A stretch of 61,094 nucleotides of DNA from Rhodospirillaceae bacterium (GTDB taxonomy: Bacteria > Pseudomonadota > Alphaproteobacteria > Rhodospirillales > Rhodospirillaceae). Made by a program: the position numbers and the translations under genes. Under the pieces are notes generated by a model. The model was not told the origin of the DNA, ran no database searches, and saw only the letters and a program-made list of their open reading frames with translations. This document shows positions 1 to 61,094 of the stretch, piece by piece (position 1 is the first letter of the stretch; every line of letters starts with the position of its first letter). The stretch covers positions 1 through 61,094 of the forward strand of contig JAIBCD010000014.1 of NCBI GenBank assembly GCA_019694335.1, read 5' to 3'.

Positions 1-1
1 G

Positions 2-121
2 CAAGGCAGCGTGAGGAACGCTCCCAAGGGCGACAAGGCGGTGGACAAAGGCGGGCGCATCGCCGAGGTGGTGGCGCGCGCGGAAGGCGCGCAAACAAAA
101 AAGCGGACCGGCAATGACTAA
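2..121 (+). CDS. 3' end of an unidentified gene (partial)
   Basis: This open frame enters from the left edge and ends at TAA 119-121, giving 39 C-terminal residues that are basic and hydrophilic. I do not recognise the family. Its stop region overlaps an ATG at 114, the coupling expected between co-transcribed genes. The part encoding KGGRIAEVVARA resembles, in DNA and protein, the S4-domain start of the next gene (KGERIAKVMARA). That similarity probably seeded the tandem duplication next to it. The reading frame is chosen because the other two hit early stops or give unlikely composition. Confidence 0.5.
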   Translation, partial: QGSVRNAPKGDKAVDKGGRIAEVVARAEGAQTKKRTGND

Positions 122-299
122 GAAACCGCGAAAGGAACAGCCCGACGGAGCCGCCAAAGGCGAGCGCATCGCCAAGGTCATGGCCCGCGCGGAAGGCGCG
201 CAAACAAAAAAGCGGACCGGCAATGACTAAGAAACCGCGAAAGGAACAGCCCGACGGAGCCGCCAAAGGCGAGCGCATCGCCAAGGTCATGGCCCGCGC
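82..299. repeat. 109-bp perfect tandem direct duplication
   Basis: Positions 82-190 are repeated without a mismatch at 191-299. The unit holds the end of the upstream gene and the first codons of the rluB-like gene. A diverged stretch at 47-81 matches 156-190 at 30 of 35 positions in the same 109-bp register, so crossover or slippage between two similar tracts is a simple origin. 109 is not a multiple of three, so the first gene start is followed by a stop and only the second start is productive. An assembly error is possible. Confidence 0.85.
114..230 (+). pseudogene. Duplicated start of the rluB-like gene fused to the upstream gene's tail
   Basis: The first copy of the duplicated unit gives a 38-codon frame. 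Its first 26 residues are those of the rluB-like protein (MTKKPRKEQP onward, to ARA) and its last 12 are those of the upstream gene (EGAQTKKRTGND). Its TAA at 228-230 overlaps the true ATG at 223, so ribosomes finishing it could re-initiate on the real gene. It is a duplication by-product rather than a functional gene, unless the duplication is an assembly artefact. Confidence 0.55.
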
Positions 300-1020
300 C
301 GGCCTGTGTTCGCGCCGCGATGCCGAGAAATGGATCGCCGCGGGCCGCGTGCAAGTCAACGACGAGAAGCTCAAGACGCCGGCCGTGGTGATCGGACCCA
401 ACGACACGGTACTGGTGGATGGCCAGCCGCTGCCCGAAGCCGACCGCGCCCGGGTTTGGCGTTTCCACAAGCCCAAGGGCCTGGTTACGACCCACAAGGA
501 CGAAAAAGGCCGCACCACGGTGTTCGAGGTGCTGCCGCCGGAATTGCCGCGCGTGGTCAGCGTCGGGCGCCTGGACATCACCTCCGAGGGTTTGCTGCTG
601 CTCACCAATGACGGCGAGATCGCCCGTACGCTCGAGCATCCTTCGCGCGGCTGGGTGCGGCGCTACCGCGCGCGCGTCTATGGCCGCCCCGACCCCAAGC
701 TCCTGGCCAAGCTCCAGGACGGCGTGACGGTCGAGGGTGAACGTTACGGCCCGATCACGGCGACCGTGGACACCACCGAGGGGCCATCCAAAAGCAACAC
801 CTGGATCACCGTGTCCTTGAGCGAGGGCAAGAACCGCGAAGTGCGTAAGGTGCTGGCGCATATCGGCCTGACGGTGACACGCCTGATCCGCGTCGCTTAC
901 GGGCCGTTCCAACTCGGCAAGCTCGAACCCGGCGCGCTGGAGGAAATCCCGGCGCAGGTCGTGCGTCAGCAATTGGGCGCGGGAGCGCCGACCGGACTCG
1001 CGAAAAAGAGAAAGCGGTGA
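223..1020 (+). CDS. rluB: RluB/RsuA-family rRNA pseudouridine synthase
   Basis: The 265-residue protein has an N-terminal S4 RNA-binding domain at about residues 17-63 (KVMARAGLCSRRDAEKWI). The RsuA/RluB/RluE/RluF catalytic domain follows, with the motif VGRLDITSEGLLLLTNDGE; Asp118 is the catalytic aspartate. By family it isomerises uridine in rRNA, most likely 23S U2605, although RsuA-type specificity on 16S cannot be excluded. The start is the second ATG of a tandem duplication, the only one that stays in frame. It overlaps rsmD by four bases (GTGA), so the two rRNA-modifying enzymes are translationally coupled. Confidence 0.9.
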   Translation: MTKKPRKEQPDGAAKGERIAKVMARAGLCSRRDAEKWIAAGRVQVNDEKLKTPAVVIGPNDTVLVDGQPLPEADRARVWRFHKPKGLVTTHKDEKGRTTVFEVLPPELPRVVSVGRLDITSEGLLLLTNDGEIARTLEHPSRGWVRRYRARVYGRPDPKLLAKLQDGVTVEGERYGPITATVDTTEGPSKSNTWITVSLSEGKNREVRKVLAHIGLTVTRLIRVAYGPFQLGKLEPGALEEIPAQVVRQQLGAGAPTGLAKKRKR

Positions 1021-1619
1021 AGCCCCCTGGCAAAGCAAGCGGCAAGCTCCGCATCATCGGCGGTGTGTGGCGCGGGCGTGGCATCGCCGTGCCGCCGGAA
1101 GGCGTGCGCCCGACCTCGGACCGCGCGCGGGAGGCGGTGTTCAATCGCCTGATTCACGGCTTTTCGGAGTACGGTTTTCGCCTGCCCGGCGCGCAAGTGG
1201 CTGATGTGTTCGCGGGTTCGGGCGCCATGGGACTTGAAGCGCTGTCGCGCGGCGCCGCGGCCGCCACCTTCGTCGAACGCGATACCGCGACCGCCGCCCT
1301 CATCAAACGCAACATCGGAACCTTGGGCGCCGAAGACCGCGCGGCCGTGATCGGCGCCGACGCCACCGCCCTGCCCCGCGCCCACAAGCCCTGCGACCTC
1401 GTGCTGCTCGACGCGCCTTACGAGGAGCACGTCACAAGCGCCGCGCTCGCCAGCCTCGCCCGGCAAGGCTGGCTCAAGCCGAACGCCCTGATCGTCGCCG
1501 AAACCGGCGACGGCGCCCCGCAACCGGCCGCGGACGGATTCAAGATGATCGACCGGCGCGACTACGGCCGCGCGGTCATATGGTTTTTGCTTTTTCAGCC
1601 AGCGACTGCGTCGGGTTGA
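1017..1619 (+). CDS. rsmD: 16S rRNA (guanine966-N2)-methyltransferase RsmD
   Basis: This 200-residue class I SAM methyltransferase starts with GTG inside the stop of rluB. The SAM loop is DVFAGSGAMGLEALSRGA at about residues 62-79, with FVERD after it. The substrate motif reads LLDAPYEE where the family usually has DPPY/DPPF, a Pro-to-Ala change in the active-site loop. By family it methylates N2 of G966 in 16S rRNA. Its 3' end overlaps the convergent gene at 1576 by 44 bases. Confidence 0.9.
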   Translation: MKPPGKASGKLRIIGGVWRGRGIAVPPEGVRPTSDRAREAVFNRLIHGFSEYGFRLPGAQVADVFAGSGAMGLEALSRGAAAATFVERDTATAALIKRNIGTLGAEDRAAVIGADATALPRAHKPCDLVLLDAPYEEHVTSAALASLARQGWLKPNALIVAETGDGAPQPAADGFKMIDRRDYGRAVIWFLLFQPATASG

Positions 1620-2520
1620 CGTCCGCCAGCGGGTCGCCTTTCTCGGCGGCAAGTTCGGCTTCCAGCTCGGGCGGCAACGGCTCGGCGTTTGCCTCGCCCT
1701 CCTTACCCGGCTCCTCCATCCCATGCTTGAAGATGCGCCCGACCATGGTGTGGACATAGTCGTGGCTGGGATGTTCCTCGGGATGGGGGGCGATGAACCA
1801 CTCCCATTCCTCGTTGTGACCCATCATCGGGCTGGGGGGCAGGCGCAACGCTTTTAGCAGGTCCGTGCGCGACACTACTTTGTCGCCCTGCATGGCGAAG
1901 CGCTCGTGATCGGTAATCAGCACCGAGACACCGGCGGCGTCGTTCGCGAGCGCCTTGGCGTGATTTTCCATGACGTGGTAGGCGACCTTGTCGGAGTCCA
2001 GGTCGGAGAACCCGCGCGTCTCCTCGAAATATTCTGTGAACGGCTGCGCCAGTTGGGTCAGGCAGTTGCACGACACGATCAGGTCGGCGTCCTTGATGTT
2101 GGGAATGCGCGCCGGCGGCGCCGGGATATTGGGGCCGGGCGGCCGGTGCTCCTTCATGGCCGCGAACACGCCGGTCACGTCTCCGGTCAGCAGCTTCACA
2201 TTGAAGTAGCGCTTCACCTCGCGCCGCACCTGAGGCATGTGGAAGATGTCCACCAGGATCACGCGGCCGAAGCGCTCGGACAGTGCGCTCAGCGGCACTT
2301 CCAGCAACAGGCCCGAGCCGATCACCACGCACAGATCCTGCTTGGCGGTGAGTTCGGCGGCCTTGACGATAAAGCTCTTGCAGCGGCGTTGGTGCGCCGA
2401 CCAGGCGTCGGCGCAGCGCTTGGCCCGGAACTCGAGCGCGATCAGGCGCTTCAAATAGCCGAACTTGCGCACCCGCTCCGGCGCATAGGTGGTGAGATAG
2501 CGAAGGAACTCCCCGATCAT
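1576..2520 (-). CDS. Conserved hypothetical protein with a Rossmann/SAM-methyltransferase-like fold
   Basis: The 314-residue protein has a nucleotide-binding-like stretch at about residues 65-95 (CVVIGSGLLLEVPLSALSE, then VILVDIFHMPQVRREV). This resembles class I methyltransferase motifs I and II. A later VSCNCLTQLAQPFTEYFEE could be the motif IV region. The C-terminal 45 residues are acidic and look disordered. No transmembrane segment is seen. It lies just downstream of mutL with a 13-bp gap and could be its co-transcribed neighbour. The exact function is not recognised. Confidence 0.7.
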   Translation of the reverse strand: MIGEFLRYLTTYAPERVRKFGYLKRLIALEFRAKRCADAWSAHQRRCKSFIVKAAELTAKQDLCVVIGSGLLLEVPLSALSERFGRVILVDIFHMPQVRREVKRYFNVKLLTGDVTGVFAAMKEHRPPGPNIPAPPARIPNIKDADLIVSCNCLTQLAQPFTEYFEETRGFSDLDSDKVAYHVMENHAKALANDAAGVSVLITDHERFAMQGDKVVSRTDLLKALRLPPSPMMGHNEEWEWFIAPHPEEHPSHDYVHTMVGRIFKHGMEEPGKEGEANAEPLPPELEAELAAEKGDPLADVNPTQSLAEKAKTI

Positions 2521-2533
2521 CGCCCCTTAGCCT

Positions 2534-4339
2534 CTATCTGCGGCCGAACAGCCGTTCGATATCCTTGAGCTTGAGCTCGACATAAGTCGGCCGCCCATGA
2601 TTGCATTGTCCGGCGTGGGGCGTCACCTCCATCTGACGGAGGAGCGCGTTCATTTCCGCGCCGTTGAGCCGCCGCCCGGCGCGCACCGCCCCATGGCAGG
2701 CGATGGTGCCGCAGACGTCGCCCAGCTTGTCCTTCAGGCTCAGGGCCTCGTCCATGGCCTGGAGTTCGTCGGCGAGGTTCTTGACCAGGCCCTTGACGTC
2801 GGTGTCGCCTAGCATCGCCGGCACTTCGCGCACCACCACCGCGCCGGCGCCGAACGGTTCCAGCACCAGGCCGAGATCCCCCAGTTCGGCGGCGCGCGCG
2901 CCCAGGCGGTTGGCCGCGTCCTCGTCCAGATCGACCACCTCCGGGATCAACAGCAATTGCCGCGCGACGCTGCCCTCCGCAAGCGAGGCCTTCATACGTT
3001 CATAGACCAGCCGCTCGTGAGCGGCGTGCTGGTCGACGATGACGATGCCGTCGCTGGTCTGGGCGACGATATAGGTTTCATGCAGTTGCGCCCGCGCGAC
3101 ACCCAAGGGATGCGCCTTGTAGTCGGCTTCCGCCGGGTCGGCCTGGGACACTTCGGGGGCCGACGGCGGCAGCGCGAACAGCGAGGGCGTCTCCGCCATC
3201 TCGAAGCCGTCCTGCACCGCGTTTTCGCCGAACGGCTGCTGCATGTCATAGGCCGCTTCGTATTCGGCCGGCGCGACCGTACCGCCGCGCAAGGCATCAA
3301 GCGCGGCATTGGCGACCGTCGTGGAGGCGCGGTGGCCGGCGTCCACCAACGCGTGCTTGAGGGCGCCGACGATCAGTCCTCTGACGGCGCCCGCGTCGCG
3401 AAACCGCACCTCGGCCTTGGCGGGGTGGACATTCACATCCACCTCGCGCTGCGGCAGCTCCAGGAACAACACCACGTAAGGATGGCGGCTGGGCGCGAGG
3501 AAATCCTGATAGGCCGCGCGCACCGCGCCGGTGAGCAGGCGGTCGCGCACCGGCCGGCCGTTGACGAAAAGATATTGGGCCAGGGCGTTGCCGCGATTGA
3601 AGGTGGGCAGGCCGATATGACCGTAGAGCTTGATATCCCCGCGCTCGGCCGCCACGGGCAGGGCGTTGGCGCCGAACTCCTTGCCCAGGATCGCCGCGAG
3701 GCGCGCGAGCTGGACGTCGAACAGGTCGCCCTGGGTATCCGCCGCCGGCAGGTTGATGCGCGGCTTGCCGTCGGCGGTGAGGGTGAAGGCGATGTCGGGA
3801 CGCGCCATGGCCAGGCGCTCCACCGCGTCGACCGCATATGAGAGCTCGGTTTGCGCGGCCTTGAGGAACTTGAGACGGGCGGGAGTCGCGAAAAAGATGT
3901 CGCGCACTTCGACGCGGGTGCCGAGGGGATGCGGCGCCGGCACCGGGCCGTCCTTGCGTCCGCCCGCCACCACCACATACCAGCCGGAGTCGGCACCTTG
4001 CGTACGGCTGGTGACGGTCAGGCGCGCGACCGAACCGATCGCGGGCAGGGCCTCGCCACGGAAGCCCAGAAAATTGATATCGAGCAGATCGTCCGCCGGC
4101 AGCTTGGAGGTGGCGTGGCGGTCCACGGCCACGATCAGCTCCTGCGGGGTCATGCCGCAGCCGTTGTCGGTGACCACGATCATCGAGCGGCCGCCGTCGT
4201 TCAGCGCGATGTCGATGCGCGTGGCGCCGGCGTCGACCGCGTTCTCCACCAGTTCCTTGAGCGCGGAGGCGGGCCGTTCCACCACTTCGCCCGCGGCGAT
4301 CTGGTTGACCAGGTTGGGCGGGAGCAGGCGGATGGTCAT
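2534..4339 (-). CDS. mutL: DNA mismatch repair protein MutL
   Basis: The 601-residue protein couples MutS recognition to strand nicking. The N-terminal GHKL ATPase motifs are [30 protein letters not shown] and [20 protein letters not shown]. The C-terminal dimerisation domain holds [12 protein letters not shown], which fits the endonuclease signature DQHA(X)2E(X)4E, plus ACHGAVR and CNHGRP. It is therefore the nicking type of MutL found in bacteria without MutH. The ATG at 4339 overlaps the pgi stop by four bases; an upstream in-frame extension inside pgi has no homology and was rejected. Confidence 0.96.
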
Positions 4340-5970
4340 GGCGACCCTTTCGCCTTGAGGTAGGCCGCGACCAGGCCGGCGGTGGAGCTGTCGCGCCCTT
4401 GCAGCGCTTTGTCCGCAAGCGGGCCGCCGGTCACCGCCGGCTCCAGGGATTTGGCCAGCTCCTTGCCGAGTTCCACGCCCCACTGGTCGAAGGAATTGAC
4501 GCCCCAGATCACGCCCTGGACGAAGACTTTATGTTCATAGAGCGCGATCAGCATCCCGGTGGTGTAGGCGCTAACCTCGTCGAGCATCAAGGTGGTGGTG
4601 GGCCGGTTGCCGGTGAACACCCGGTGCGGCACCAGTTCGGCCGCGACGCCCCGCAATTCTGCGGCGGTGCGGCCCTTCATCAGGGCCTCGGTCTGGGCGA
4701 GCGCATTGGCCATCAACAGATCGCGGCTTTTGCCGCCGCCATTCGCCGCCCCTCTCGCGGCGATAATGAAATCGCACGGCACCACGCGCGGCCCCTGGTG
4801 CAACAACTGGAAGAACGAGTGTTGGCTGTCGGACCCGCCACCGCCGAACACGATCGGGCCGGTATCGACGGCCACCGGCCGACCGTCCATGGTCACGCCC
4901 TTTCCGTTGCTCTCCATGTCCATCTGCTGGATATGGGCCGGGAACAGGCGCAGGCGGTGGTCATAGGGCAGGATCGCCGTGGCGGCCATGCCGAGCAGAT
5001 CCACGTTCCAGACACCGATCAGCGCCAGGATCACCGGCAGATTCTGTTCCAGCGGCGCGGTCTCGAAATGCCGGTCCATGGCTTCGGCGCCTGCCAGCAG
5101 CTGGTCGCATGCCTCATAGCCGCAGCCGATGATCAGCGGCAGGCCGATCGCCGACCAAATGGAATAGCGGCCGCCCACCCAATCCCACATCGGGAATACG
5201 GCGTCGGGCGACAACCCGAAGGCGGCCGCCGCATCGGTATTGGTGGAGATCGCCGCGAAGTGTTTGGTGACGGCGCCCGCGCCAAGCTGCGTAACGATCC
5301 AATCCTTGGCCGCGCCCGCATTGGCCATGGTCTCGACCGTGGTGAAGGTCTTGGAAGCGACGATGAACAGGGTTGCCGCCGGATCGAGGCCTTTCAACAC
5401 GTCTTCGATCTGGGCGCGGTCGGGATTGGAGACGAAGTCGAGCGAGATATCGGCGCGCCGCGAGTCTTCCAGCGCCGCCGCCACGGCCATCGGCCCGAGA
5501 TGCGAACCGCCGATGCCGAGATTGACCACATGGCGAATGGCTTTACCGGTGGCGCCGGTCCATGCGCCCGAACGCACCTTCTCGGCGAAGGCCTTGAGCC
5601 GGTCGCGCACGCGGCGCACTTCGGGCATCACGTCGGCGCCCTCCACCGGCACGACGCCGGCGGGATCGCGGTTACGCAGCGCGGTGTGCAGCACCGCGCG
5701 GTTCTCGGTGCGGTTGATGCGCTCGCCCGCGAACATGGCGGCGCGCGCGGACTCGACATTGCGGGCGGCGGCCAGTTCGGTGAGCAACCCCAAGGTTTCG
5801 GCGGTGATCCGATTCTTCGAGTAGTCGGCAAGCAGCGGCCCAAAAGCGAATGACAGCCGTGCGAAGCGATCCGGATCTGCGGCGAACAATGTGCGCAAGG
5901 TCACGTCGCGCAAAGTCGCGGCGTGGGTTTTCAGGGCATCCCAGGCGGGAAGGTCGGCAAGGTCGGTCAT
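4336..5970 (-). CDS. pgi: Glucose-6-phosphate isomerase
   Basis: The 544-residue protein interconverts glucose 6-phosphate and fructose 6-phosphate in the cytoplasm. Signatures include DYSKNRIT near the start, [10 protein letters not shown] for phosphate binding, [10 protein letters not shown], and [17 protein letters not shown]. Length is normal for the family (about 550). It is followed directly by mutL with a four-base ATGA overlap. Upstream, 102 bp separate it from the M16 protease operon, and a strong hairpin lies in that gap. Confidence 0.97.
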
Positions 5971-6043
5971 GTGCCGCGCACCATATCAACCCGGAGTCAA
6001 AAGCCAAACCCGACAAAAGCCAATAGCTTAGAAATCAAGGCCT

Positions 6044-6075
6044 TAGCCGCCCACCCCGCAAGGTTCGGGCGGCTA
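6044..6075 (-). terminator. Hairpin containing the stop codon of the M16 operon
   Basis: TAGCCGCCC (6044-6052) pairs perfectly with GGGCGGCTA (6067-6075) around a 14-base loop. The stop codon of the M16 gene lies inside the arm. On the minus strand no clear U-run follows, so it may act as an RNA 3'-end stabiliser or a weak terminator between the protease operon and pgi. Confidence 0.5.
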
Positions 6076-7383
6076 TTTCGGGGCTTTGGGCGCCGGCCCC
6101 ACCATCACGACGGTGAGGCCCTCCGGGTCATACAGCCGGCGGGCAAGCCGTTTGGCGTCGTCCAGGGTCACCGCCTCGATCAGGCTGTTACGCTTGTCGA
6201 GGTAGTCGATCCCGAGCTTGTCCTTCTGCACCGCCAGCAGCATCTCGGCGATGCTCTGAGTCGAGGTGAACCGCAGCGGCCAGGCGCCGGTGAGATAGAG
6301 CTTCGCGGTCTTGAGTTCCTCCTCGGTCGGCCCTGCGTCGTGCATCTTCTTCCACTCATCGCGGATGATCTTGAGGCTGGTCTCGGCCTGGTCGGCGCGG
6401 GTGCCAACCTGCGCAAACATCATGGCGCCGGCATCGTAGGGCACCAGCGCTGTGGATACGCCGTACGCCAGGCCGCGTTTCTCGCGCACTTCGTCCATGA
6501 GCCGCGACTGGAAGCCGCCGCCGCCGAAGACATAGTCCACCACCGTCGCGATGTACCAATCGGGGTCGCTGCGCAGGATTCCCTTCTGCCCGATGTAGAT
6601 CACGGTCTGCGGCAGGTTCTTGGTGACGCGCACCACCTGGCCCTTGGTGCTGACCGGCGCGGGCGGGACCGTCGCGTTCAGACCGGTGGTCGCCGGCAGC
6701 GCGCCGAAGATCTGGTCCATGGCCTTACCGAGGTCGGCGGGCGTGATATCGCCCGAAACCGCGATCAGTACCCGGTCGCGCGCGAAGCGGCTTTTGACCC
6801 AGGCGCGCAGATCGGCGACCGTGATCGCCTTCATGGTGTTTTCGGTGCCGTCCTCGTTGCGGGCGTAAGGATGGTTGCCGAAGATGGTGCTCCACAATTT
6901 CTCCTGGGCGACACTCGACGGATCCTCATCGCGGGACAGGATACCCACCAGCAGCTCGCGGCGAATCCGCTCCACCGGTTCGGCGTCGAAGCGCGGCTGG
7001 GTGAGGGCCAGGTGCAACAGCTCGAACGCCCGCGCGGCGTTGGGCGTGGTTGTGACCACGCGGCCGCGGATATCGTCGGCGGCGGCATCGAAGCGCAAGC
7101 TGATCGCTTTATCCTGCAGTTCGCTCTGGAAGGCGAAGGAATCGAGCGGCCCCGCCCCTTCGTCGATCGTGGATGTGGCGAGGGTCGAGAGACCGACCTT
7201 ATCCGCCGGGTCCAGCGCCGAGCCGCCATTGAACAGGAAGCTCACCGCGATGATCGGAACAGTGTGATCCTCGGAAAGATAAGCGGTCAGGCCGCCGGGG
7301 CTCTTGACCTCTTTCACCGTGACGGCGCCGGCCGCGGTGCTGAACAGCAGCGCAGCGGCGCAAACGATCCTCGCGAACATCAT
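6073..7383 (-). CDS. Exported M16 family peptidase-like protein without the zinc motif
   Basis: The 436-residue protein starts with a signal peptide (MMFARIVCAAALLFSTAAGA). It has the M16 core fold, but where the HxxEH zinc site should be it reads VGLSTLATSTIDEGAG. It therefore lacks catalytic ligands and matches the non-catalytic M16B partner subunit. C-terminal motifs such as YVFGGGGFQSRLMDEVREKRGLA form the substrate-clamp region typical of the pair. It overlaps the catalytic gene by four bases, which favours equal synthesis and a heterodimer in the periplasm. Confidence 0.9.
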   Translation of the reverse strand: MMFARIVCAAALLFSTAAGAVTVKEVKSPGGLTAYLSEDHTVPIIAVSFLFNGGSALDPADKVGLSTLATSTIDEGAGPLDSFAFQSELQDKAISLRFDAAADDIRGRVVTTTPNAARAFELLHLALTQPRFDAEPVERIRRELLVGILSRDEDPSSVAQEKLWSTIFGNHPYARNEDGTENTMKAITVADLRAWVKSRFARDRVLIAVSGDITPADLGKAMDQIFGALPATTGLNATVPPAPVSTKGQVVRVTKNLPQTVIYIGQKGILRSDPDWYIATVVDYVFGGGGFQSRLMDEVREKRGLAYGVSTALVPYDAGAMMFAQVGTRADQAETSLKIIRDEWKKMHDAGPTEEELKTAKLYLTGAWPLRFTSTQSIAEMLLAVQKDKLGIDYLDKRNSLIEAVTLDDAKRLARRLYDPEGLTVVMVGPAPKAPK

Positions 7384-8735
7384 GGCTTTTCCTCCGCGGG
7401 CAGCAATATCCCAGTGGCCGAGGATGCGGTAGCGAACAGCTTGCGCGCGGCGGCGCGCACCTGTTCGGTGGTGACCTTGTTCATCGCATCGGGCCAGTTC
7501 TCGATATCCGCCAGCGACACACCGGAGGCAAGCGAGGTGCCGACCGCGCGCGCGGCACTCATGGGCGAGTCCTTCGCGAAGGCGAGCCGCGCCGCCATGC
7601 GGCCCTTGGCACGGGCGACATCGGCGTCGGTGATGCCGTCCTTGAGCAACGCCGCCAAAGTGGCGTCGAACGCCCCCTCCGCCTTGGCGAGCTCGACCCC
7701 CGGGCTTGGCGTCAACGACAGGTAGAACACGCCGTAAGATACCGCCTCAGCGTCATAGCTCGCGGACACGCCCGCGGCGACTTTCTGGTCGACCACCAGG
7801 CTCCGGTACAGCTTGGCGGTGGAGCCGCCGCCGATCAGGTCGGCGAACACCTCGAGCGCATGCACGTCGGTGCGATCGCCGACATTGTAGCTCGGCGCGA
7901 TGAACTGCTTGACCCACTGCGGTTGGCTGACGCGCTCGTCGTGCATGACGACGCGGTTGGCCGACGGCGGATAGAGATAGGTATCGCGTGCACGGGTTGT
8001 CGGCTTGGCCACCACCCCCTTGGGCAGCGGAATCGCGCCGTAATATTTCTCCGCCAGCGGCTTCAGCGCCGCCATCGTTATGTCGCCCGCCACCACCAGG
8101 ATGGCGTTGTTGGGCGTGTAATGGGCGTCGTAATAGGCCTTGGCGTCGACATCGGTGAGTTGGTGCATCTCCGGCTCCCAACCGATGATCGGGATGGCAT
8201 AGTGGTTATACATCCACAGGCCGGCATCCAGTTTTTCCTGCAGGATCGAGGCCGGCACGTTGTCCACGCGCATGCGCCGTTCCTCGATGATTACTTCGCG
8301 TTCGGTGTCGATGATGCTCTTGTTGAGGATCAAGTTGCGCATGCGGTCCGCTTCCATGTCCATCATCAGGGGCAGGCGGTCGGCCGCGATATTCTGGTAG
8401 TAGCCGGTGTAGTCGCGGGTGGTGAAAGCGTTCTGGTTGCCGCCGTTGCGCGCCACCACGTCCATCACCGCGCCGGCGGGATATTTGGGCGTGCCCTTGA
8501 ACATCAGGTGCTCGAGGAAGTGCGCGATGCCTGACTTGCCGGGCAGATCCTCGGCGGCGCCGGCGCGGTAGAACACCATATGGCTCACCACCGGCGCCCG
8601 GTGATTGGGGATCACCACAACCTGCATCCCATTCGCCAACGTGAAAGTCTCAGCGCCGTAGACAACCGCTTTGGCGGGTTGGAGGCCGAGACCAAGAACC
8701 GCGGCAAGGGCCGGAAGCAGGAGACGCAGGCGCAT
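7380..8735 (-). CDS. Exported zinc-dependent M16 peptidase (catalytic subunit)
   Basis: The 451-residue protein has a signal peptide (MRLRLLLPALAAVLGLGL) and the inverted zinc motif HFLEH in KSGIAHFLEHLMFKGTP, with the downstream glutamate region after it. By family it is a pitrilysin-type zinc protease that degrades peptides in the periplasm, working with the adjacent inactive homologue. ATG 8735 is preferred because GGTGGA lies upstream and the signal peptide begins there; a GTG at 8750 would add five residues. It is the first gene of a two-gene operon. Confidence 0.92.
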   Translation of the reverse strand: MRLRLLLPALAAVLGLGLQPAKAVVYGAETFTLANGMQVVVIPNHRAPVVSHMVFYRAGAAEDLPGKSGIAHFLEHLMFKGTPKYPAGAVMDVVARNGGNQNAFTTRDYTGYYQNIAADRLPLMMDMEADRMRNLILNKSIIDTEREVIIEERRMRVDNVPASILQEKLDAGLWMYNHYAIPIIGWEPEMHQLTDVDAKAYYDAHYTPNNAILVVAGDITMAALKPLAEKYYGAIPLPKGVVAKPTTRARDTYLYPPSANRVVMHDERVSQPQWVKQFIAPSYNVGDRTDVHALEVFADLIGGGSTAKLYRSLVVDQKVAAGVSASYDAEAVSYGVFYLSLTPSPGVELAKAEGAFDATLAALLKDGITDADVARAKGRMAARLAFAKDSPMSAARAVGTSLASGVSLADIENWPDAMNKVTTEQVRAAARKLFATASSATGILLPAEEKP

Positions 8736-8886
8736 CGGGATATCCACCACAGGGGAACAAGGCGGCGACTCTGGGCGTCCCCTTCCCCGAGGTCAATGGC
8801 CCCAAGATCAATAGTCCACCATGGCGCGAGACGGTCACAGGCCCGGCATCGTAAGCTCGGCGTCACGGCAGGTTGTGGAGACTCCG

Positions 8887-9642
8887 ATGACCTTCAGCGT
8901 CCCGTCCATGGTCGACGAGATCGTGGTCTACTGCGTTCGGGAGTGGCGCATGCTCGTCCGGCATGGGGCCATCCCCTTCGCCGTCATCGCCATCGCCACC
9001 TTGCTCCTGCCCCGCTATTTCACCCAGGAGTCCACGACGACGGACAAGGCGCTCGGCGCCGCCCTGGTGGCGGCGCAGCTGCTGGTGTGCCTGCCGATGG
9101 TGGTCACCTGGTACCGCATGATCGTCCTGGGCAAGGACGAAGCCGCCCACCGGCCGCTGTTCGCTTTTGGCGCCCGCGAATGGCGGCTTCTGGGATGGCA
9201 AATCGTGGTGATGCTGGTGGGCATGGCCATCTTTATCGCGGCCGCCATTGTGCTGGCCGGGGTGTATTACGTCCTGGGTCAGGGCGTGCTGGCGATCATG
9301 TTGTGTATTGCACTTGGCCTCGCGGGCGTCCTGTTCGCGCTCGCCATCATCAACCGGATCAGCTTCGTGTTCGCGCTCGCCGCCACGGATCAACCGGTCA
9401 GCCTTCGCGCATCGTGGGACATGACGCGCGGCCTGACATGGCCACTGTTATGGACCCTGTCGATTATCGGCCTGGGCGAAACCATCGTTGTGTTCGTCGG
9501 CGACCTGATCGGCGGAATCGCCGCGGCCGCCATCCATGGCGCCGCGACGGTGTTCGCCTTCGCGGCGATGGCGACGATGTTCGGTTTTGTCTTTGTGCGG
9601 ATCCGCGACGGGCAGCCGCTGACGGCGCCGAAGCCCGCCTAA
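8887..9642 (+). CDS. Multi-pass membrane protein of unknown function
   Basis: The 251-residue protein has five or six hydrophobic segments. Clear ones are IPFAVIAIATLLLP, LVAAQLLVCLPMVV, IVVMLVGMAIFIAAAIVLAG, LAIMLCIALGLAGVLFAL and LWTLSIIGLGETIVVFVG. ATG 8887 is chosen because GGAG sits six bases upstream; an in-frame start at 8821 has no such site. It is a single gene divergent from the M16 operon and ends just before a long hairpin. I do not recognise the family and see no enzymatic motif. Confidence 0.7.
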   Translation: MTFSVPSMVDEIVVYCVREWRMLVRHGAIPFAVIAIATLLLPRYFTQESTTTDKALGAALVAAQLLVCLPMVVTWYRMIVLGKDEAAHRPLFAFGAREWRLLGWQIVVMLVGMAIFIAAAIVLAGVYYVLGQGVLAIMLCIALGLAGVLFALAIINRISFVFALAATDQPVSLRASWDMTRGLTWPLLWTLSIIGLGETIVVFVGDLIGGIAAAAIHGAATVFAFAAMATMFGFVFVRIRDGQPLTAPKPA

Positions 9643-9688
9643 AGCATTTTAGGCCGAGGTGGGAACCGGTTCGGCCGCTAAAAATGCG
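9643..9688. terminator. Long hairpin between convergent genes
   Basis: GCATTTT (9644-9650) pairs with AAAATGC (9681-9687) and GGCCGA (9652-9657) with TCGGCC (9671-9676). This gives a two-part stem between the membrane protein gene and the DUF3035 gene. The A/T-rich outer stem supplies a U-run in either direction, so a bidirectional terminator is the best reading. Confidence 0.6.
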
Positions 9689-9702
9689 ACCAAACAAATA
9701 CC

Positions 9703-10269
9703 CTAGAACACCTTCAGGAAACCCGAGCCGCCCTTGGAGATCACCGGGATCGGACCGTCACCGGGCTTCTTGCCGCTGGCGGCGTTCTGATTCAAACGCC
9801 GGGTTTCAGCCGCCGGGTCGATGGCGGTGCCGGCGGGATCTTCCGACTTCCAGAACAGCAGGCGGTCGGTGAAATCGCTCTTCTCGCCCGCGAACACCGA
9901 GACCTCTTTGTCGAGGGTGTTGCGGATATTGGGCGCGATGTCGTCGGCGCCGGCGTGGGCCAGGAACTGGGCTTCGCCGCGGCTCATGCCGCGGGTCTGA
10001 TAGGCCTGCAGGCGAGCGCGGCCGATCAGCGCGGCGCGGGCCTGTTCGACCGGGGTCAGCTGCTGCGGGCGCTCCTCGCCCGGCGCGGGCGGACGCAGGT
10101 TGTAGTCGGGCGGCACGGACAGGGGCGCCGGCGCGGCCACGGCGAATTCATCGGGCACGGTGCGTTGCAGCCCGAGCGAGCGCTTCATGCTCTGGCAACC
10201 CGCGAGCGCCACCACGGCGATGAGCACCACGGCAACCCGGGACAATTTTGTGTCGGAAACCAGCTTCAT
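9703..10269 (-). CDS. DUF3035 family lipoprotein
   Basis: The 188-residue protein has an N-terminal lipoprotein signal with the lipobox LAGC, so the mature protein begins with Cys24. A proline-rich stretch (PDEFAVAAPAPLSVPPDYNL) then leads to a short helical domain, the DUF3035 pattern of alphaproteobacteria. Function is unknown. It is encoded directly after lspA (6-bp gap), whose product would remove its own signal peptide, and after ileS in the same operon. Confidence 0.85.
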   Translation of the reverse strand: MKLVSDTKLSRVAVVLIAVVALAGCQSMKRSLGLQRTVPDEFAVAAPAPLSVPPDYNLRPPAPGEERPQQLTPVEQARAALIGRARLQAYQTRGMSRGEAQFLAHAGADDIAPNIRNTLDKEVSVFAGEKSDFTDRLLFWKSEDPAGTAIDPAAETRRLNQNAASGKKPGDGPIPVISKGGSGFLKVF

Positions 10270-10275
10270 AACGAC

Positions 10276-10815
10276 CTATTCCTTTGAATTTGCCGCATCG
10301 TGATGGGGTGCCATCACGGCGTCAAGCAGCCACATACCCGCGCCGAGGGTGATCCAGGTATCGGCAAGGTTGAACGTCGGGAATTGCCAGTCCCGCCAAT
10401 GGACCAGCAGAAAGTCCGCCACCGCGCACCAGGTGGCGCGATCGACGATATTGCCCAGCGCCCCGCCGATAATCAGGCCGCAGGCCGCCTGCAACCAGGG
10501 CCTGTCCAGGCGCCACAGCCACCACAATAACAAGAGCGTGATGCCGCCCTGCATCGCCAGGAGAATCGCGCAGGTGGCGGCCTCGCCAGAGTTGAACAGC
10601 GAAAAGCTGATCCCGGCGTTCCAGGACAGCCGCAGTTCGAACACCGGCAGCACCTCGATGACACGCGAGGAATAGAACGGCGTTTCGGTTACGCCCTCGG
10701 GCCGCATCACCTTCTCGACAATGATGTACTTGGAGACCTGGTCCGTGAGCAGGCCGGCCGCGGCCATCGCGAGGCCGGTCACAGGCATCCTACCGAGAAC
10801 TGATCCCGCGCTCAT
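10276..10815 (-). CDS. lspA: Lipoprotein signal peptidase (signal peptidase II)
   Basis: The 179-residue inner-membrane aspartic protease cleaves the signal peptide of diacylated prolipoproteins. Conserved blocks are LTDQVSKYII, LSWNAGISFSLF, GGALGNIVDR and FNLADTWI. The two catalytic aspartates lie in the last two blocks. Four membrane helices are visible. It lies 3 bp after ileS, the usual ileS-lspA order, and precedes a lipoprotein gene. Confidence 0.96.
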   Translation of the reverse strand: MSAGSVLGRMPVTGLAMAAAGLLTDQVSKYIIVEKVMRPEGVTETPFYSSRVIEVLPVFELRLSWNAGISFSLFNSGEAATCAILLAMQGGITLLLLWWLWRLDRPWLQAACGLIIGGALGNIVDRATWCAVADFLLVHWRDWQFPTFNLADTWITLGAGMWLLDAVMAPHHDAANSKE

Positions 10816-10818
10816 ATG

Positions 10819-13656
10819 CTAGGCCGCTTTGATCTGATCGACCGCCGTGTCGCAGCGTTCGCACACCGCGGCATGGCGGTGACGTCCGACATCGGGCAGC
10901 ACTTTCCAGCAACGCTGGCACTTCGCGCCTTCGGCCAATTCCACCACCGCGCCCGCGCCCGCGACGTCGGCCAATACGTAGGCCCCGTCCGGCGGTGTCG
11001 CCGCGACCAAGGCGATATTGGAAACGATGCAGATCTCCTCCATGGGCACGCCGGCGATCTTCGCCAATGTATCCTTATCGGCGTAAAGCTTGGGGTGCGC
11101 CTGGAGCGAAGCGCCGATGCGCTTGGCCGCGCGATCCAGTTCCAACGCTCCGGTGACGACCCGGCGCAGGTTAAACACCGTCGTCCACTTCTCCGCCAGC
11201 GCGTCGTCGCGCCAGCTGTCCGGCAGGTCCGGGAACTGTTCCAGATGCACCGACTTGGCCTCGGGGTGGCGCGCGAGCCAGGCTTCTTCCGCGGTGAAGC
11301 AGATGAACGGCGCCAGCCACTTCACCAGGCAGTCGTAAACGATCGCCAGCACCGTGCGGCTGGCGCGGCGCTTGATCGACGACGGCGCATCGCAATACAG
11401 CACGTCCTTGCGGATATCGAAGTACAGCGCCGACAAGTCCACCGCGCAGAAGTTATGCAGTTCGTTGAACACGCCGTGGAAGTCGTAGGCCGTACAACCG
11501 TCGCGGATGATCCGGTCCATCTGCTTCAGGCGGTGCAGCACCCAGCGCTCCAGCTCGGGCATCTCCCTGGCCTCCAGGCGCTCGGCTTCGTCGAAGCCGG
11601 CGAGGTTACCCAGGAGATAGCGCAAGGTGTTGCGCAGGCGGCGGTAGAGGTCGCTCATCTGCTTGATGATGTTCGGGCCCACGGAAAGGTCCGCCGCGTA
11701 GTTCGACCCCACCACCCACAGGCGCAGGATGTCGGCGCCCGACTGGCCCGCCGCGGCCTGGGGCGCCACGACGTTGCCGAGCGACTTGGACATCTTGCGG
11801 CCCTTCTCGTCCAGCACGAAGCCATGGGTGAGCACGGCGTCGAACGGCGCGCGCCCGCGCGTGCCGCAGGATTCCAGGAGCGAGGTGTGGAACCAGCCGC
11901 GATGCTGGTCCGAGCCTTCAAGGTAGAGATCGGCCGGCCACTTCAGGTCCGGGCGCTGTTCCAGCACAAAGGCATGGGTCGAGCCCGAGTCGAACCACAC
12001 CTCGATGATATCGGTGACCTGATTCCAGTCCTCGGCCTTATAGCTGTTGCCGAGGAAGCGCTCCGGCGGTGAGGTCAGCCAGGCGTCGCCGCCTTCCTTG
12101 GCCACGGCGTCGGCGATGCGGTCGATCACCGCCTGGTCGCGCAAGAGCTCGCCGGTGACCTTGTGGGTGAACACGGCCAAGGGCACGCCCCATTGGCGCT
12201 GGCGCGAGATGCACCAGTCCGGGCGGCTCTCGATCATGGATTGGATGCGGTTACGGCCCAAGGGCGGCACCCACTGGGTCGCGGCGATGGCCTCGAGCGC
12301 GGTCTTCCGCAGCCCGGTTTTCTCCATCGAGATGAACCACTGCGGGGTATTGCGGAAGATCAGCGGCGCCTTGGACCGCCAGGAATGCGGATAACTGTGA
12401 GTGAGCTTGCCGTGCGCAAGCAATGCGCCCGCGGCCGTCAGCGCCGCGATCATGTCGGCATCGATCTTGAAGACATGCTTGCCGGCGAACAGCGGCACAT
12501 GCGCCATGTATTTGCCTTCGCCGTCCACGGTGTCGGGCACGGGCACGTTGTGCTTCATGCCAAGGATCCAGTCGTCCTCGCCGTGGCCGGGCGCCCCATG
12601 CACGAAGCCGGTGCCGGCCTCGGTGGTGACGAAGTCGCCCGCGTACATGGGCACCGGGAAGTCATAGCCCTGTCCCGCGAACGGATGGCGGCAGACGGTG
12701 CCCGTGAAGGCTTCGCCTTTGACACTGCCGATGACCGCGTGTTCGGTGATCTTGGCCGACTTAAGGGTGGTTTCGAGGAGTTCGTGCGCGACGACGATCT
12801 TCTCGCCCACTTTCGCCAGCGCGCCTTCGGCAACGGCTTTCACTTCCACCACGTCGTAAGCGACGGCATCGCCAAACGCGATCAGGCGGTTGCCGGGCAT
12901 GGTCCAGGGCGTCGTGGTCCAGATGACGATGGACGCCCCCTTTGCCGCCGCGACTTTCGTCTCCACCACCGGGAACTTCACCCAGACGGTGGTGGAGGTA
13001 TGGTCTTCATATTCCACTTCGGCGTCGGCGAGCGCGGTCTTCTCGACCACCGACCACAACACCGGCTTGGCGCCGCGGTAGAGCGCCCCGTTCATGACGA
13101 ACTTGCCGAGCTCGCGCACGATCGCACCCTCGGCGGGGAACGCCATGGTCATGTAGGGGTTCTTCCAGTCGCCCACCACGCCCAGGCGCTTGAACTCCTC
13201 GCGCTGGACCGCGATCCACTTCTCGGCGAACTCGCGGCACTGGCGGCGGAACTCCACCACCGGCACGTCGTCCTTGTTCTTGCCCTTGGCGCGGTATTCT
13301 TCCTCGATCTTCCATTCGATCGGCAGGCCGTGGCAGTCCCAGCCCGGCACATAGTTGGAATCGTAACCGGTCATCTGCCGGGCGCGGACGATCACGTCCT
13401 TGAGGATCTTGTTGAGCGCGTGGCCGATGTGCAGGTGGCCGTTGGCGTAAGGCGGGCCGTCGTGCAGGACGAACTTCTCGCGGCCCTTCGCGGTCGCGCG
13501 CAGGAGCTTGTAGAGGTCCATCTCCTCCCAACGGGCCAGGAGCTTGGCTTCCAACTGCGGAAGCCCGGCCTTCATCGGGAAGTCGGTGGCGGGCAGGAAA
13601 ACGGTGTTGCGGTAATCCGGTGCGGACGGGGCAGGTGTCGCGGGCTGGTCGGCCAT
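10819..13656 (-). CDS. ileS: Isoleucyl-tRNA synthetase
   Basis: The 945-residue class Ia synthetase charges tRNA-Ile and edits mischarged valine. The HIGH motif is at residues 76-79 (GHLHIGHALNKIL) and KMSKS lies in DEKGRKMSKSLGN. The editing domain includes WTTTPWTMPGNRL. The C-terminus ends in a four-cysteine zinc knuckle (CQRCWK and CERCD). ATG 13656 is preferred to an upstream TTG at 13671. It heads the ileS-lspA-DUF3035 operon. Confidence 0.97.
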   Translation of the reverse strand: MADQPATPAPSAPDYRNTVFLPATDFPMKAGLPQLEAKLLARWEEMDLYKLLRATAKGREKFVLHDGPPYANGHLHIGHALNKILKDVIVRARQMTGYDSNYVPGWDCHGLPIEWKIEEEYRAKGKNKDDVPVVEFRRQCREFAEKWIAVQREEFKRLGVVGDWKNPYMTMAFPAEGAIVRELGKFVMNGALYRGAKPVLWSVVEKTALADAEVEYEDHTSTTVWVKFPVVETKVAAAKGASIVIWTTTPWTMPGNRLIAFGDAVAYDVVEVKAVAEGALAKVGEKIVVAHELLETTLKSAKITEHAVIGSVKGEAFTGTVCRHPFAGQGYDFPVPMYAGDFVTTEAGTGFVHGAPGHGEDDWILGMKHNVPVPDTVDGEGKYMAHVPLFAGKHVFKIDADMIAALTAAGALLAHGKLTHSYPHSWRSKAPLIFRNTPQWFISMEKTGLRKTALEAIAATQWVPPLGRNRIQSMIESRPDWCISRQRQWGVPLAVFTHKVTGELLRDQAVIDRIADAVAKEGGDAWLTSPPERFLGNSYKAEDWNQVTDIIEVWFDSGSTHAFVLEQRPDLKWPADLYLEGSDQHRGWFHTSLLESCGTRGRAPFDAVLTHGFVLDEKGRKMSKSLGNVVAPQAAAGQSGADILRLWVVGSNYAADLSVGPNIIKQMSDLYRRLRNTLRYLLGNLAGFDEAERLEAREMPELERWVLHRLKQMDRIIRDGCTAYDFHGVFNELHNFCAVDLSALYFDIRKDVLYCDAPSSIKRRASRTVLAIVYDCLVKWLAPFICFTAEEAWLARHPEAKSVHLEQFPDLPDSWRDDALAEKWTTVFNLRRVVTGALELDRAAKRIGASLQAHPKLYADKDTLAKIAGVPMEEICIVSNIALVAATPPDGAYVLADVAGAGAVVELAEGAKCQRCWKVLPDVGRHRHAAVCERCDTAVDQIKAA

Positions 13657-13885
13657 GGCGCGGAATTCCAATTACAGGGAAGACGAAGGGCGAAAGAAAA
13701 CTGACCCCATTCCCGCCCTTAACGCGCCGGGCAGGAGATGGGGCGGCTAATTCGCCCCGCCTGTATGGTCCTGTCGTTTCCGCTGATGTCGGTCATGGCG
13801 GCCCGTGTCTATCAGGCGCGGCGGCGAGGGACAACAGGCCCTCGGGACACACCCATAATATATTGTAATATAACGATTATTATAT
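13657..13885. other. Intergenic region between ribF and ileS
   Basis: These 229 bases lie in the leader of ileS and after ribF, both on the minus strand. A short stem, GGGGCG (13739-13744) with CGCCCC (13754-13759), could terminate or pause transcription. An A/T-rich stretch at about 13855-13888 contrasts with the GC-rich surroundings and could hold the ileS promoter or the ribF 3' end. I see no T-box or convincing gene. Confidence 0.4.
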
Positions 13886-14866
13886 TCAGGCGGCAGGCAC
13901 GTAGGGCGCTGGAACCGGCGCCCCGGGAAGGCGGCCCAGGGCCACGCGGGCATTCTCTGCGTCCTTGGCGATCTGCGCGGCCAGGGCCGCGAGGCCGTCG
14001 AACTTCTGCACCGGCCGCAGGTAGTCGATCAGCGCCACCCGCAAATGCCGCCCGTAGAGATCGCCCTCGAAGCCGAGCAAATTCACTTCCAGCAGCACGT
14101 CGGTCTTGTCAAAAGTCGGCCGGCTGCCGAAGTTGGCGACACCGTCGAACCACAGGGTCGCGGCACCCCGGTCGATACCGGCGCGCACCGCGTACACGCC
14201 CTGGCGCGGGTGCAAGTAGTCCTTGTACGGCAGGTTGGCGGTCGGAAAGCCGAGTTGCCGCCCGCGCTTGTCGCCCTGTTCCACGCGCCCCTCGATCTCC
14301 CAGTAGCGGCCGAGCAGCCGCGCGGCATCAAAGGGACGGCCTTCCTTCAGCAGATTGCGGATGTTGGTCGAGGAATAGCGCACGCCGTCAGGCGCCGTGG
14401 TCTCGCCCACCGCCGTGACGCCGAAGCCGTAACGCCCGGCCAATTCCTTGAGCAGCGCGACGTTGCCCTTGCGCTGATGCCCGAACACATAGTCGAAGCC
14501 GACCACGATATGCGACACGCCCAGGCCGCCCACCAGCACCTCGGCGACGAAGTTCTCCGCCGAACGCTGCGAGAACTCCTTGTCGAAGGTCTGCACATAA
14601 AGGTAGTCGACACCCAGGGCTTCGATCAGCCGCGCCTTCAGCCGGAACGGGCTCAGCAGGAACGGCTCCTGGTCGGGGCGGAAAAACTGGCGCGGATGGG
14701 GCGCGAAGGTCATCACCGCCGCCGCCACGTCATTTCCGCGCGCGATCCGGACCATTTCGCCGATCACGGCCTGATGGCCTTTGTGCAGGCCGTCGAAATT
14801 ACCGAGCGCGATAACCCCGCCTTTCAAGGGCGCGGGCACTTCGCTCCAGGTGCGGAAGATGTGCAT
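13886..14866 (-). CDS. ribF: Bifunctional riboflavin kinase / FAD synthetase
   Basis: The 326-residue enzyme makes FMN from riboflavin and then FAD. The N-terminal FAD synthetase (nucleotidyltransferase) domain has GNFDGLHKGHQAVI and the later RYSSTNIR. The C-terminal flavokinase domain has KRGRQLGFPTANL and GVYAVRAGI. ATG 14866 shares a base with the stop of the MaoC gene (TAATG), so the two are coupled. A longer in-frame start inside the MaoC gene was rejected. Confidence 0.95.
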   Translation of the reverse strand: MHIFRTWSEVPAPLKGGVIALGNFDGLHKGHQAVIGEMVRIARGNDVAAAVMTFAPHPRQFFRPDQEPFLLSPFRLKARLIEALGVDYLYVQTFDKEFSQRSAENFVAEVLVGGLGVSHIVVGFDYVFGHQRKGNVALLKELAGRYGFGVTAVGETTAPDGVRYSSTNIRNLLKEGRPFDAARLLGRYWEIEGRVEQGDKRGRQLGFPTANLPYKDYLHPRQGVYAVRAGIDRGAATLWFDGVANFGSRPTFDKTDVLLEVNLLGFEGDLYGRHLRVALIDYLRPVQKFDGLAALAAQIAKDAENARVALGRLPGAPVPAPYVPAA

Positions 14867-15303
14867 TACGCCTTGGTCTTGGAGGCGACCAGCAGCGTGG
14901 CCTCGCCCTCGACCACCACCTTGTCGCCGACCCGGCACTCGGTCTTGAACACCACCAGGTTCTTGGCGGGGTTCTTGGAGAGCACCTCGCAGCGGGCCAC
15001 TAGGCGGTCACCGATCCTCACCGGCGCCTTGAACTTGAGGCTCTGGGCCACATAGATCGCGCCCGGCCCCGGCAGATCCTCGCCGAACAGGCCGGACATG
15101 ATCCCGGCCGAAAGCATGCCGTGCGCGACCCGTTCCTTGAAAATCGTGGTCGCGGCGTAGGCCGCGTCCATGTGCACCGGATTGTGGTCACGGCACACGT
15201 CGGCGAAAGCCTCGATGTCGGCCGCGGTGATGATGCGTTCGCGGGACGCGCTCTGCCCCACGGCGAGTTCCTCGAAAGCATAGGTTCTGGGTGAAGACAT
15301 CAT
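14866..15303 (-). CDS. MaoC-like (R)-specific enoyl-CoA hydratase
   Basis: The 145-residue hot-dog-fold protein has the hydratase 2 motif, here DHNPVHMD, with catalytic Asp and His, followed by VAHGMLSAGI. By family it hydrates trans-2-enoyl-CoA to (R)-3-hydroxyacyl-CoA, feeding polyhydroxyalkanoate or fatty-acid metabolism. Two adjacent ATG codons (15303 and 15300) could start it and neither has a strong ribosome-binding site. It is upstream of ribF with a one-base overlap. Confidence 0.88.
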   Translation of the reverse strand: MMSSPRTYAFEELAVGQSASRERIITAADIEAFADVCRDHNPVHMDAAYAATTIFKERVAHGMLSAGIMSGLFGEDLPGPGAIYVAQSLKFKAPVRIGDRLVARCEVLSKNPAKNLVVFKTECRVGDKVVVEGEATLLVASKTKA

Positions 15304-15371
15304 GTGCGCGCTGGATTGGGACAGGCCCGCCATGCGATCATGCGGGGCGGATTTAGGGAAGGAGAAAGCCC

Positions 15372-15785
15372 TTGTTAAGGCAATACCCGCTGAAACAAGA
15401 CTTGCTGAAACAAGACTGGGCGAAACAAACAGGTCTGTCGCGACCGGTCAAGGCCGCGTTGGCCCTGACCGTCGCCGCCCTGGCTTTTTCAGGCTGCTCC
15501 ACCGATCACTGGTTCCGCACCGATAAAACGCCGCAGGAGACCGCCGCCGATTACAAGGCCTGCAACGACCGCGTGCAGGAAATGGCCCTGGCGCGCGCCG
15601 GCCAGCAGCGCGCGAGCTACACGCCCACCACCGCGGCCCGGCCACCCAACGGCCTGCCCACCGGCACCGGCGCCAACGTCGGCGAAACACCGATGCAAAT
15701 GCACGACCGGGTCACCGCCGAAACCAACTTCGACGCCCAGGTCCGTACCTGCATGACCGACAAGGGCTACACGCTCGCCCCCTGA
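15372..15785 (+). CDS. Small putative lipoprotein starting with TTG
   Basis: The 137-residue protein has a basic N-terminal region, a hydrophobic segment (ALALTVAALAFSGC) and a lipobox-like FSGC. It is probably a lipoprotein. Before the signal is a short internal repeat (LKQDLLKQDWAKQ) encoded by two copies of CTGAAACAAGACT. The start is TTG 15372, supported by GGAAGGAG about eight bases upstream. Two later cysteines (YKACNDRVQEM and VRTCMTDKGY) lie in a pattern seen in small envelope proteins. No function is recognised. Confidence 0.7.
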   Translation: MLRQYPLKQDLLKQDWAKQTGLSRPVKAALALTVAALAFSGCSTDHWFRTDKTPQETAADYKACNDRVQEMALARAGQQRASYTPTTAARPPNGLPTGTGANVGETPMQMHDRVTAETNFDAQVRTCMTDKGYTLAP

Positions 15786-15794
15786 AAGACCTCC

Positions 15795-16223
15795 ATGGCG
15801 ATCCGCCGCCTCGACTCCCTCGGCTACCAGATCGGCCTGCTCTCGCGGCTGTTCGACCGGCGTTTGCAGGAGGTGCTCAAGGAACAGGGTGTCGCGCCTG
15901 GGCAGTTCGCGCCCCTGGTGATGCTATTCGAACAGGACGGGCTGACCCAGGCCGAACTCTGCCGGCGCATCAATGTCGAGCAGCCGACCATGGCCAACAC
16001 CCTCGAGCGCATGGAGCGCGACGGCCTGATCAAGCGCAAGGCCGACACCGAGGACAAGCGCCGCGCCCTCGTGCACCTGACGCCGCGCGCGAAAGACATG
16101 CGCGAAGCGGTGATGGAAAACGCCCGCGCCGTCGCCGGACGCGCGGTGCAGCGGCTCTCGCCCGCCGATCAGGACGACATGTTCCGACTGCTGGCGCGCA
16201 TGGTCGAAAATCTGCGCGATTAA
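15795..16223 (+). CDS. MarR family transcriptional regulator
   Basis: The 142-residue protein is a winged-helix regulator. The recognition-helix region is LTQAELCRRINVEQPTMANT and the wing is DGLIKRKADTEDKRRALVHL. It follows the lipoprotein gene by nine bases. Its TAA (16221-16223) is shared with the convergent monooxygenase-like gene through the palindrome TTAA. Family members bind as dimers to inverted repeats and respond to small phenolics or oxidants; the ligand here is unknown. Confidence 0.93.
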   Translation: MAIRRLDSLGYQIGLLSRLFDRRLQEVLKEQGVAPGQFAPLVMLFEQDGLTQAELCRRINVEQPTMANTLERMERDGLIKRKADTEDKRRALVHLTPRAKDMREAVMENARAVAGRAVQRLSPADQDDMFRLLARMVENLRD

Positions 16224-16540
16224 GGCATCGTATATGCGCGTTCGACTTTGCAGACGCGCAAGGCAAACTCCGAATACCACTCGCTCCGCCCGCGCCTCTG
16301 GGCCACCAGGTGCTCGGTGTTGCGCTTCCAGGCGGCGATCGCCTCGAGGCTCGCCCAGTAAGACACGGTGATGCCGAGACCATCGCGGGCGCTTTCGATT
16401 CCGAGGAACCCCGGTTGCTGCGCCGCCAATTCCGCCATGCGCGCGGCGGTCTCGCCGTAGCCGTTATCGCCGGGGTTACGCAGGCTCGTGAAAATCACCG
16501 CGTAGTATGGCGGCTCGGGTGTGGCGGCGATGGCGGTCAT
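16220..16540 (-). CDS. Antibiotic biosynthesis monooxygenase (ABM) domain protein
   Basis: The 106-residue protein has the dimeric alpha/beta-barrel pattern of the ABM family: YYAVIFTSLR, an FLGIESARD strand, then VSYWASLEAIAAWKRNTEH. Such small proteins may be cofactor-free oxygenases or simply ligand-binding. ATG 16540 is chosen because AGGAGA lies eight bases upstream. It converges on the MarR gene and shares its stop tetranucleotide. Confidence 0.85.
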   Translation of the reverse strand: MTAIAATPEPPYYAVIFTSLRNPGDNGYGETAARMAELAAQQPGFLGIESARDGLGITVSYWASLEAIAAWKRNTEHLVAQRRGRSEWYSEFALRVCKVERAYTMP

Positions 16541-16729
16541 GACGTTCTCCTGGGTGTGTTTTGGGCTTCGCGCCCTCACCTAACCAATTGATAAATTTAG
16601 GATTTATTGCGGAAATCGCCGAGGTTCGGGTTGCGGGCACCCTGCAACCCATGGAATAGTACAAAAAATGCCGGCCGCGACCAGCGCCGGGGATACCTCG
16701 GAGAGGGATGCCGGCCTTGATGTGTTTCG

Positions 16730-18397
16730 ATGTCTGACACTGGCGCCCTGTTCGCGGCCGTGCTTGAGGCCACCAGCGACGCCGTGCTGCTGACCGACCG
16801 CAGCGGCATGATCCGCGAGGTCAATCCGGCGTTCAACAAACTCACCGGCTTCGCGCCCGGCGCCCTGATCGGCAAGGACGCGCGCGAGCTGTTCAGCGAC
16901 CTCAATGACGCGGGCCTGTGCGACGAACTGTGGTCCGACGCGCCCGCGCCGCGCCACTACACCTCGATCCGCTCGCGTCACGCCGATGGCCGCGCGCAGG
17001 TGCATGGCCTGTCCATGACGCCGATCCGCGACGACAGCGGCACGCCCACGGATTTCCTGGCGGTGATCCTGTCGGAGTCCTTCCAGACCGATGCCGCCAG
17101 CGGCGACACCCGCCGCGTCGGCTACGACGCGCTCACTGGCTTGCCGGACCGCGCTCTGCTCGCCGACCGTGTCGGCCAAACCATCCTCAACGCCAAGCGC
17201 GCCAACAAGTCCATCGCCCTTCTGGTGATGGGCCTCGACCGCTTCACCGTCATCAACGACGCGCTCGGCTACGCGGCCGGCGACCAGCTCCTGAAGGAAG
17301 TCGCCGAGCGCCTGTCCAAGGTGATCCGCTCGTCGGACACCGCCGCGCGCCTCGACGGCGACAAGTTCGCGGTCATGACCCCGATCAGCGCCGTCGACGA
17401 CAGCGTGATCGTCGCCGAGAAAGTTCTGACCGCGGTCAAGAAGGCGTTCCACATCAAGAACGAGGAAGTGTTCGTCACCTTCTCCATCGGCATCGCGATC
17501 TACCCCACCGACGGCGAGGATTTCAACGACCTGCTCAAGGACGGGCTTTCGGCGATGCAATACGCCAAGGCCAGCGGCGGCGCCGAATACCGCTTCTTCG
17601 CCGCCGACATGAACACCAAGGCGCGCAACCGCCTCGACCTAGAAAAGCGCATGCGCGCGGCCCTGGTGAACCAGGAATTCGTGCTGTTTTACCAGCCCAA
17701 GATGGATGTGCTCACCAACCGGGTGAAAGGCGCCGAAGCCCTGATCCGCTGGCGCGACCCGGTCCACGGCATGATCGGCCCGGGCGAGTTCATCCCGGTC
17801 GCCGAGGAATGCGGCCTGATCGTCGACATCGGCACCTGGTGCCTGCGCGAAGCCTGCCGCCAGACCAAGGCCTGGCAGGACGCGGGCTACGCGCCCATCC
17901 GCATGTCGGTGAACGTCTCGGCCCACCAGTTCAAGGCCAAGGATCTGCTCGATAAGGTCAAAAAGGCGCTCGATGATTCGGGTCTCGCACCCAAGTGGCT
18001 GGAGCTGGAAATCACCGAAAGCATGCTGATGAACGATGTCGAGGCCGCGATCGCACGCATGCAGGCGGTGCGCGACCTGGGCTGTGGGCTGTCGATCGAC
18101 GATTTCGGCACCGGCTATTCGAGCCTGTCGTATCTGTCGCGGTTCCCGATCACCACGCTCAAGATCGACCGCGCCTTCGTGAAGGATGTTCAGGAGAACC
18201 AGAACACCAAGGAGATCGCGCGCGCCATCATCGGGCTGTCGCGCGGGCTCAATCTGGAAGTGGTGGCCGAAGGCGCCGAGGTCATGGAACACGTCCAATT
18301 CCTCAAGGACAACGGCTGCGACATCATCCAGGGCTTTTTCTTCTCCAAACCGCTGGAAGCCAAGGATTTCGAAACCAGGCTTTACCGCCCGACCTGA
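16730..18397 (+). CDS. PAS-GGDEF-EAL protein, probable c-di-GMP phosphodiesterase
   Basis: The 555-residue cytoplasmic protein has a PAS sensor at about 5-115, a GGDEF domain at about 128-285 and an EAL domain at about 300-550. The cyclase signature is degenerate: DGDKF at 209-213 replaces GGDEF, so synthesis of c-di-GMP is unlikely. The EAL domain keeps its key residues (GAEALIRW, LEITES, DDFGTGYSSLSYL, KIDRAFV, AEGAE), so it should hydrolyse c-di-GMP. The GGDEF part may bind GTP as an allosteric site. No membrane segment is seen. It is a single gene converging on phoU. Confidence 0.94.
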   Translation: MSDTGALFAAVLEATSDAVLLTDRSGMIREVNPAFNKLTGFAPGALIGKDARELFSDLNDAGLCDELWSDAPAPRHYTSIRSRHADGRAQVHGLSMTPIRDDSGTPTDFLAVILSESFQTDAASGDTRRVGYDALTGLPDRALLADRVGQTILNAKRANKSIALLVMGLDRFTVINDALGYAAGDQLLKEVAERLSKVIRSSDTAARLDGDKFAVMTPISAVDDSVIVAEKVLTAVKKAFHIKNEEVFVTFSIGIAIYPTDGEDFNDLLKDGLSAMQYAKASGGAEYRFFAADMNTKARNRLDLEKRMRAALVNQEFVLFYQPKMDVLTNRVKGAEALIRWRDPVHGMIGPGEFIPVAEECGLIVDIGTWCLREACRQTKAWQDAGYAPIRMSVNVSAHQFKAKDLLDKVKKALDDSGLAPKWLELEITESMLMNDVEAAIARMQAVRDLGCGLSIDDFGTGYSSLSYLSRFPITTLKIDRAFVKDVQENQNTKEIARAIIGLSRGLNLEVVAEGAEVMEHVQFLKDNGCDIIQGFFFSKPLEAKDFETRLYRPT

Positions 18398-18401
18398 CGT
18401 C

Positions 18402-19142
18402 CTACTTGGACTGCAGTGCGTCCCCCCCTTTCGGGCGCTGGGTGGTCCTCCACCCTCCGGACAGCTGGAACTCGATCACTTCCGCGATATTGGTGGCGTG
18501 GTCGCCGACGCGCTCCAGGTTCTTGGTGATGAACAGCAGGTGGGTGGAGCACTCGATCTCCTCCGGATCCTTGCGCTTGGCGATCATGTCCTGCGACATG
18601 CCCGAGATCACCGCGCGCATGACGCGCGCCACCAGGTCGTCGATCTCGTGGTCGTGCTGCCACACCATCTCGGCCTTCTGGGCGTCGCGGGTAGTGAAGC
18701 TGTCCATGACGTCGCGGATCGAGCGCAGGGCCGAGACGCCCAGCGCGCTCATTTCAGCCGGGATCGCGATATTCGCGTGGCGGCTCAGCACCAGCGTACG
18801 CTTGGCGATGTTCTTGGCGTAGTCGCCGACGCGCTCCAGCGAGCCCGCGATCTTCACGTTGCCGAAGACATAGCGCAGGTCGTTGGCCAGCGGCTGGCGC
18901 CGGGCGATGATCGACAGGGCGCCGGCTTCGATCTCGCGCTCGCAGGCGTCGAGTTCGGGATCGCGCGCGATCACCCGCTCGGCCGCTTCGGCGTCGCGCT
19001 TCATCAAGGCTTCCATGGCGGCCTTGAGCTGGGCTTCCACCAGCCCCCCCATCTCCAGCACCCGGCGCTCGAGTTGCGCCAGTTCGTTATCGAAGGCCGT
19101 GACGGTATGGGCCTGGTTACCCGTGGTCATCGTTTGGTCCAT
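18402..19142 (-). CDS. phoU: Phosphate-signalling regulator PhoU
   Basis: The 246-residue protein has two three-helix PhoU repeats. Each carries the metal-binding E-D pattern: GSLERVGDYAKNIAKR in the first and NLERVGDHATNIAEV in the second. It restrains the PhoR/PhoB response together with the Pst transporter. Unusually, no pst or phoB genes flank it here. ATG 19142 has AAGGAG 13 bases upstream; ATG 19130 is an alternative. Confidence 0.95.
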   Translation of the reverse strand: MDQTMTTGNQAHTVTAFDNELAQLERRVLEMGGLVEAQLKAAMEALMKRDAEAAERVIARDPELDACEREIEAGALSIIARRQPLANDLRYVFGNVKIAGSLERVGDYAKNIAKRTLVLSRHANIAIPAEMSALGVSALRSIRDVMDSFTTRDAQKAEMVWQHDHEIDDLVARVMRAVISGMSQDMIAKRKDPEEIECSTHLLFITKNLERVGDHATNIAEVIEFQLSGGWRTTQRPKGGDALQSK

Positions 19143-19367
19143 GGTCGGGGAAGAACTCCTTGAAACCTATCACAGCCGAAGCCGGGGGGAATAAGCCACG
19201 CCCGGGCCGCCGGAGCGGTGAAATATTTATGACGTCGGCCCCGGACGAGGCCCCAGGACGCGCGCGCAACCCCTTTGCCTGCCTTGATTTTCCACGTCGC
19301 CTGGATTTTTGGGGAAGGGGCGCGTATGTGAGGCGCCAAGCGACCGATCTGGAAGCCCCAAAACGCG

Positions 19368-20000
19368 ATGTCTTACGCCGTCAAAGAGATCTTCTACACC
19401 CTGCAGGGTGAGGGCGCGAACACCGGCACGCCCGCCGTGTTCTGCCGCTTCGCCGGCTGCAACCTATGGAGCGGACGCGAGGAAGACCGTGCCCAGGCGG
19501 TGTGCCGGTTTTGCGATACCGACTTCGTCGGCGTCGACGGCAGCGGCGGCGGCAAGTTCGCGACCGCCGAAGCCTTGAGCGCCGCGGTAGGCGCGGCCTG
19601 GCCGGGAAACGGGCACGACAAGCTGGTGGTGTGTACAGGCGGCGAACCGCTGCTGCAGCTCGATGCCCCCCTGATCGCCGCGCTTCACGCCCAGGGCTTC
19701 CGGATCGCGGTCGAGACCAATGGGACGATCGCCGCGCCCGCCGGCCTCGATTGGATCTGCGTCAGCCCCAAAGCCGAGGCCGCTCTGGTCCAGGCCGCCG
19801 GCGATGAATTGAAGCTGATCTTTCCCCAGGCCGGGGCCGACCCCGCCACCTTCGAGAATCTCGCCTTCACCCACCGCTTCCTGCAACCCATGGATGGGCC
19901 GGAAGTGGAAACCAACACCCGGGCGGCGATTGACTATTGCCTTGCCCACCCGAAATGGCGTCTTTCCCTGCAAACCCACAAGTATTTGAATATTCCCTGA
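19368..20000 (+). CDS. queE: 7-carboxy-7-deazaguanine synthase QueE
   Basis: The 210-residue radical-SAM enzyme contracts 6-carboxytetrahydropterin to 7-carboxy-7-deazaguanine in preQ0 synthesis. It has the expanded CX14CX2C iron-sulfur motif (from GCNLW to CRFCD) typical of the longer QueE type. EIFYTLQGEGANTG is at the N-terminus, with CTGGEPLLQ and VETNGT further on. Its TGA overlaps the queD ATG by one base (TGATG). It is the first gene of the queE-queD-queC operon. Confidence 0.95.
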   Translation: MSYAVKEIFYTLQGEGANTGTPAVFCRFAGCNLWSGREEDRAQAVCRFCDTDFVGVDGSGGGKFATAEALSAAVGAAWPGNGHDKLVVCTGGEPLLQLDAPLIAALHAQGFRIAVETNGTIAAPAGLDWICVSPKAEAALVQAAGDELKLIFPQAGADPATFENLAFTHRFLQPMDGPEVETNTRAAIDYCLAHPKWRLSLQTHKYLNIP

Positions 20001-20371
20001 TGGCTGGTCGCTTCCATATCGTCAAAGAATTCGGCTTCGAGGCCGCCCATTCCTTCGGCCACAAGCCGGCGGGCCACGAGAACACGCGCGTGCATGGGCA
20101 CTCGTTCCGTGTCGAAGTGGCGCTCGCGGGCGAACCCGAGCCCACGACCGGGTGCGTGGTGGATTTCGAGATCCTGACCGTCGCGCTCAATGCCGTACGC
20201 GAAAAGCTCGATCATCATTTTCTCAACGACCTGCCTGGCCTCGGCATCCCGTCGCTCGAGAACCTCGCCAAGTGGATCGCCGGCCAGCTCGCGCCCCGCT
20301 TCCCCGCCCTGCGAAGCGTGACCGTGCGCCGCCCGTCGCTGGGCGAATCCTGCCGCTACGACCTTATATGA
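20000..20371 (+). CDS. queD: QueD-like 6-carboxytetrahydropterin synthase (PTPS family) with altered active site
   Basis: The 123-residue T-fold protein binds zinc through His17, His32 and His34 (AAHSF and HGH). In typical QueD a catalytic cysteine precedes the HGH motif as CxxxHGH. Here the stretch is HENTRVHGHSF, with Asn28 at the cysteine position and Glu27 fitting the ExxxxHGH form reported for PTPS-III enzymes of folate synthesis. The only cysteines are in TGCVVDF and ESCRYDL. Its place between queE and queC still favours a queuosine role. ATG at 20000 overlaps the queE stop. Confidence 0.85.
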   Translation: MAGRFHIVKEFGFEAAHSFGHKPAGHENTRVHGHSFRVEVALAGEPEPTTGCVVDFEILTVALNAVREKLDHHFLNDLPGLGIPSLENLAKWIAGQLAPRFPALRSVTVRRPSLGESCRYDLI

Positions 20372-21033
20372 GCCAGCAGGGAACGAAATGCCTGGTCCTG
20401 CATTCGGGCGGGCTTGATTCCACCGTCTGCCTGCTGCTCGCGAAATTCAAGGGCCGTACGCCGGTGAGCCTGGGCATCGCCTACGGCCAGCGCCACGACG
20501 TCGAACTGAGCTACGCCGCCGCGCAGTGCGCGCGCTTCGGCATCGAACGCCGCATGATCGACGTGGGCTGGACCCGGCCCGACATCGAAATCCCCAAAGA
20601 CCGCAGCGTCGCCGAAATGAAGGCCGGCATCGCGCCCACCTTCGTGCCCGGGCGCAACGCGGTGTTTCTCGCACTGGCCTGCGCGGAAGCCGCGGGCGTG
20701 GGCGCCGAGGAAGTGTGGCTGGGCGTCAACGCGGTGGATTACTCGGGGTATCCGGATTGCCGGGAATCATTCCTGCAATCGTTCCGCGCCATGTGGGCGG
20801 AGGCGGTACCCAACCCGCCAAAGATCGTCGCACCGCTCGTGACCCTGACCAAGCCCGAGATCGCGGCGCTGGCGCGCGACCTGGGCCTCGCGCCCGGGGA
20901 AACCTGGAGCTGCTACGCACCCGACATGAGCGGCGCGAAGCCCGCGCCCTGCGGGCATTGCGACGCCTGTCTGCTCCACAACCATGCGTGGGACGCGGCA
21001 GGCACCGTCGCCACGGTCACGCCTGCGCTCTAG
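20368..21033 (+). CDS. queC: 7-cyano-7-deazaguanine synthase QueC
   Basis: The 221-residue ATP-pyrophosphatase converts 7-carboxy-7-deazaguanine to preQ0. The ATP-binding loop is SGGLDST, and YSGYPDCR is conserved. The C-terminal zinc site uses WSCY plus CGHCDAC. ATG 20368 overlaps the queD stop by four bases (ATGA). Its TAG is shared with the convergent TonB receptor gene through the tetranucleotide CTAG. Confidence 0.96.
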   Translation: MSQQGTKCLVLHSGGLDSTVCLLLAKFKGRTPVSLGIAYGQRHDVELSYAAAQCARFGIERRMIDVGWTRPDIEIPKDRSVAEMKAGIAPTFVPGRNAVFLALACAEAAGVGAEEVWLGVNAVDYSGYPDCRESFLQSFRAMWAEAVPNPPKIVAPLVTLTKPEIAALARDLGLAPGETWSCYAPDMSGAKPAPCGHCDACLLHNHAWDAAGTVATVTPAL

Positions 21034-23303
21034 TATTTCGCGCTGAGCGTCAACCCAAACGTGCGCGGCGGACCGGGGATCAGTTCCAGAAACCCGAGGC
21101 CGCTGTTGGCAAGGCCCGTCCCGAAGTAGCCGACATCGCCGATGTTCTTGACCCAAGCCGTAAGGGTATAGCGGCCATCCTTCCGGCCCAACGCGACGCT
21201 GCCGTCCGCCAGCCAGACACCCCGCTGCATCAGCGCGGGGTTGTTATCGACCGAGAAAAAACGCGCGCCTTTGTAGAACGTATCCAGCTGCGTCCAGAGC
21301 GCGAACCCCTGCGCCACGTCGGCGGTATAGCGCGCGGCGGCGGCGAAGCTGAAGGTGGGCGAGAACGCCGGGCGGTTGCCGGCGAAATTCGTGGTGGGAT
21401 TGCTTGCGTCGCGCTGGAAACGTACGAAGCGCGCATCGACAAAAGCCGCCTTGGCTTCCAGGCGCAGCGCCTCCACCGGCCGCAGCGTGACCTCGCCCTC
21501 GACCCCTTTCACGCCGGTTTTCCCGGCGTTCGCCAGTTGCTGGAGCGTGGCGTGGGAACCCGGCACCAGAATCGAGACCTGTTGATCGCTGAAGTCGTAG
21601 TAAAACGCCGCCGCGTCGAAACCGAAACGCCAGTCCGGTGTCGCGCCCTTCACGCCGGCCTCGAAGCTGGTGACGTATTCCGGACCGGTGATATTGGCTT
21701 CGGTGGGCGCGAACAGCGCGCCGCCGTTGAAATCGCCACCTTTGAAACCGCGGGCCACGCCGGCGTAGATCATGATCTGCGGCTGAAGTTCGTAAGATAC
21801 CACGCCGCGGCCGCCCCACCGCGACCAGGCGCGCTCCGTCGTCATGGCGGGAATGGTCGGCATCAGGAGGCGCGCCATAGCCAGCGTGCGATCGACGAAA
21901 GTGGTCGCGAGGCCGGCGGCGTTGAACAAGAAGGCATTGATATCGGCGCTGCGCTTGTCGTGAGTCCAGCGCACACCCGCGGTGACGGTGAGACCCGGCG
22001 CCAACGCATAGCCCGCCTCACCGAACCCGGCGTAACTCTCGGTGCGCTGATGCAGAACCTGCGCGGCGCCTTCCGGTACCGGGAAGAACTGGGACAATGC
22101 GCCGGGACCGAGGGCGGTCAAGTTGAACGCCGTGAACGCCACCAGATCGTCGCGGTAATAGTTGGCGCCGGCGATCCAGGTGAGCGGACCGGCGCCGTTC
22201 GACAGCGCGCGTACTTCCTCGCTGAACTGGCGATAGCGCGTCACCGCGTTGGTCGTGGCCTCGGTATAGGGGCCGCTGTCGGAGTCGTTGACGAGTTTTC
22301 GGTGATTGGCGTCGAAAGCGGTCTGGGAGGTGACCGCGAAGCCATCGCCGGCCCAGGTGAGCGTGCCATCCGTGCCCCAGGAATCGACCTTGTCCATCGA
22401 ACGGATGTTGGTGGAATTGGTTCTGAGGTCGGTCGACTCGCGGAAACCGAGGAAGTCGGCACATGCGCCCAGGGCCGGCACGCGCACCGTCGCCGGGCAC
22501 ACCACCCCGAGCTGCTTGCCGGGGGTGACGTCGCTGCGGTTCTGCGCGCCGCGCACGCCGAACAGCACATCGAGCGCACCCGACTGCACGCGGAACTGGC
22601 CGCGCGCGGAATGCATGTCGATCTTGCCCTCGCGGCCGATGCCGCTCGCCGGGTTTTGGTTGGTGACGTAGCCGTCACGGCTCAGGCTCTGTGCGGCCAG
22701 GCGCACGGAGGCGGCGTCACCGACCGGCGCGCCCACGGCGCCCGCGAAATCCATCTCGTTGAAACGCCCATATGTGGCGCTGCCGTTCGCATTGAGTCCG
22801 TCAGCGACATCGGGCTTGCGGGTGACGAAATTGATCACGCCGCCGGTGGTGTTGCGCCCGAACAGCGTGCCTTGCGGCCCCTTCAGCACCTCGACGCGGT
22901 CGAGATCATAGAGCCCGAACCCATAGGTGACGCTGGAGCCCTGGTAGATGCCGTCGCGGTGGATGCCGACCGGTCCCGCCTGGTTGGCGTTGAAGGTGGC
23001 GTTGCCGATGCCGCGCAGGAAGATATTGGGCGTGGCGTAGCCCAGGATCGACTCCCACATCAGGCCTGGAACCTGGGCGGCGATCTCGGGGCTGGCCTTG
23101 ATCTGGAGCGCTTCCAAATCATCTGCCGTAAGGACGGTAACGGACGCTGGAACCGTGGCGAGGGTCTCGGTGCGTTTGCGCGCCGTGACGACGATCTCGT
23201 CAGGGTCGCTGTTCGCGGCACGCGCGCTTGAACCGCAGGTTGCCACCAGTGCCGCCATCAGCACGAACGTCGTCGGCGCCCGGAAAAAACCGATAGCCCC
23301 CAT
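21030..23303 (-). CDS. TonB-dependent outer-membrane receptor
   Basis: The 757-residue protein has a signal peptide, a TonB box (DEIVVTARK), a plug domain with VPGLMWESILGYATPNIFLRG type repeats and EVLKGPQGTLFGRNTTGGVINF. A 22-strand barrel follows and ends in an aromatic-rich C-terminus (FGLTLSAKY). It resembles the sphingomonad-type receptors for large organic substrates more than classical siderophore receptors. I see no Fur-like site upstream. It is divergent from luxR across 364 bp. The substrate is unknown. Confidence 0.93.
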   Translation of the reverse strand: MGAIGFFRAPTTFVLMAALVATCGSSARAANSDPDEIVVTARKRTETLATVPASVTVLTADDLEALQIKASPEIAAQVPGLMWESILGYATPNIFLRGIGNATFNANQAGPVGIHRDGIYQGSSVTYGFGLYDLDRVEVLKGPQGTLFGRNTTGGVINFVTRKPDVADGLNANGSATYGRFNEMDFAGAVGAPVGDAASVRLAAQSLSRDGYVTNQNPASGIGREGKIDMHSARGQFRVQSGALDVLFGVRGAQNRSDVTPGKQLGVVCPATVRVPALGACADFLGFRESTDLRTNSTNIRSMDKVDSWGTDGTLTWAGDGFAVTSQTAFDANHRKLVNDSDSGPYTEATTNAVTRYRQFSEEVRALSNGAGPLTWIAGANYYRDDLVAFTAFNLTALGPGALSQFFPVPEGAAQVLHQRTESYAGFGEAGYALAPGLTVTAGVRWTHDKRSADINAFLFNAAGLATTFVDRTLAMARLLMPTIPAMTTERAWSRWGGRGVVSYELQPQIMIYAGVARGFKGGDFNGGALFAPTEANITGPEYVTSFEAGVKGATPDWRFGFDAAAFYYDFSDQQVSILVPGSHATLQQLANAGKTGVKGVEGEVTLRPVEALRLEAKAAFVDARFVRFQRDASNPTTNFAGNRPAFSPTFSFAAAARYTADVAQGFALWTQLDTFYKGARFFSVDNNPALMQRGVWLADGSVALGRKDGRYTLTAWVKNIGDVGYFGTGLANSGLGFLELIPGPPRTFGLTLSAKY

Positions 23304-23667
23304 AACGTTACCCCCCTTGCCTGACCGATTTTCGGCTCAGACGCCTGCACCCCCACCGGCGCGGCGGCACCCTACAGCCCTTTGTAAATTCGGGAAAACA
23401 TCAAATACCGGAATGACATCCGGCGGTATGGCTCAGGGATGGTCCACCAACTGCTGATGTGTCCGCATTGAGCTGCGTCAATCGTTAGTTGACAAAAACT
23501 ATCGCATAGGTTGTGGAATTCCGGGGGTATCTCAAGCGTTGATTCCCTAAGTTCATCTCCCGTATTGTCGTTCATAGCCAAAACGAATGGCGGCACCTCC
23601 GGTTTAAATGTGGTGCGGGGGCGCGTCATACCGGCGAAAACAGCCGGGGTCGCGAACAGGAAACCGA
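23304..23667. other. Divergent promoter region between TonB receptor and luxR
   Basis: The region is AT-richer than its neighbours. A TTGACA at 23489-23494 on the plus strand is a possible -35 element for luxR, but the -10 is poor. Around 23404-23430 there are nested half-sites (ATACCG and CGGTAT, with CCGG repeats) that could bind a regulator of the receptor. I find no lux-box-like ACCTGT/ACAGGT pair. An 85-codon frame on the minus strand (23372-23629) has no recognisable product. Confidence 0.4.
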
Positions 23668-24420
23668 ATGCGGGCCGATCTCGCCACGATCTTGTCGGAT
23701 CTGGAGACCCTGACCACCGAACAGGCGCTCAAGCGCAAGTTCGACCAGACCTTCTCCAATCTCGGCTTCAACGCCTTCACTTACCTCGGCTTCAAGATGG
23801 AGCCGGCGGACGTGAAGCGCGCGCCGTCCGACATCATCTTCCTGTCGAACGTGCGCCCGGCCTGGGTCGATCACTACATCGAGGAGGATCTCGGTGAAGA
23901 AGATCTGCTAATCAGGGATTGCCTCTCCAACCGCCTGCCGATCCGCTGGGACGAGAACTACCGTTCCAACAGCCGCAATCCGCGCGAGGCCCGCATCTTC
24001 ACCGAAGCCCTCGACTTCGGCATCCGCCATGGCGTCACCGTGCCGGTGCACGGCCCGGCCGGCGAGATGGGCATCATGTCGCTCTATTCCGACCAGACCG
24101 CCAAGAGCTTCAATAACACGGTCGATGAATTCCAATACGACGTGCACATGCTGTCGTTCTATTTCCACGACGCCGTGCAGCGGGCGCGCACCCGCGTCGA
24201 GCATATCCCGAAGCCGATCCCGCTCACCGAGCGCGAGCTGGAGATCCTGCAGTGGACCGCCATCGGCAAGACGGCGTGGGAGATCGGTTCGATCCTCAAC
24301 ATCTCCGAGCGCACGGTGAACTTCCACCTGCAGAACGCCATGGGCAAGTTCGGCGTTCACAACAAGACCCACGCCGCCGCCAAGGCGATGAGCGCGGGCC
24401 TGATCCACTCCGCCCGCTAG
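23668..24420 (+). CDS. LuxR-type AHL-responsive transcriptional regulator
   Basis: The 250-residue protein has an N-terminal autoinducer-binding domain (about 25-165) and a C-terminal GerE-type helix-turn-helix (about 182-245; LTERELEILQWTAIGKTAWE, RTVNFHLQNAM). Acyl-homoserine-lactone contact residues are present at W66, Y70, D79, W94 and G122. The proline that normally follows the aspartate is Leu80. ATG 23668 has AGGAA upstream; an earlier in-frame start adds 20 unlikely residues. With luxI 1.5 kb away it forms a quorum-sensing pair. Confidence 0.93.
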   Translation: MRADLATILSDLETLTTEQALKRKFDQTFSNLGFNAFTYLGFKMEPADVKRAPSDIIFLSNVRPAWVDHYIEEDLGEEDLLIRDCLSNRLPIRWDENYRSNSRNPREARIFTEALDFGIRHGVTVPVHGPAGEMGIMSLYSDQTAKSFNNTVDEFQYDVHMLSFYFHDAVQRARTRVEHIPKPIPLTERELEILQWTAIGKTAWEIGSILNISERTVNFHLQNAMGKFGVHNKTHAAAKAMSAGLIHSAR

Positions 24421-24438
24421 TCTTCCGCGCAGCTTCCC

Positions 24439-25872
24439 CTAGTGCCGGCGGCGTGGCGTCACGCGCGCCATGATGTCGTATTTCGGCCTGAGGGTGATCA
24501 GGTTCGACATCTCGGGGTCGAGGCTGGACGTGATCTGCACGTCGAAGCGCCGCAGCATCATCGCCAGCAGGAACTGCATTTCCATGGTCGCGAACGCGGA
24601 CGCCACGCACACCCGCGGTCCCGCGCCGAACGGCAGGTAAGCGAACTTCGAGCGGTTGACCACCCGCTCGGCCTCGAAGCGGTCGGGGTCGAAGCGTTCG
24701 GGGTCTTCCCAGACGCTCGGGTTGCGGTGAACCAGGAACTGCGAGATCAGCACCGTGGTGCCGGCCTTGATGTTTTCACCGCAGATGGTGTCGTCGCTGA
24801 TGGCGGTGCGCGCCACCCACCAGATCGGCGGCTTGAGGCGCGCCACTTCCTGCACCACGCGCTTGGTGTAATCCAGATTGCGAATGTCTTCGCCGACCGG
24901 ATCGCGACCCGCCAGCGCCAAATCGGCCTCGTCGCGCATGCGTTCCAAGATTTCCGGCCGCTGGCTCAGCATCAGGAACGCCCAGCCCAGCATGACCGCG
25001 GTGGTTTCGTGCCCCGACAGCAACAGCGTCAGCACTTCATCGCGCAGCTGCTTGTCGCTCATGCCTTCGTCGGTGTCGGCGTCGCGGGCATCGATCAGCA
25101 CGCCCAAGAGGTCGTCCTGCGAAGTACCGACGGCTCCATCCTTTCGCGCGCCTTCGGCACGACGGTCGCGGATAATGCGGTTGACGATGGAATCGAGCGT
25201 ACCGGCGGCTTCCCTGTAGGCGCGGTTCTCCCGCGTCGGCAGGTATTCGCTGATGCGCGTCATCTCCCAGATGCGCTTGGCGGTGATCTCGTTGGCGACA
25301 TGCAACGCATCCGAGATCGCGTTGGCCTCCTCGCGCGGCAGGCTGTTACCGAACATAGTGCGCAGGGCCACTTCCAGCGCGATGTAGGACATGTCGAGCG
25401 ACAGGTTGAATTCCTCGCCGCTGGCGGCGAACTTATCCCAGGTCGCGACGTGTTCCTTGAGGGCCTCGATCATGGTGCCGGCCATCGCCGTGATGCGCTG
25501 GCGGTGGAACGACGGCTGCACCAGTTTGCGCTGACGCGTCCACAGTTCGTCCTCGCTGATGAACAGCCCTTCGCCCAGGATGGGCTTGAACTTGTCCATC
25601 ATCTTGGTCTTGCGGTAGTTGCGATAGTTGGTCTGAAGCACGTGTTCGATATGCTTCGGGTGATTGAGAAGATAGGCGGTACTCATGAACACCTTCAGTG
25701 GAACAAAATCGCCGTAAGTTTTCGCGACATGCGTGAGGAAACCCAGGGTGTCGGCCCGCAATTCCGGAATGACCCCCAGGATCGGATGACCCTTCGGCCC
25801 CCGCGGCGGCGTTTTCCCCTGCGCCGGCACGCCCGCGTCGTGGACGTCCGGCGCCTCTGTGCTCATCGACAT
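24439..25872 (-). CDS. Cytochrome P450
   Basis: The 477-residue soluble P450 has the I-helix oxygen-activation motif (LLLSGHETTAVML), the K-helix ExxR (EVARL), and the heme-thiolate loop FGAGPRVCVA. The glycine usually found two residues after the cysteine is alanine. Its size and layout resemble fatty-acid or alkane hydroxylases of the CYP102-like group. No redox partner is encoded nearby. It lies downstream of luxI on the same strand with an 88-bp gap, so it is probably quorum-controlled and could act on an acyl chain. GGGAG lies nine bases before ATG 25872. Confidence 0.93.
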   Translation of the reverse strand: MSMSTEAPDVHDAGVPAQGKTPPRGPKGHPILGVIPELRADTLGFLTHVAKTYGDFVPLKVFMSTAYLLNHPKHIEHVLQTNYRNYRKTKMMDKFKPILGEGLFISEDELWTRQRKLVQPSFHRQRITAMAGTMIEALKEHVATWDKFAASGEEFNLSLDMSYIALEVALRTMFGNSLPREEANAISDALHVANEITAKRIWEMTRISEYLPTRENRAYREAAGTLDSIVNRIIRDRRAEGARKDGAVGTSQDDLLGVLIDARDADTDEGMSDKQLRDEVLTLLLSGHETTAVMLGWAFLMLSQRPEILERMRDEADLALAGRDPVGEDIRNLDYTKRVVQEVARLKPPIWWVARTAISDDTICGENIKAGTTVLISQFLVHRNPSVWEDPERFDPDRFEAERVVNRSKFAYLPFGAGPRVCVASAFATMEMQFLLAMMLRRFDVQITSSLDPEMSNLITLRPKYDIMARVTPRRRH

Positions 25873-25900
25873 TCAAAACAACTCCCTCACACCGACATTT

Positions 25901-25919
25901 CCCCGTGGTGCCCACGGGG
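25901..25919. repeat. Perfect stem-loop between luxI and the P450 gene
   Basis: CCCCGTGG (25901-25908) pairs with CCACGGGG (25912-25919) around a three-base loop. No U-run follows on the minus strand. It may attenuate or stabilise the mRNA between luxI and the P450 gene, allowing different expression levels in one operon. Confidence 0.55.
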
Positions 25920-25960
25920 ACGCATCCCAGCGCGAGTCAACCTCAGCCGGGCGCGGCGGT

Positions 25961-26599
25961 CTAGGCCGCGCGCGGCAAATCCAGGAACTGCGGCGCCGGC
26001 TGATGCGAATCCCGCTCGCGCGCGGCGAGCTGCATGCGCCGGATGTTGAGATCGGACACATCCGCATAGCCGGAGATCGCCCGGGTCACGCCGATCTGCA
26101 AGGGTGGCCCGAAGCGCTGGGTCAAAAGACCGGCGCGGCCGAGGATGCGTTCGAACCGCACATCGGCGACCGCGACGATGCGCGAGATGTTGCGCCGCGC
26201 GGCGAAGGTGAACAACTGCTCCAGCAGAAGATTGGTGACGGTCTTGATGGTGCCGAGCGATTCGTTGCCGACGACGCGCTTGGAGACCGCGAAGCGGCTG
26301 ATCTCCCACACATCGGGCGCTTCCGGCGCCGGCATGCCATAAAGCAGTTCCGGAAAAACGTTCTTGAGCATGTAGGGCCCGACCGTGGGCAGGAGACGCC
26401 AGGAGCCGAGCACATCGCCTTCGTGTTCGCAGACGATGTAGACCGGGTCGAGGTCGTCGAACATGTCGCGCTCTTTGCCGCCGGCGGTGCCGACTTCCCA
26501 ATCGAGGCGTTCCTTGAACACCTCGTGGCGCAGTTTGAACATGCCTTCCAGTTTTCCGCTGGCGCCGGCATCCGGCATTTCGATGATCGATGCGTGCAT
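25961..26599 (-). CDS. LuxI-family acyl-homoserine-lactone synthase
   Basis: The 212-residue GNAT-fold enzyme makes an N-acyl-homoserine lactone from SAM and an acyl-ACP or acyl-CoA. All hallmark residues of LuxI proteins are visible: R24, F28, W34, D45, D48, R68, F82, E99 and R102 (LRHEVF, RLDW, GSWRLLPT, WEISRFAV). ATG 26599 has GAGGG upstream and is preferred to TTG 26617. A perfect palindrome with a lux-box core is centred 89 bases upstream. The acyl chain cannot be told from sequence. Confidence 0.93.
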   Translation of the reverse strand: MHASIIEMPDAGASGKLEGMFKLRHEVFKERLDWEVGTAGGKERDMFDDLDPVYIVCEHEGDVLGSWRLLPTVGPYMLKNVFPELLYGMPAPEAPDVWEISRFAVSKRVVGNESLGTIKTVTNLLLEQLFTFAARRNISRIVAVADVRFERILGRAGLLTQRFGPPLQIGVTRAISGYADVSDLNIRRMQLAARERDSHQPAPQFLDLPRAA

Positions 26600-26671
26600 C
26601 TGGCCCTCGCTCGTCAATGAGCTCCCCCCGCGGGGGATGGTTTCGGGTCAAGATCACCACAAAGCAGGCCC

Positions 26672-26705
26672 GGCCATGACCTGTCAGAACTGACAGGTCA
26701 TGGCC
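26672..26705. promoter_or_regulatory. lux-box palindrome upstream of luxI
   Basis: A perfect 16-bp inverted repeat with a two-base centre spans 26672-26705. Its core at 26679-26698 reads ACCTGTCAGAACTGACAGGT, matching the lux-box form ACCTGT-N8-ACAGGT. A two-base loop is too tight for a natural RNA hairpin, so a protein-binding site is likelier. Lux boxes usually centre near -42, which would put the luxI transcript start near 26646. On the plus strand TATAGA at 26710-26715 could be a -10 for a divergent transcript. Confidence 0.8.
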
Positions 26706-26975
26706 CTTCTATAGAAGTGCACCCTCCCCCAGTCAGTGCTGGGAGTCGCGCAACAAATCCCAGCAATGACAATGGTTTAAGTCTGGGCTGAGTCTCGGCC
26801 GGGAGGCCTGGATAAAGCCTTAATGTCAGCGCCAGCCAGACCTCAAGAACCCGGGAACCGGGCAAGGGCGGCGCCAGGACCAAAGGACGGCAGGACGAAG
26901 GCCAACCAGGCCCGAATCCCTGACCCGAGCCCCCAAGGGGCCATGTCCACCAGGGTTTGGAACTTGGAGAGACAC
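26706..26975 (+). other. Long non-coding stretch between lux box and small ORF
   Basis: No protein gene is convincing here. A stem GCTGGGA (around 26739-26746) with TCCCAGC (around 26759-26766) could fold around a 13-base loop, and GGCC-rich repeats follow. The stretch may be the leader of the small ORF at 26976, or a regulatory RNA transcribed away from luxI. Confidence 0.3.
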
Positions 26976-27146
26976 ATGACACAGCATCTAGGAGCCCCGC
27001 CCCAGCCATGGGGGGGTCTTGAGAGCCCTCTTCACATGGTCGCGCAACCACCAGCGCCGGACTCCGGCGCGCGGCGCGACGTCACCGCAATCGCCCTAGT
27101 CCTCGGTTATCTGGCCCGCAAGCGCGGCCGGCCCGCCGCGGGCTGA
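26976..27146 (+). CDS. Possible small protein near luxI
   Basis: This 56-codon frame starts at ATG 26976 with GGAG six bases upstream, a good ribosome-binding site. The product begins MTQHLGAPPQPWGG and ends in a basic segment (GYLARKRGRPAAG). An in-frame extension to 26823 is possible but has a weaker start. It has no recognised domain. It points away from luxI across the lux box, so it may be quorum-controlled. It could also be a chance frame in GC-rich DNA. Confidence 0.35.
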   Translation: MTQHLGAPPQPWGGLESPLHMVAQPPAPDSGARRDVTAIALVLGYLARKRGRPAAG

Positions 27147-27450
27147 ACCATGCGGAATCCGTCCTCGGCGAATCGCGGACGCCTGTCGCCTCAGCGGACC
27201 TCGCGCGCCGCCACATTCCGCTTCGGCGAACGGGAAGGCTTTCGCCCGCCGTGCCGCCTCGCGCACGCCAAAGCCGTCATCGTGCTGCTCGCGGCGATGC
27301 ACGACCGCGTCGCCAACGGCAACACCGACAAACGTAACGACGCCTGGGCCCACCCCGGGCGGACGCTGAACACCCGCGCCGGCATCAGCAGGCCTGCGCG
27401 GCGGACGGCCGAGAAACGGCCGCCGGCTCACGGGGAAATGGAGCACGTAC
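27147..27450. other. Stretch without a supported gene before the aminotransferase-like gene
   Basis: A 117-codon plus-strand frame (27150-27503) runs through but overlaps the next gene, has no recognisable motif and has an arginine/proline-rich composition typical of random GC-rich frames. I see no hairpin terminator. A promoter for the next gene probably lies here. Confidence 0.3.
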
Positions 27451-28749
27451 ATGACATATACGGCGGGATATTCGCCGACGGGACTCATCCGGGAAGCGCT
27501 TAGCAAGAAATCCGACCGCGCGCTCTCGGCCCTCGAGACCCGGACCGGCCACTCCTGGAAGTTGGCCATTGACCGGGCGCAAGTTCTTCCCGAACCCGCG
27601 GAATTGCCCGCGGCGCTCAACCTATTTATCCGGACCGCGGCCGGCGCGCGCGTCACCGATCTCGACGGCAACGCCTTCATCGACCTCTCGATGGGCTATG
27701 GCGCCCAGGTGCTCGGCCACAATCATCCCGTGGCCCGCGACGCGGTGCTGGCCCAGGCCGAGCGCGGCTGGGACTTCGGACTACCCGCCGCCGACCAGGT
27801 GGAACTGGCGCGGCTGATCCAGGCCGCCAGCCCGGCCAACGAACGGGTGATGCTGGTCAACTCCAGCGCCGACGCGCTGGCCGCGGCGATCTCCCGCGCG
27901 CAGATGTTCACCGGCCGCGAAGCTGTCGCCGTGTTCTCCGCGTCGTCCGACACGGGCGGCGAAGCCTGGACCTACGGCGACAACGCCGCGATCACGCGCC
28001 TGCGGCGCGACCCGCCGGCCGCGGTCGTGGTCGAGCCGGTGCAGACCGCGCTGCCGACACTCGATCACGTTGCCTGGCTCGCCGATCTCACCGCGGCCGC
28101 GCGAGCCGCGGGCGTGCTGGTGATCTTCGACGAAACCTATACCGGGTTTCGGCTGGCGTTCGGCGGCGCGCAGGAACTGCTGGGCGTGATGCCCGATCTT
28201 AGCGTGTATGGCCGCGCGGTTGGCGGCGGCCTGCCCTTGGGCGCGCTCGCGGGCCGCGCCGACATCATGCAGGGCCGCGCGCCGCAAGCGCCGTTCCACG
28301 GCAATCCCATCAGCATCGCGGCCGGCGTCGCCACGTTGCGCGAACTGCTCGCGCAACGTGCGGCGGTCTATCCCAAACTCAACGAGGCAGGGCGCAAACT
28401 GGCGGAGGATTTCAACGCGTTGTGCGCGGCCGAGCGCCTGCCGGCGGCGATGCGCGGCGTGGGCTCGATGTTCCGCATCGTGTTCGAAGCGGCGCCCGCC
28501 GCCGAGACGGCGTTCTACCTGTTCGCCCTCAGCCGCAGCATTTTCATCAACGCGTCCAAAACCGGATTCCTGTCTGCGGCGCACCGCGCCGCCGAGCTGG
28601 ATTACGCCGCCAGCGCCTTCGCCGAATCCCTGCGCGATGTGCGGGACGACGGCCTCTTCGCGCTCAATTCCGCGCGCGCCAAGACCGCGCACATGGTGCG
28701 CCAGCAGCCGCAGCGCCGGGGCGACATTCGCCGTGGGGAATTGCCGTAG
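27451..28749 (+). CDS. Class III aminotransferase homologue lacking the PLP lysine
   Basis: The 432-residue protein aligns with glutamate-1-semialdehyde aminomutase-type enzymes: DLDGNAFIDLSMGYGAQVLGHNHP near the start, VVVEPVQT, IFDETYTGFRLAFGG with the PLP aspartate D227, then YGRAVGGGLPLGA. In active enzymes the last motif is GK-x2-GGG; here R255 replaces the Schiff-base lysine. The phosphate-loop SGTEA is NSSADA, and the stretch holding the aromatic-His-Gly PLP motif is shortened. It is therefore likely a pseudoenzyme, perhaps a binding or scaffold protein. GGAG lies eight bases upstream of ATG. Confidence 0.85.
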   Translation: MTYTAGYSPTGLIREALSKKSDRALSALETRTGHSWKLAIDRAQVLPEPAELPAALNLFIRTAAGARVTDLDGNAFIDLSMGYGAQVLGHNHPVARDAVLAQAERGWDFGLPAADQVELARLIQAASPANERVMLVNSSADALAAAISRAQMFTGREAVAVFSASSDTGGEAWTYGDNAAITRLRRDPPAAVVVEPVQTALPTLDHVAWLADLTAAARAAGVLVIFDETYTGFRLAFGGAQELLGVMPDLSVYGRAVGGGLPLGALAGRADIMQGRAPQAPFHGNPISIAAGVATLRELLAQRAAVYPKLNEAGRKLAEDFNALCAAERLPAAMRGVGSMFRIVFEAAPAAETAFYLFALSRSIFINASKTGFLSAAHRAAELDYAASAFAESLRDVRDDGLFALNSARAKTAHMVRQQPQRRGDIRRGELP

Positions 28750-28777
28750 ATCGGGATTGAGCCGCCCGGGGCGCGCG

Positions 28778-29167
28778 CTACTTGGGCGTCGCGACCGCCG
28801 CGCCCAAGGCCTTCATCATGTCGGAGCAGCCCTTGTCGATGACCTTGCTGTCGACCTTATGATCGGCCGCGGCCTGCCGACGGCGCGCATCGCTCATGCA
28901 AGCATTCTCGAAAGTGGAGCGCACGCCGTCGACCAGATTGGGTGGGCAGGCGGTCTCCGCGCCCGGCCGCACCGACGAAGCGCCCGGCATTGACGGCTCA
29001 TAGACCGGCTTGTCGCCCACCATCATGCCGATCACCGGCGCGGTCGTGGGCATCAGGGCGCCTTTGGCATCGAAGAACTGCATCACGTTGCAACGCGGCT
29101 CGGCGGCAAATGCCGGGCCGGCGCTCACCATGACGGAAAGGATCGCAAGGCCCTTGAGAATCTTCAT
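28778..29167 (-). CDS. Small exported protein of unknown function
   Basis: The 129-residue protein has a signal peptide cleaved after about residue 22 (LAILSVMVSAGPAFA). The mature part holds four cysteines (PRCNVMQ, TACPPN, NACMSD, DKGCSD) that could form two disulfides in the periplasm. I do not recognise the family. It sits next to tRNA-Leu on the same strand. Confidence 0.7.
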   Translation of the reverse strand: MKILKGLAILSVMVSAGPAFAAEPRCNVMQFFDAKGALMPTTAPVIGMMVGDKPVYEPSMPGASSVRPGAETACPPNLVDGVRSTFENACMSDARRRQAAADHKVDSKVIDKGCSDMMKALGAAVATPK

Positions 29168-29186
29168 CGACGCTCTCTCAAAAGAG

Positions 29187-29273
29187 TGGTGCGGGTAGAG
29201 GGAATCGAACCCCCATGTCCGTAAGGACGGTAGATTTTGAGTCTACTGCGTCTACCAGTTCCGCCATACCCGC
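29187..29273 (-). tRNA. tRNA-Leu (anticodon CAA)
   Basis: On the minus strand the gene starts GCGGGTATGGCGGAA and ends with an encoded CCA at 29187-29189. The acceptor arm GCGGGTA pairs with TACCCGC. The anticodon loop CTCAAAA between GTAGA and TCTAC gives anticodon CAA, which reads UUG. There is a long variable arm (CGTCCTTACGGACAT) and a T-loop GTTCGATTC, as in class II leucine tRNAs. Confidence 0.95.
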
Positions 29274-29397
29274 GCGGTCTGCCTGCGGCCGAGACGAATA
29301 GAACAGAACACCCCGCAGTGTAAAGGGAAGCTAACCCCTCGTGTATTTTACAGCGTTTTAAGGCTAAAGTGCGGCCCAATCGGGGATAAAAGGCGTC

Positions 29398-29907
29398 ATG
29401 ACCATCATTACGGACCGAGGCTGGCAGGCAAGCGCCGTGGTGACTTTGGGCGCCGTAGCCGCGCTCACGGCCGCCTTCACCGCGGAGTACGGCTTCGGCC
29501 TGTTGCCCTGCACGGTGTGCTTCTGGCAGCGCGTGCCCTACGCCATGACCGTCCTGCTGGGCGCGTTGTCGCTGATGCCCGCGGTCGGCCCGCGCGAACG
29601 GCGCGTCGTGCTGTTCCACCTGGTCGGCTTGCTCGCGATCGACGCTGGCCTCGCTTTCTATCACGTCGGCGTCGAGCTTCATTGGTGGCCAGGTCCGTCC
29701 TATTGCTCGGGCGGCGGCCGCGGCGGCGTTTCCATGGGCGATCTCATGGCGGCGCTGGGCAAGGCGGGCAGCCCGAGCTGCGATCAACCCACTTATCTGT
29801 TCGGCGGCCCGATCTCCATGGCCGGCTACAATCTGATCCTGGCCAGCCTGCTCACCGCTTTCGCGCTCAAGGCCGCGCTCAAGAAGGAGTGGTGGGGCCG
29901 TGGCTGA
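29398..29907 (+). CDS. dsbB: DsbB-family disulfide bond formation protein
   Basis: The 169-residue inner-membrane protein has four hydrophobic helices. It has a CxxC pair (LLPCTVCFWQR) and a second periplasmic cysteine pair (PSYCSGG and SPSCDQP). By family it re-oxidises DsbA and passes electrons to quinone. The next gene, coq7, makes ubiquinone and overlaps it by eight bases, a functional link through the quinone pool. Confidence 0.92.
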   Translation: MTIITDRGWQASAVVTLGAVAALTAAFTAEYGFGLLPCTVCFWQRVPYAMTVLLGALSLMPAVGPRERRVVLFHLVGLLAIDAGLAFYHVGVELHWWPGPSYCSGGGRGGVSMGDLMAALGKAGSPSCDQPTYLFGGPISMAGYNLILASLLTAFALKAALKKEWWGRG

Positions 29908-30475
29908 GCCTGTGACCCATCGGGGGCGCATCACCGCCGAAAACCGCCTTCCCGGCGATGCTGACAAAGACACGCTGCTGGCCGAGATCGTGCGCGTCGA
30001 TCAGGCCGGCGAATATGGCGCGAAACGCATCTACGAAGGCCAGCTCGCGGTGCTGGGCAAGACCGACGTCGCCCCTGCCCTGAAAGCCATGCTGGCGCAG
30101 GAGGAGGAACACCTTCAGGCCTTCAACCGCATCATGGCGGAGCGCGCCGTGCGCCCTACCGCCCTGGAACCGGTCTGGCATATGGCGGGCTTCGCGCTCG
30201 GCGCCACCACGGCGCTTCTGGGCAAGGATGCCGCCATGGCCTGCACGGTGGCGGTCGAGAACGTCATCGCCGAACACTACGCCGAACAGGCCGCGCAATT
30301 GGGCGACGACGAGCGGGATCTGCGGGAGACAATCACCCGCTTCCGCGGCGACGAGCTGCATCACCGCGACGTGAGCCTCGCGCACGGCGCCGAGAACGCG
30401 CCAGCGTATCCCGTGCTGACGGCCGCGGTTTCCGCCGGCACACGGCTCGCCATCTGGCTTTCCAAGAAGATTTAA
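29900..30475 (+). CDS. coq7: Demethoxyubiquinone hydroxylase Coq7
   Basis: The 191-residue diiron protein hydroxylates demethoxyubiquinol in ubiquinone synthesis. Iron ligands appear in RVDQAGEYGAKRIYEGQ, QEEEHLQAFN, AVENVIAEHY and DELHHRD, the E/ExxH repeats of the ferritin-like fold. It starts with GTG 29900 inside dsbB; AGGAG lies about 11 bases upstream. Membrane association is by an amphipathic helix. Confidence 0.94.
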   Translation: MAEPVTHRGRITAENRLPGDADKDTLLAEIVRVDQAGEYGAKRIYEGQLAVLGKTDVAPALKAMLAQEEEHLQAFNRIMAERAVRPTALEPVWHMAGFALGATTALLGKDAAMACTVAVENVIAEHYAEQAAQLGDDERDLRETITRFRGDELHHRDVSLAHGAENAPAYPVLTAAVSAGTRLAIWLSKKI

Positions 30476-30525
30476 GCGGCCGCATTCCCCAAGCGGGAAC
30501 GCCCTGGCGAAAAAATCTGAGACTG

Positions 30526-31083
30526 CTAGACGGGATCCAGCTCGGTATCCCAGTAGAGATAGTCGCGCCAGCTTTCATGCAGATAGTTGGGCGGGAAACC
30601 GCGTCCGATCTCCTGCAGCTGGAACGAGCTCGGCCGGTACGGCCGGTACGAGGGATACATGCCGGCCTCGTGCGGCAGGCGCGAACCCTTCATCAGGTTG
30701 CACGCCGAACAGGCCGTCACCACATTCTGCCAGGTGGTGCGTCCGCCGCGCGAACGCGGAATGACATGGTCGAAAGTCAGGTCGTTGGTCGGGTGCTCGG
30801 TGGCGCAGTACTGGCAGGCGAAGCGGTCACGCAGGAACACGTTGAACCGGGTGAACGCCGGCGAGCGCTCCATGGGCGCGTATTTCTTCAGGCAAATGAC
30901 GCTCGGCAGGCGCATTTCCCAGCGCGGCGAACGCACGATGCGGTCGTATTCCTGCACCACCTGCACCCGGCCCAGGAAAACCGCCTTGATGGTTTCCTGC
31001 CACGGCCACACCGACAGCGGAAAATACGACAGCGGACGGAAGTCCGCATTCAAGACCAACGCCGGGCAAGTTTCGGGTGACAT
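30526..31083 (-). CDS. HNH endonuclease family protein
   Basis: The 185-residue protein has the HNH core at about residues 88-130: CQYCATEHPTNDLTFDHVIP, then NVVTACSACNLMKGSR. Two CxxC pairs bind a structural zinc ion, and the DH plus the later N/H form the catalytic site. Such stand-alone HNH proteins are widespread in alphaproteobacteria and their target is not known. No methylase or restriction partner is near, so a restriction role is not supported. Confidence 0.9.
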   Translation of the reverse strand: MSPETCPALVLNADFRPLSYFPLSVWPWQETIKAVFLGRVQVVQEYDRIVRSPRWEMRLPSVICLKKYAPMERSPAFTRFNVFLRDRFACQYCATEHPTNDLTFDHVIPRSRGGRTTWQNVVTACSACNLMKGSRLPHEAGMYPSYRPYRPSSFQLQEIGRGFPPNYLHESWRDYLYWDTELDPV

Positions 31084-31237
31084 GTCCCACTTACGCTGGC
31101 GCTTCAGGCGGAAGAACGACCGCCGGAAACGCGGGTGATCCTCAAACCGCCGTCACTCTAGCAAGTCCCGGACAAAATACAAAATGTGGTATTGATGACA
31201 CTCCCTCGCCACCAGATTGATCCCCCGACTTGGCCCG

Positions 31238-32062
31238 ATGATGCCTGACGTCACCCGGTTCGCGCCCAGCCCCACCGGCCTCCTGCATATCGGCCACGCC
31301 TATGCCGCCCTGTTCGCCGCCCAGGCCGGGCAGTTCCTGGTGCGGATCGAGGATATCGACACCGGCCGCTGCCGCCCCGAATTCGAGACCGCGATCTTCG
31401 AGGATCTGGCCTGGCTGGGACTGTCCTGGCCCCAGCCGGTGCGCCGCCAGTCCCGGCATTTCGCTGAATACCGCCAGGCCCTGGACCGCCTTTCGGGACA
31501 AGGGCTGCTCTACCCCTGTTTCTGCACCCGGGCTGACATCCAGCGCGAGATCGCCGCCGCCGCTGGCGCGCCGCACGGCCCGGACGGCCCTCTCTACCCC
31601 GGCACCTGCCGCAAGCTCAGCGACGCCGAACGCGGCGGCCGCATCGCCGCGGGCGCGCCCTATGCGCTCAGGCTCGCCATGGACCTGGCCTGCACCGCCG
31701 CCGGACCGCTGTCATGGCATGACGCGGCCCAAGGTGAACAACGCGCGGTGCCGGAACAGTTCGGCGATCTGGTGCTGGCGCGGAAAGACACGCCGGCCAG
31801 TTACCATCTTGCCTGCACCCTCGACGACGCGGCTCAGGGCGTGACCCTGGTGACGCGCGGCGTGGACCTGTTCGCGGCCACGCATGTCCACCGGCTGTTG
31901 CAGGCGCTGCTCGGGCTGCCCACGCCGCGGTACCACCATCACAAGCTCCTGGTGGACGCTTCCGGACGCAAGTTCTCGAAACGCGATCGGGCGCCGACCC
32001 TCAAGGCGCTGCGCGAGAGCGGCAAGACACCGACCGATGTTCGGGCCTTGGCGGGGTTCTAG
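31238..32062 (+). CDS. gluQRS: Glutamyl-Q tRNA(Asp) synthetase
   Basis: The 274-residue truncated glutamyl-tRNA synthetase paralogue attaches glutamate to queuosine in the anticodon of tRNA-Asp. It has the HIGH motif ([15 protein letters not shown]), the zinc site (PCFC, then YPGTC), and the KMSKS equivalent RKFSKRD, but no anticodon-binding domain. The start is uncertain: ATG 31238, ATG 31241 or TTG 31217, none with a clear ribosome-binding site. Its TAG is shared with convergent xerD (CTAG). It completes the function of the que operon in this window. Confidence 0.92.
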
Positions 32063-32958
32063 AGTTTCGCCTTCGCCAGCGGATGATTGTCGGCCACCAG
32101 GCGCTTCATGCGCTCGTCCAGCACATGGGTATAAATCTGCGTGGTCGAGATATCGGCGTGCCCCAGCATCTCCTGCAAACTCCTGAGATCGGCGCCATTG
32201 GCGAGGAGATGGGTCGCGAAGGAATGCCGCAGTACGTGCGGCGAAACCCGCGCGAGCGAGATGCCGGCCCGCGCCGCGACGGCCTTGAGCTGGGTGCTGA
32301 AGGCACCGCGGCTGAGATGGCCCTTGCGCCCGCCAGCGGGAAACAGCCAGGGCGACGACTTGAGCCTGGCCGGGACGAACTGCGCGCGGAACGGAAGATA
32401 GGCCTCGACCGCCGTGCGCGCGGCTTCGCCGACCGGCACCATGCGTTCCTTGTCGCCCTTGCCGCGCACGATGATCACACCCTTTCCGCGCACCGCCGCC
32501 AGCGGCAATGCCACCAGCTCCGAGACCCGCAGGCCGGTGGCGTAGAGCAATTCCACCAAAGCTGACATGCGGGCGCCCTCGGCGCCTTCGCGCTCACGCG
32601 CGGCCAACAGCAGTCTTTGGGTTTCATCCTCGCTCAGGAATTTCGGCAACGGACGGCCCAGGCGCGGGCTTTCCAGGGTCGCGGTCGGATCGTCGGCGCG
32701 CAAACCCTCGGCATAGAGGAACTTGTAGAACTGCCGCAGGCACGACAGCCGCCGCGCCGCCGTACGCGGCGCCATGCCGGCATCGTGAAGATGATCGATA
32801 TAACGCCGGAGATCGTCACGCGACGCCGCATCGGCCGGCTGGCCCTCGAGAAACCCGGCCAGGTCGCCGAGATCGCGGGCGTAAGCCTCGCGCGTGCGCG
32901 GGGACGCGCCGCGCTCAGCAGCCATCATCTCGAGGAAGGTTTCGACGTGCCTGTTCAC
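32059..32958 (-). CDS. xerD: Tyrosine recombinase XerD
   Basis: The 299-residue recombinase resolves chromosome dimers at dif together with XerC and FtsK. The N-terminal SAM-like core-binding domain is followed by the catalytic residues: Arg in TGLRVSEL, Lys in [10 protein letters not shown], HxxR in [14 protein letters not shown], His in [11 protein letters not shown] and Tyr in IYTHV. Length is standard. GTG 32958 is preferred; an upstream TTG at 33015 would add 19 non-conserved residues. It is housekeeping in type and I see no attachment site or integrated element nearby. Confidence 0.93.
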
Positions 32959-33019
32959 GCCAATGTTTCCCAGCGACGTGGGTACCGGTTCGCGCCCGAA
33001 AACATAGCCATACAAATCA

Positions 33020-33056
33020 GCTTTAGAAAATGATCAGGAGGATCATTTTCTAAAGC
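33020..33056 (-). terminator. 16-bp perfect hairpin before xerD
   Basis: GCTTTAGAAAATGATC (33020-33035) pairs perfectly with the inverted arm at 33041-33056 around AGGAG (CTCCT on the minus strand). The stop codon of the upstream gene lies in the arm. An intrinsic terminator or an RNA stability element between the exported protein gene and xerD is likely. Confidence 0.6.
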
Positions 33057-34993
33057 CCGTGAATCAGCGCCGATTCCACCGCCAGCGCGCGGGCGTCGGC
33101 GTCGCGGCCCACGGCCATCAGGCTTTCGATCACCTTCTGCAAGGTGGCGGGGGCGGCTTTGGCGGGGCCGTCACCGCCCAGCGCGATCAGCGACAAGGCC
33201 GCGGTTTCGCCGACGCGTTTTCCGCGCGCCGCCGCGGTCAATCCGTTCCACACCGCCGGACGTACATTGGCTACCTCCTGGTCGGCCTGATCGGCCTGAT
33301 CGTTCAGCCCCTGGGCAAAAAGGCTGGGGCTGACCGACTCACCCACGGCGATGAACAACGTGTAGAGCAGCTGGCGCTGGGAGGCGCGCACCACTTCCGG
33401 CACCGACGCGGCCCAGGTCCGGATCGCGCCGGCCGGCATCTCGCCTTCGGACGGCGACAGCAACCGTTCCAACGGCCATAGGTTATCGGCGATCACGCCC
33501 GCTTCCAGACTGTTGCGCGACATGCTGTGCAGGAGATCGAGCCAGGTCTTGGCCTTCGCGGTCTCGCCCGCCGCCAGCAGCGCGCGCGCGGCGGTGCCCG
33601 CGAACCACACCATCTCGGCCGAGGCTTCCATCTCGCCCAGCATCGCGGCATAGGCGCGGCCGACGACCGCGAGGTCGGGCCCCTTCTCGCCGCCGTCGAG
33701 GCGCGCGAGTTCCACCGCGCGGGTGATCACCTCGGCGCGCGCCGTGGGCACGGTCTGAGTCAGCGCCGACTGGAACAGGAGCGCGCGGCCGCGGATATCC
33801 TCGGGCGCCACCTTGGTCAGCAACGGCAGGTCGGTGTCCTGCTTGAGGTCGATGCCTTTATACAACTCGCGCAGCACCTCGGCGTCGAGGCTGCCCGCGG
33901 CCACCGCCTGCTCGGCCAGAACGATACGCGCTTCGATGGCTTTGCGCTGGCGGTCGCGGCGCGCGGGATCGGCGATGGGCTTGTCGCCCGGCAGGCCTTC
34001 CTCGGCGGTGGGGATGCGCGCCACCATGGACATCATCGCCGGCGACATTGCGTTGGAGGCGGGGCCCGCGTCGGGCAGCTTGGCGAGGGCGGGTGGCAGC
34101 GTCGCGCCCGCCTTCTTGATCATGGCATAAAGCAGCGGCGTGAGGGTGGTGACCGATGCGGGCGCCGGCTTGCGGCCGCCCTGCAGAAGGTCCACCGCCC
34201 AGAAGAACGCCGGATCGTCGGCCTTCTGCTCGCGCAGCACATCGAGGCCCAGCGCGGCCGCGGTGCCCTGCTCGGTCGCGATCTGGCAGAACACTTGAAG
34301 TTCCTGCCAATAAACTTCGCTCGATACCCGCAGCGCAGCCTGGCCCTCGGCGCAGGCGGCATTGAGGTGATCGCTCGCCAACTCGGCATCCACATGAATC
34401 CGTCGCAGCGCGTCGGTCATCTGGTCCGCCGGCACAAGTTCCAGCAAGGCGACGGTGTCGGCCCAGTCGCCCATGGCGACGAGATTCTGCACGCGCGCCT
34501 GCAGCAGGGCGGCGGCGTCGATGGTTTCGCCGGACGGCGGCGCGGCCGCCGCGGCATCGGCCGGCGCATCGGCGGCGGGCGCATCCGTTGCCACCGGCGG
34601 CGCGCCCGGCGACAGCAGCAGGTTCTGCGCGAGGCGCCGCGCGGCCGGCGAATTCACCCGCGCCGGAAATAGCGTCAGGATCTGCTTGAGGAACCCCGGG
34701 TCGGTGCCGGTCCACAGGTCGGGCGCGAACCCGCCTTTGCCGGTGCTCACCAGACCCAGGCGGTCGATGCCCGGCGCGGCCAGTTCGACGGTGGCGATGG
34801 AGGTGTCGGGCGCTTGATCCTTGGGCGCGTTGGGGTCCGGTTCCGGCAGGATCGAAACGGGCAAATTGCCGGCTTGCGACGGGGCGCCTTCGGCGGGCGC
34901 CGCCGTCTGCGCATGAGCGGCGCCGGCAACCGCCAGCGTGACGGCGATCGCCAGTCCGGCAGCGCGCGTCGTGATCCTATTTGAAGTGGTCAT
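33050..34993 (-). CDS. Large exported alpha-helical protein of unknown function
   Basis: The 647-residue protein begins with a signal peptide (LAIAVTLAVAGAAHAQ). A low-complexity alanine/proline-rich region (about residues 25-165) is followed by a helical domain that looks like repeated solenoid hairpins. No catalytic motif is seen. Homologues of this type commonly sit between xerD and the aroK-aroB operon in Rhodospirillales-like genomes. ATG 34993 overlaps the end of a 42-residue membrane peptide by 17 bases, so the two are coupled. Confidence 0.75.
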   Translation of the reverse strand: MTTSNRITTRAAGLAIAVTLAVAGAAHAQTAAPAEGAPSQAGNLPVSILPEPDPNAPKDQAPDTSIATVELAAPGIDRLGLVSTGKGGFAPDLWTGTDPGFLKQILTLFPARVNSPAARRLAQNLLLSPGAPPVATDAPAADAPADAAAAAPPSGETIDAAALLQARVQNLVAMGDWADTVALLELVPADQMTDALRRIHVDAELASDHLNAACAEGQAALRVSSEVYWQELQVFCQIATEQGTAAALGLDVLREQKADDPAFFWAVDLLQGGRKPAPASVTTLTPLLYAMIKKAGATLPPALAKLPDAGPASNAMSPAMMSMVARIPTAEEGLPGDKPIADPARRDRQRKAIEARIVLAEQAVAAGSLDAEVLRELYKGIDLKQDTDLPLLTKVAPEDIRGRALLFQSALTQTVPTARAEVITRAVELARLDGGEKGPDLAVVGRAYAAMLGEMEASAEMVWFAGTAARALLAAGETAKAKTWLDLLHSMSRNSLEAGVIADNLWPLERLLSPSEGEMPAGAIRTWAASVPEVVRASQRQLLYTLFIAVGESVSPSLFAQGLNDQADQADQEVANVRPAVWNGLTAAARGKRVGETAALSLIALGGDGPAKAAPATLQKVIESLMAVGRDADARALAVESALIHGL

Positions 34994-35105
34994 TGGGGAT
35001 GACTTTCTCGACGGTGGCCGTTGGCGGCGGCATGTCCCAGGTCGCCAGGAACACCGCTCCCCCCACCAGGAGCGCCAGCACGAGAACAATCACGATCTTC
35101 ACCAT
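34977..35105 (-). CDS. 42-residue membrane peptide conserved before the exported helical protein
   Basis: The frame begins MVKIVIVLVLALLVGGAVF, a single hydrophobic helix. It continues LATWDMPPPTATVEKVIP and ends NDHFK. From memory, the PPPTATVEKVIP tail resembles small proteins encoded at the same place in related alphaproteobacteria. The 3' end overlaps the next gene by 17 bases, so translation is coupled. It is probably inner-membrane anchored with a short periplasmic tail. Its role is unknown. It is below most length cut-offs and easily missed. Confidence 0.7.
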   Translation of the reverse strand: MVKIVIVLVLALLVGGAVFLATWDMPPPTATVEKVIPNDHFK

Positions 35106-35341
35106 ATTCGACCAACTCTCAAAAACTCTCCGGAACGCCGGCGCATTCTAGCCGTTTTACGGTTCGCTCGCGCGCCCAGCGACACTACGCAACGGAAGCG
35201 GGAATGTCCATTGCATCAATGGCTTGCGGGGAAATTTCGCGCCAGCGCCCGCACCTCTTTATAATATCGGCGTTTTCATTGGCGGGCTTCGCAAACGCTT
35301 GCCGGCGCGCCGCAGATAATACGACCAAATCAAGAACCTGG

Positions 35342-35374
35342 GCATGATCGCAATTCAAACGCACGCGATCATGC
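35342..35374. promoter_or_regulatory. 10-bp perfect inverted repeat before aroK
   Basis: GCATGATCGC (35342-35351) and GCGATCATGC (35365-35374) form a perfect inverted repeat separated by 13 bases. It ends 14 bases before the aroK ATG. It could be a regulator site or a 5'-UTR hairpin controlling the shikimate genes. Confidence 0.55.
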
Positions 35375-35388
35375 TCTAGAAACACCCG

Positions 35389-35964
35389 ATGAACGCCGTT
35401 GCCGACCCCCAGCCCGCCGTGCCCCTGGACCGGGCGCCTGACCGCACCGTGGTCCTGGTTGGCCTGATGGGCGCCGGCAAAACCTGCATCGGCCGGAGAC
35501 TGGCCAGCCGCACCGGCCTCGCATTCATCGACGCCGACGCCGAGATCGAGAAAGCCGCCGGCTGCACGGTATCCGAGATTTTCGCGCGTTATGGCGAAGC
35601 CGCTTTCCGCGATGGCGAACGCCGGGTCATGGCGCGCCTGTTGGCCGACAAACCCTCGATCCTGGCCGCCGGCGGCGGGGCCTTCATGGACCCGAGCACA
35701 CGGGCGCTGATCCTCGGCAATGCGATCTCCATCTGGCTGCGCGCCGACCTCGACACCCTCGTGGCCCGCACCAAGGGCCGCACGCACCGCCCGCTGCTCA
35801 ACGACGGCGACGCCCGCACAACCCTCGCACGGCTCATGGACCAGCGTTACCCGGTCTATGCCCAGGCCGACATCACCGTGGATACCGGCCTGGACAACCC
35901 CAACCACACCTGCACCCGGGTGCTGGCGGCGATTGAAGATTTCCGTGGTCATGAGCGCGCCTGA
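35389..35964 (+). CDS. aroK: Shikimate kinase
   Basis: The 191-residue NMP-kinase-fold enzyme phosphorylates shikimate at the 3-hydroxyl. The P-loop is GLMGAGKT, followed by [11 protein letters not shown] for shikimate and Mg binding and AAGGGAF. The lid arginine lies in KGRTHRPLL. It overlaps aroB by 14 bases in another frame, so these pathway neighbours are coupled. Confidence 0.95.
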
Positions 35965-37084
35965 TTCTTCCTCCCCTGATCCCGCTTCCACTGTCGCGGT
36001 CAACCTTGGCGATCGCGGTTACCGCATCGATGTCGGCCGCGGCCTTCTGGCGCGCGCCCCGGAATTGTTCGCGCCGGTGCTCTCCCAAAAGCGCGTGTTC
36101 ATCGTCACCGACAGCAATGTGGCGCCGCTCTACCTCGCGCCGCTGGTGGAACGCCTGAACGCCGCCGGCATCCGCAGCGACCATGTGGTCGTGCCCGCCG
36201 GCGAAACCTCCAAGGACTTTCCGCACCTCGCGCAGGTGCTGGACGCCATGCTGGCCGCGAAGTGCGAGCGCTCTACCATGATCGTCGCCATGGGCGGCGG
36301 CGTGATCGGCGACCTCGCCGGCTTCGCCGCCGCGATCCTGTTGCGCGGCGCCGACTTCATCCAGGTGCCCACGACACTGCTGGCGCAAGTCGACAGCGCG
36401 GTCGGCGGCAAAACCGGCATCAATACCCGGGCCGGCAAGAACCTTGTCGGCGCCTTCCATCAGCCGCGCCTGGTGCTGGCCGACACCGATACCTTGTCCA
36501 CGCTTCCGCGCCGCGAACTCCTGGCCGGCTACGCCGAGGTCGTGAAGTATGGCCTGCTCGGCGACGCCGCGTTCTGGACGTGGCTCGAAGCCAACGGCGC
36601 CGCGGCTCTGGGCGGCGACCATGACGCACTCAGGCACTGCATCGTCACCGCCTGCCAGGCCAAGGCGCGGATCGTCGCCGCCGACGAGCGCGAACAGGGC
36701 GAACGCATGCTGCTCAACCTCGGCCATACCTTCGGTCACGCGCTCGAAGCCGAGTTCGGTTACTCCGGCGCCCTGCTGCACGGCGAAGCGGTGGCGATTG
36801 GCATGGTGCAGGCGTTCGATCTGTCCGTGCGCCTGGGCCTCGCGCCCGCCGCCGACCTCACCCGGATCAAGGCCCACTTTGCCGCCGTTGGATTGCCGGT
36901 GGCGCCGCCCAAGACCCGCGCCCTCACGCCCGCCGCACTGATCGCCCACATGGGGCAGGACAAAAAGGTGAAAGATGGCGCCCTCACCTTCATCCTGGCG
37001 CGCGGGATCGGCAAAGCCTTCGTCAGCCGCGACGTGCCGGCGGCGGCGCTGGAAGACACCGTGCGGGCGAGCCTGGCCGCATGA
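35951..37084 (+). CDS. aroB: 3-dehydroquinate synthase
   Basis: The 377-residue NAD- and zinc-dependent enzyme converts DAHP to 3-dehydroquinate. Signatures are [35 protein letters not shown], and the metal-binding residues in [20 protein letters not shown] and [14 protein letters not shown] 35951 within aroK matches the family N-terminus; a longer frame reaching into aroK was rejected. It overlaps the next gene by four bases (ATGA). Confidence 0.96.
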
Positions 37085-38382
37085 TCGTCACCGCCATCGT
37101 CATCGTCGCCCTGATCGCCGTCACCGCGTTCTTCGCGGCCTCGGAAACCGCGCTTACCGCCACGTCCAAGTCGCTGATGTATCAGCTGGAGCAGGAAGGC
37201 GACGAACGCGCCGCCACGGTCAACAGATTGCTCGCGCGCCGCGAACGGCTGATCTCCACCGTGCTGCTCGGCAACACGCTCATCAACATCCTGGCCTCCG
37301 CCCTGGCCACCAGCGTGATGATCGAGGAATACGGCGAGCGCGGCATCGCCTACGCCACCGGCATCATGACCGTGCTGGTCCTGATCTACGGCGAGATCCT
37401 GCCCAAGACCTTCGCGCTGCTGCACACCACCGCCACCGCGCTCAGGGTCGCCGGCATCATGTCGGCGCTGGTGTGGCTGGCGCGCCCGATCAACGTGGTG
37501 ATGCATGCCGTGGTCCACGGCACGCTGCGCCTGTTCCACGTCTCGACCGAAATCGTGCGCACCGCCGAACAGACCCTGGCCGAGCTGCGCGGCACCATTG
37601 AAATGCAGATGTCCGACAAGGAAATCATCCAGGAAGTGAAGCACGAACGCGCCATGCTGCGCAGCGTGCTGGACCTGGCCGGCGTGACGGTGGGCGAAGT
37701 CCTGGTGCACCGGAAAAAGCTGGTGACCATCGACGCCGACCTGCCGATCGCCGAGATCATCGAGGAAGTGGCGGGCGCCGCCTACTCCCGCGTTCCACTC
37801 TGGCGCGACCAGCCCGACAACATCGTCGGCGTGATCCACGCCAAGGCGCTGCTGCGCGCGCTGGAATCCGCGCGCGGCCGCGCGGAGACGGTGGACGTGG
37901 TGGCGCTGGCCACCAAGCCCTGGTTCGTCCCCGACGCCACCACTTTGCTCGACCAGCTCAACGCCTTCCGCGCCAAGCGCGAACACTTCGCGTTGGTGGT
38001 CGATGAATACGGCGCCCTGCTCGGCGCCGTGACGCTCGAGGATATTCTGGAGGAAATCGTCGGCGACATCCGCGACGAGCACGACGTGCCCGTGGCCGGG
38101 GTGCGCCCCCAGACCGACGGTTCCTACCTGATCGACGGATCGGTGACCTTGCGCGACCTAAACCGCGAGTTCGATTGGGACTTGCCGGACGACCAGGCCA
38201 CAACCCTGGCGGGGCTTATCCTCTACGAGGCCCGCACGATTCCCGAGGCCGGCCAAAGGTTTCTGTTCCACGGCTTCCGGTTCGAAGTGGTGCGGCGCAC
38301 GCGCAATCAGCTCACCCTGGTCCGCGTCAAACCCGCGCCCAGGGCCGATCAGGACGCCTTCGCCTCTTCCGCGGCGGCTTGA
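37081..38382 (+). CDS. CorC/HlyC-type membrane protein with DUF21 and CBS domains
   Basis: The 433-residue protein has an N-terminal CNNM/DUF21 membrane domain (about 1-190; segments such as VIVALIAVTAFFAASE). Two CBS repeats follow (about 200-330), including DEYGALLGAVTLEDILEEI, and then a CorC_HlyC C-terminal domain. By family it is linked to Mg/Co efflux or divalent-ion homeostasis; older names call it a haemolysin. It forms the third gene of the aroK-aroB operon, a common arrangement in alphaproteobacteria. Confidence 0.92.
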   Translation: MIVTAIVIVALIAVTAFFAASETALTATSKSLMYQLEQEGDERAATVNRLLARRERLISTVLLGNTLINILASALATSVMIEEYGERGIAYATGIMTVLVLIYGEILPKTFALLHTTATALRVAGIMSALVWLARPINVVMHAVVHGTLRLFHVSTEIVRTAEQTLAELRGTIEMQMSDKEIIQEVKHERAMLRSVLDLAGVTVGEVLVHRKKLVTIDADLPIAEIIEEVAGAAYSRVPLWRDQPDNIVGVIHAKALLRALESARGRAETVDVVALATKPWFVPDATTLLDQLNAFRAKREHFALVVDEYGALLGAVTLEDILEEIVGDIRDEHDVPVAGVRPQTDGSYLIDGSVTLRDLNREFDWDLPDDQATTLAGLILYEARTIPEAGQRFLFHGFRFEVVRRTRNQLTLVRVKPAPRADQDAFASSAAA

Positions 38383-38494
38383 CCCCTCATCCCCGCAGGC
38401 AGACACTTTGGGGCATGGAGGGGTCGGGAGGCCCAGCTCGAGGCCGGGCGCCATTTTTGCCCGCCTTCCCGTCGGGGCTTTGCGACCCGAATTC

Positions 38495-38517
38495 GCTGAT
38501 GACGACCTGTCATCAGC
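38495..38517. promoter_or_regulatory. 9-bp inverted repeat before the CBS gene
   Basis: GCTGATGAC (38495-38503) and GTCATCAGC (38509-38517) are perfect arms around a five-base spacer, 18 bases upstream of the CBS start and just before its ribosome-binding site. It may be an operator or a translation-controlling hairpin. Confidence 0.5.
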
Positions 38518-38535
38518 ATGGGGAGGGAGTGCGCC

Positions 38536-39000
38536 ATGATCAGGAAGATTGTTCCCGACGTCATCAGCGGTCAGACCCTTTGTACGATACGGCCCGAAGA
38601 TACTGTACGCACGGCCGCACGGCTGATGCGCGAACGCAAGGTCGCCGCGGTCCTGGTGATGGATGCCGAGCGCCTCGTCGGCATCATCACCGAGCGCGAC
38701 ATGACGGCCCGCGTCATCGCGGCCGGGCTCAACCCCGAAATCTCCACCGCCCGCGACATCATGACGGCGGACCCGGACACGCTCTCCCCCGACCATACCG
38801 CCGCTGACGCAATCCGCATGATGAAGCTGCACAACTACCGCCACCTGCCGGTGGTCGATGGCGCCCCTGGCGGCCAGAAGAAGGTCGTGGGCATGGTGTC
38901 GGTGCGCGACCTCTACGCGGTCTACAACACCGAGCTGGAACAGGATCTCGCTCACCGCAACGCCTTCATCTACGGCGAGAGCTACGGCGCTTCGGCCTGA
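38536..39000 (+). CDS. CBS-domain pair protein
   Basis: The 154-residue protein consists almost only of two CBS motifs: RPEDTVRTAARLMRERKVAA with VGIITERDMTARVI, then ADPDTLSPDHTAADAIRMM with VGMVSVRDLYAVY. Such proteins bind adenosine nucleotides and sense energy state. ATG 38536 is chosen for the GGGAGGGAG seven bases upstream. It is a single gene and ends in a GC-rich hairpin. Confidence 0.92.
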   Translation: MIRKIVPDVISGQTLCTIRPEDTVRTAARLMRERKVAAVLVMDAERLVGIITERDMTARVIAAGLNPEISTARDIMTADPDTLSPDHTAADAIRMMKLHNYRHLPVVDGAPGGQKKVVGMVSVRDLYAVYNTELEQDLAHRNAFIYGESYGASA

Positions 39001-39023
39001 CGCGGTTTCCGCAAGAGACCGCG
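39001..39023 (+). terminator. Hairpin after the CBS gene
   Basis: CGCGGTTTC (39001-39009) pairs with GAGACCGCG (39015-39023), with one G-U pair, around a five-base loop, starting right after the stop codon. It lacks a long U-run, so termination strength is uncertain. Confidence 0.5.
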
Positions 39024-39110
39024 ACAACGACTAAAGACAAACCCGCCTTGCAATAATGTGCGGTATTATCCTCCGTTCCCGATGGTTAAATCGGGGGCAG
39101 AGGATCTTCC

Positions 39111-39653
39111 ATGCCCTTACCCGACCCCACGTCCGACCGCACGCTGCTGCACACCCGCACCATTGTTTGTGAGGGGTATGAGCGCGAGGACGGCCTCGTC
39201 GACATCGACGGCTGGTTGACCGACGTCAAAACCTACGACGTCCCCAACCAGGACCGGAACGGCATCCCGGCCGGCGTGCCGGTGCACGGCATGGGCCTGC
39301 GCATGACCATCGACCGCGGCCTGGTCATCCGGGATATCGTCGCGGTCCAGGATTACACGCCTTTCGCGCTGTGCCCCGTCATCACGCCCGCGTTCAAGCA
39401 GCTTGTCGGGGTAAGCCTGGGCAAGGGCTTCAACCGCGCGGTCCGCGAGAGGATGGGCGGCATCAAGGGCTGCGTGCATCTGGTCGATCTGCTCGGGCCC
39501 ATGGCGACTGTCGCCTATCAAACCCTCGACGAGCCGCTTTACCGCGCCGCCCAGGCCGCGAAAATGCAACCGCATTTCATCAACGCCTGCCACGCCTGGC
39601 GCGAGGACGGCGTGCTGGCGATGACCGAATTCCCCAAAGCGGAGCGGATGTGA
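39111..39653 (+). CDS. DUF2889 family protein (copy 1)
   Basis: The 180-residue protein has the DUF2889 pattern: LHTRTIVCEGYEREDGLVDI at the start, VHGMGLRMTIDRGLVI, GFNRAVRERMGGIKGCVHL, and ACHAWREDG at the end. Function is unknown. It overlaps its paralogue by one base (TGATG). Conserved Cys, His and acidic residues in GCVHLVDLL and ACHAW suggest a ligand or metal site, which is inference. Confidence 0.88.
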   Translation: MPLPDPTSDRTLLHTRTIVCEGYEREDGLVDIDGWLTDVKTYDVPNQDRNGIPAGVPVHGMGLRMTIDRGLVIRDIVAVQDYTPFALCPVITPAFKQLVGVSLGKGFNRAVRERMGGIKGCVHLVDLLGPMATVAYQTLDEPLYRAAQAAKMQPHFINACHAWREDGVLAMTEFPKAERM

Positions 39654-40204
39654 TGCCGCTGCCCGAACCCACCGCCCGCAAGTTTCTCCACCGGCGCACC
39701 ATCGTCTGCCGCGGGTACGAGCGCGCCGATGGCGCCTTCGACGTCGACAGTTCGGTCGAGGACATGAAGCCGCAGGGCACGCCGCTATCCGCCATTCCGG
39801 TCGGACCCGGCGACATCGTCCACGGCATGTCGCTCAGGATCACCGTCGATGCCGGCCTCACCCTCACCGAGGTGCACGCGGTCACCGACCACGCCCCATT
39901 CGAGATTTGCGGCACGATCACGCCCAATTTCCGCAAACTGACCGGCCTCAAGCTGATCAAGGGCTTCACCAAGTCCGTGCGCGAACTGGTGGGCGGCATT
40001 CAGGGCTGCGTCCATATCGTCGACCTGATCGGACACGCCGCCACGGTCACCTACCAGACCATGGGTCGCAAACGCCGCCAGGAGGCGCTGGAGACCAAAG
40101 GCGTGACGGTGAAGCCCGCGCTGCTCAACACCTGCCACGCCTGGGCGACCGACAGCCCGGTGGTGAAGCGGGAATTCCCGAAATTCTATACCGGCGCCGA
40201 GTAA
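39653..40204 (+). CDS. DUF2889 family protein (copy 2)
   Basis: The 183-residue paralogue repeats the same motifs (LHRRTIVCRGYERADGAFDV, VHGMSLRITVDAGL, KSVRELVGGIQGCVHIVDLI, NTCHAW). It is clearly homologous to copy 1 but diverged, so this is an old tandem duplication with both copies kept. ATG 39653 is shared with the stop of copy 1. It ends one base before the bolA stop on the other strand. Confidence 0.88.
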   Translation: MPLPEPTARKFLHRRTIVCRGYERADGAFDVDSSVEDMKPQGTPLSAIPVGPGDIVHGMSLRITVDAGLTLTEVHAVTDHAPFEICGTITPNFRKLTGLKLIKGFTKSVRELVGGIQGCVHIVDLIGHAATVTYQTMGRKRRQEALETKGVTVKPALLNTCHAWATDSPVVKREFPKFYTGAE

Positions 40205-40205
40205 C

Positions 40206-40484
40206 TCAGGTTTCTCCGGGCGCGGTCAGCTTCAAGGACAGCGCGTGCACGCGCTCGCGCAATTCGTCCGCCAGCAGGCCATGCACCAGGCGCTGGCGCT
40301 CGACCCGTGACTTTCCGGCGAAGGCCGCCGACTCAACCGCGACATTGAAATGGGTCTCGCCCATACCGTCGGGCGCGGCGCCGGCGTGGCCGTGGTGGCG
40401 TTGTGAATCGTCGGTGATCTCGAGGCGCACGGGCGCGAGGCCCGCCGTCAATTTCGACCTAATGCGTTCGCTGTAAATTGCCAT
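40206..40484 (-). CDS. bolA: BolA family protein
   Basis: The 92-residue protein has the class II KH-like BolA fold: IRSKLTAGLAPVRLEITDDS, HHGHAGA, ETHFNVAVESAAFAGKSRVE and ALSLKLTAPG. BolA proteins bind monothiol glutaredoxin through a [2Fe-2S] cluster and act in iron-sulfur trafficking. It is divergent from a J-domain gene, as often seen in alphaproteobacteria. ATG 40484 is the family-consistent start. Confidence 0.93.
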   Translation of the reverse strand: MAIYSERIRSKLTAGLAPVRLEITDDSQRHHGHAGAAPDGMGETHFNVAVESAAFAGKSRVERQRLVHGLLADELRERVHALSLKLTAPGET

Positions 40485-40565
40485 GGTGTCCGTTTCCCGA
40501 AATGCATATCCGGCGCAAAGAAACAAGATTGCCGGTCACACCCTCGCCTCCCATATTTAGCCGTC

Positions 40566-41177
40566 ATGCCGTTCAAAGCCGAGTCTTTCGCGTCGGAAAA
40601 AAGCGCCCGGGAGAAATCCTGGAAGAGCGCGCCCTGCACGTGCGCCTGGGAAGGGTGCACGGCCGCTGGCGATTACCGCGCGCCCAAGGACCGCGACTTG
40701 CGCTCCTATGTCGCGCTGTGCCTGGAGCATGTGCGCGCCTACAACGCGTCCTGGGATTATCACAAAGGCGCGACCCCGGCCGATCTCGAAACCGAGATCC
40801 GCAGCGCCGCCACCTGGGAACGGCCGACCTGGAAAATGGGCTCCCTGGGCGGCGGGCGCCGCCGCTATAAAGTGCACGATCCGTTCGGGTTTGCCGCGGG
40901 CACGTCATTCGACCCGGACGGTGAGGCCGCGTCCGCGAAGGACACCAAGCGCGACGAAACCGCGCAGGTCCACGCCGCCCGTCAGAGTGCGCTCAAGGTC
41001 TTGAGTCTCACCATGCCGGTGACGCTCGAAGGCTTGAAGCAGCGCTACAAGGAGCTGGTGAAGAAGTATCACCCAGACGCCAACGGCGGATCGGCCGAAG
41101 CCGAAACCCGCATGAAGATCATCAACCAGGCCTACCAGCTCCTGCGCACCGAGCTGCAGCCCGCCGTCTCCGCCTAA
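40566..41177 (+). CDS. J-domain protein with the J domain at the C-terminus
   Basis: The 203-residue protein has a cysteine-containing N-terminal region (PCTCAWEGC) and a C-terminal J domain (about 150-200) with the HPD motif in LVKKYHPDANGG and a helix ending INQAYQLLRT. It should stimulate the ATPase of an Hsp70. This layout is typical of the alphaproteobacterial proteins encoded next to bolA and cobS. Confidence 0.92.
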   Translation: MPFKAESFASEKSAREKSWKSAPCTCAWEGCTAAGDYRAPKDRDLRSYVALCLEHVRAYNASWDYHKGATPADLETEIRSAATWERPTWKMGSLGGGRRRYKVHDPFGFAAGTSFDPDGEAASAKDTKRDETAQVHAARQSALKVLSLTMPVTLEGLKQRYKELVKKYHPDANGGSAEAETRMKIINQAYQLLRTELQPAVSA

Positions 41178-41295
41178 ATTGGCCTTTAGACGGCCTGAAA
41201 CGCCTTGGAATCGCTGATTTAAAGCCTAATTGCGGGGCACGGCTTCGGCGTGTCATAAACCCGCTTCCGAAATTGCCCCTAAGGTGCGCACCGAC

Positions 41296-42288
41296 ATGAG
41301 CAAGCGGACGGAACCTCCCGCTCAACCTTCCTCCACTCCGGACAAGCAGGTCTCGGTGCGCGAGACCTTCGGTCTCGACAGCGACATGACCGTGCCGGCC
41401 TTCGCCGAGCGCACGGAGTATGTGCCCGATCTCGACCCGGCCTACCGCTTCGATCACGACACCACGCTCGCGATCCTGGCCGGCTTCTCCCATAACCGCC
41501 GCGTGATGGTGCAGGGCTACCACGGCACCGGCAAATCGACCCATATCGAACAGGTGGCGGCGCGCCTCAACTGGCCGTGCCTGCGCATCAACCTCGACAG
41601 CCACATCAGCCGCATCGACCTGATCGGCAAGGATGCGATCGTGCTGCGCGAAGGGCAGCAGGTCACCGAATTCCGCGAAGGCCTGTTGCCCTGGGCGCTG
41701 CAGCACCCGGTGGCGCTGGTGTTCGACGAATACGATGCCGGCCGCCCCGACGTGATGTTCGTGATCCAGCGCGTGCTGGAAGTGGACGGCAAGCTCACCC
41801 TGCTCGACCAAAACAAGATCATCCGGCCGCATCCTGCTTTTAGGCTGTTCGCGACCACCAACACCATCGGTCTGGGCGACACCACCGGCCTCTATCATGG
41901 CACCCAGCAGATCAACCAGGGCCAGATGGACCGCTGGAACATCGTCGCCACCTTGAACTACCTGAAGCACGACGCCGAAACCAACATCGTGCTCGCCAAG
42001 GTCAAGGGCTACAACACGCCCGAAGGCAAGAAGATCATCTCCAGCATGGTCGACGTGGCCGATCTGACGCGCGCGGGCTTCATGGCCGGCGACATCTCGA
42101 CCGTCATGTCGCCGCGCACGGTGATCAGCTGGGCCGACAACAACCTGATCTTCAAGGATCTGGGGTATGCGTTCCGCGTCACCTTCCTCAACAAGTGCGA
42201 CGAGACCGAGCGTCCGATCATCGCCGAGTACTATCAGCGGTGTTTCGGCGAGGACATCGCCGGCGCGGCTGTGGAAGCCGTGGCCTAA
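41296..42288 (+). CDS. cobS: Aerobic cobaltochelatase subunit CobS
   Basis: The 330-residue AAA+ ATPase drives cobalt insertion into hydrogenobyrinic acid a,c-diamide with CobT and CobN. The Walker A motif is GYHGTGKST, Walker B is ALVFDEYDAG, and sensor residues lie in FATTNTIGLGD. ATG 41296 is used; an upstream in-frame extension has no homology. CobN is not in this window. It is followed by cobT after 15 bp. Confidence 0.95.
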   Translation: MSKRTEPPAQPSSTPDKQVSVRETFGLDSDMTVPAFAERTEYVPDLDPAYRFDHDTTLAILAGFSHNRRVMVQGYHGTGKSTHIEQVAARLNWPCLRINLDSHISRIDLIGKDAIVLREGQQVTEFREGLLPWALQHPVALVFDEYDAGRPDVMFVIQRVLEVDGKLTLLDQNKIIRPHPAFRLFATTNTIGLGDTTGLYHGTQQINQGQMDRWNIVATLNYLKHDAETNIVLAKVKGYNTPEGKKIISSMVDVADLTRAGFMAGDISTVMSPRTVISWADNNLIFKDLGYAFRVTFLNKCDETERPIIAEYYQRCFGEDIAGAAVEAVA

Positions 42289-42303
42289 GGCGCAGCACGC
42301 GCC

Positions 42304-44223
42304 ATGGCCGCCAAACCTCCGCACCCCAGTCCGATCGAACGCGGTCTTTCCAAGGCCGAGCAGTTCAAGGCCGCGACCACCGCGGCGGTGAAGGCCATTG
42401 CCGGCAAGCGCGACCTCGCGGTGACCTATACGCCGCTGGCCGCCAACCAAAAGCCCGCGCCCGGCAGCCACAACGACATGCGCCTGCCGATGCCGCCGCA
42501 CAAGCTCACGCCCGAGAACGTGACGCGCCTGCGCGGCGCCGCCGATTCCTTGGCGCTGCGGCTACGCCACCACAGCGACGCGGTGCACGCCCGCCGCATG
42601 CCGGTCAGCAAGGACGCGGTCGCCGCCTACAACGCCATGGAACAGGCGCGGGTCGAAGTGCTGGGCGCGCGCCAATACCAGGGCGTCAACCATAACCTCG
42701 GCCAAGCCATGGAACAGCGCCTGACCCTGGAAGGTTACCAGGCCGCGCGTTCGTTCCACCAAGTGGATATGAGCGATGCCCTGCGCGTGCTGGTGCACGA
42801 CCGCTGCGGCACGCTGCCCCTCGGCGCCTCGGGCGCGCATGTCCGTGATCTGCTTGCGGAGCATTTCGGCACTAAGCTCGACCGTGACCTCGCCGACCTG
42901 TCCGCGAACATCCAGGACCAGCGCAAGAGCGCCGATATTCTGCGCCGCCTGATCGACACACTGGAACTGGAGAAGGACAACGCCCAGGATCTGGAGCAGG
43001 ACGAGGAAGAGGACGGCAACGACCCCGCCGGCGGCGACGCCGACCCCGAGCAGGACAAGGACGACAGCTCCGAGAGTGACGAGGGCGACCAGAGCCAGGG
43101 CGAGGGCGAGCAGCCGTCCCAGTCGCGCGAAGCCGACGCCGAAGCCGTGGAAGAAGGCGACGTCCAAGGCCAGCCGGTCACCGGCGCGGACGCCGAGGAC
43201 GACGCCGACGGCAAGCAATCGGCGCCGCGCATGGGCCACAACAAAGGCCGCGAGCAGGAGCGCTATAAGGTCTTCACCACCCGTTACGATCAGGAAGAGG
43301 ACGCCGCCGACCTGTGCGACGCGGAGGAGCTGAGCCGGTTGCGCCTGCAGCTCGACCGCCAGCTCGCGCATTTGCAGGGCGTGGTGTCGCGCCTCGCCAA
43401 CCGGCTCCAGCGCCGCCTGATGGCGCAGCAGATGCGCAGTTGGGAATTCGACCTGGAGGAAGGCTTGCTGGACGCGAGCCGCCTCGCCCGCATTGTCGCC
43501 AATCCCACGCACTCGCTGTCGTTCAAACGCGAGAAGGAAACCAGATTCCGCGACACGGTGGTCACCCTGTTGATCGACAACTCCGGCTCCATGCGCGGCC
43601 GGCCGATCACCATCGCCGCCATGACCGCCGACCTGCTCGCGCGCACCCTGGAACGCTGCGGCGTGAAAGTCGAGATCCTGGGATTCACCACCAGCCAGTG
43701 GAAGGGCGGCCAGTCGCGCCGCCTATGGACGGAATCCGGCAAGCCCGCCAACCCCGGCCGCCTCAACGACCTGCGCCATATCGTCTACAAGGCCGCCGAC
43801 ACGCCCTGGCGCCGCGCGCGCCGCAACCTCGGCCTGATGCTGCGCGAAGGAATCCTCAAGGAAAACATCGACGGCGAAGCGCTGGCCTGGGCGCACAATC
43901 GCCTGGCCGCGCGCGGCGAGCAGCGGCGCATCCTGATGGTGATCTCGGATGGTGCGCCGGTGGATGATTCGACCCTGTCGGTCAATCCCGGTAACTACCT
44001 CGAACAGCACCTGCGCGAGGTCATCCGCTATATCGAGGACAAGTCCGAGGTGCAATTGCTCGCCATCGGCATCGGCCACGATGTCACGCGCTATTACCGC
44101 CGCGCCGTGACATTGATGGACGCCGACGAACTGGGCGGCGCGGTGATGGCGCAGCTCACCGACTTGTTCGAGGAAGACGACGACGGGTCGGGCCGCGGCG
44201 CGGCCGCGCCGATCATCATGTGA
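42304..44223 (+). CDS. cobT: Aerobic cobaltochelatase subunit CobT
   Basis: The 639-residue partner of CobS has a helical N-terminal domain and a strongly acidic linker at about residues 220-300 ([19 protein letters not shown] and onward). A von Willebrand A domain follows with the metal motif [11 protein letters not shown]. It docks on the CobS ring and on CobN. The frame ends at TGA 44221-44223, and a fragment of an unrelated transporter gene begins at once after it. Confidence 0.95.
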
Positions 44224-44411
44224 CGGTGGTAGCGCAGTTCGCCATCTCCATCGCTCCGATCGACAACCAGTACCGTGCCGAGCGCATCCAAGACATCATG
44301 TTCACGGCCCTTGCGGTGCTGGCCGTGATCGTCGCGGGCCTTGGGCTGTTCGGCCTGGCCGCCTTCAAGGTCGCGCGCGCCAAACCAATCCTGGCGTTGC
44401 GTTACGAATAG
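44220..44411 (+). pseudogene. Remnant of an FtsX/MacB-type ABC transporter permease
   Basis: The 63-codon frame reads IDNQYRAERIQDIMFTALAV, then GLGLFGLAAF, then KVARAKPILALRYE. In intact permeases of this group the first part (about QYRAE...GLFGLAAF) is followed by a long segment including the TKEIGIRK motif and two more helices, and the protein ends in ANPxxALRYE. Here the middle is missing, so the fragment looks like a permease tail with an internal deletion and no 5' end. It overlaps cobT by four bases and the next gene by ten. Confidence 0.6.
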
Positions 44412-45703
44412 GAGCGCTTGGCGAGCAGCGCGGCGCGCCGTTCGACGGGCAGCGCGGCGCCGGGGTTGGCGGCGATGGCGCGGTCGTAGACACCGACCGC
44501 TTCGTCCTCGCGCCCGGTCGCTTCCAGGATCGCGGCCAGCTCCATCAGCGCCGGAACGTGGTTCGGCACCGCGTCCAGGAGCTGGCGCGCCATCATCTCG
44601 CCTTCGGTGACCCTGGGATCCTGGGGCAGCGTCACTGGCGCGGCCCAAGGATCGAAGGCAACCAAGCCGCGCACCTGCTGGTCGGGCCGCGCGAACGCCA
44701 CCGCGCGTTCATTGAGCATCGCCGCCACGAAAGAGAACGAACTGTTGGAGATGGCGAGATGCGTCGCCTGGGTAAGGATGTGAAAATCGCAATAGAACTC
44801 CACGCCCGGCAGCGCGGGTCCGAGCACCGCCGCGGTGACCGGGGCATAGTCCTTGAACGCGGCCACCGTCGCCGGATCGTCGGTGGCGACATACAACAAT
44901 GGATTCACGAGGCGCGGCCACAGCGCCGCCAGCCACGCCAGGTACCATTCCTCGGGCGCGATCCAAGCCCTGCTTTTGACGAAATCCCCACGGCGCAAAT
45001 GCAGCGCCACCAGTGACCGTCCTTGGAGGTCGAGCTTCACCATCCACGCGCCGGTCAGCGCCGCTAGCGGCGGACGCGGCGTGAACAGGCGCCGGAAGCG
45101 GTCGCGGTGGCCTGCGAAATCGCGGGAGTCCTTCTGGAAATAGCCCCAGAGGTCGCGCCCCGCGAGGTCGCGTGGCACACGGCCGGAAAGTGCCCCGCTG
45201 ATATCGGCGTCATTTTCCGACAGCTCGGGCAACGGCGCACCCGGCAAGGGATCGTCGCGGCCAAACAGGTCGCGTCCGATCCAATCGGGGATTTCCGCCG
45301 TAAGGCCGTGATCCTCGGCGTAGAGCCGGGTCATGGCGTACTGCAACAATTGGTTGGCGAAGCGGCCGTTGGCGCCGAGGGATGAGCACATCACGCGCGG
45401 TCCGGCGGAGCGGTGCGGCGCCGGCGGCGAACCCCACTGCCGGCGCAACAGGATCACCGCGCGCCGCGTGAAGGCGCGGCCGCTACCGGGGTGTGTGGCG
45501 ATGGCCGCGTCGTAGACCGGCACAGCCTCGTCGCTACGCCCCGTGCGCTCGAGGATCTCACCGAGCGCCAGCAGCACGGGATAGTGACCGGGAAAAACAT
45601 TCAGCACCCGCCGGGCCCGCGCCTCGCCTTCCGCCAGCCGGCCGGCGGCGATATCCGCACGAATCAGCGCGGGCGCTTCAGTGGGATCGGAGGTATCGGT
45701 CAT
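44402..45703 (-). CDS. GT11-like fucosyltransferase flanked by TPR segments
   Basis: The 433-residue protein has TPR-like helices at the N-terminus (about 20-95; VLLALGEILERTGRSDEAVP) and again at the C-terminus (ALMELAAILEATGREDEAV). The glycosyltransferase core between them has LGANGRFANQLLQYAMTRLY, HLRRGDF (the HxRRxD sugar-nucleotide motif), YVATDDP and AISNSSFSFVAAML, all typical of family GT11 alpha-1,2-fucosyltransferases. It may modify a surface polysaccharide. ATG 45703 or 45715 could be the start. Its 3' end abuts a transporter remnant, suggesting local rearrangement. Confidence 0.82.
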   Translation of the reverse strand: MTDTSDPTEAPALIRADIAAGRLAEGEARARRVLNVFPGHYPVLLALGEILERTGRSDEAVPVYDAAIATHPGSGRAFTRRAVILLRRQWGSPPAPHRSAGPRVMCSSLGANGRFANQLLQYAMTRLYAEDHGLTAEIPDWIGRDLFGRDDPLPGAPLPELSENDADISGALSGRVPRDLAGRDLWGYFQKDSRDFAGHRDRFRRLFTPRPPLAALTGAWMVKLDLQGRSLVALHLRRGDFVKSRAWIAPEEWYLAWLAALWPRLVNPLLYVATDDPATVAAFKDYAPVTAAVLGPALPGVEFYCDFHILTQATHLAISNSSFSFVAAMLNERAVAFARPDQQVRGLVAFDPWAAPVTLPQDPRVTEGEMMARQLLDAVPNHVPALMELAAILEATGREDEAVGVYDRAIAANPGAALPVERRAALLAKRSYS

Positions 45704-45743
45704 GGCCCTCATCATATTTATTTGGCGCGGGCCAGCACCCAAT

Positions 45744-45773
45744 AAAAAAGCCCGCCAGTGAGGCGGGCTTTTT
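45744..45773. terminator. Bidirectional intrinsic terminator after rpmB
   Basis: GCCCGCC (45750-45756) pairs with GGCGGGC (45762-45768) around AGTGA, flanked by AAAAAA on the left and TTTTT on the right. It gives a U-run on either strand. It ends rpmB and separates it from the glycosyltransferase gene. Confidence 0.9.
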
Positions 45774-45793
45774 CAAAACTATGGAAGAAACGC

Positions 45794-46081
45794 TTAGGCC
45801 GCAGCCTGGGCCTTCTTGAGGCGGCGCTTCAGCTTCAAGGTCGCGGGCTCGAGCTTCGCGTCCGGCGTGGACAGCAGGAAGGCGTCGATGCCGCCGCGCT
45901 TTTCCACGGTGCGCAGACCGCTGGTGGACAGGCGCAGGCGCACGCGGCTCTTGAGCAGATCCGACACCAAGGTGACCTGATGCAGGTTCGGCAGGAACCG
46001 GCGGCGGGTCTTGTTGTTGGCGTGGCTGACGTTATTGCCGGACTGAACGCCGCGGCCAGTGGCTTCACAACGGCGGGCCAT
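45794..46081 (-). CDS. rpmB: 50S ribosomal protein L28
   Basis: The 95-residue basic protein matches L28: [30 protein letters not shown], and the C-terminal [11 protein letters not shown] extension seen in alphaproteobacteria. It is a single-gene unit with a strong terminator. It lacks the CxxC pairs found in some L28 forms, so it is the zinc-independent type. Confidence 0.96.
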
Positions 46082-46210
46082 GGCAGAATTCCTTGTACAA
46101 ATACGGGGCGGGAATCAGCCCCACCTCTCCGAAGGCGGCGGTTTTACAGGCTGGCTTGCGACCGGTCAAGGCCAAAACCGGCCCTGAAACCACTGAAATA
46201 GATAATGATT

Positions 46211-46600
46211 TCAACGTTTTGGTGAAGGTTTCGTGGATCCCTTGGCGGCCTTGGGATCGCCCAGCAGCTCGCGCATGCCCGAAAGCACCAGGAATCGCTC
46301 GTGGTCGCTGGCCATCATCTTGCGCATATCGACATGCGCCTTGTGCAGGGTGAGCAGCCGGGCGAGCGCTTCCGGATCGTGCAGCAGTTTGGGTGCCTCC
46401 TTGCGCATGTCGGCCAGTGCCTTGTCGAGCCCATCCTGCATGCGGCCCTTTTCCCGGCGGTAAACCGCCATCGCCTCGGCCATCACCTCGGCGCGGTTGG
46501 TCTTGCTGACCACATAGGTCTTCGCCGGCGGTTTGGCTTTCTTGGGCGAGGCCTTCTTGCCGGCGAACAGACCCTTGAGGCGGTCGGTGAGCGAAGCCAT
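46211..46600 (-). CDS. Small basic hypothetical protein
   Basis: The 129-residue protein has a lysine-rich N-terminal region (LFAGKKASPKKAKPPAKTYV) and helical segments after it (RREKGRMQDGLDKALADM). No domain is recognised. ATG 46600 overlaps the stop of the upstream gene (TGATG), so the two are coupled and probably work together. Confidence 0.65.
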   Translation of the reverse strand: MASLTDRLKGLFAGKKASPKKAKPPAKTYVVSKTNRAEVMAEAMAVYRREKGRMQDGLDKALADMRKEAPKLLHDPEALARLLTLHKAHVDMRKMMASDHERFLVLSGMRELLGDPKAAKGSTKPSPKR

Positions 46601-47313
46601 CACGCCACGGATTCGGGCTCGCGGGCCTGAGCCCGTGCGAGGGCGGCGTCATCGGCTGCGCGAAACAGGCGGAACGCACGCCCGAGCGCGCCCTCCTCGA
46701 TGACCTCCAAGGTCATCTTGTCATCCATCGTATCGGTCAGGCGCTGATAGCGCCGCACGAAGCCGGCCAGTGCGGCGCGCGCCACGGCATCGCGGTTGAC
46801 GGCATCGGCCATGCGCTCCGCCATGTCGGGGTGCGAGACCGCGAAGGTCAGGAACGATTGTACGAACACGGTCACGTCGCCGGCGCCAAACCTGGCCCAG
46901 GCGGCGGGCGAATTCTCGCGGTTGATCACGCCCAAACGTTCCGCGAGCACCGCGGCGCTGGCGGCGAGGTCGCGTAAGGCCAGATCGTGGGAGGCCGCGC
47001 TGCGGGCACGCGTCATTTCGCTCTGCAAGGTGAGCAGCGCGCGCGCCTGGGTTTCCGATTGTTGCAGGGCCTGGCGATTCTGCGCCAGAAGCTGCGTCAC
47101 AACCCGGCGCTGTTCCATGACCGCGACGAACAACCATAACACCACCGGCGGACCGCCGCCGGCCGCCAGCAGCGTGGCCATTTCCGCTGGCGTCAAGGCG
47201 GCGAGCCCGGACACGCCGAGCTTGCGCGAATACAGCGCCATCACCGCCACCCACAGCATGGTCAGGGCTACGGCGATCACGAACGGAATACGGTTCAGGT
47301 TGTCGCGATTCAA
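46600..47313 (-). CDS. Membrane-anchored coiled-coil hypothetical protein
   Basis: The 237-residue protein has two N-terminal membrane helices (FVIAVALTMLWVAVMALY and PPVVLWLFVAVM). A helical, probably coiled-coil region rich in Q, A and E follows. No enzymatic motif is seen. It is translationally coupled to the small basic protein downstream. Confidence 0.65.
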   Translation of the reverse strand: MNRDNLNRIPFVIAVALTMLWVAVMALYSRKLGVSGLAALTPAEMATLLAAGGGPPVVLWLFVAVMEQRRVVTQLLAQNRQALQQSETQARALLTLQSEMTRARSAASHDLALRDLAASAAVLAERLGVINRENSPAAWARFGAGDVTVFVQSFLTFAVSHPDMAERMADAVNRDAVARAALAGFVRRYQRLTDTMDDKMTLEVIEEGALGRAFRLFRAADDAALARAQAREPESVA

Positions 47314-47396
47314 GAAGCCCCCGGGGACCAGCTTCGGGCAAGTCTAATGCATTTCGGGTCAAGCTGATACACTCCGCCGCCCAAATCGGAGTTGCC

Positions 47397-48275
47397 ATGA
47401 GTTTTCTCGACAGAGTCCGCCGCTGCAACCACCGCGACCTCGCGCGCTATGTGCCCTTCGCCGCGGACGGGCGCCAATTAGGCTGGATCACGCCCGCCCG
47501 CGCCGACGTCCTGCTCGGCTTCTCCAAGGTGTTCACCCCGCTGGCGCATCAAGCCACGCGCCCTGGGGGGGTCACGTTCGTCGCCGACCTCGACACCCCC
47601 GAAGCCCGCAGCGCCGCGGTCGCCGCCCTGCTCCCGCGCCTGCCGCCCGACCTGTTCGCCAAACCCCGCAACGAGATCTACGGCGTCAAAAACCAGTGGT
47701 CCGAGCCCGCGGCCTTCACCATCGACCGCGCGCTGGTGCCCGCCATTGGCGCCCGGGCCTTCGGCGTGCACCTCAACGGCTATATCAAACGCGGCGGTGA
47801 GTTCCTGCTGTGGATCGGCACGCGCGCCATGGACCTGCGCGTGGAGCCGGGCAAACGCGACAATATGGTTGCGGGCGGGCAACCGGCGGGGCTGTCCCTG
47901 ATGGACAACCTGGTGAAGGAATGCGCGGAGGAAGCGCACCTGCCCGAAGCCTTGGCGCGGCGCGCCTCGTCGGCCGGCGCCATCCGTTATGCCTTCGACG
48001 CGCCCGAAGGCCTCAGGATGGACACCCTGTTCTGCTACGACCTCGCCGTACCCGAGGACTTCGTTCCCCAGCCTTCGGAGGAAATCAGCCGCTTCGACCT
48101 GCTGCCGGTCCACGAGGTGCTGGCGCTGGTCCGCGATACCGAGGCCTTCAAGTTCAACGTCGGCCTCGTGATCCTGGATTTCGCCATGCGCCACGGCCTG
48201 ATCGGGCCCGACAGCGAGCCGGACTTCGAGGCCATTGCCATGGGCCTGCGGCAGAGCCCACAACCCATAGTGTAG
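47397..48275 (+). CDS. Nudix hydrolase with DUF4743 N-terminal domain
   Basis: The 292-residue protein has an N-terminal DUF4743 region (about 1-115) and a C-terminal Nudix fold. The Nudix-box region reads GGQPAGLSLMDNLVKECAEE, with the catalytic REUXEE part as KECAEEAHLP. This resembles the thiamine-pyrophosphokinase-associated Nudix group and could hydrolyse oxidised thiamine diphosphates, but the substrate is not proven by sequence. ATG 47397 is preceded by a weak GGAG (GGAGTTGCC). Confidence 0.88.
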   Translation: MSFLDRVRRCNHRDLARYVPFAADGRQLGWITPARADVLLGFSKVFTPLAHQATRPGGVTFVADLDTPEARSAAVAALLPRLPPDLFAKPRNEIYGVKNQWSEPAAFTIDRALVPAIGARAFGVHLNGYIKRGGEFLLWIGTRAMDLRVEPGKRDNMVAGGQPAGLSLMDNLVKECAEEAHLPEALARRASSAGAIRYAFDAPEGLRMDTLFCYDLAVPEDFVPQPSEEISRFDLLPVHEVLALVRDTEAFKFNVGLVILDFAMRHGLIGPDSEPDFEAIAMGLRQSPQPIV

Positions 48276-48390
48276 CTACCGGCATCCTTTTACTGGATAT
48301 TGTGTATGTTTTACGCCCGGTGGTTGACTTTTTAACCCGCGGTCTGCATTGATGCCGCCCTTTCGCGGACGGTGATAAAATAGTTCGGTC

Positions 48391-49341
48391 ATGCACTTTC
48401 TGGATTTCGAAAAACCGATCGCTGAGCTGGAGGGCAAGATCGCCGAACTCCGGCATCTCTCCGACAGCGACGGCATCAATATCGCCGAGGAAGTGAGTCG
48501 CCTGCAGTCGCGGGTCGACAAGGATTTGCGCTCGGCCTACGCCAAGCTCAGCCCCTGGCAGAAAACCCAGGTGGCCCGTCACCCCGACCGGCCCCACGCG
48601 CTCGATTACGTCCGCGCCTTGATCGAGGACTTCATGCCGCTCGCGGGCGACCGCGCGTTTGGCGAGGACGCGGCGGTGGTCGGCGGTCTCGGCCGCTTCC
48701 AGGGCCGCTCGGTGATGGTGATCGGCCTCGAGAAAGGCCGCGATACCGAGACCCGCCTCAAGCACAATTTCGGCATGGCGCGGCCCGAAGGCTACCGCAA
48801 GGCGCGCCGCCTGATGGAACTGGCCGACAAGTTCGGCATTCCCGTTATCACCCTGGTCGACACCGCCGGCGCCTATCCGGGCGTGGACGCGGAAGAACGC
48901 GGCCAGGCCGAAGCCATCGCCCGCTGCATCGACTGCTGCCTCGCACTGCGCGTACCGCTGATCTCGGTGATCATCGGCGAAGGCGGTTCGGGCGGCGCCA
49001 TCGCGCTCGCCACCGGCAACGTGGTGCTGATGATGGAACACGCCATCTATTCGGTGATCTCGCCGGAAGGCTGCGCCTCGATCCTGTGGCGCGACGGCGA
49101 GCAAGCCAAGACCGCCGCCGAAGCCCTCAAGCTGACGGCGCAAGACCTCGAACGCATCGGCGTCATCGACGGCATCATCCCGGAACCCCTGGGCGGCGCT
49201 CATCGCGCGCCCGAGGCCGCCTTCGCCGCCGTGCGCGACACCCTGGAAATGCATATGAATCAGCTGGTGCGCATCGACCCCGGCCAGCTCCGCGCCCGCC
49301 GCCGCGACAAGTTCCTGCAAATGGGGCGCGGGCTCGACTAG
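48391..49341 (+). CDS. accA: Acetyl-CoA carboxylase carboxyltransferase subunit alpha
   Basis: The 316-residue protein, with AccD, transfers the carboxyl group from biotin to acetyl-CoA in fatty-acid synthesis. Signatures include [39 protein letters not shown] and [17 protein letters not shown]. It is 316 residues against 319 in E. coli. An A/T-rich stretch (GATAAAATAG) ending ten bases before ATG is a possible -10, so the leader is short. Confidence 0.96.
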
Positions 49342-49363
49342 CCCGCCCGCCGCGGACAAAGCC

Positions 49364-50077
49364 ATGGAAGACTTTGTCCGCCTCCCCGACGGCGCCACGC
49401 TCTGGATCTATACCGAAGGACACGGCCCGCCGCTGGTGCTCCTGAACGGCGGACCTGGGCTTGCCGACTATCTTCAGCCCGTCAGCACGTTGCTCGCGGA
49501 CGCGTGCACCGTTCATCGCTACGAGCCGCGCGCCTGCGGCCGTTCGAGCCCTGCGGGACCGCATACTCTCGCGCAAGCCATCGCCGATCTGGAATCGCTG
49601 CGCCGTCACTGGGGCCATGAACGCTGGATCGTCACCGGCCACTCCTGGGGCGCCGACCTCGCGCTGGCCTACGCGCTCCATCATCCCGGCGCCACGCGCG
49701 CGGTGATCGGTCTCGCCGGAGGCCGCGTGGTCAACGACCGCGCGTGGCACGCCGCCTATGCCGAGCGGCGCCATACCGAGGAGATGCCGACGGCGGCGGC
49801 GCCGAACCTCGATGTGAACCGCGCCCTGACCGACGACTGGCGCGCGTTCTGCTGTACGCCCGACTTGCTCCACCGCCTGTCGGTGCTGGAAACGCCCTGC
49901 CTGTTCGTGTTCGGCGAACACGACATCCGCCCGTCCTGGCCGACGGAACAGATCTGCGCGTTGCTGCCCGAAGCCGCCTATATGCCGCTGGCCGGCGCCG
50001 ACCACTATCTGTGGCGCGGCAACCCGCAGGGCCTCGCGAAAGCCACAAAAACATTCCTTAAAGCCCTCGCGCGATAG
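49364..50077 (+). CDS. Alpha/beta hydrolase (proline iminopeptidase-like)
   Basis: The 237-residue protein has the oxyanion motif NGGPG (HGGPG in classical enzymes), the nucleophile elbow GHSWGADLA with Ser, the acid in FGEHD, and the histidine in GADHYLWRG. It therefore keeps a full catalytic triad. It is shorter than proline iminopeptidases (about 310), with a reduced cap domain, so substrate range is uncertain. It follows accA by 22 bp. Confidence 0.88.
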   Translation: MEDFVRLPDGATLWIYTEGHGPPLVLLNGGPGLADYLQPVSTLLADACTVHRYEPRACGRSSPAGPHTLAQAIADLESLRRHWGHERWIVTGHSWGADLALAYALHHPGATRAVIGLAGGRVVNDRAWHAAYAERRHTEEMPTAAAPNLDVNRALTDDWRAFCCTPDLLHRLSVLETPCLFVFGEHDIRPSWPTEQICALLPEAAYMPLAGADHYLWRGNPQGLAKATKTFLKALAR

Positions 50078-50091
50078 CCGAATTAAGCGGC

Positions 50092-50120
50092 TTTACAGCT
50101 TCCGCACGTTTGCTTATTTT
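50092..50120 (+). promoter_or_regulatory. Strong sigma-70-type promoter for the asd leader
   Basis: TTTACA (50092-50097) and TATTTT (50115-50120) are separated by exactly 17 bp. A start about seven bases after the -10 would lie at 50126-50128, only a few bases before the leader-peptide ATG at 50131. The leader mRNA would then be nearly leaderless. Confidence 0.65.
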
Positions 50121-50130
50121 CCCGCCCGCT

Positions 50131-50208
50131 ATGACGCACCTGACCAAAAAAACCACGACCAATACCAAAACGACCACTATCGGTGGGCGTTCGAGGTCGT
50201 GCGCGTAA
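50131..50208 (+). CDS. Threonine/lysine-rich leader peptide of asd
   Basis: The 25-codon frame starts MTHLTKKTTTNTKTTTI and ends GGRSRSCA. Nine residues are threonine, three lysine and one isoleucine, most of them in a run of codons 5-17. A perfect intrinsic terminator follows 29 bases later and asd 39 bases after that. Aspartate semialdehyde is the branch point to lysine, threonine, isoleucine and methionine, so this has all parts of a transcription attenuator reading charged tRNA-Thr and tRNA-Lys. It has no clear ribosome-binding site. Confidence 0.8.
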   Translation: MTHLTKKTTTNTKTTTIGGRSRSCA

Positions 50209-50237
50209 GTCAGACGCGATAAGCAGACAAACCCTCG

Positions 50238-50268
50238 AAAGGCCCCTCGGATCGGATGGGGCCTTTTT
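50238..50268 (+). terminator. Attenuator terminator before asd
   Basis: AAAGGCCCC (50238-50246) pairs with GGGGCCTTT (50258-50266) and is followed by more T residues. TTCGAGG (50190-50196), near the leader-peptide end, can pair with CCTCGAA (50233-50239), and CGAGG there can pair with CCTCG (50245-50249) in the terminator arm. Either is a candidate antiterminator when ribosomes stall on threonine codons. Confidence 0.85.
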
Positions 50269-50307
50269 CATTTCAGGCGCCATCTCTCCCAACCCGGAGT
50301 AAGCGCT

Positions 50308-51345
50308 ATGAATCACCAGCCTCGCCCCCTCGCTCCCCGCTCCTTGGCAATCGTCGGCGCCACCGGCGCCGTCGGCGTGGAGTTCCTCCACTGCCTCGCG
50401 CAACGCAATTTCCCCGTGGGCAAGCTCAAGCTGCTCGCGTCCTACCGCTCGGCCGGCAAGACGCTGCCGTTCCGGGGCGAGGCGCTCACCGTCGAAGCGC
50501 TCACCGAAGACAGCTTCCAGGGCGTCGATATCGCGTTGTTCTCGGCCGGCGGCGAAACCTCGAAGAAGTACGGACCGATTGCCGTGAAGGCCGGCGCGGT
50601 GGTGGTGGATAATTCGTCGGCCTTCCGCATGGACGCGGGCGTGCCGCTGGTGGTGCCCGAGGTGAACCCGGAGACCATTTCCGGCCACGCCGGGCTCATC
50701 GCCAATCCCAATTGCTCGACCATCATCTCCATGACCCCGCTGTGGCCGATCCACCAGCAAAACCGCATCAAGCGTATCCAGCTCGCCACCTACCAGGCGT
50801 CCTCGGGCGCGGGCGCCGCGGCGATGGAAGAGCTCGTTGAATCCACGCGCGCCCACCTCGATGGCCGGGAGTATGCGCCCAAGGTGCTGCCGCATCCTTA
50901 CGCCTTCAACCTGTTCAGCCATAACAGCGACATCGATCCCGCTACCGGCTACAACGGCGAGGAGACCAAGGTCATGCGCGAAGCGCGCAAGATCTTCGGC
51001 GATCCGGATTTGCGCATCTCGGCCACCTGCGTGCGGGTACCGGTGCTGCGCGCCCACGCGGTGGCGATCTCGTTCGAATGCGAACGCCCGATCACCGAAC
51101 ACGAAGCCCGCGCGATCATCGCCAAAGCCCCGGGCGTGAAGCTGGTGGACGACCGCGCGCGCAACCTGTTCCCCATGCCGCGGGACGCCTCGGGCCAGGA
51201 CGACATCCTGGTCGGGCGCATCCGCCAGGATGTCTCGGACCCGTCGGGCCGCACCATCGCGTTGTTCGCCGCAGGCGATCAGTTGTTGAAGGGCGCCGCC
51301 CTCAACGCCGTGCAGATCGCGGAGCACCTCGTGAAAGCGTCGTGA
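50308..51345 (+). CDS. asd: Aspartate-semialdehyde dehydrogenase
   Basis: The 345-residue NADPH enzyme makes aspartate 4-semialdehyde for the lysine/diaminopimelate, threonine and methionine branches. The nucleotide motif is IVGATGAVG, the catalytic cysteine lies in IANPNCSTI, and substrate residues are in YQASSGAGAAAMEEL and ISATCVRVPVLRAHA. It overlaps lysE by four bases (GTGA). Upstream lie a leader peptide and terminator that predict attenuation by amino-acid supply. CGGAG lies about nine bases before ATG. Confidence 0.96.
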   Translation: MNHQPRPLAPRSLAIVGATGAVGVEFLHCLAQRNFPVGKLKLLASYRSAGKTLPFRGEALTVEALTEDSFQGVDIALFSAGGETSKKYGPIAVKAGAVVVDNSSAFRMDAGVPLVVPEVNPETISGHAGLIANPNCSTIISMTPLWPIHQQNRIKRIQLATYQASSGAGAAAMEELVESTRAHLDGREYAPKVLPHPYAFNLFSHNSDIDPATGYNGEETKVMREARKIFGDPDLRISATCVRVPVLRAHAVAISFECERPITEHEARAIIAKAPGVKLVDDRARNLFPMPRDASGQDDILVGRIRQDVSDPSGRTIALFAAGDQLLKGAALNAVQIAEHLVKAS

Positions 51346-51953
51346 CCATCGCGGGTGATTTCGGGCAGGGCGCGGCGCTGGGGGTTTCCATCGCCGCGCC
51401 GGTCGGACCCATAGGCCTGTTGTGCATCCGGCGTTCTCTGGAGCACGGGACCATGGCGGGCATTGCCGGCGGCCTGGGCACGGCGGCGGCGGACGCGGCC
51501 TACGCCGCCGTCGCCGCCTTCGGGCTGACGGCGGTGTCCTCGGCACTGGAGGCCGTGGCGCGGCCGCTGCAGATCGTCGGCATCGTCACCCTGGTCTGGC
51601 TTGGGGCGCGGACATTCCGGCAACCGCCGGCCATAGGGGCCGCCACGCCGCGGGGTGCTCACGCGGGGTTGTTCGCGCAGACCTTCTTCCTGACGCTGAC
51701 CAATCCCGCGACCATCGTCGCGTTCGCTGCGATCTTCGCGGGGCTCGGGCTGGCCGCCAACGGCAACCCGGCGCGCGCGGGCGCGCTGGTGGCGGGCACC
51801 TTTGCGGGCTCACTGGCGTGGTGGCTGACCCTGAGCGGCGTCCTCGGCGCGGCGCGGACAAAAACAACCCCGGCGGTCCTCACTTGGATCAACCGGGGTG
51901 CCGGTCTTTTACTGGTGGTATTCGCTGCGATCCTGGTAGTGCGCCTCATGTAA
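51342..51953 (+). CDS. LysE/RhtB-family amino-acid exporter
   Basis: The 203-residue inner-membrane protein has about six helices and the LysE motif near the N-terminus (GVSIAAPVGPIGLLCIRRSL), plus LTNPATIVAFAAIF. It starts with GTG 51342 inside the asd stop. Family members export lysine, threonine or homoserine. Coupling to asd behind a Thr/Lys leader suggests export of an aspartate-family amino acid, which is inference. Confidence 0.92.
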   Translation: MTIAGDFGQGAALGVSIAAPVGPIGLLCIRRSLEHGTMAGIAGGLGTAAADAAYAAVAAFGLTAVSSALEAVARPLQIVGIVTLVWLGARTFRQPPAIGAATPRGAHAGLFAQTFFLTLTNPATIVAFAAIFAGLGLAANGNPARAGALVAGTFAGSLAWWLTLSGVLGAARTKTTPAVLTWINRGAGLLLVVFAAILVVRLM

Positions 51954-52060
51954 AAGAAGCGCTCACCGGCGCCGGCCTTGGCAATTGCGGGAAACCATCT
52001 ACCCTATAAGATATCTCGGAGCCGTCGGCGCCGGGCCGCCGGCACAGTCGGAACCGCTTG

Positions 52061-53011
52061 ATGAACACCAATACAGCACCGCCTGATTACCGCTATTGGA
52101 GGGACTATCACCGGTCGCCCTTCCTGGCGATCGAGAAGCGCCAACTCGTCAATCAAAAGACCAAGATCTTCACCATGGGCAGCTGCTTCGCCATGGAGGT
52201 TCGACGCGCTCTGGTCGAGAAAAATTTCGACGTTTACCCGAAATATCGTGACCTGCGATTCGACCGTGCCACGCAGATCTTCGATATGCTGCCGGAGCGG
52301 GATTCCATTGCGCACTACGACACATTCAGCATCCGCCAGGAGTTCGAAGCGGCCTTCGGCGTCTTCGGTGATCGCGCGGCCGGGTTCTGCACGCTCGAAG
52401 GGCAACTCGCCAATCAGCACCTCAACGCGCCCGTCGTTTACCAAGACCCGTACCGGAAGCTGAACTATGCCGCGACGGTTCCGCTGCTGACCGACTTGGC
52501 CGCCGAGATCGACCGGATGTTCTACGAAGGTATCGCGAACTCCGATGTATTCGTGATCACCCTCGGGCTGACCGAGGTCTGGCAGCACAACCGTACCGGA
52601 CGCTATTTCTGCCGCCCGCCGGGAGCGGGCTATGGCGGAGGCAAGGGCGAAGCCACTTTTCGCCAAAGCACTTTCGCCGAAAATTACGAGAATGTGAGTG
52701 CGACGCTGGATCTGCTGCTCAAACACTTTCCCGACAAGCAGGTCGTGTTATCCGTGTCGCCGGTTCCGCTCGAACGCACATTTGCCAGGACCGACATCGG
52801 CACCGCGAATCTGGAGAGCAAGAGCATCCTGCGCGCGGTTGCGGGTCAAATTGCCCGCGAGTACGAGAAAAACGTGCTGTACTTACCATCCTACGAGATG
52901 GCGACGATCATGCCGGGCCCTGCCTTCGCGCCCGACGGCCGCCACGTCCTGCCGGAGTTCGCCGACAACGTCATCAATACGTTCTTGAGGTTCTGTGCGA
53001 AGCCGCTGTAG
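52061..53011 (+). CDS. GSCFA domain protein
   Basis: The 316-residue protein has the eponymous motif in TMGSCFAMEV near residue 40, and later TLGLTEVWQ and the motif VSPVPLERTF. The family is related to GDSL/SGNH hydrolases, with the serine in GSC. It may remove or add acyl groups on a surface glycan, but no activity is established. It is a single gene converging on pgk. ATG 52061 is used; a TTG precedes it directly. Confidence 0.85.
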   Translation: MNTNTAPPDYRYWRDYHRSPFLAIEKRQLVNQKTKIFTMGSCFAMEVRRALVEKNFDVYPKYRDLRFDRATQIFDMLPERDSIAHYDTFSIRQEFEAAFGVFGDRAAGFCTLEGQLANQHLNAPVVYQDPYRKLNYAATVPLLTDLAAEIDRMFYEGIANSDVFVITLGLTEVWQHNRTGRYFCRPPGAGYGGGKGEATFRQSTFAENYENVSATLDLLLKHFPDKQVVLSVSPVPLERTFARTDIGTANLESKSILRAVAGQIAREYEKNVLYLPSYEMATIMPGPAFAPDGRHVLPEFADNVINTFLRFCAKPL

Positions 53012-53022
53012 GCCGCGCGAAC

Positions 53023-54216
53023 TCAGCCGGCGAGAGCCTTCACGCCCGGCAGCTCCTTGCCTTCCATCCACTCGAGGAAGGCACCGCCGGCGGTAGAAAC
53101 GTATGTGAGCTTATCCGCGACACCGGCGGCGTTGAGCGCCGCCACCGTGTCGCCGCCGCCCGCCACCGCGATCAGCTTCCCGGCGCCGGTGAGTTCCGCC
53201 GCCTTGTGGGCAATCGCCATGGTCGCCGTGTCGAACGGCTTGATCTCGAACGCGCCGAGCGGGCCGTTCCACAGCAGCGTCTTGCAGGCCGCGAGCTTGG
53301 TCTCCAGCGCCTTCACGCTGGCGGGGCCGATGTCGAGGATCATGCGGTCGGCGGGGACAGCCTTGATGTCGCAGACCGCGGATTCAGCGCCGGCCTTGAA
53401 GGCATCGGCCACCACCGCGTCGACCGGCAGCAGGATCTCGCAACCCTTGGCCTGGGCGCTCGTGAGGATTTCGCGCGCGGTATCGGCAAGATCGCGTTCA
53501 CACAGCGACTTGCCGACGTCGATGCCCTGGGCGTTCAAGAAGGTATTGGCCATGCCGCCGCCAATCACCAACACATCGACCTTGCCCGTCAGATGGTTGA
53601 GTACGTCGAGCTTGGTGGAGATCTTGGCGCCGCCGACGATCGCCATCACCGGCTTCTTGGGCTGCTCCAGCGCCGCGGTCAGCGCTTCCAATTCGGCCTG
53701 CATCTGCAATCCGGCGTAGGCCGGAAGTACATGCGCGAGGCCTTCGGTCGAGGCATGGGCGCGGTGGGCCGCCGAGAAGGCGTCGTTGACGTAGATGTCG
53801 CCGAGCGCCGCGAGTTCCTTCACCAGCGCGGGGTCGTTGGCTTCCTCGCCGGCGTGATAACGCAGGTTTTCCAGGAGCGCCACTTGGCCAGGCTTCAGTG
53901 CGTCCACGACCTTTTTCGCGGCCGCGCCGATGCAGTCGTCGGCAAAGGCGACGTCCTGGCCCAGCAGCTTGCCGAGCACGGGCGCCAGCGGCGCCAGCGA
54001 CATCGACGGCACGCGCTTGCCCTTGGGGCGGTCGAAATGCGAGAGCACCACGACCTTGGCACCCTTGGCGGTGAGCGCCGTGATGGACGGGACCAGGCGT
54101 TCGATGCGCGTGGCGTCGGTCACCCGCCCATCCTTCATCGGCACATTGAGGTCGGCGCGGACCAGGACGCGCTTTCCGGCGACGTCGGCCTGAGCGAGGC
54201 TCTTGAACGCGGGCAT
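53023..54216 (-). CDS. pgk: Phosphoglycerate kinase
   Basis: The 397-residue glycolytic enzyme transfers phosphate between 1,3-bisphosphoglycerate and ADP. The N-terminal signature is [25 protein letters not shown] and [13 protein letters not shown] follow, and [10 protein letters not shown] near the end binds nucleotide. Family length is about 395. It lies 6 bp after gap on the same strand, the usual gap-pgk operon. Confidence 0.97.
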
Positions 54217-54222
54217 GACGCT

Positions 54223-55245
54223 TCAGAGCATCTTGGCCATATGCGCCATGGTATCGAGCATGCGGTTCGAGAAACCCCACTCGTTGTCGTACCAGGCCAA
54301 CACGCGGATGAAGTTGCCGGGCATTACCTTGGTCTGGGTCGCGTCGAAGGTGCTGGAGGCCGGGTTGTGGTTGAAGTCGATCGACACCAGCGGCTGGGTG
54401 TTCACGTCGAGCACGCCCTTGAGCTGGCCCTTGAAGGTCTTGCCGACGGCGGCGTCCTGCATCGCCTGGTTGATCTCGGCCTCGGTCGCAGCCTTCGCCA
54501 GCACGCACTTCAGGTCCACCACCGAAACGTTGGGCGTCGGCACGCGGATCGAGGTGCCGTCCAGCTTACCCTTCAGCTCCGGCAGCACTTCACCGACCGC
54601 TTTCGCAGCGCCGGTGGAGGTCGGGATCATTGACAGCGCGGCGGCACGGGCGCGGCGCAGATCCTTGTGCAAGGTGTCCACGGTCGGCTGGTCGCCGGTG
54701 TAGGCGTGGATCGTGGTCATGTAGCCCTGCTGGATACCGAAGGTGCTGTGAAGCACATAGGCGACGGGCGCCAGGCAGTTGGTGGTGCAGGAGGCGTTGC
54801 TGACCACGACATGGTCCTTGGTCAGCTTGTCGTGGTTGACGCCATAAACGACCGTAAGATCGGCGCCGGCCGACGGAGCCGAGACCAGCACGCGCTTGGC
54901 GCCCGCGGCCAGGTGGACTTTCGCCTTTTCCTTATCGGTGAAGATGCCGGTGCATTCGGCGACGATATCGATGCCGAGATCCTTCCACGGCAGCTTGGAG
55001 GGGTCTTTCTCCTTGAGCACCTTCACCTTGTGGCCATCGACCGACATCTCGTCGCCCGAGACCGTGACCTCGGCGTTGAGGCGGCCGTGGACCGAGTCAA
55101 ACTTCAGCAGATGCGCATTGGATTCCGCCGGGCCTAGGTCGTTGATCGCGACGAATTCCACGTCGGAGCGTTTAGCCTCCATGGCGGCGCGGAACACATT
55201 GCGGCCGATGCGGCCAAAACCATTGAGGGCAACGCGGATAGCCAT
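54223..55245 (-). CDS. gap: Glyceraldehyde-3-phosphate dehydrogenase
   Basis: The 340-residue NAD(P)-dependent enzyme has the Rossmann motif [14 protein letters not shown], the catalytic cysteine in [12 protein letters not shown], and [12 protein letters not shown] near the C-terminus. ATG 55245 has GAAGG about six bases upstream; a longer open frame before it has no homology. A 228-bp region separates it from the divergent polyphosphate gene, so both promoters lie there. Confidence 0.97.
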
Positions 55246-55473
55246 GTGCACCTTCTCTTTCCTGTTGGCGGCGCCCTTAAGAGACACAGATGTGGGACGG
55301 GGCGCGGAGGGAGTGAAATATGAGGCCGGAAATACAATAAAGCACCGCCGATTCCAAGCGTGTCGGGGCCCACAGGCGGACGGTCCGCAATCAAAAATAG
55401 CTGCGCGTAGCGCAGAACCGCTATGTTGGAACCGCATGAACGCGCGCTCTCCCCGGATTGGGCCCCAGGACCG
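55246..55473. other. Divergent region between gap and the polyphosphate gene
   Basis: It holds an A/T-rich stretch (GAAATACAATAAAG at about 55330-55343) that could be a promoter, and a short hairpin CTGCGC (55401-55406) with GCGCAG (55410-55415). I see no small gene or riboswitch. Confidence 0.35.
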
Positions 55474-56976
55474 ATGGATCATCTGAATTTCAAGGCCGCC
55501 GAGATCGGCGCCACCCTCTCGGACGACCGGTTCCGCGCCCTCAAGGACCGACTCCGGCTGGACCTGATCGCGGTTCAGCAAAAGGCCCGGAGCCTGGCGC
55601 GGTTCCCCATCGTCATCGTACTGGCGGGGGTGCGCGGGGCCGGTGTGATCGATACCCTGAACCTGCTCAACACCTGGATGGACCCGCGCTGGATCGAGAG
55701 CCACGCCTTCGACGGCCCCACGCCCGAGGAGCAAGGACGGCCGCCGCTATGGCGCTACTGGCGCACCCTGCCCGCCAACGGAACCATCGGCCTCTATCTC
55801 AGCGCCTGGCACAGCCAAGCCATCGCCGCCGGCGCGCGCCGGAACGGGGCGGCGGACTTCAAGGCGCATATCAGGCGCATCCGCGCCTTCGAACGCACCC
55901 TTACCGATACCGGCGCCCTGGTGCTCAAGTTCTGGCTGCATGTGGACGAGGCCATCCACAAGGCCGCCACCGGCGCCCACAAGATCGATCCCGTGTTCGG
56001 CTTCCGCACCAGCGACGCCGCCCTGCCGCCGCAGCCGCCCTACAAGGCGATGGTGAAAACCGCAGCCGAGCTTCTGGCCGCCACGCATACGGACGCGGCC
56101 CCCTGGCATGTGGTCGAAGGGACCGACGACAATTTCCGGCGCGCAAGCGTGCTTTCCATCCTCAAGGACGCGCTCACCGCCCACACCGCGGCGTGGGAAG
56201 CGCGCGGCAAGAAGGACGACATCCCCGGCGCCCTGCCGCCGGAATTGCCGGAGGCCAAACGCCTTCCACCCCTCGAAAAGCTGCGCATGCCGCGGCTGTC
56301 CGGGGCGGCCTACTGCCGCGCCTTCCCCGAACAGCAGCACCGCGTTTATGCCGCGCAAAAAGCGGCGCATGCGGCCGGTATCCCGTGCGTGGCGGCATTC
56401 GAAGGCTGGGACGCCGCCGGCAAGGGTGGCGCGATCCGCCGCCTCACCTACAGCCTGAACGCCTTCAACTTCCATGTGGTGCCGATCGCGGCGCCCACCG
56501 ACGAGGAGGCCGCGCATCATTACCTTTGGCGCTTCTGGCGCCAGTTGCCGCCGGCCGGCGGAGTCACCATCTTCGATCGCACCTGGTACGGACGGGTGCT
56601 GGTGGAGCGGATCGACAAATTCGCCCGCAAACCGGAGTGGAAACGCGCCTACGCCGAGATCAACGACTTCGAACGGTCGCTGGCCGACGCAGGCGTGGTG
56701 CTGCTCAAGTTCTGGATGCATGTCACCAAGAAGGAGCAGAAGCGCCGCCTCCTGGAACGCGAGGAAACCTCCTACAAGCAGTGGAAGCTGTCCGGCACCG
56801 ACTGGCATGCCCACAAGCAGTATAGAGAATACCTGGAAGCCGCCGACGAGATGCGCGCGCGGTGCTCACGGGTGCCGTGGCATGTGATCCCCGGCGACGA
56901 CAAACACTACGCCCGCATCAAGGTGCTGGAGACCGTCGCGAACGCCCTGGAAAAGGCCGTGGCGAAAAAGCGCTAG
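55474..56976 (+). CDS. pap: Polyphosphate:AMP phosphotransferase (two PPK2 domains)
   Basis: The 500-residue protein is a tandem PPK2 (class II) kinase. The C-terminal half has the Walker A-like [18 protein letters not shown], the lid/Walker [16 protein letters not shown] and [15 protein letters not shown]. The N-terminal half has the same fold, but its loop is [17 protein letters not shown], without GK, so it is probably inactive. By family it phosphorylates AMP to ADP with polyphosphate. ATG 55474 has AGGA upstream; ATG 55423 would add 17 non-conserved residues. Its TAG is shared with the convergent FTR1 gene. Confidence 0.9.
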
Positions 56977-58919
56977 GCCGGCGCCTGGGTCTCGCGGGTG
57001 TTCCACCAGAAGCCGAAGACCGCGACCGCCAGCGCGACCGCCTGGGCGGCAAGCGTAAGCGCCGAAGGATAAACTCCGAAGGCTTCAAGGCGCGGGCCGT
57101 CGATGGCCATGGCCGGCAGCACGCCGGCCTCCTGCAGCGCGGCCACGCCCTTGCCGGCCAGCACCACCGAAAGGGCCGCGATCAACAGCGAGCTCCAGGC
57201 GAAGAACTGGCCGATCGGCAGGCGCTTGCTGGTGCGCAGCAGCACGAAGGCGATGACCGCGAGCACCGCGATCCCAGCCGCGAGACCGCCGACGATCGCC
57301 GCGCCGTCGCCGCGGGTCCACAGCGCGATATAGAACAGAATGGTTTCGAACACTTCGCGGTAGACCGTGATGAACGCCAGCGCGAACAGGAACCAGGCGG
57401 ACCCCTTCGTCAACGCCGAGGACAGCTTTTCCTTGATATAGGCCTGCCAGCGCCCGGCGACGCTCTTGCCGTGCATCCACACGCCCACCGCCAGCAGCAC
57501 CACGGCGGCGAATACCGACGACACGCCCTCGGTCAGTTCGCGCTGCGCGCCCTTAATATCGATGGCATAGGCCGCCACCGCCCAAGTGGCGACACCGGCC
57601 GCCAGCGCCAGTGTCCAGCCGGCGTGCACATAAGGCAGCACGTCGCGGCGCTCGACTTTGGCCAGGAAGCTGAGCATGGCAACGATCACCAACAGGGCCT
57701 CGACGCCTTCGCGCAGCAGGATGGTGAAGGCGCCAAGGAAAGTGGCGGTGCCGTCGTCGGCACCGGGCGCCAGCGCCGCGTCGACCTTGTCGAGCAGCCC
57801 GCGCAACACGTCGACCTGCGCGGCGACTTGCGCCGCGTCGGCGCGCGCGCCGATGCGTGTGCGCAGTTCGGCCATGGCGGTTTCCATCTGCGCCAGCAAT
57901 GCAGCATCGCGCGCGCGCAATACCGCCTCGACCGGCTCGAAACCGTCGAGATAAGCCGACAGCGCGAGATTGCCGGCGCGGGCCGCGTCGCCGGCCCGAT
58001 AGGCCTTCAGGCTCTCCGTCAATTGACTGCGGGTGAACGAAAGACCGCCACCGGCGCCGGCGGTCATGACGTCGGGGTGCGCGCGCAGGTATGCAAGCAC
58101 CGCCGCCGCCTTGTCCGCGCCGATATCGACCGCGAGCGCCACTTCGGTGGCGCGCGTCAGCGCTTCCAGATTGGGGATGCGCGCGCGCAGGGACGCGTCA
58201 TCCTTCCACAGCTTCTCGCCCGCGGCGCGTTGCGCGTCGGTGTAAGCGTATCCCCCGGCCCGGAACGCCACCGCCCAGCGGTCCTCTTCCGACAGGATGT
58301 CCTGGAAGCTGACCATGGGGGTATCGGCCACGCCCTGGCTGACGACTTCGTATAGCGAGTGCACGCTGCGCGCGGCGGCGCGCGCGTGATCGGTGAAGGC
58401 GATCGGCGGCGGATCGAGATCCTTGCCGGCCGGGCCGTCACCCATGCCGGTGACGCCGTGACAGGAGGCGCAGTTCTCGGCATAGACCGCGGCGCCGCGC
58501 GCGACATTGGGCGCGGTCGTCGGCGCCATCGGCACCGGGTACGCGGCGAGCAAACCATCGGCCAGTGCGTGCGCGAGGCGCGCGACATCGGCAATGGGTT
58601 GGTGCGCGGCGATGGCCACTTTCAGGTCTTCGCTGATCTTGATCAGCGCCGCCTGCTCCGCTTTCGCCGGCAGACCCACGACGCGCGCGCGCGCGGTTTC
58701 GGCGAATTCGTTCATTTCGGCGAATTCGGCTTCATTGATGACCCGGCCGTTCTCGACCGCACCGCCGTAATCCACCGCCAGATAATCGAGCAGTTTCCAG
58801 GTCTGCCGCACGGTCTGAACGGTATTGGGATCGTCCGCCGCGATCGCGGTGTTCATGAAGAGGCACAGCGCCGCGACGAGCAGGGCGCGCAGGGCATTCG
58901 GCTGGGAAAAAGCGGTCAT
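56973..58919 (-). CDS. FTR1-type iron permease with an N-terminal cytochrome c domain
   Basis: The 648-residue protein has a signal peptide and a periplasmic part with a heme c site (NCASCHGVTGMGDG, about residue 155). A long helical linker follows, then seven membrane helices of the FTR1/EfeU permease. The iron-channel motifs REGVE (in LREGVEALLVIV) and REVFE (in VYREVFETIL) fit RExxE. The c-type heme domain may oxidise Fe(II) before uptake. A Fur-like site lies just upstream of ATG 58919. No efeO or efeB partner is near. Confidence 0.9.
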   Translation of the reverse strand: MTAFSQPNALRALLVAALCLFMNTAIAADDPNTVQTVRQTWKLLDYLAVDYGGAVENGRVINEAEFAEMNEFAETARARVVGLPAKAEQAALIKISEDLKVAIAAHQPIADVARLAHALADGLLAAYPVPMAPTTAPNVARGAAVYAENCASCHGVTGMGDGPAGKDLDPPPIAFTDHARAAARSVHSLYEVVSQGVADTPMVSFQDILSEEDRWAVAFRAGGYAYTDAQRAAGEKLWKDDASLRARIPNLEALTRATEVALAVDIGADKAAAVLAYLRAHPDVMTAGAGGGLSFTRSQLTESLKAYRAGDAARAGNLALSAYLDGFEPVEAVLRARDAALLAQMETAMAELRTRIGARADAAQVAAQVDVLRGLLDKVDAALAPGADDGTATFLGAFTILLREGVEALLVIVAMLSFLAKVERRDVLPYVHAGWTLALAAGVATWAVAAYAIDIKGAQRELTEGVSSVFAAVVLLAVGVWMHGKSVAGRWQAYIKEKLSSALTKGSAWFLFALAFITVYREVFETILFYIALWTRGDGAAIVGGLAAGIAVLAVIAFVLLRTSKRLPIGQFFAWSSLLIAALSVVLAGKGVAALQEAGVLPAMAIDGPRLEAFGVYPSALTLAAQAVALAVAVFGFWWNTRETQAPA

Positions 58920-58938
58920 GAAACACAAGTACTGCAAT

Positions 58939-58953
58939 TGAGAATGGTTCGCA
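58939..58953 (-). promoter_or_regulatory. Fur-like box at the FTR1 promoter
   Basis: TGAGAAT-G-GTTCGCA forms a 7-1-7 inverted repeat matching five of seven positions per arm and close to the TGAGAATnATTCTCA form of Fur boxes. On the minus strand TATAAT lies at 58967-58962, so the box sits at the predicted transcript start. Iron repression of the permease is the likely meaning. Confidence 0.55.
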
Positions 58954-59023
58954 ATACCCACATTATAAGACAAAAGTTTCAACATCTTATAACCTGCGCG
59001 AAGCTTACATCAGGGGACGGCAC

Positions 59024-59464
59024 ATGGCCGGATACTCGGGCAGATCACTCGCCGGCAAGCTGTCGCTGAAAGACGGACAGCGCGTGTGGTGGCAGAACAT
59101 GCCCAAGGATGTGCGCGCCGCCATCGAAGCCGACGGCCTGACGCTGAAAGTTCTCAAGACACCGGCCGCGCCGCTCGACGCGGTTCACGTCTTCGTGCAC
59201 GCGCGCGCCGCGTTGGAGACCGCGCTCACCCGGGCGCGCGCGGCCTTGGCGCCCGATGGCTTCATCTGGGTTTCGTGGCCAAAGCAGAGTTCAGGAGTCG
59301 CGACCGACGTGAGCGAAAACACGATCCGCGACGTGGCGCTGCCCACCGGCCTCGTGGACGTGAAGGTCTGCGCGGTTGACGAGATCTGGTCGGGCTTGAA
59401 GCTGATGATCCGCAAAGAACTCCGCGAAAAGTCAGCCCGCGAGCGCAACGCGGCGCGGCGTTGA
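59024..59464 (+). CDS. DUF3052 family protein
   Basis: The 146-residue protein has the DUF3052 layout: AGYSGRSLAGKLSLKDGQ at the start, FIWVSWPKQSSGVATDVSE in the middle and LVDVKVCAVDEIWSGLKLMI near the end. Function is unknown. It is divergent from the FTR1 permease gene, so the two may share regulation through the region with the Fur-like box. Confidence 0.9.
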   Translation: MAGYSGRSLAGKLSLKDGQRVWWQNMPKDVRAAIEADGLTLKVLKTPAAPLDAVHVFVHARAALETALTRARAALAPDGFIWVSWPKQSSGVATDVSENTIRDVALPTGLVDVKVCAVDEIWSGLKLMIRKELREKSARERNAARR

Positions 59465-59501
59465 AGCTCCGCGCCTCGCCAGTCTCATCGAGCGCCTGGT
59501 G

Positions 59502-59852
59502 CTAGCGCGCTTCCTTGCCGGCTTTCTTGGCCGCGTCCCGCAGGTCGCCAGGTGCAAATGGTGATGGCCAGGCGGCGGGGTGCCCGCCGATTTCTTCGAC
59601 AACACTGGGTGGCACGGCCACCACCGGCCTGGAGGCAATCGCCGGTGTGTCATCGACCAACAACACGAGCGGTGCGCGCGGCGCTTGCGCCGGAACGTAA
59701 CGCTCGGTGATCGACATTGGCGGCGCCAGGGACGTCGCAGGCTCGGAAACCGTCACGGATTCGGGTGGGTCGATCGCAATCATGTGCGCGCCGGCGGCGG
59801 ATGGCATCAACGCGGCGAACACAACACAGAACCAGGAAAGATAACGGGACAT
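59502..59852 (-). CDS. Small exported proline-rich protein
   Basis: The 116-residue protein begins with a signal peptide (MSRYLSWFCVVFAALMPSAAGA). A proline/alanine/valine-rich body follows without recognised domains. A signal peptide and an intact frame are the main evidence that it is a gene; codon and composition support are modest. Confidence 0.55.
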   Translation of the reverse strand: MSRYLSWFCVVFAALMPSAAGAHMIAIDPPESVTVSEPATSLAPPMSITERYVPAQAPRAPLVLLVDDTPAIASRPVVAVPPSVVEEIGGHPAAWPSPFAPGDLRDAAKKAGKEAR

Positions 59853-60030
59853 GCCGGATCAACGGCAAGCGCACGGACAATGTTCCCGGGCGGCCCGGTG
59901 ATCAAGATGCCGCCGCGCTGAAAATCCTTTCGCGCCTGGTTGTCATTGCGGATCGCCTATTGCCCTTTGCCCCGCAGGTCCAATGCGACCCCGGCCACGA
60001 CGAAGCCATCGCGCCTTTTTCTTGTCAAAA

Positions 60031-60052
60031 CCGCGTCATATCGCCGACGCGG
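60031..60052 (+). other. Stem-loop in the region before the Sel1 gene
   Basis: CCGCGT (60031-60036) and ACGCGG (60047-60052) form a perfect six-base stem around a ten-base loop. It lies just before a riboswitch-like motif and may be part of the same structured leader. Confidence 0.4.
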
Positions 60053-60061
60053 CTGCGCAAG

Positions 60062-60127
60062 ATGATTGTGGGATTCCCTTATTGGTGCCGGATGACGCCT
60101 ATGGGACAGACTCTCAGGCGAAATCAT
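60062..60127 (+). ncRNA. Possible glycine-riboswitch-like element
   Basis: Outer arms ATGATT (60062-60067) and AATCAT (60122-60127) enclose GGTGCCG (60084-60090) and CTCTCAGGCGAAA (60111-60123). The last two resemble the conserved GCCGAAGG and CTCTCAGGCAAAA parts of the glycine aptamer. TGGGA (60069-60073) can pair with TCTCA as in the aptamer core. A competing simple hairpin (GCCT with AGGC, GGGA with TCTC) is also possible. The nearest downstream gene is a Sel1 protein, not a glycine gene. Confidence 0.3.
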
Positions 60128-60163
60128 GTCCAACATCGCCCCAACTAAGCCATAACGGCCGCT

Positions 60164-60235
60164 CATAGTGTCATTAACGCCGCTTATTAAGGCCTGTGGG
60201 CCTCGCTCTCGCAATCGGGACCGGACGACACTATG
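60164..60235 (+). other. Long-range inverted repeat in the Sel1 gene leader
   Basis: CATAGTGTC (60164-60172) and GACACTATG (60227-60235) are perfect nine-base arms 54 bases apart, and AGGCC repeats lie between them. Together with the upstream elements they make the 480-bp gap before the Sel1 gene highly structured. No protein gene is seen in 59853-60334. Confidence 0.5.
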
Positions 60236-60334
60236 ATCCGGCGCCGGTTTCGGGAGAGCGGAGGACTGAAGGCGGCAGGTCGTGGCGAAGTCGCGCCCAT
60301 CCAGAGTATGTCTCGAACCGATAGAGGAAATGTC

Positions 60335-61069
60335 ATGTTGTTCCAGGGAACTCTCCGCTCCACCTTGATCCCCACCGTGATGGCCGCCGCGCTGCTGCCT
60401 TCGGTTGCTTTCGCCGGTCCCTACGAGGACGGCGCCAAGGCTTTCGCGAAAAACGATTTCAAGACCGCCGAGAAGATGTGGCGCCCATTGGCCGAACAGG
60501 GCGACCCCAAGGCGGAGTTCAATCTCGGCTATCTGTATGCGTCCGGCTCCGGCGTGAAGCAGGACATGGAGGAAGCGCTGACCTGGTGGAAGAAGGCCGC
60601 CGACAAGAATTCCGCCGAAGCGCAATTGAACATCGGCAACGTTTATGCCGCCGGCCAGGGCGGGATCGGCAAAGACCCGGCGGAAGCGTCCAAGTGGTAC
60701 CTGAAGGCCGCGCAGAACGGCGACGCCGAAGCCCAGACCAACCTCGGCGACTTCTACGCCAGCGGCACCGGCGTTGCCCGCAACCCGCGGGAAGCCGCGA
60801 AGTGGTACAAATCCGCCATGGCCAAGGGTTACTCCCAGGCTTTCATCGGCTACGGCGGTTTGTTCGAGCGCGGCGACGGCGTGCCCAAGGACGTGATCAA
60901 GGCGCATATGTACTTCAACGTCGCGGCCGCCACGTCGTCGGGCAAGGTCGCCGACACCGCCAGCGCGGAACGTGACCGCTTGACCAAGACCATGAAGCCC
61001 GACCAGGTCACCAAGGCGCGCGCCATGGCCCGGACCTGCATGTCGTCCAATTACGCCAAGTGCGACTAA
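60335..61069 (+). CDS. Exported Sel1-repeat (TPR-like) protein
   Basis: The 244-residue protein has a signal peptide (STLIPTVMAAALLPSVAFA). At least four Sel1-like repeats follow, with cores such as AEFNLGYLYASGSGVKQD, AQLNIGNVYAAGQGG and AQTNLGDFYASGTGVARN. Sel1 solenoids mediate protein-protein contacts; in the periplasm they often act in envelope signalling or scaffolding. AGAGGAAA lies about eight bases before ATG 60335, which fits better than an upstream in-frame ATG at 60233. Confidence 0.88.
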   Translation: MLFQGTLRSTLIPTVMAAALLPSVAFAGPYEDGAKAFAKNDFKTAEKMWRPLAEQGDPKAEFNLGYLYASGSGVKQDMEEALTWWKKAADKNSAEAQLNIGNVYAAGQGGIGKDPAEASKWYLKAAQNGDAEAQTNLGDFYASGTGVARNPREAAKWYKSAMAKGYSQAFIGYGGLFERGDGVPKDVIKAHMYFNVAAATSSGKVADTASAERDRLTKTMKPDQVTKARAMARTCMSSNYAKCD

Positions 61070-61094
61070 GCGCTCTCCGCTGACGCGGCCGCGG

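Follow-up and report, generated by a model that had tools for sequence, protein, structure and literature searches.

The window analysed here, a stretch of 61,094 nucleotides from a Rhodospirillaceae bacterium, carries a second genomic copy of the gene for aspartate-semialdehyde dehydrogenase (asd2, 50308..51345, plus strand; above cut-off for NF011456 and TIGR01296) with a very short Thr- and Lys-rich frame in front of it. The question raised by this locus is whether the frame and the hairpin that follows it constitute a transcription attenuator, and if so what shortage is read and which gene is controlled. The leader frame (MTHLTKKTTTNTKTTTIGGRSRSCA, 50131..50208, plus strand) starts with ATG, comprises 25 codons (nine for Thr, three for Lys, one for Ile) and has Thr/Lys-rich homologues in relatives. 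It is preceded by a sigma-70-type promoter on the plus strand, TTTACA-N17-TATTTT (50092..50120; -35 at 50092-50097, -10 at 50115-50120), which is the sole promoter-like match between 49500 and 52500 (shuffled sequence gives a mean of 0.4). Between the leader frame and the start of asd2 lies an intrinsic terminator (50239..50268, plus strand; recognized by sequence, by fold and by its retention in relatives), with arms AAGGCCCC (50239-50246) and GGGGCCTT (50258-50265) forming a perfect 8-bp stem (50239-50265) that is closed by an 11-nt loop and followed by a U tract, with T's to 50268. A promoter with 17-bp spacing, a 25-codon frame with nine Thr and three Lys codons and a perfect terminator followed by asd had all been listed in the preliminary description, and all are there in the sequence.

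The Thr share of the leader frame is the highest among 1283 start positions of 15-45-codon frames on both strands of the window, and nine Thr codons occur in no other frame of this size, save the leader's own TTG-extended version. In 60 first-order Markov windows, at least nine Thr codons within 32 codons occur in one of 33,498 ATG frames, and at least three Lys codons in addition in none of the 33,498; a Thr-rich frame arising by chance is rejected on this count. A pattern scan of the window by itself does not single out the terminator (3 found vs 2.5 expected); what does so are an 8-bp stem without mismatch, a fold with z -2.24 (50209-50272) and conservation. Covariance-model searches provide no Rfam match for the leader, either with the whole window at gathering score or with 49900-50400 at E<=5, and a known Rfam element, including Thr_leader (RF00506), is thereby rejected. 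(The only gathering-score Rfam match in the window is a tRNA gene at 29190-29273 on the minus strand.)

Comparison of asd upstream regions among relatives, proposed at the outset as a check that might refute the layout, did not do so: the Thr-rich leader and terminator have homologues at 10 of 12 asd2 loci of the family (L010 and L012 are without), and examples of leaders from the genus are MFTCAKKTTTTLKTTTIGGAAGACAR and MSQLKIKTITITKTTTIGGAARACA. Beyond the family, a leader frame is found at 32 of 80 named loci (a set in which L102 has no upstream sequence, L088 has only 153 nt, and L061 and L062 belong to G004 and G013); in L074, L085, L094 and L096 the frame contains no more than three Thr. 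Representatives are MLRFATKTTTTTKTTTFGGPARTCA in Reyranella, MFTTTKRTTKTTTASGARGGVRA in Bradyrhizobium and MSAKTIIKRITKTTAPAGRPLVAAR in Acetobacteraceae; weaker forms occur in Caulobacteraceae and in one Rhodobacteraceae bin. An even draw of 387 genomes of the class contains 31 with asd2 at >=59% identity, the next match being at 51%. Thirty of these loci were examined (the 59% asd2 of G166 was left out); by eye, a leader precedes 22 and is absent from 8, the 22 including L198, L200 and L205, which have only two or three Thr. The named-locus and class-sample sets overlap partly, the same Reyranella-type records being present in both. Gaps in the coding part of the leader alignment are, by eye, multiples of three. 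Upstream of canonical asd genes in the same or related genomes there is no Thr/Lys leader frame (0/19), and the highest Thr+Lys share in these 19 regions is 0.29, vs 0.48 for the window leader.

The set used for most comparisons below consists of 43 leaders: those of ten family loci and 30 named loci together with L142, L152 and L153 (the gene following L152 is off the contig). On a tree built quickly from 69 Asd proteins, a minimum of two changes accounts for the leader. With L153 set aside, the leader rows (42) lie on one side of a branch with a support of only 16, and a 44-row fork with SH-aLRT 93 holds these 42 together with L010 and L012; L153 lies outside the fork on a long branch, the positions of L010, L012 and L153 being unsure. 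On this distribution, the simplest reading would be a single gain in the main group plus one transfer or gene swap. Loss of the leader in L010 and L012 was considered and is rejected: the best tree needs no loss. The nearest asd2 rows outside the fork (Alphaproteobacteria and Acidobacteriota bins) have no leader. At L153 (G002:C103), a very similar Thr/Lys leader stands before a different and divergent asd, either the leader having moved or the gene having been swapped; at L152 (G012:C241), the contig ends at the leader.

That asd is the gene under control was also part of the preliminary description. The leader does precede an asd, but this asd is a second isozyme: the canonical gene of the window's genome lies elsewhere (G000:C121:19262-20260) and its product is 47% identical to that of asd2. 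Window-type asd at >=70% identity is present in 12 of 61 genomes sampled from the window's own level through genus and family to order (the window's own genome included). Another asd is present in all 16 leader-bearing genomes of the 80-locus set that were tested, and 30 of the 31 class-sample genomes with window-type asd have at least two asd matches among the matches listed; the remaining genome, G445, has a single match, and its asd2 is without a leader. The candidate attenuator thus stands before a second, paralogous isozyme. A plasmid collection yields 140 records of asd relatives, Sinorhizobium included, all at <60% identity, and thus no close asd2 among plasmids. A wider regulon in the window's own genome was also considered and rejected on the two genes compared, full-length thrS (L157) and hom (L181), both of which are without a Thr/Lys-rich frame on the 5' side.

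The position of the leader frame relative to its promoter is as regular as its composition. A TT[TG]AC element starts 35-40 nt 5' of the leader ATG in 38 of the 40 leaders having upstream sequence, and at matching spacing in none of 120 displaced control windows. In ten family leaders (judged by eye) the spacer is 17 or 18 nt and the ATG is located 7-10 nt past the -10 hexamer, 10 nt in the window, which places it at or beside the expected start of transcription. This spacing suggests that the leader ORF is probably leaderless, its transcript starting at or close to the ATG. A leaderless leader of this kind has been described for trpL of Sinorhizobium meliloti (PMC7298713, PMC10117765).

Alternative partners for the terminator arm, which the preliminary description had suspected, can be assigned to four regions of the plus strand. 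Region 1 (AACGACCACT, 50169..50178) comprises the last Thr codons and, in the full-leader fold, pairs with GGTGG.CGTT of region 2 (CGGTGGGCGTTCGAGG, 50181..50196); in an outer helix of the same fold, 50154-50160 (the first Thr cluster) is paired with 50195-50201. Region 3 (CCTCGAAAGGCCCCTCG, 50233..50249) overlaps the left arm of the terminator (the 3:4 hairpin) and can instead provide the 3' arm of an antiterminator with region 2, in which TTCGAGG (50190-50196) pairs with CCTCGAA (50233-50239), as indicated by folds and duplex tests. Folded in full, the window leader adopts 1:2 together with 3:4 (-47.7 kcal/mol, z -3.17). When folding is limited to the part that begins with the last Thr codons and ends with the left terminator arm, 2:3 forms and region 1 is left unpaired, in the window as in four relatives; as whole folds, these stretches surpass shuffles only slightly (z -1.1 to -2.5). 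The 5' arm of the antiterminator overlaps the end of the leader ORF, and its pairing excludes the terminator; this arrangement is not supported in the Bradyrhizobium-type set.

Parts of the 2:3 pairing that flank the core vary in matched ways, from TTCGAGG/CCTCGAA in the window to CTGGG/CCCAG in G015, TTGAGG/CCTCAA in G016 and CGAGGG/CTCTCG in G008. With partners swapped among 39 distinct leaders, duplexes are weaker (-21.0 kcal/mol) than the leaders' own (-22.7 kcal/mol; 0/20,000 permutations), as they are on swapping within the 13 leaders of the window's family (32/20,000), while swapping of flanks only has a weak effect (1,224/20,000 for all 39 leaders and 972/20,000 for the family's 13) and ten Bradyrhizobium-type leaders are at chance (10,549/20,000), all of these counts overstating the evidence because related sequences are not independent. 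Relative to composition shuffles, 2:3 is better at p<=0.05 in 32 of the 43 leaders; among the 10 Bradyrhizobium-type leaders, 9 do not reach significance. In the 26 leaders with an exact terminator arm, the loop-closing pair is G-C in 20, A-T in 3, G-T in 1 and an unpaired T-T in 2. The U tract is not clear in 6 of 41 hairpins, although the search itself required T's, and in more of the class sample; a hairpin with a U tract was not found in L106 and L110 when the leaders were scanned. L093, L094, L096, L097, L106 and several of L203-L210 keep the Thr/Lys leader while the U tract is not clear. Hairpins of this sort hint that the outcome in those lineages may not be intrinsic termination but some other output (Rho, translation or pausing).

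Taken together, conservation, maintenance of the frame, mutually exclusive pairings, codon content and paralogy make it very probable that a ribosome-mediated transcription attenuator, switched on by shortage of Thr or Lys, precedes asd2; an attenuator sensing end products of the Asd pathway, as originally proposed, is thus well supported at the level of sequence. In this mechanism, RNA polymerase would start at or just 5' of the leader ATG, so that the leader would probably be translated as a leaderless mRNA. With ample Thr-tRNA and Lys-tRNA, the ribosome would reach the stop codon and cover region 2, and the 3:4 terminator would end transcription ahead of asd2. A shortage of Thr-tRNA (or Lys-tRNA) would make the ribosome stall in the KKTTTNTKTTT run and block region 1, leaving region 2 free to pair with region 3; the terminator could then not form, and asd2 would be transcribed (together with the exporter gene in the window's lineage). 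If the leader is not translated at all, the 1:2 hairpin would form and the terminator would win. We infer the transcription start, the stalling, the read-through and the sensing of Lys in addition to Thr. An attenuator in this position would make the asd2 isozyme inducible, so that more flux could enter the Lys/Thr/Met/Ile branch when needed, with the canonical asd giving basal supply; control would fall on the second isozyme and not on the basal enzyme. The short frame might instead encode a peptide with a job of its own, the hairpin being merely the end of an unrelated small RNA, and the trp leader peptide of S. meliloti does act in trans (as described in PMC7298713). This is scarcely credible here, since the frame accompanies asd2 and not the canonical asd, stands in one case before a different type of asd, and shares sequence with the alternative pairing.

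Related leaders were sought with an RNA model (R1), one of whose 8 pairs is wrong (a misplaced bracket) and which was used only for finding leaders. Some match at E<=0.1 occurs in 66 of 73 family genomes, 12 matches exceeding 100 bits and most weak ones covering the terminator only. In 5 of 16 matched regions that were looked at (in G001, G002, G006, G035 and G066), a Thr-run leader precedes a second threonyl-tRNA synthetase gene (thrS2) that is truncated at the N terminus (its match to the 565-position profile runs from 166-170 to 541-564); a full-length synthetase is also present in each of these genomes. The window's genome has only a full-length threonyl-tRNA synthetase above cut-off, and this is without a Thr-run leader. 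Of the five thrS2 leaders, one has Lys adjoining Thr and two carry a single Lys away from the run; the other two lack Lys. B. subtilis thrZ is likewise a second, inducible threonyl-tRNA synthetase, under T-box control. The proposed thrS2 leader resembles it as a device for inducing a spare copy on threonine shortage, and differs from it in employing a leader peptide where thrZ has a T-box. If the asd2 and thrS2 leaders both function as proposed, they would define a small starvation set of second-copy enzymes (a spare Asd and a spare threonyl-tRNA synthetase).

What exactly the asd2 leader senses is a separate matter. If only the charging of Thr-tRNA counted, as is likely for the thrS2 leaders, the Lys codons would be bystanders. 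Thr does outnumber Lys (7.0 vs 2.3 per leader), four of the five thrS2 leaders have no Lys beside Thr, and the asd2 leader of G020 has one Lys alone. On the other hand, Lys adjoins Thr in 43/43 leaders of the asd set vs 1/5 of the thrS2 leaders (Fisher 2.6e-5, with relatives not independent and with the Lys count biased because the choice of leaders favoured Thr richness, with Lys counting half); both Lys codons are used in the asd set (AAA 75, AAG 26), and Lys in or beside the Thr run recurs in distant families. A switch that reads Thr alone is accordingly possible but somewhat unlikely. Also doubtful, and to a similar degree, is the broader proposition that the leader responds to the aspartate family as a whole, the ribosome stalling whenever Thr, Lys, Ile, Met or Asn is short. 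Ile, Met and Asn make up 29 of the 90 core residues other than Thr and Lys (51 distinct leaders) vs 10% in five genes of the window, and Lys, Thr, Met and Ile are all supplied via asd; yet these residues are patchy, absent from Reyranella cores, and represented among Bradyrhizobium-type cores by one residue in L078 only.

A further property of the leader core is that 476 of its 533 codons start with A. The t6A modification at tRNA position 37 is made from threonine, and a run of A-initial codons could sense this modification rather than charging alone. Methylation of t6A in tRNA-Thr is described as affecting thr attenuation in E. coli (PMC4132733). Codons of the t6A set are nonetheless not preferred: core Arg is CGN in 21/21, which argues against selection for t6A-reading tRNAs as such, and core Ser is AGC in 4 and TCN in 6. 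Sensing of t6A is therefore most improbable, and reading of both Thr-tRNA and Lys-tRNA charging stands as the preferred account. One leader would then read both end products at the common Thr-Lys branch point.

Downstream, asd2 is followed by a LysE/RhtB-superfamily exporter gene (PF01810; 51342..51953, plus strand, with a GTG start chosen), which overlaps the asd2 stop by 4 nt. The preliminary description had called this gene lysE and had it controlled jointly with asd. By score the protein is nearer to RhtB (TIGR00949, 60.6 bits) than to LysE (TIGR00948, 23 of the 213.65 bits of the cut-off), both scores being below cut-off; assignment to the PF01810 superfamily holds. The two genes are adjacent in the window, but the exporter lies outside the conserved unit, adjoining asd2 at only 3 of 12 family loci (G000, G004 and G013), and an asd-exporter core unit is therefore rejected. 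At 18 other asd2 loci, where downstream ORFs were compared by length only, there is no shared neighbour apart from that of a Reyranella-type trio (L064, L067 and L071), which have in common a helix-turn-helix-like ORF on the opposite strand 3' of asd2. In G011, a genome with a single asd, a LysE-like ORF (by eye) is found beside the canonical asd (L155, C1, ~269-270 kb). An exporter induced by starvation looks paradoxical; plausibly, it would serve as a vent for the non-limiting branch when shortage of the other opens the switch. The composite picture, in which a class-wide, leaderless leader acts as a Thr/Lys OR gate to induce a spare Asd, a related Thr leader serves a spare thrS in the family, and the exporter vents the non-limiting branch, is one for which belief and doubt are evenly balanced.

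Ribosome-mediated attenuation is classical, the thrL leader of E. coli, with Thr and Ile codons, controlling thrABC, and lysine is mostly known to be sensed by riboswitch or repressor. The asd2 leader shares with E. coli thrL a Thr-codon run, alternative hairpins and a terminator before genes of the aspartate family (PMC4132733, as described there), and differs from it in combining Thr with Lys, in standing before a second asd and in being probably leaderless. With rnTrpL/trpL of S. meliloti it has in common an alphaproteobacterial leaderless leader ORF at the 5' end of the transcript; that leader senses Trp and controls trpE(G) (PMC7298713, PMC10117765). The nearest precedent is SEP5 of S. 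meliloti, a small ORF that carries six codons for Thr and three for Lys towards its 3' end and is located in the 5'-UTR of an 'aspartate dehydrogenase' gene (so named in print), its translation seen by Ribo-seq and Western blot (PMC10117765). It was proposed as a possible leader peptide and called conserved only in Sinorhizobium, and in the accessible part of that account neither a terminator nor an antiterminator, both of which the asd2 leader has, is described (PMC10117765). The composition of SEP5 agrees with that of asd2 leaders, as compared by printed description only (PMC10117765). A possible Thr/Lys leader peptide before an asd-like gene has thus already been published (PMC10117765); what is new is the proposed sensing of Thr together with Lys on an asd isozyme. 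New as well are the leader's class-wide link to second asd genes, its alternative structures, its probably leaderless spacing, the way leader-bearing Asd proteins cluster on the tree, and the related leader at thrS2. Beyond the suggestion made for SEP5, searches of mainly open-licence literature yielded no paper on an attenuator of asd or for Lys, nor any ribosome-mediated attenuator that reads Lys. For SEP5, a small ORF with shown translation, the present leader would offer a class-conserved candidate regulator.

Some smaller observations concern the terminator shared by these leaders. The thrS2 leaders (L143-L146 and L148, in G006, G002, G001, G066 and G035) have the same kind of terminator; the thrS2 copy of G006 contains an internal stop. 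At L141 (G089:C50) and L147 (G088:C130), a weaker Thr-containing leader with the same terminator is followed by GNAT- or PNPOx-like ORFs and, downstream of these, by an aminotransferase-like one (all named by eye). At L149, L150, L151 and L156, the same terminator follows a short frame that ends ..P(L)EG(A/C) and has no Thr run, and that precedes a small lipoprotein-like ORF (by eye); these are perhaps another leader family.
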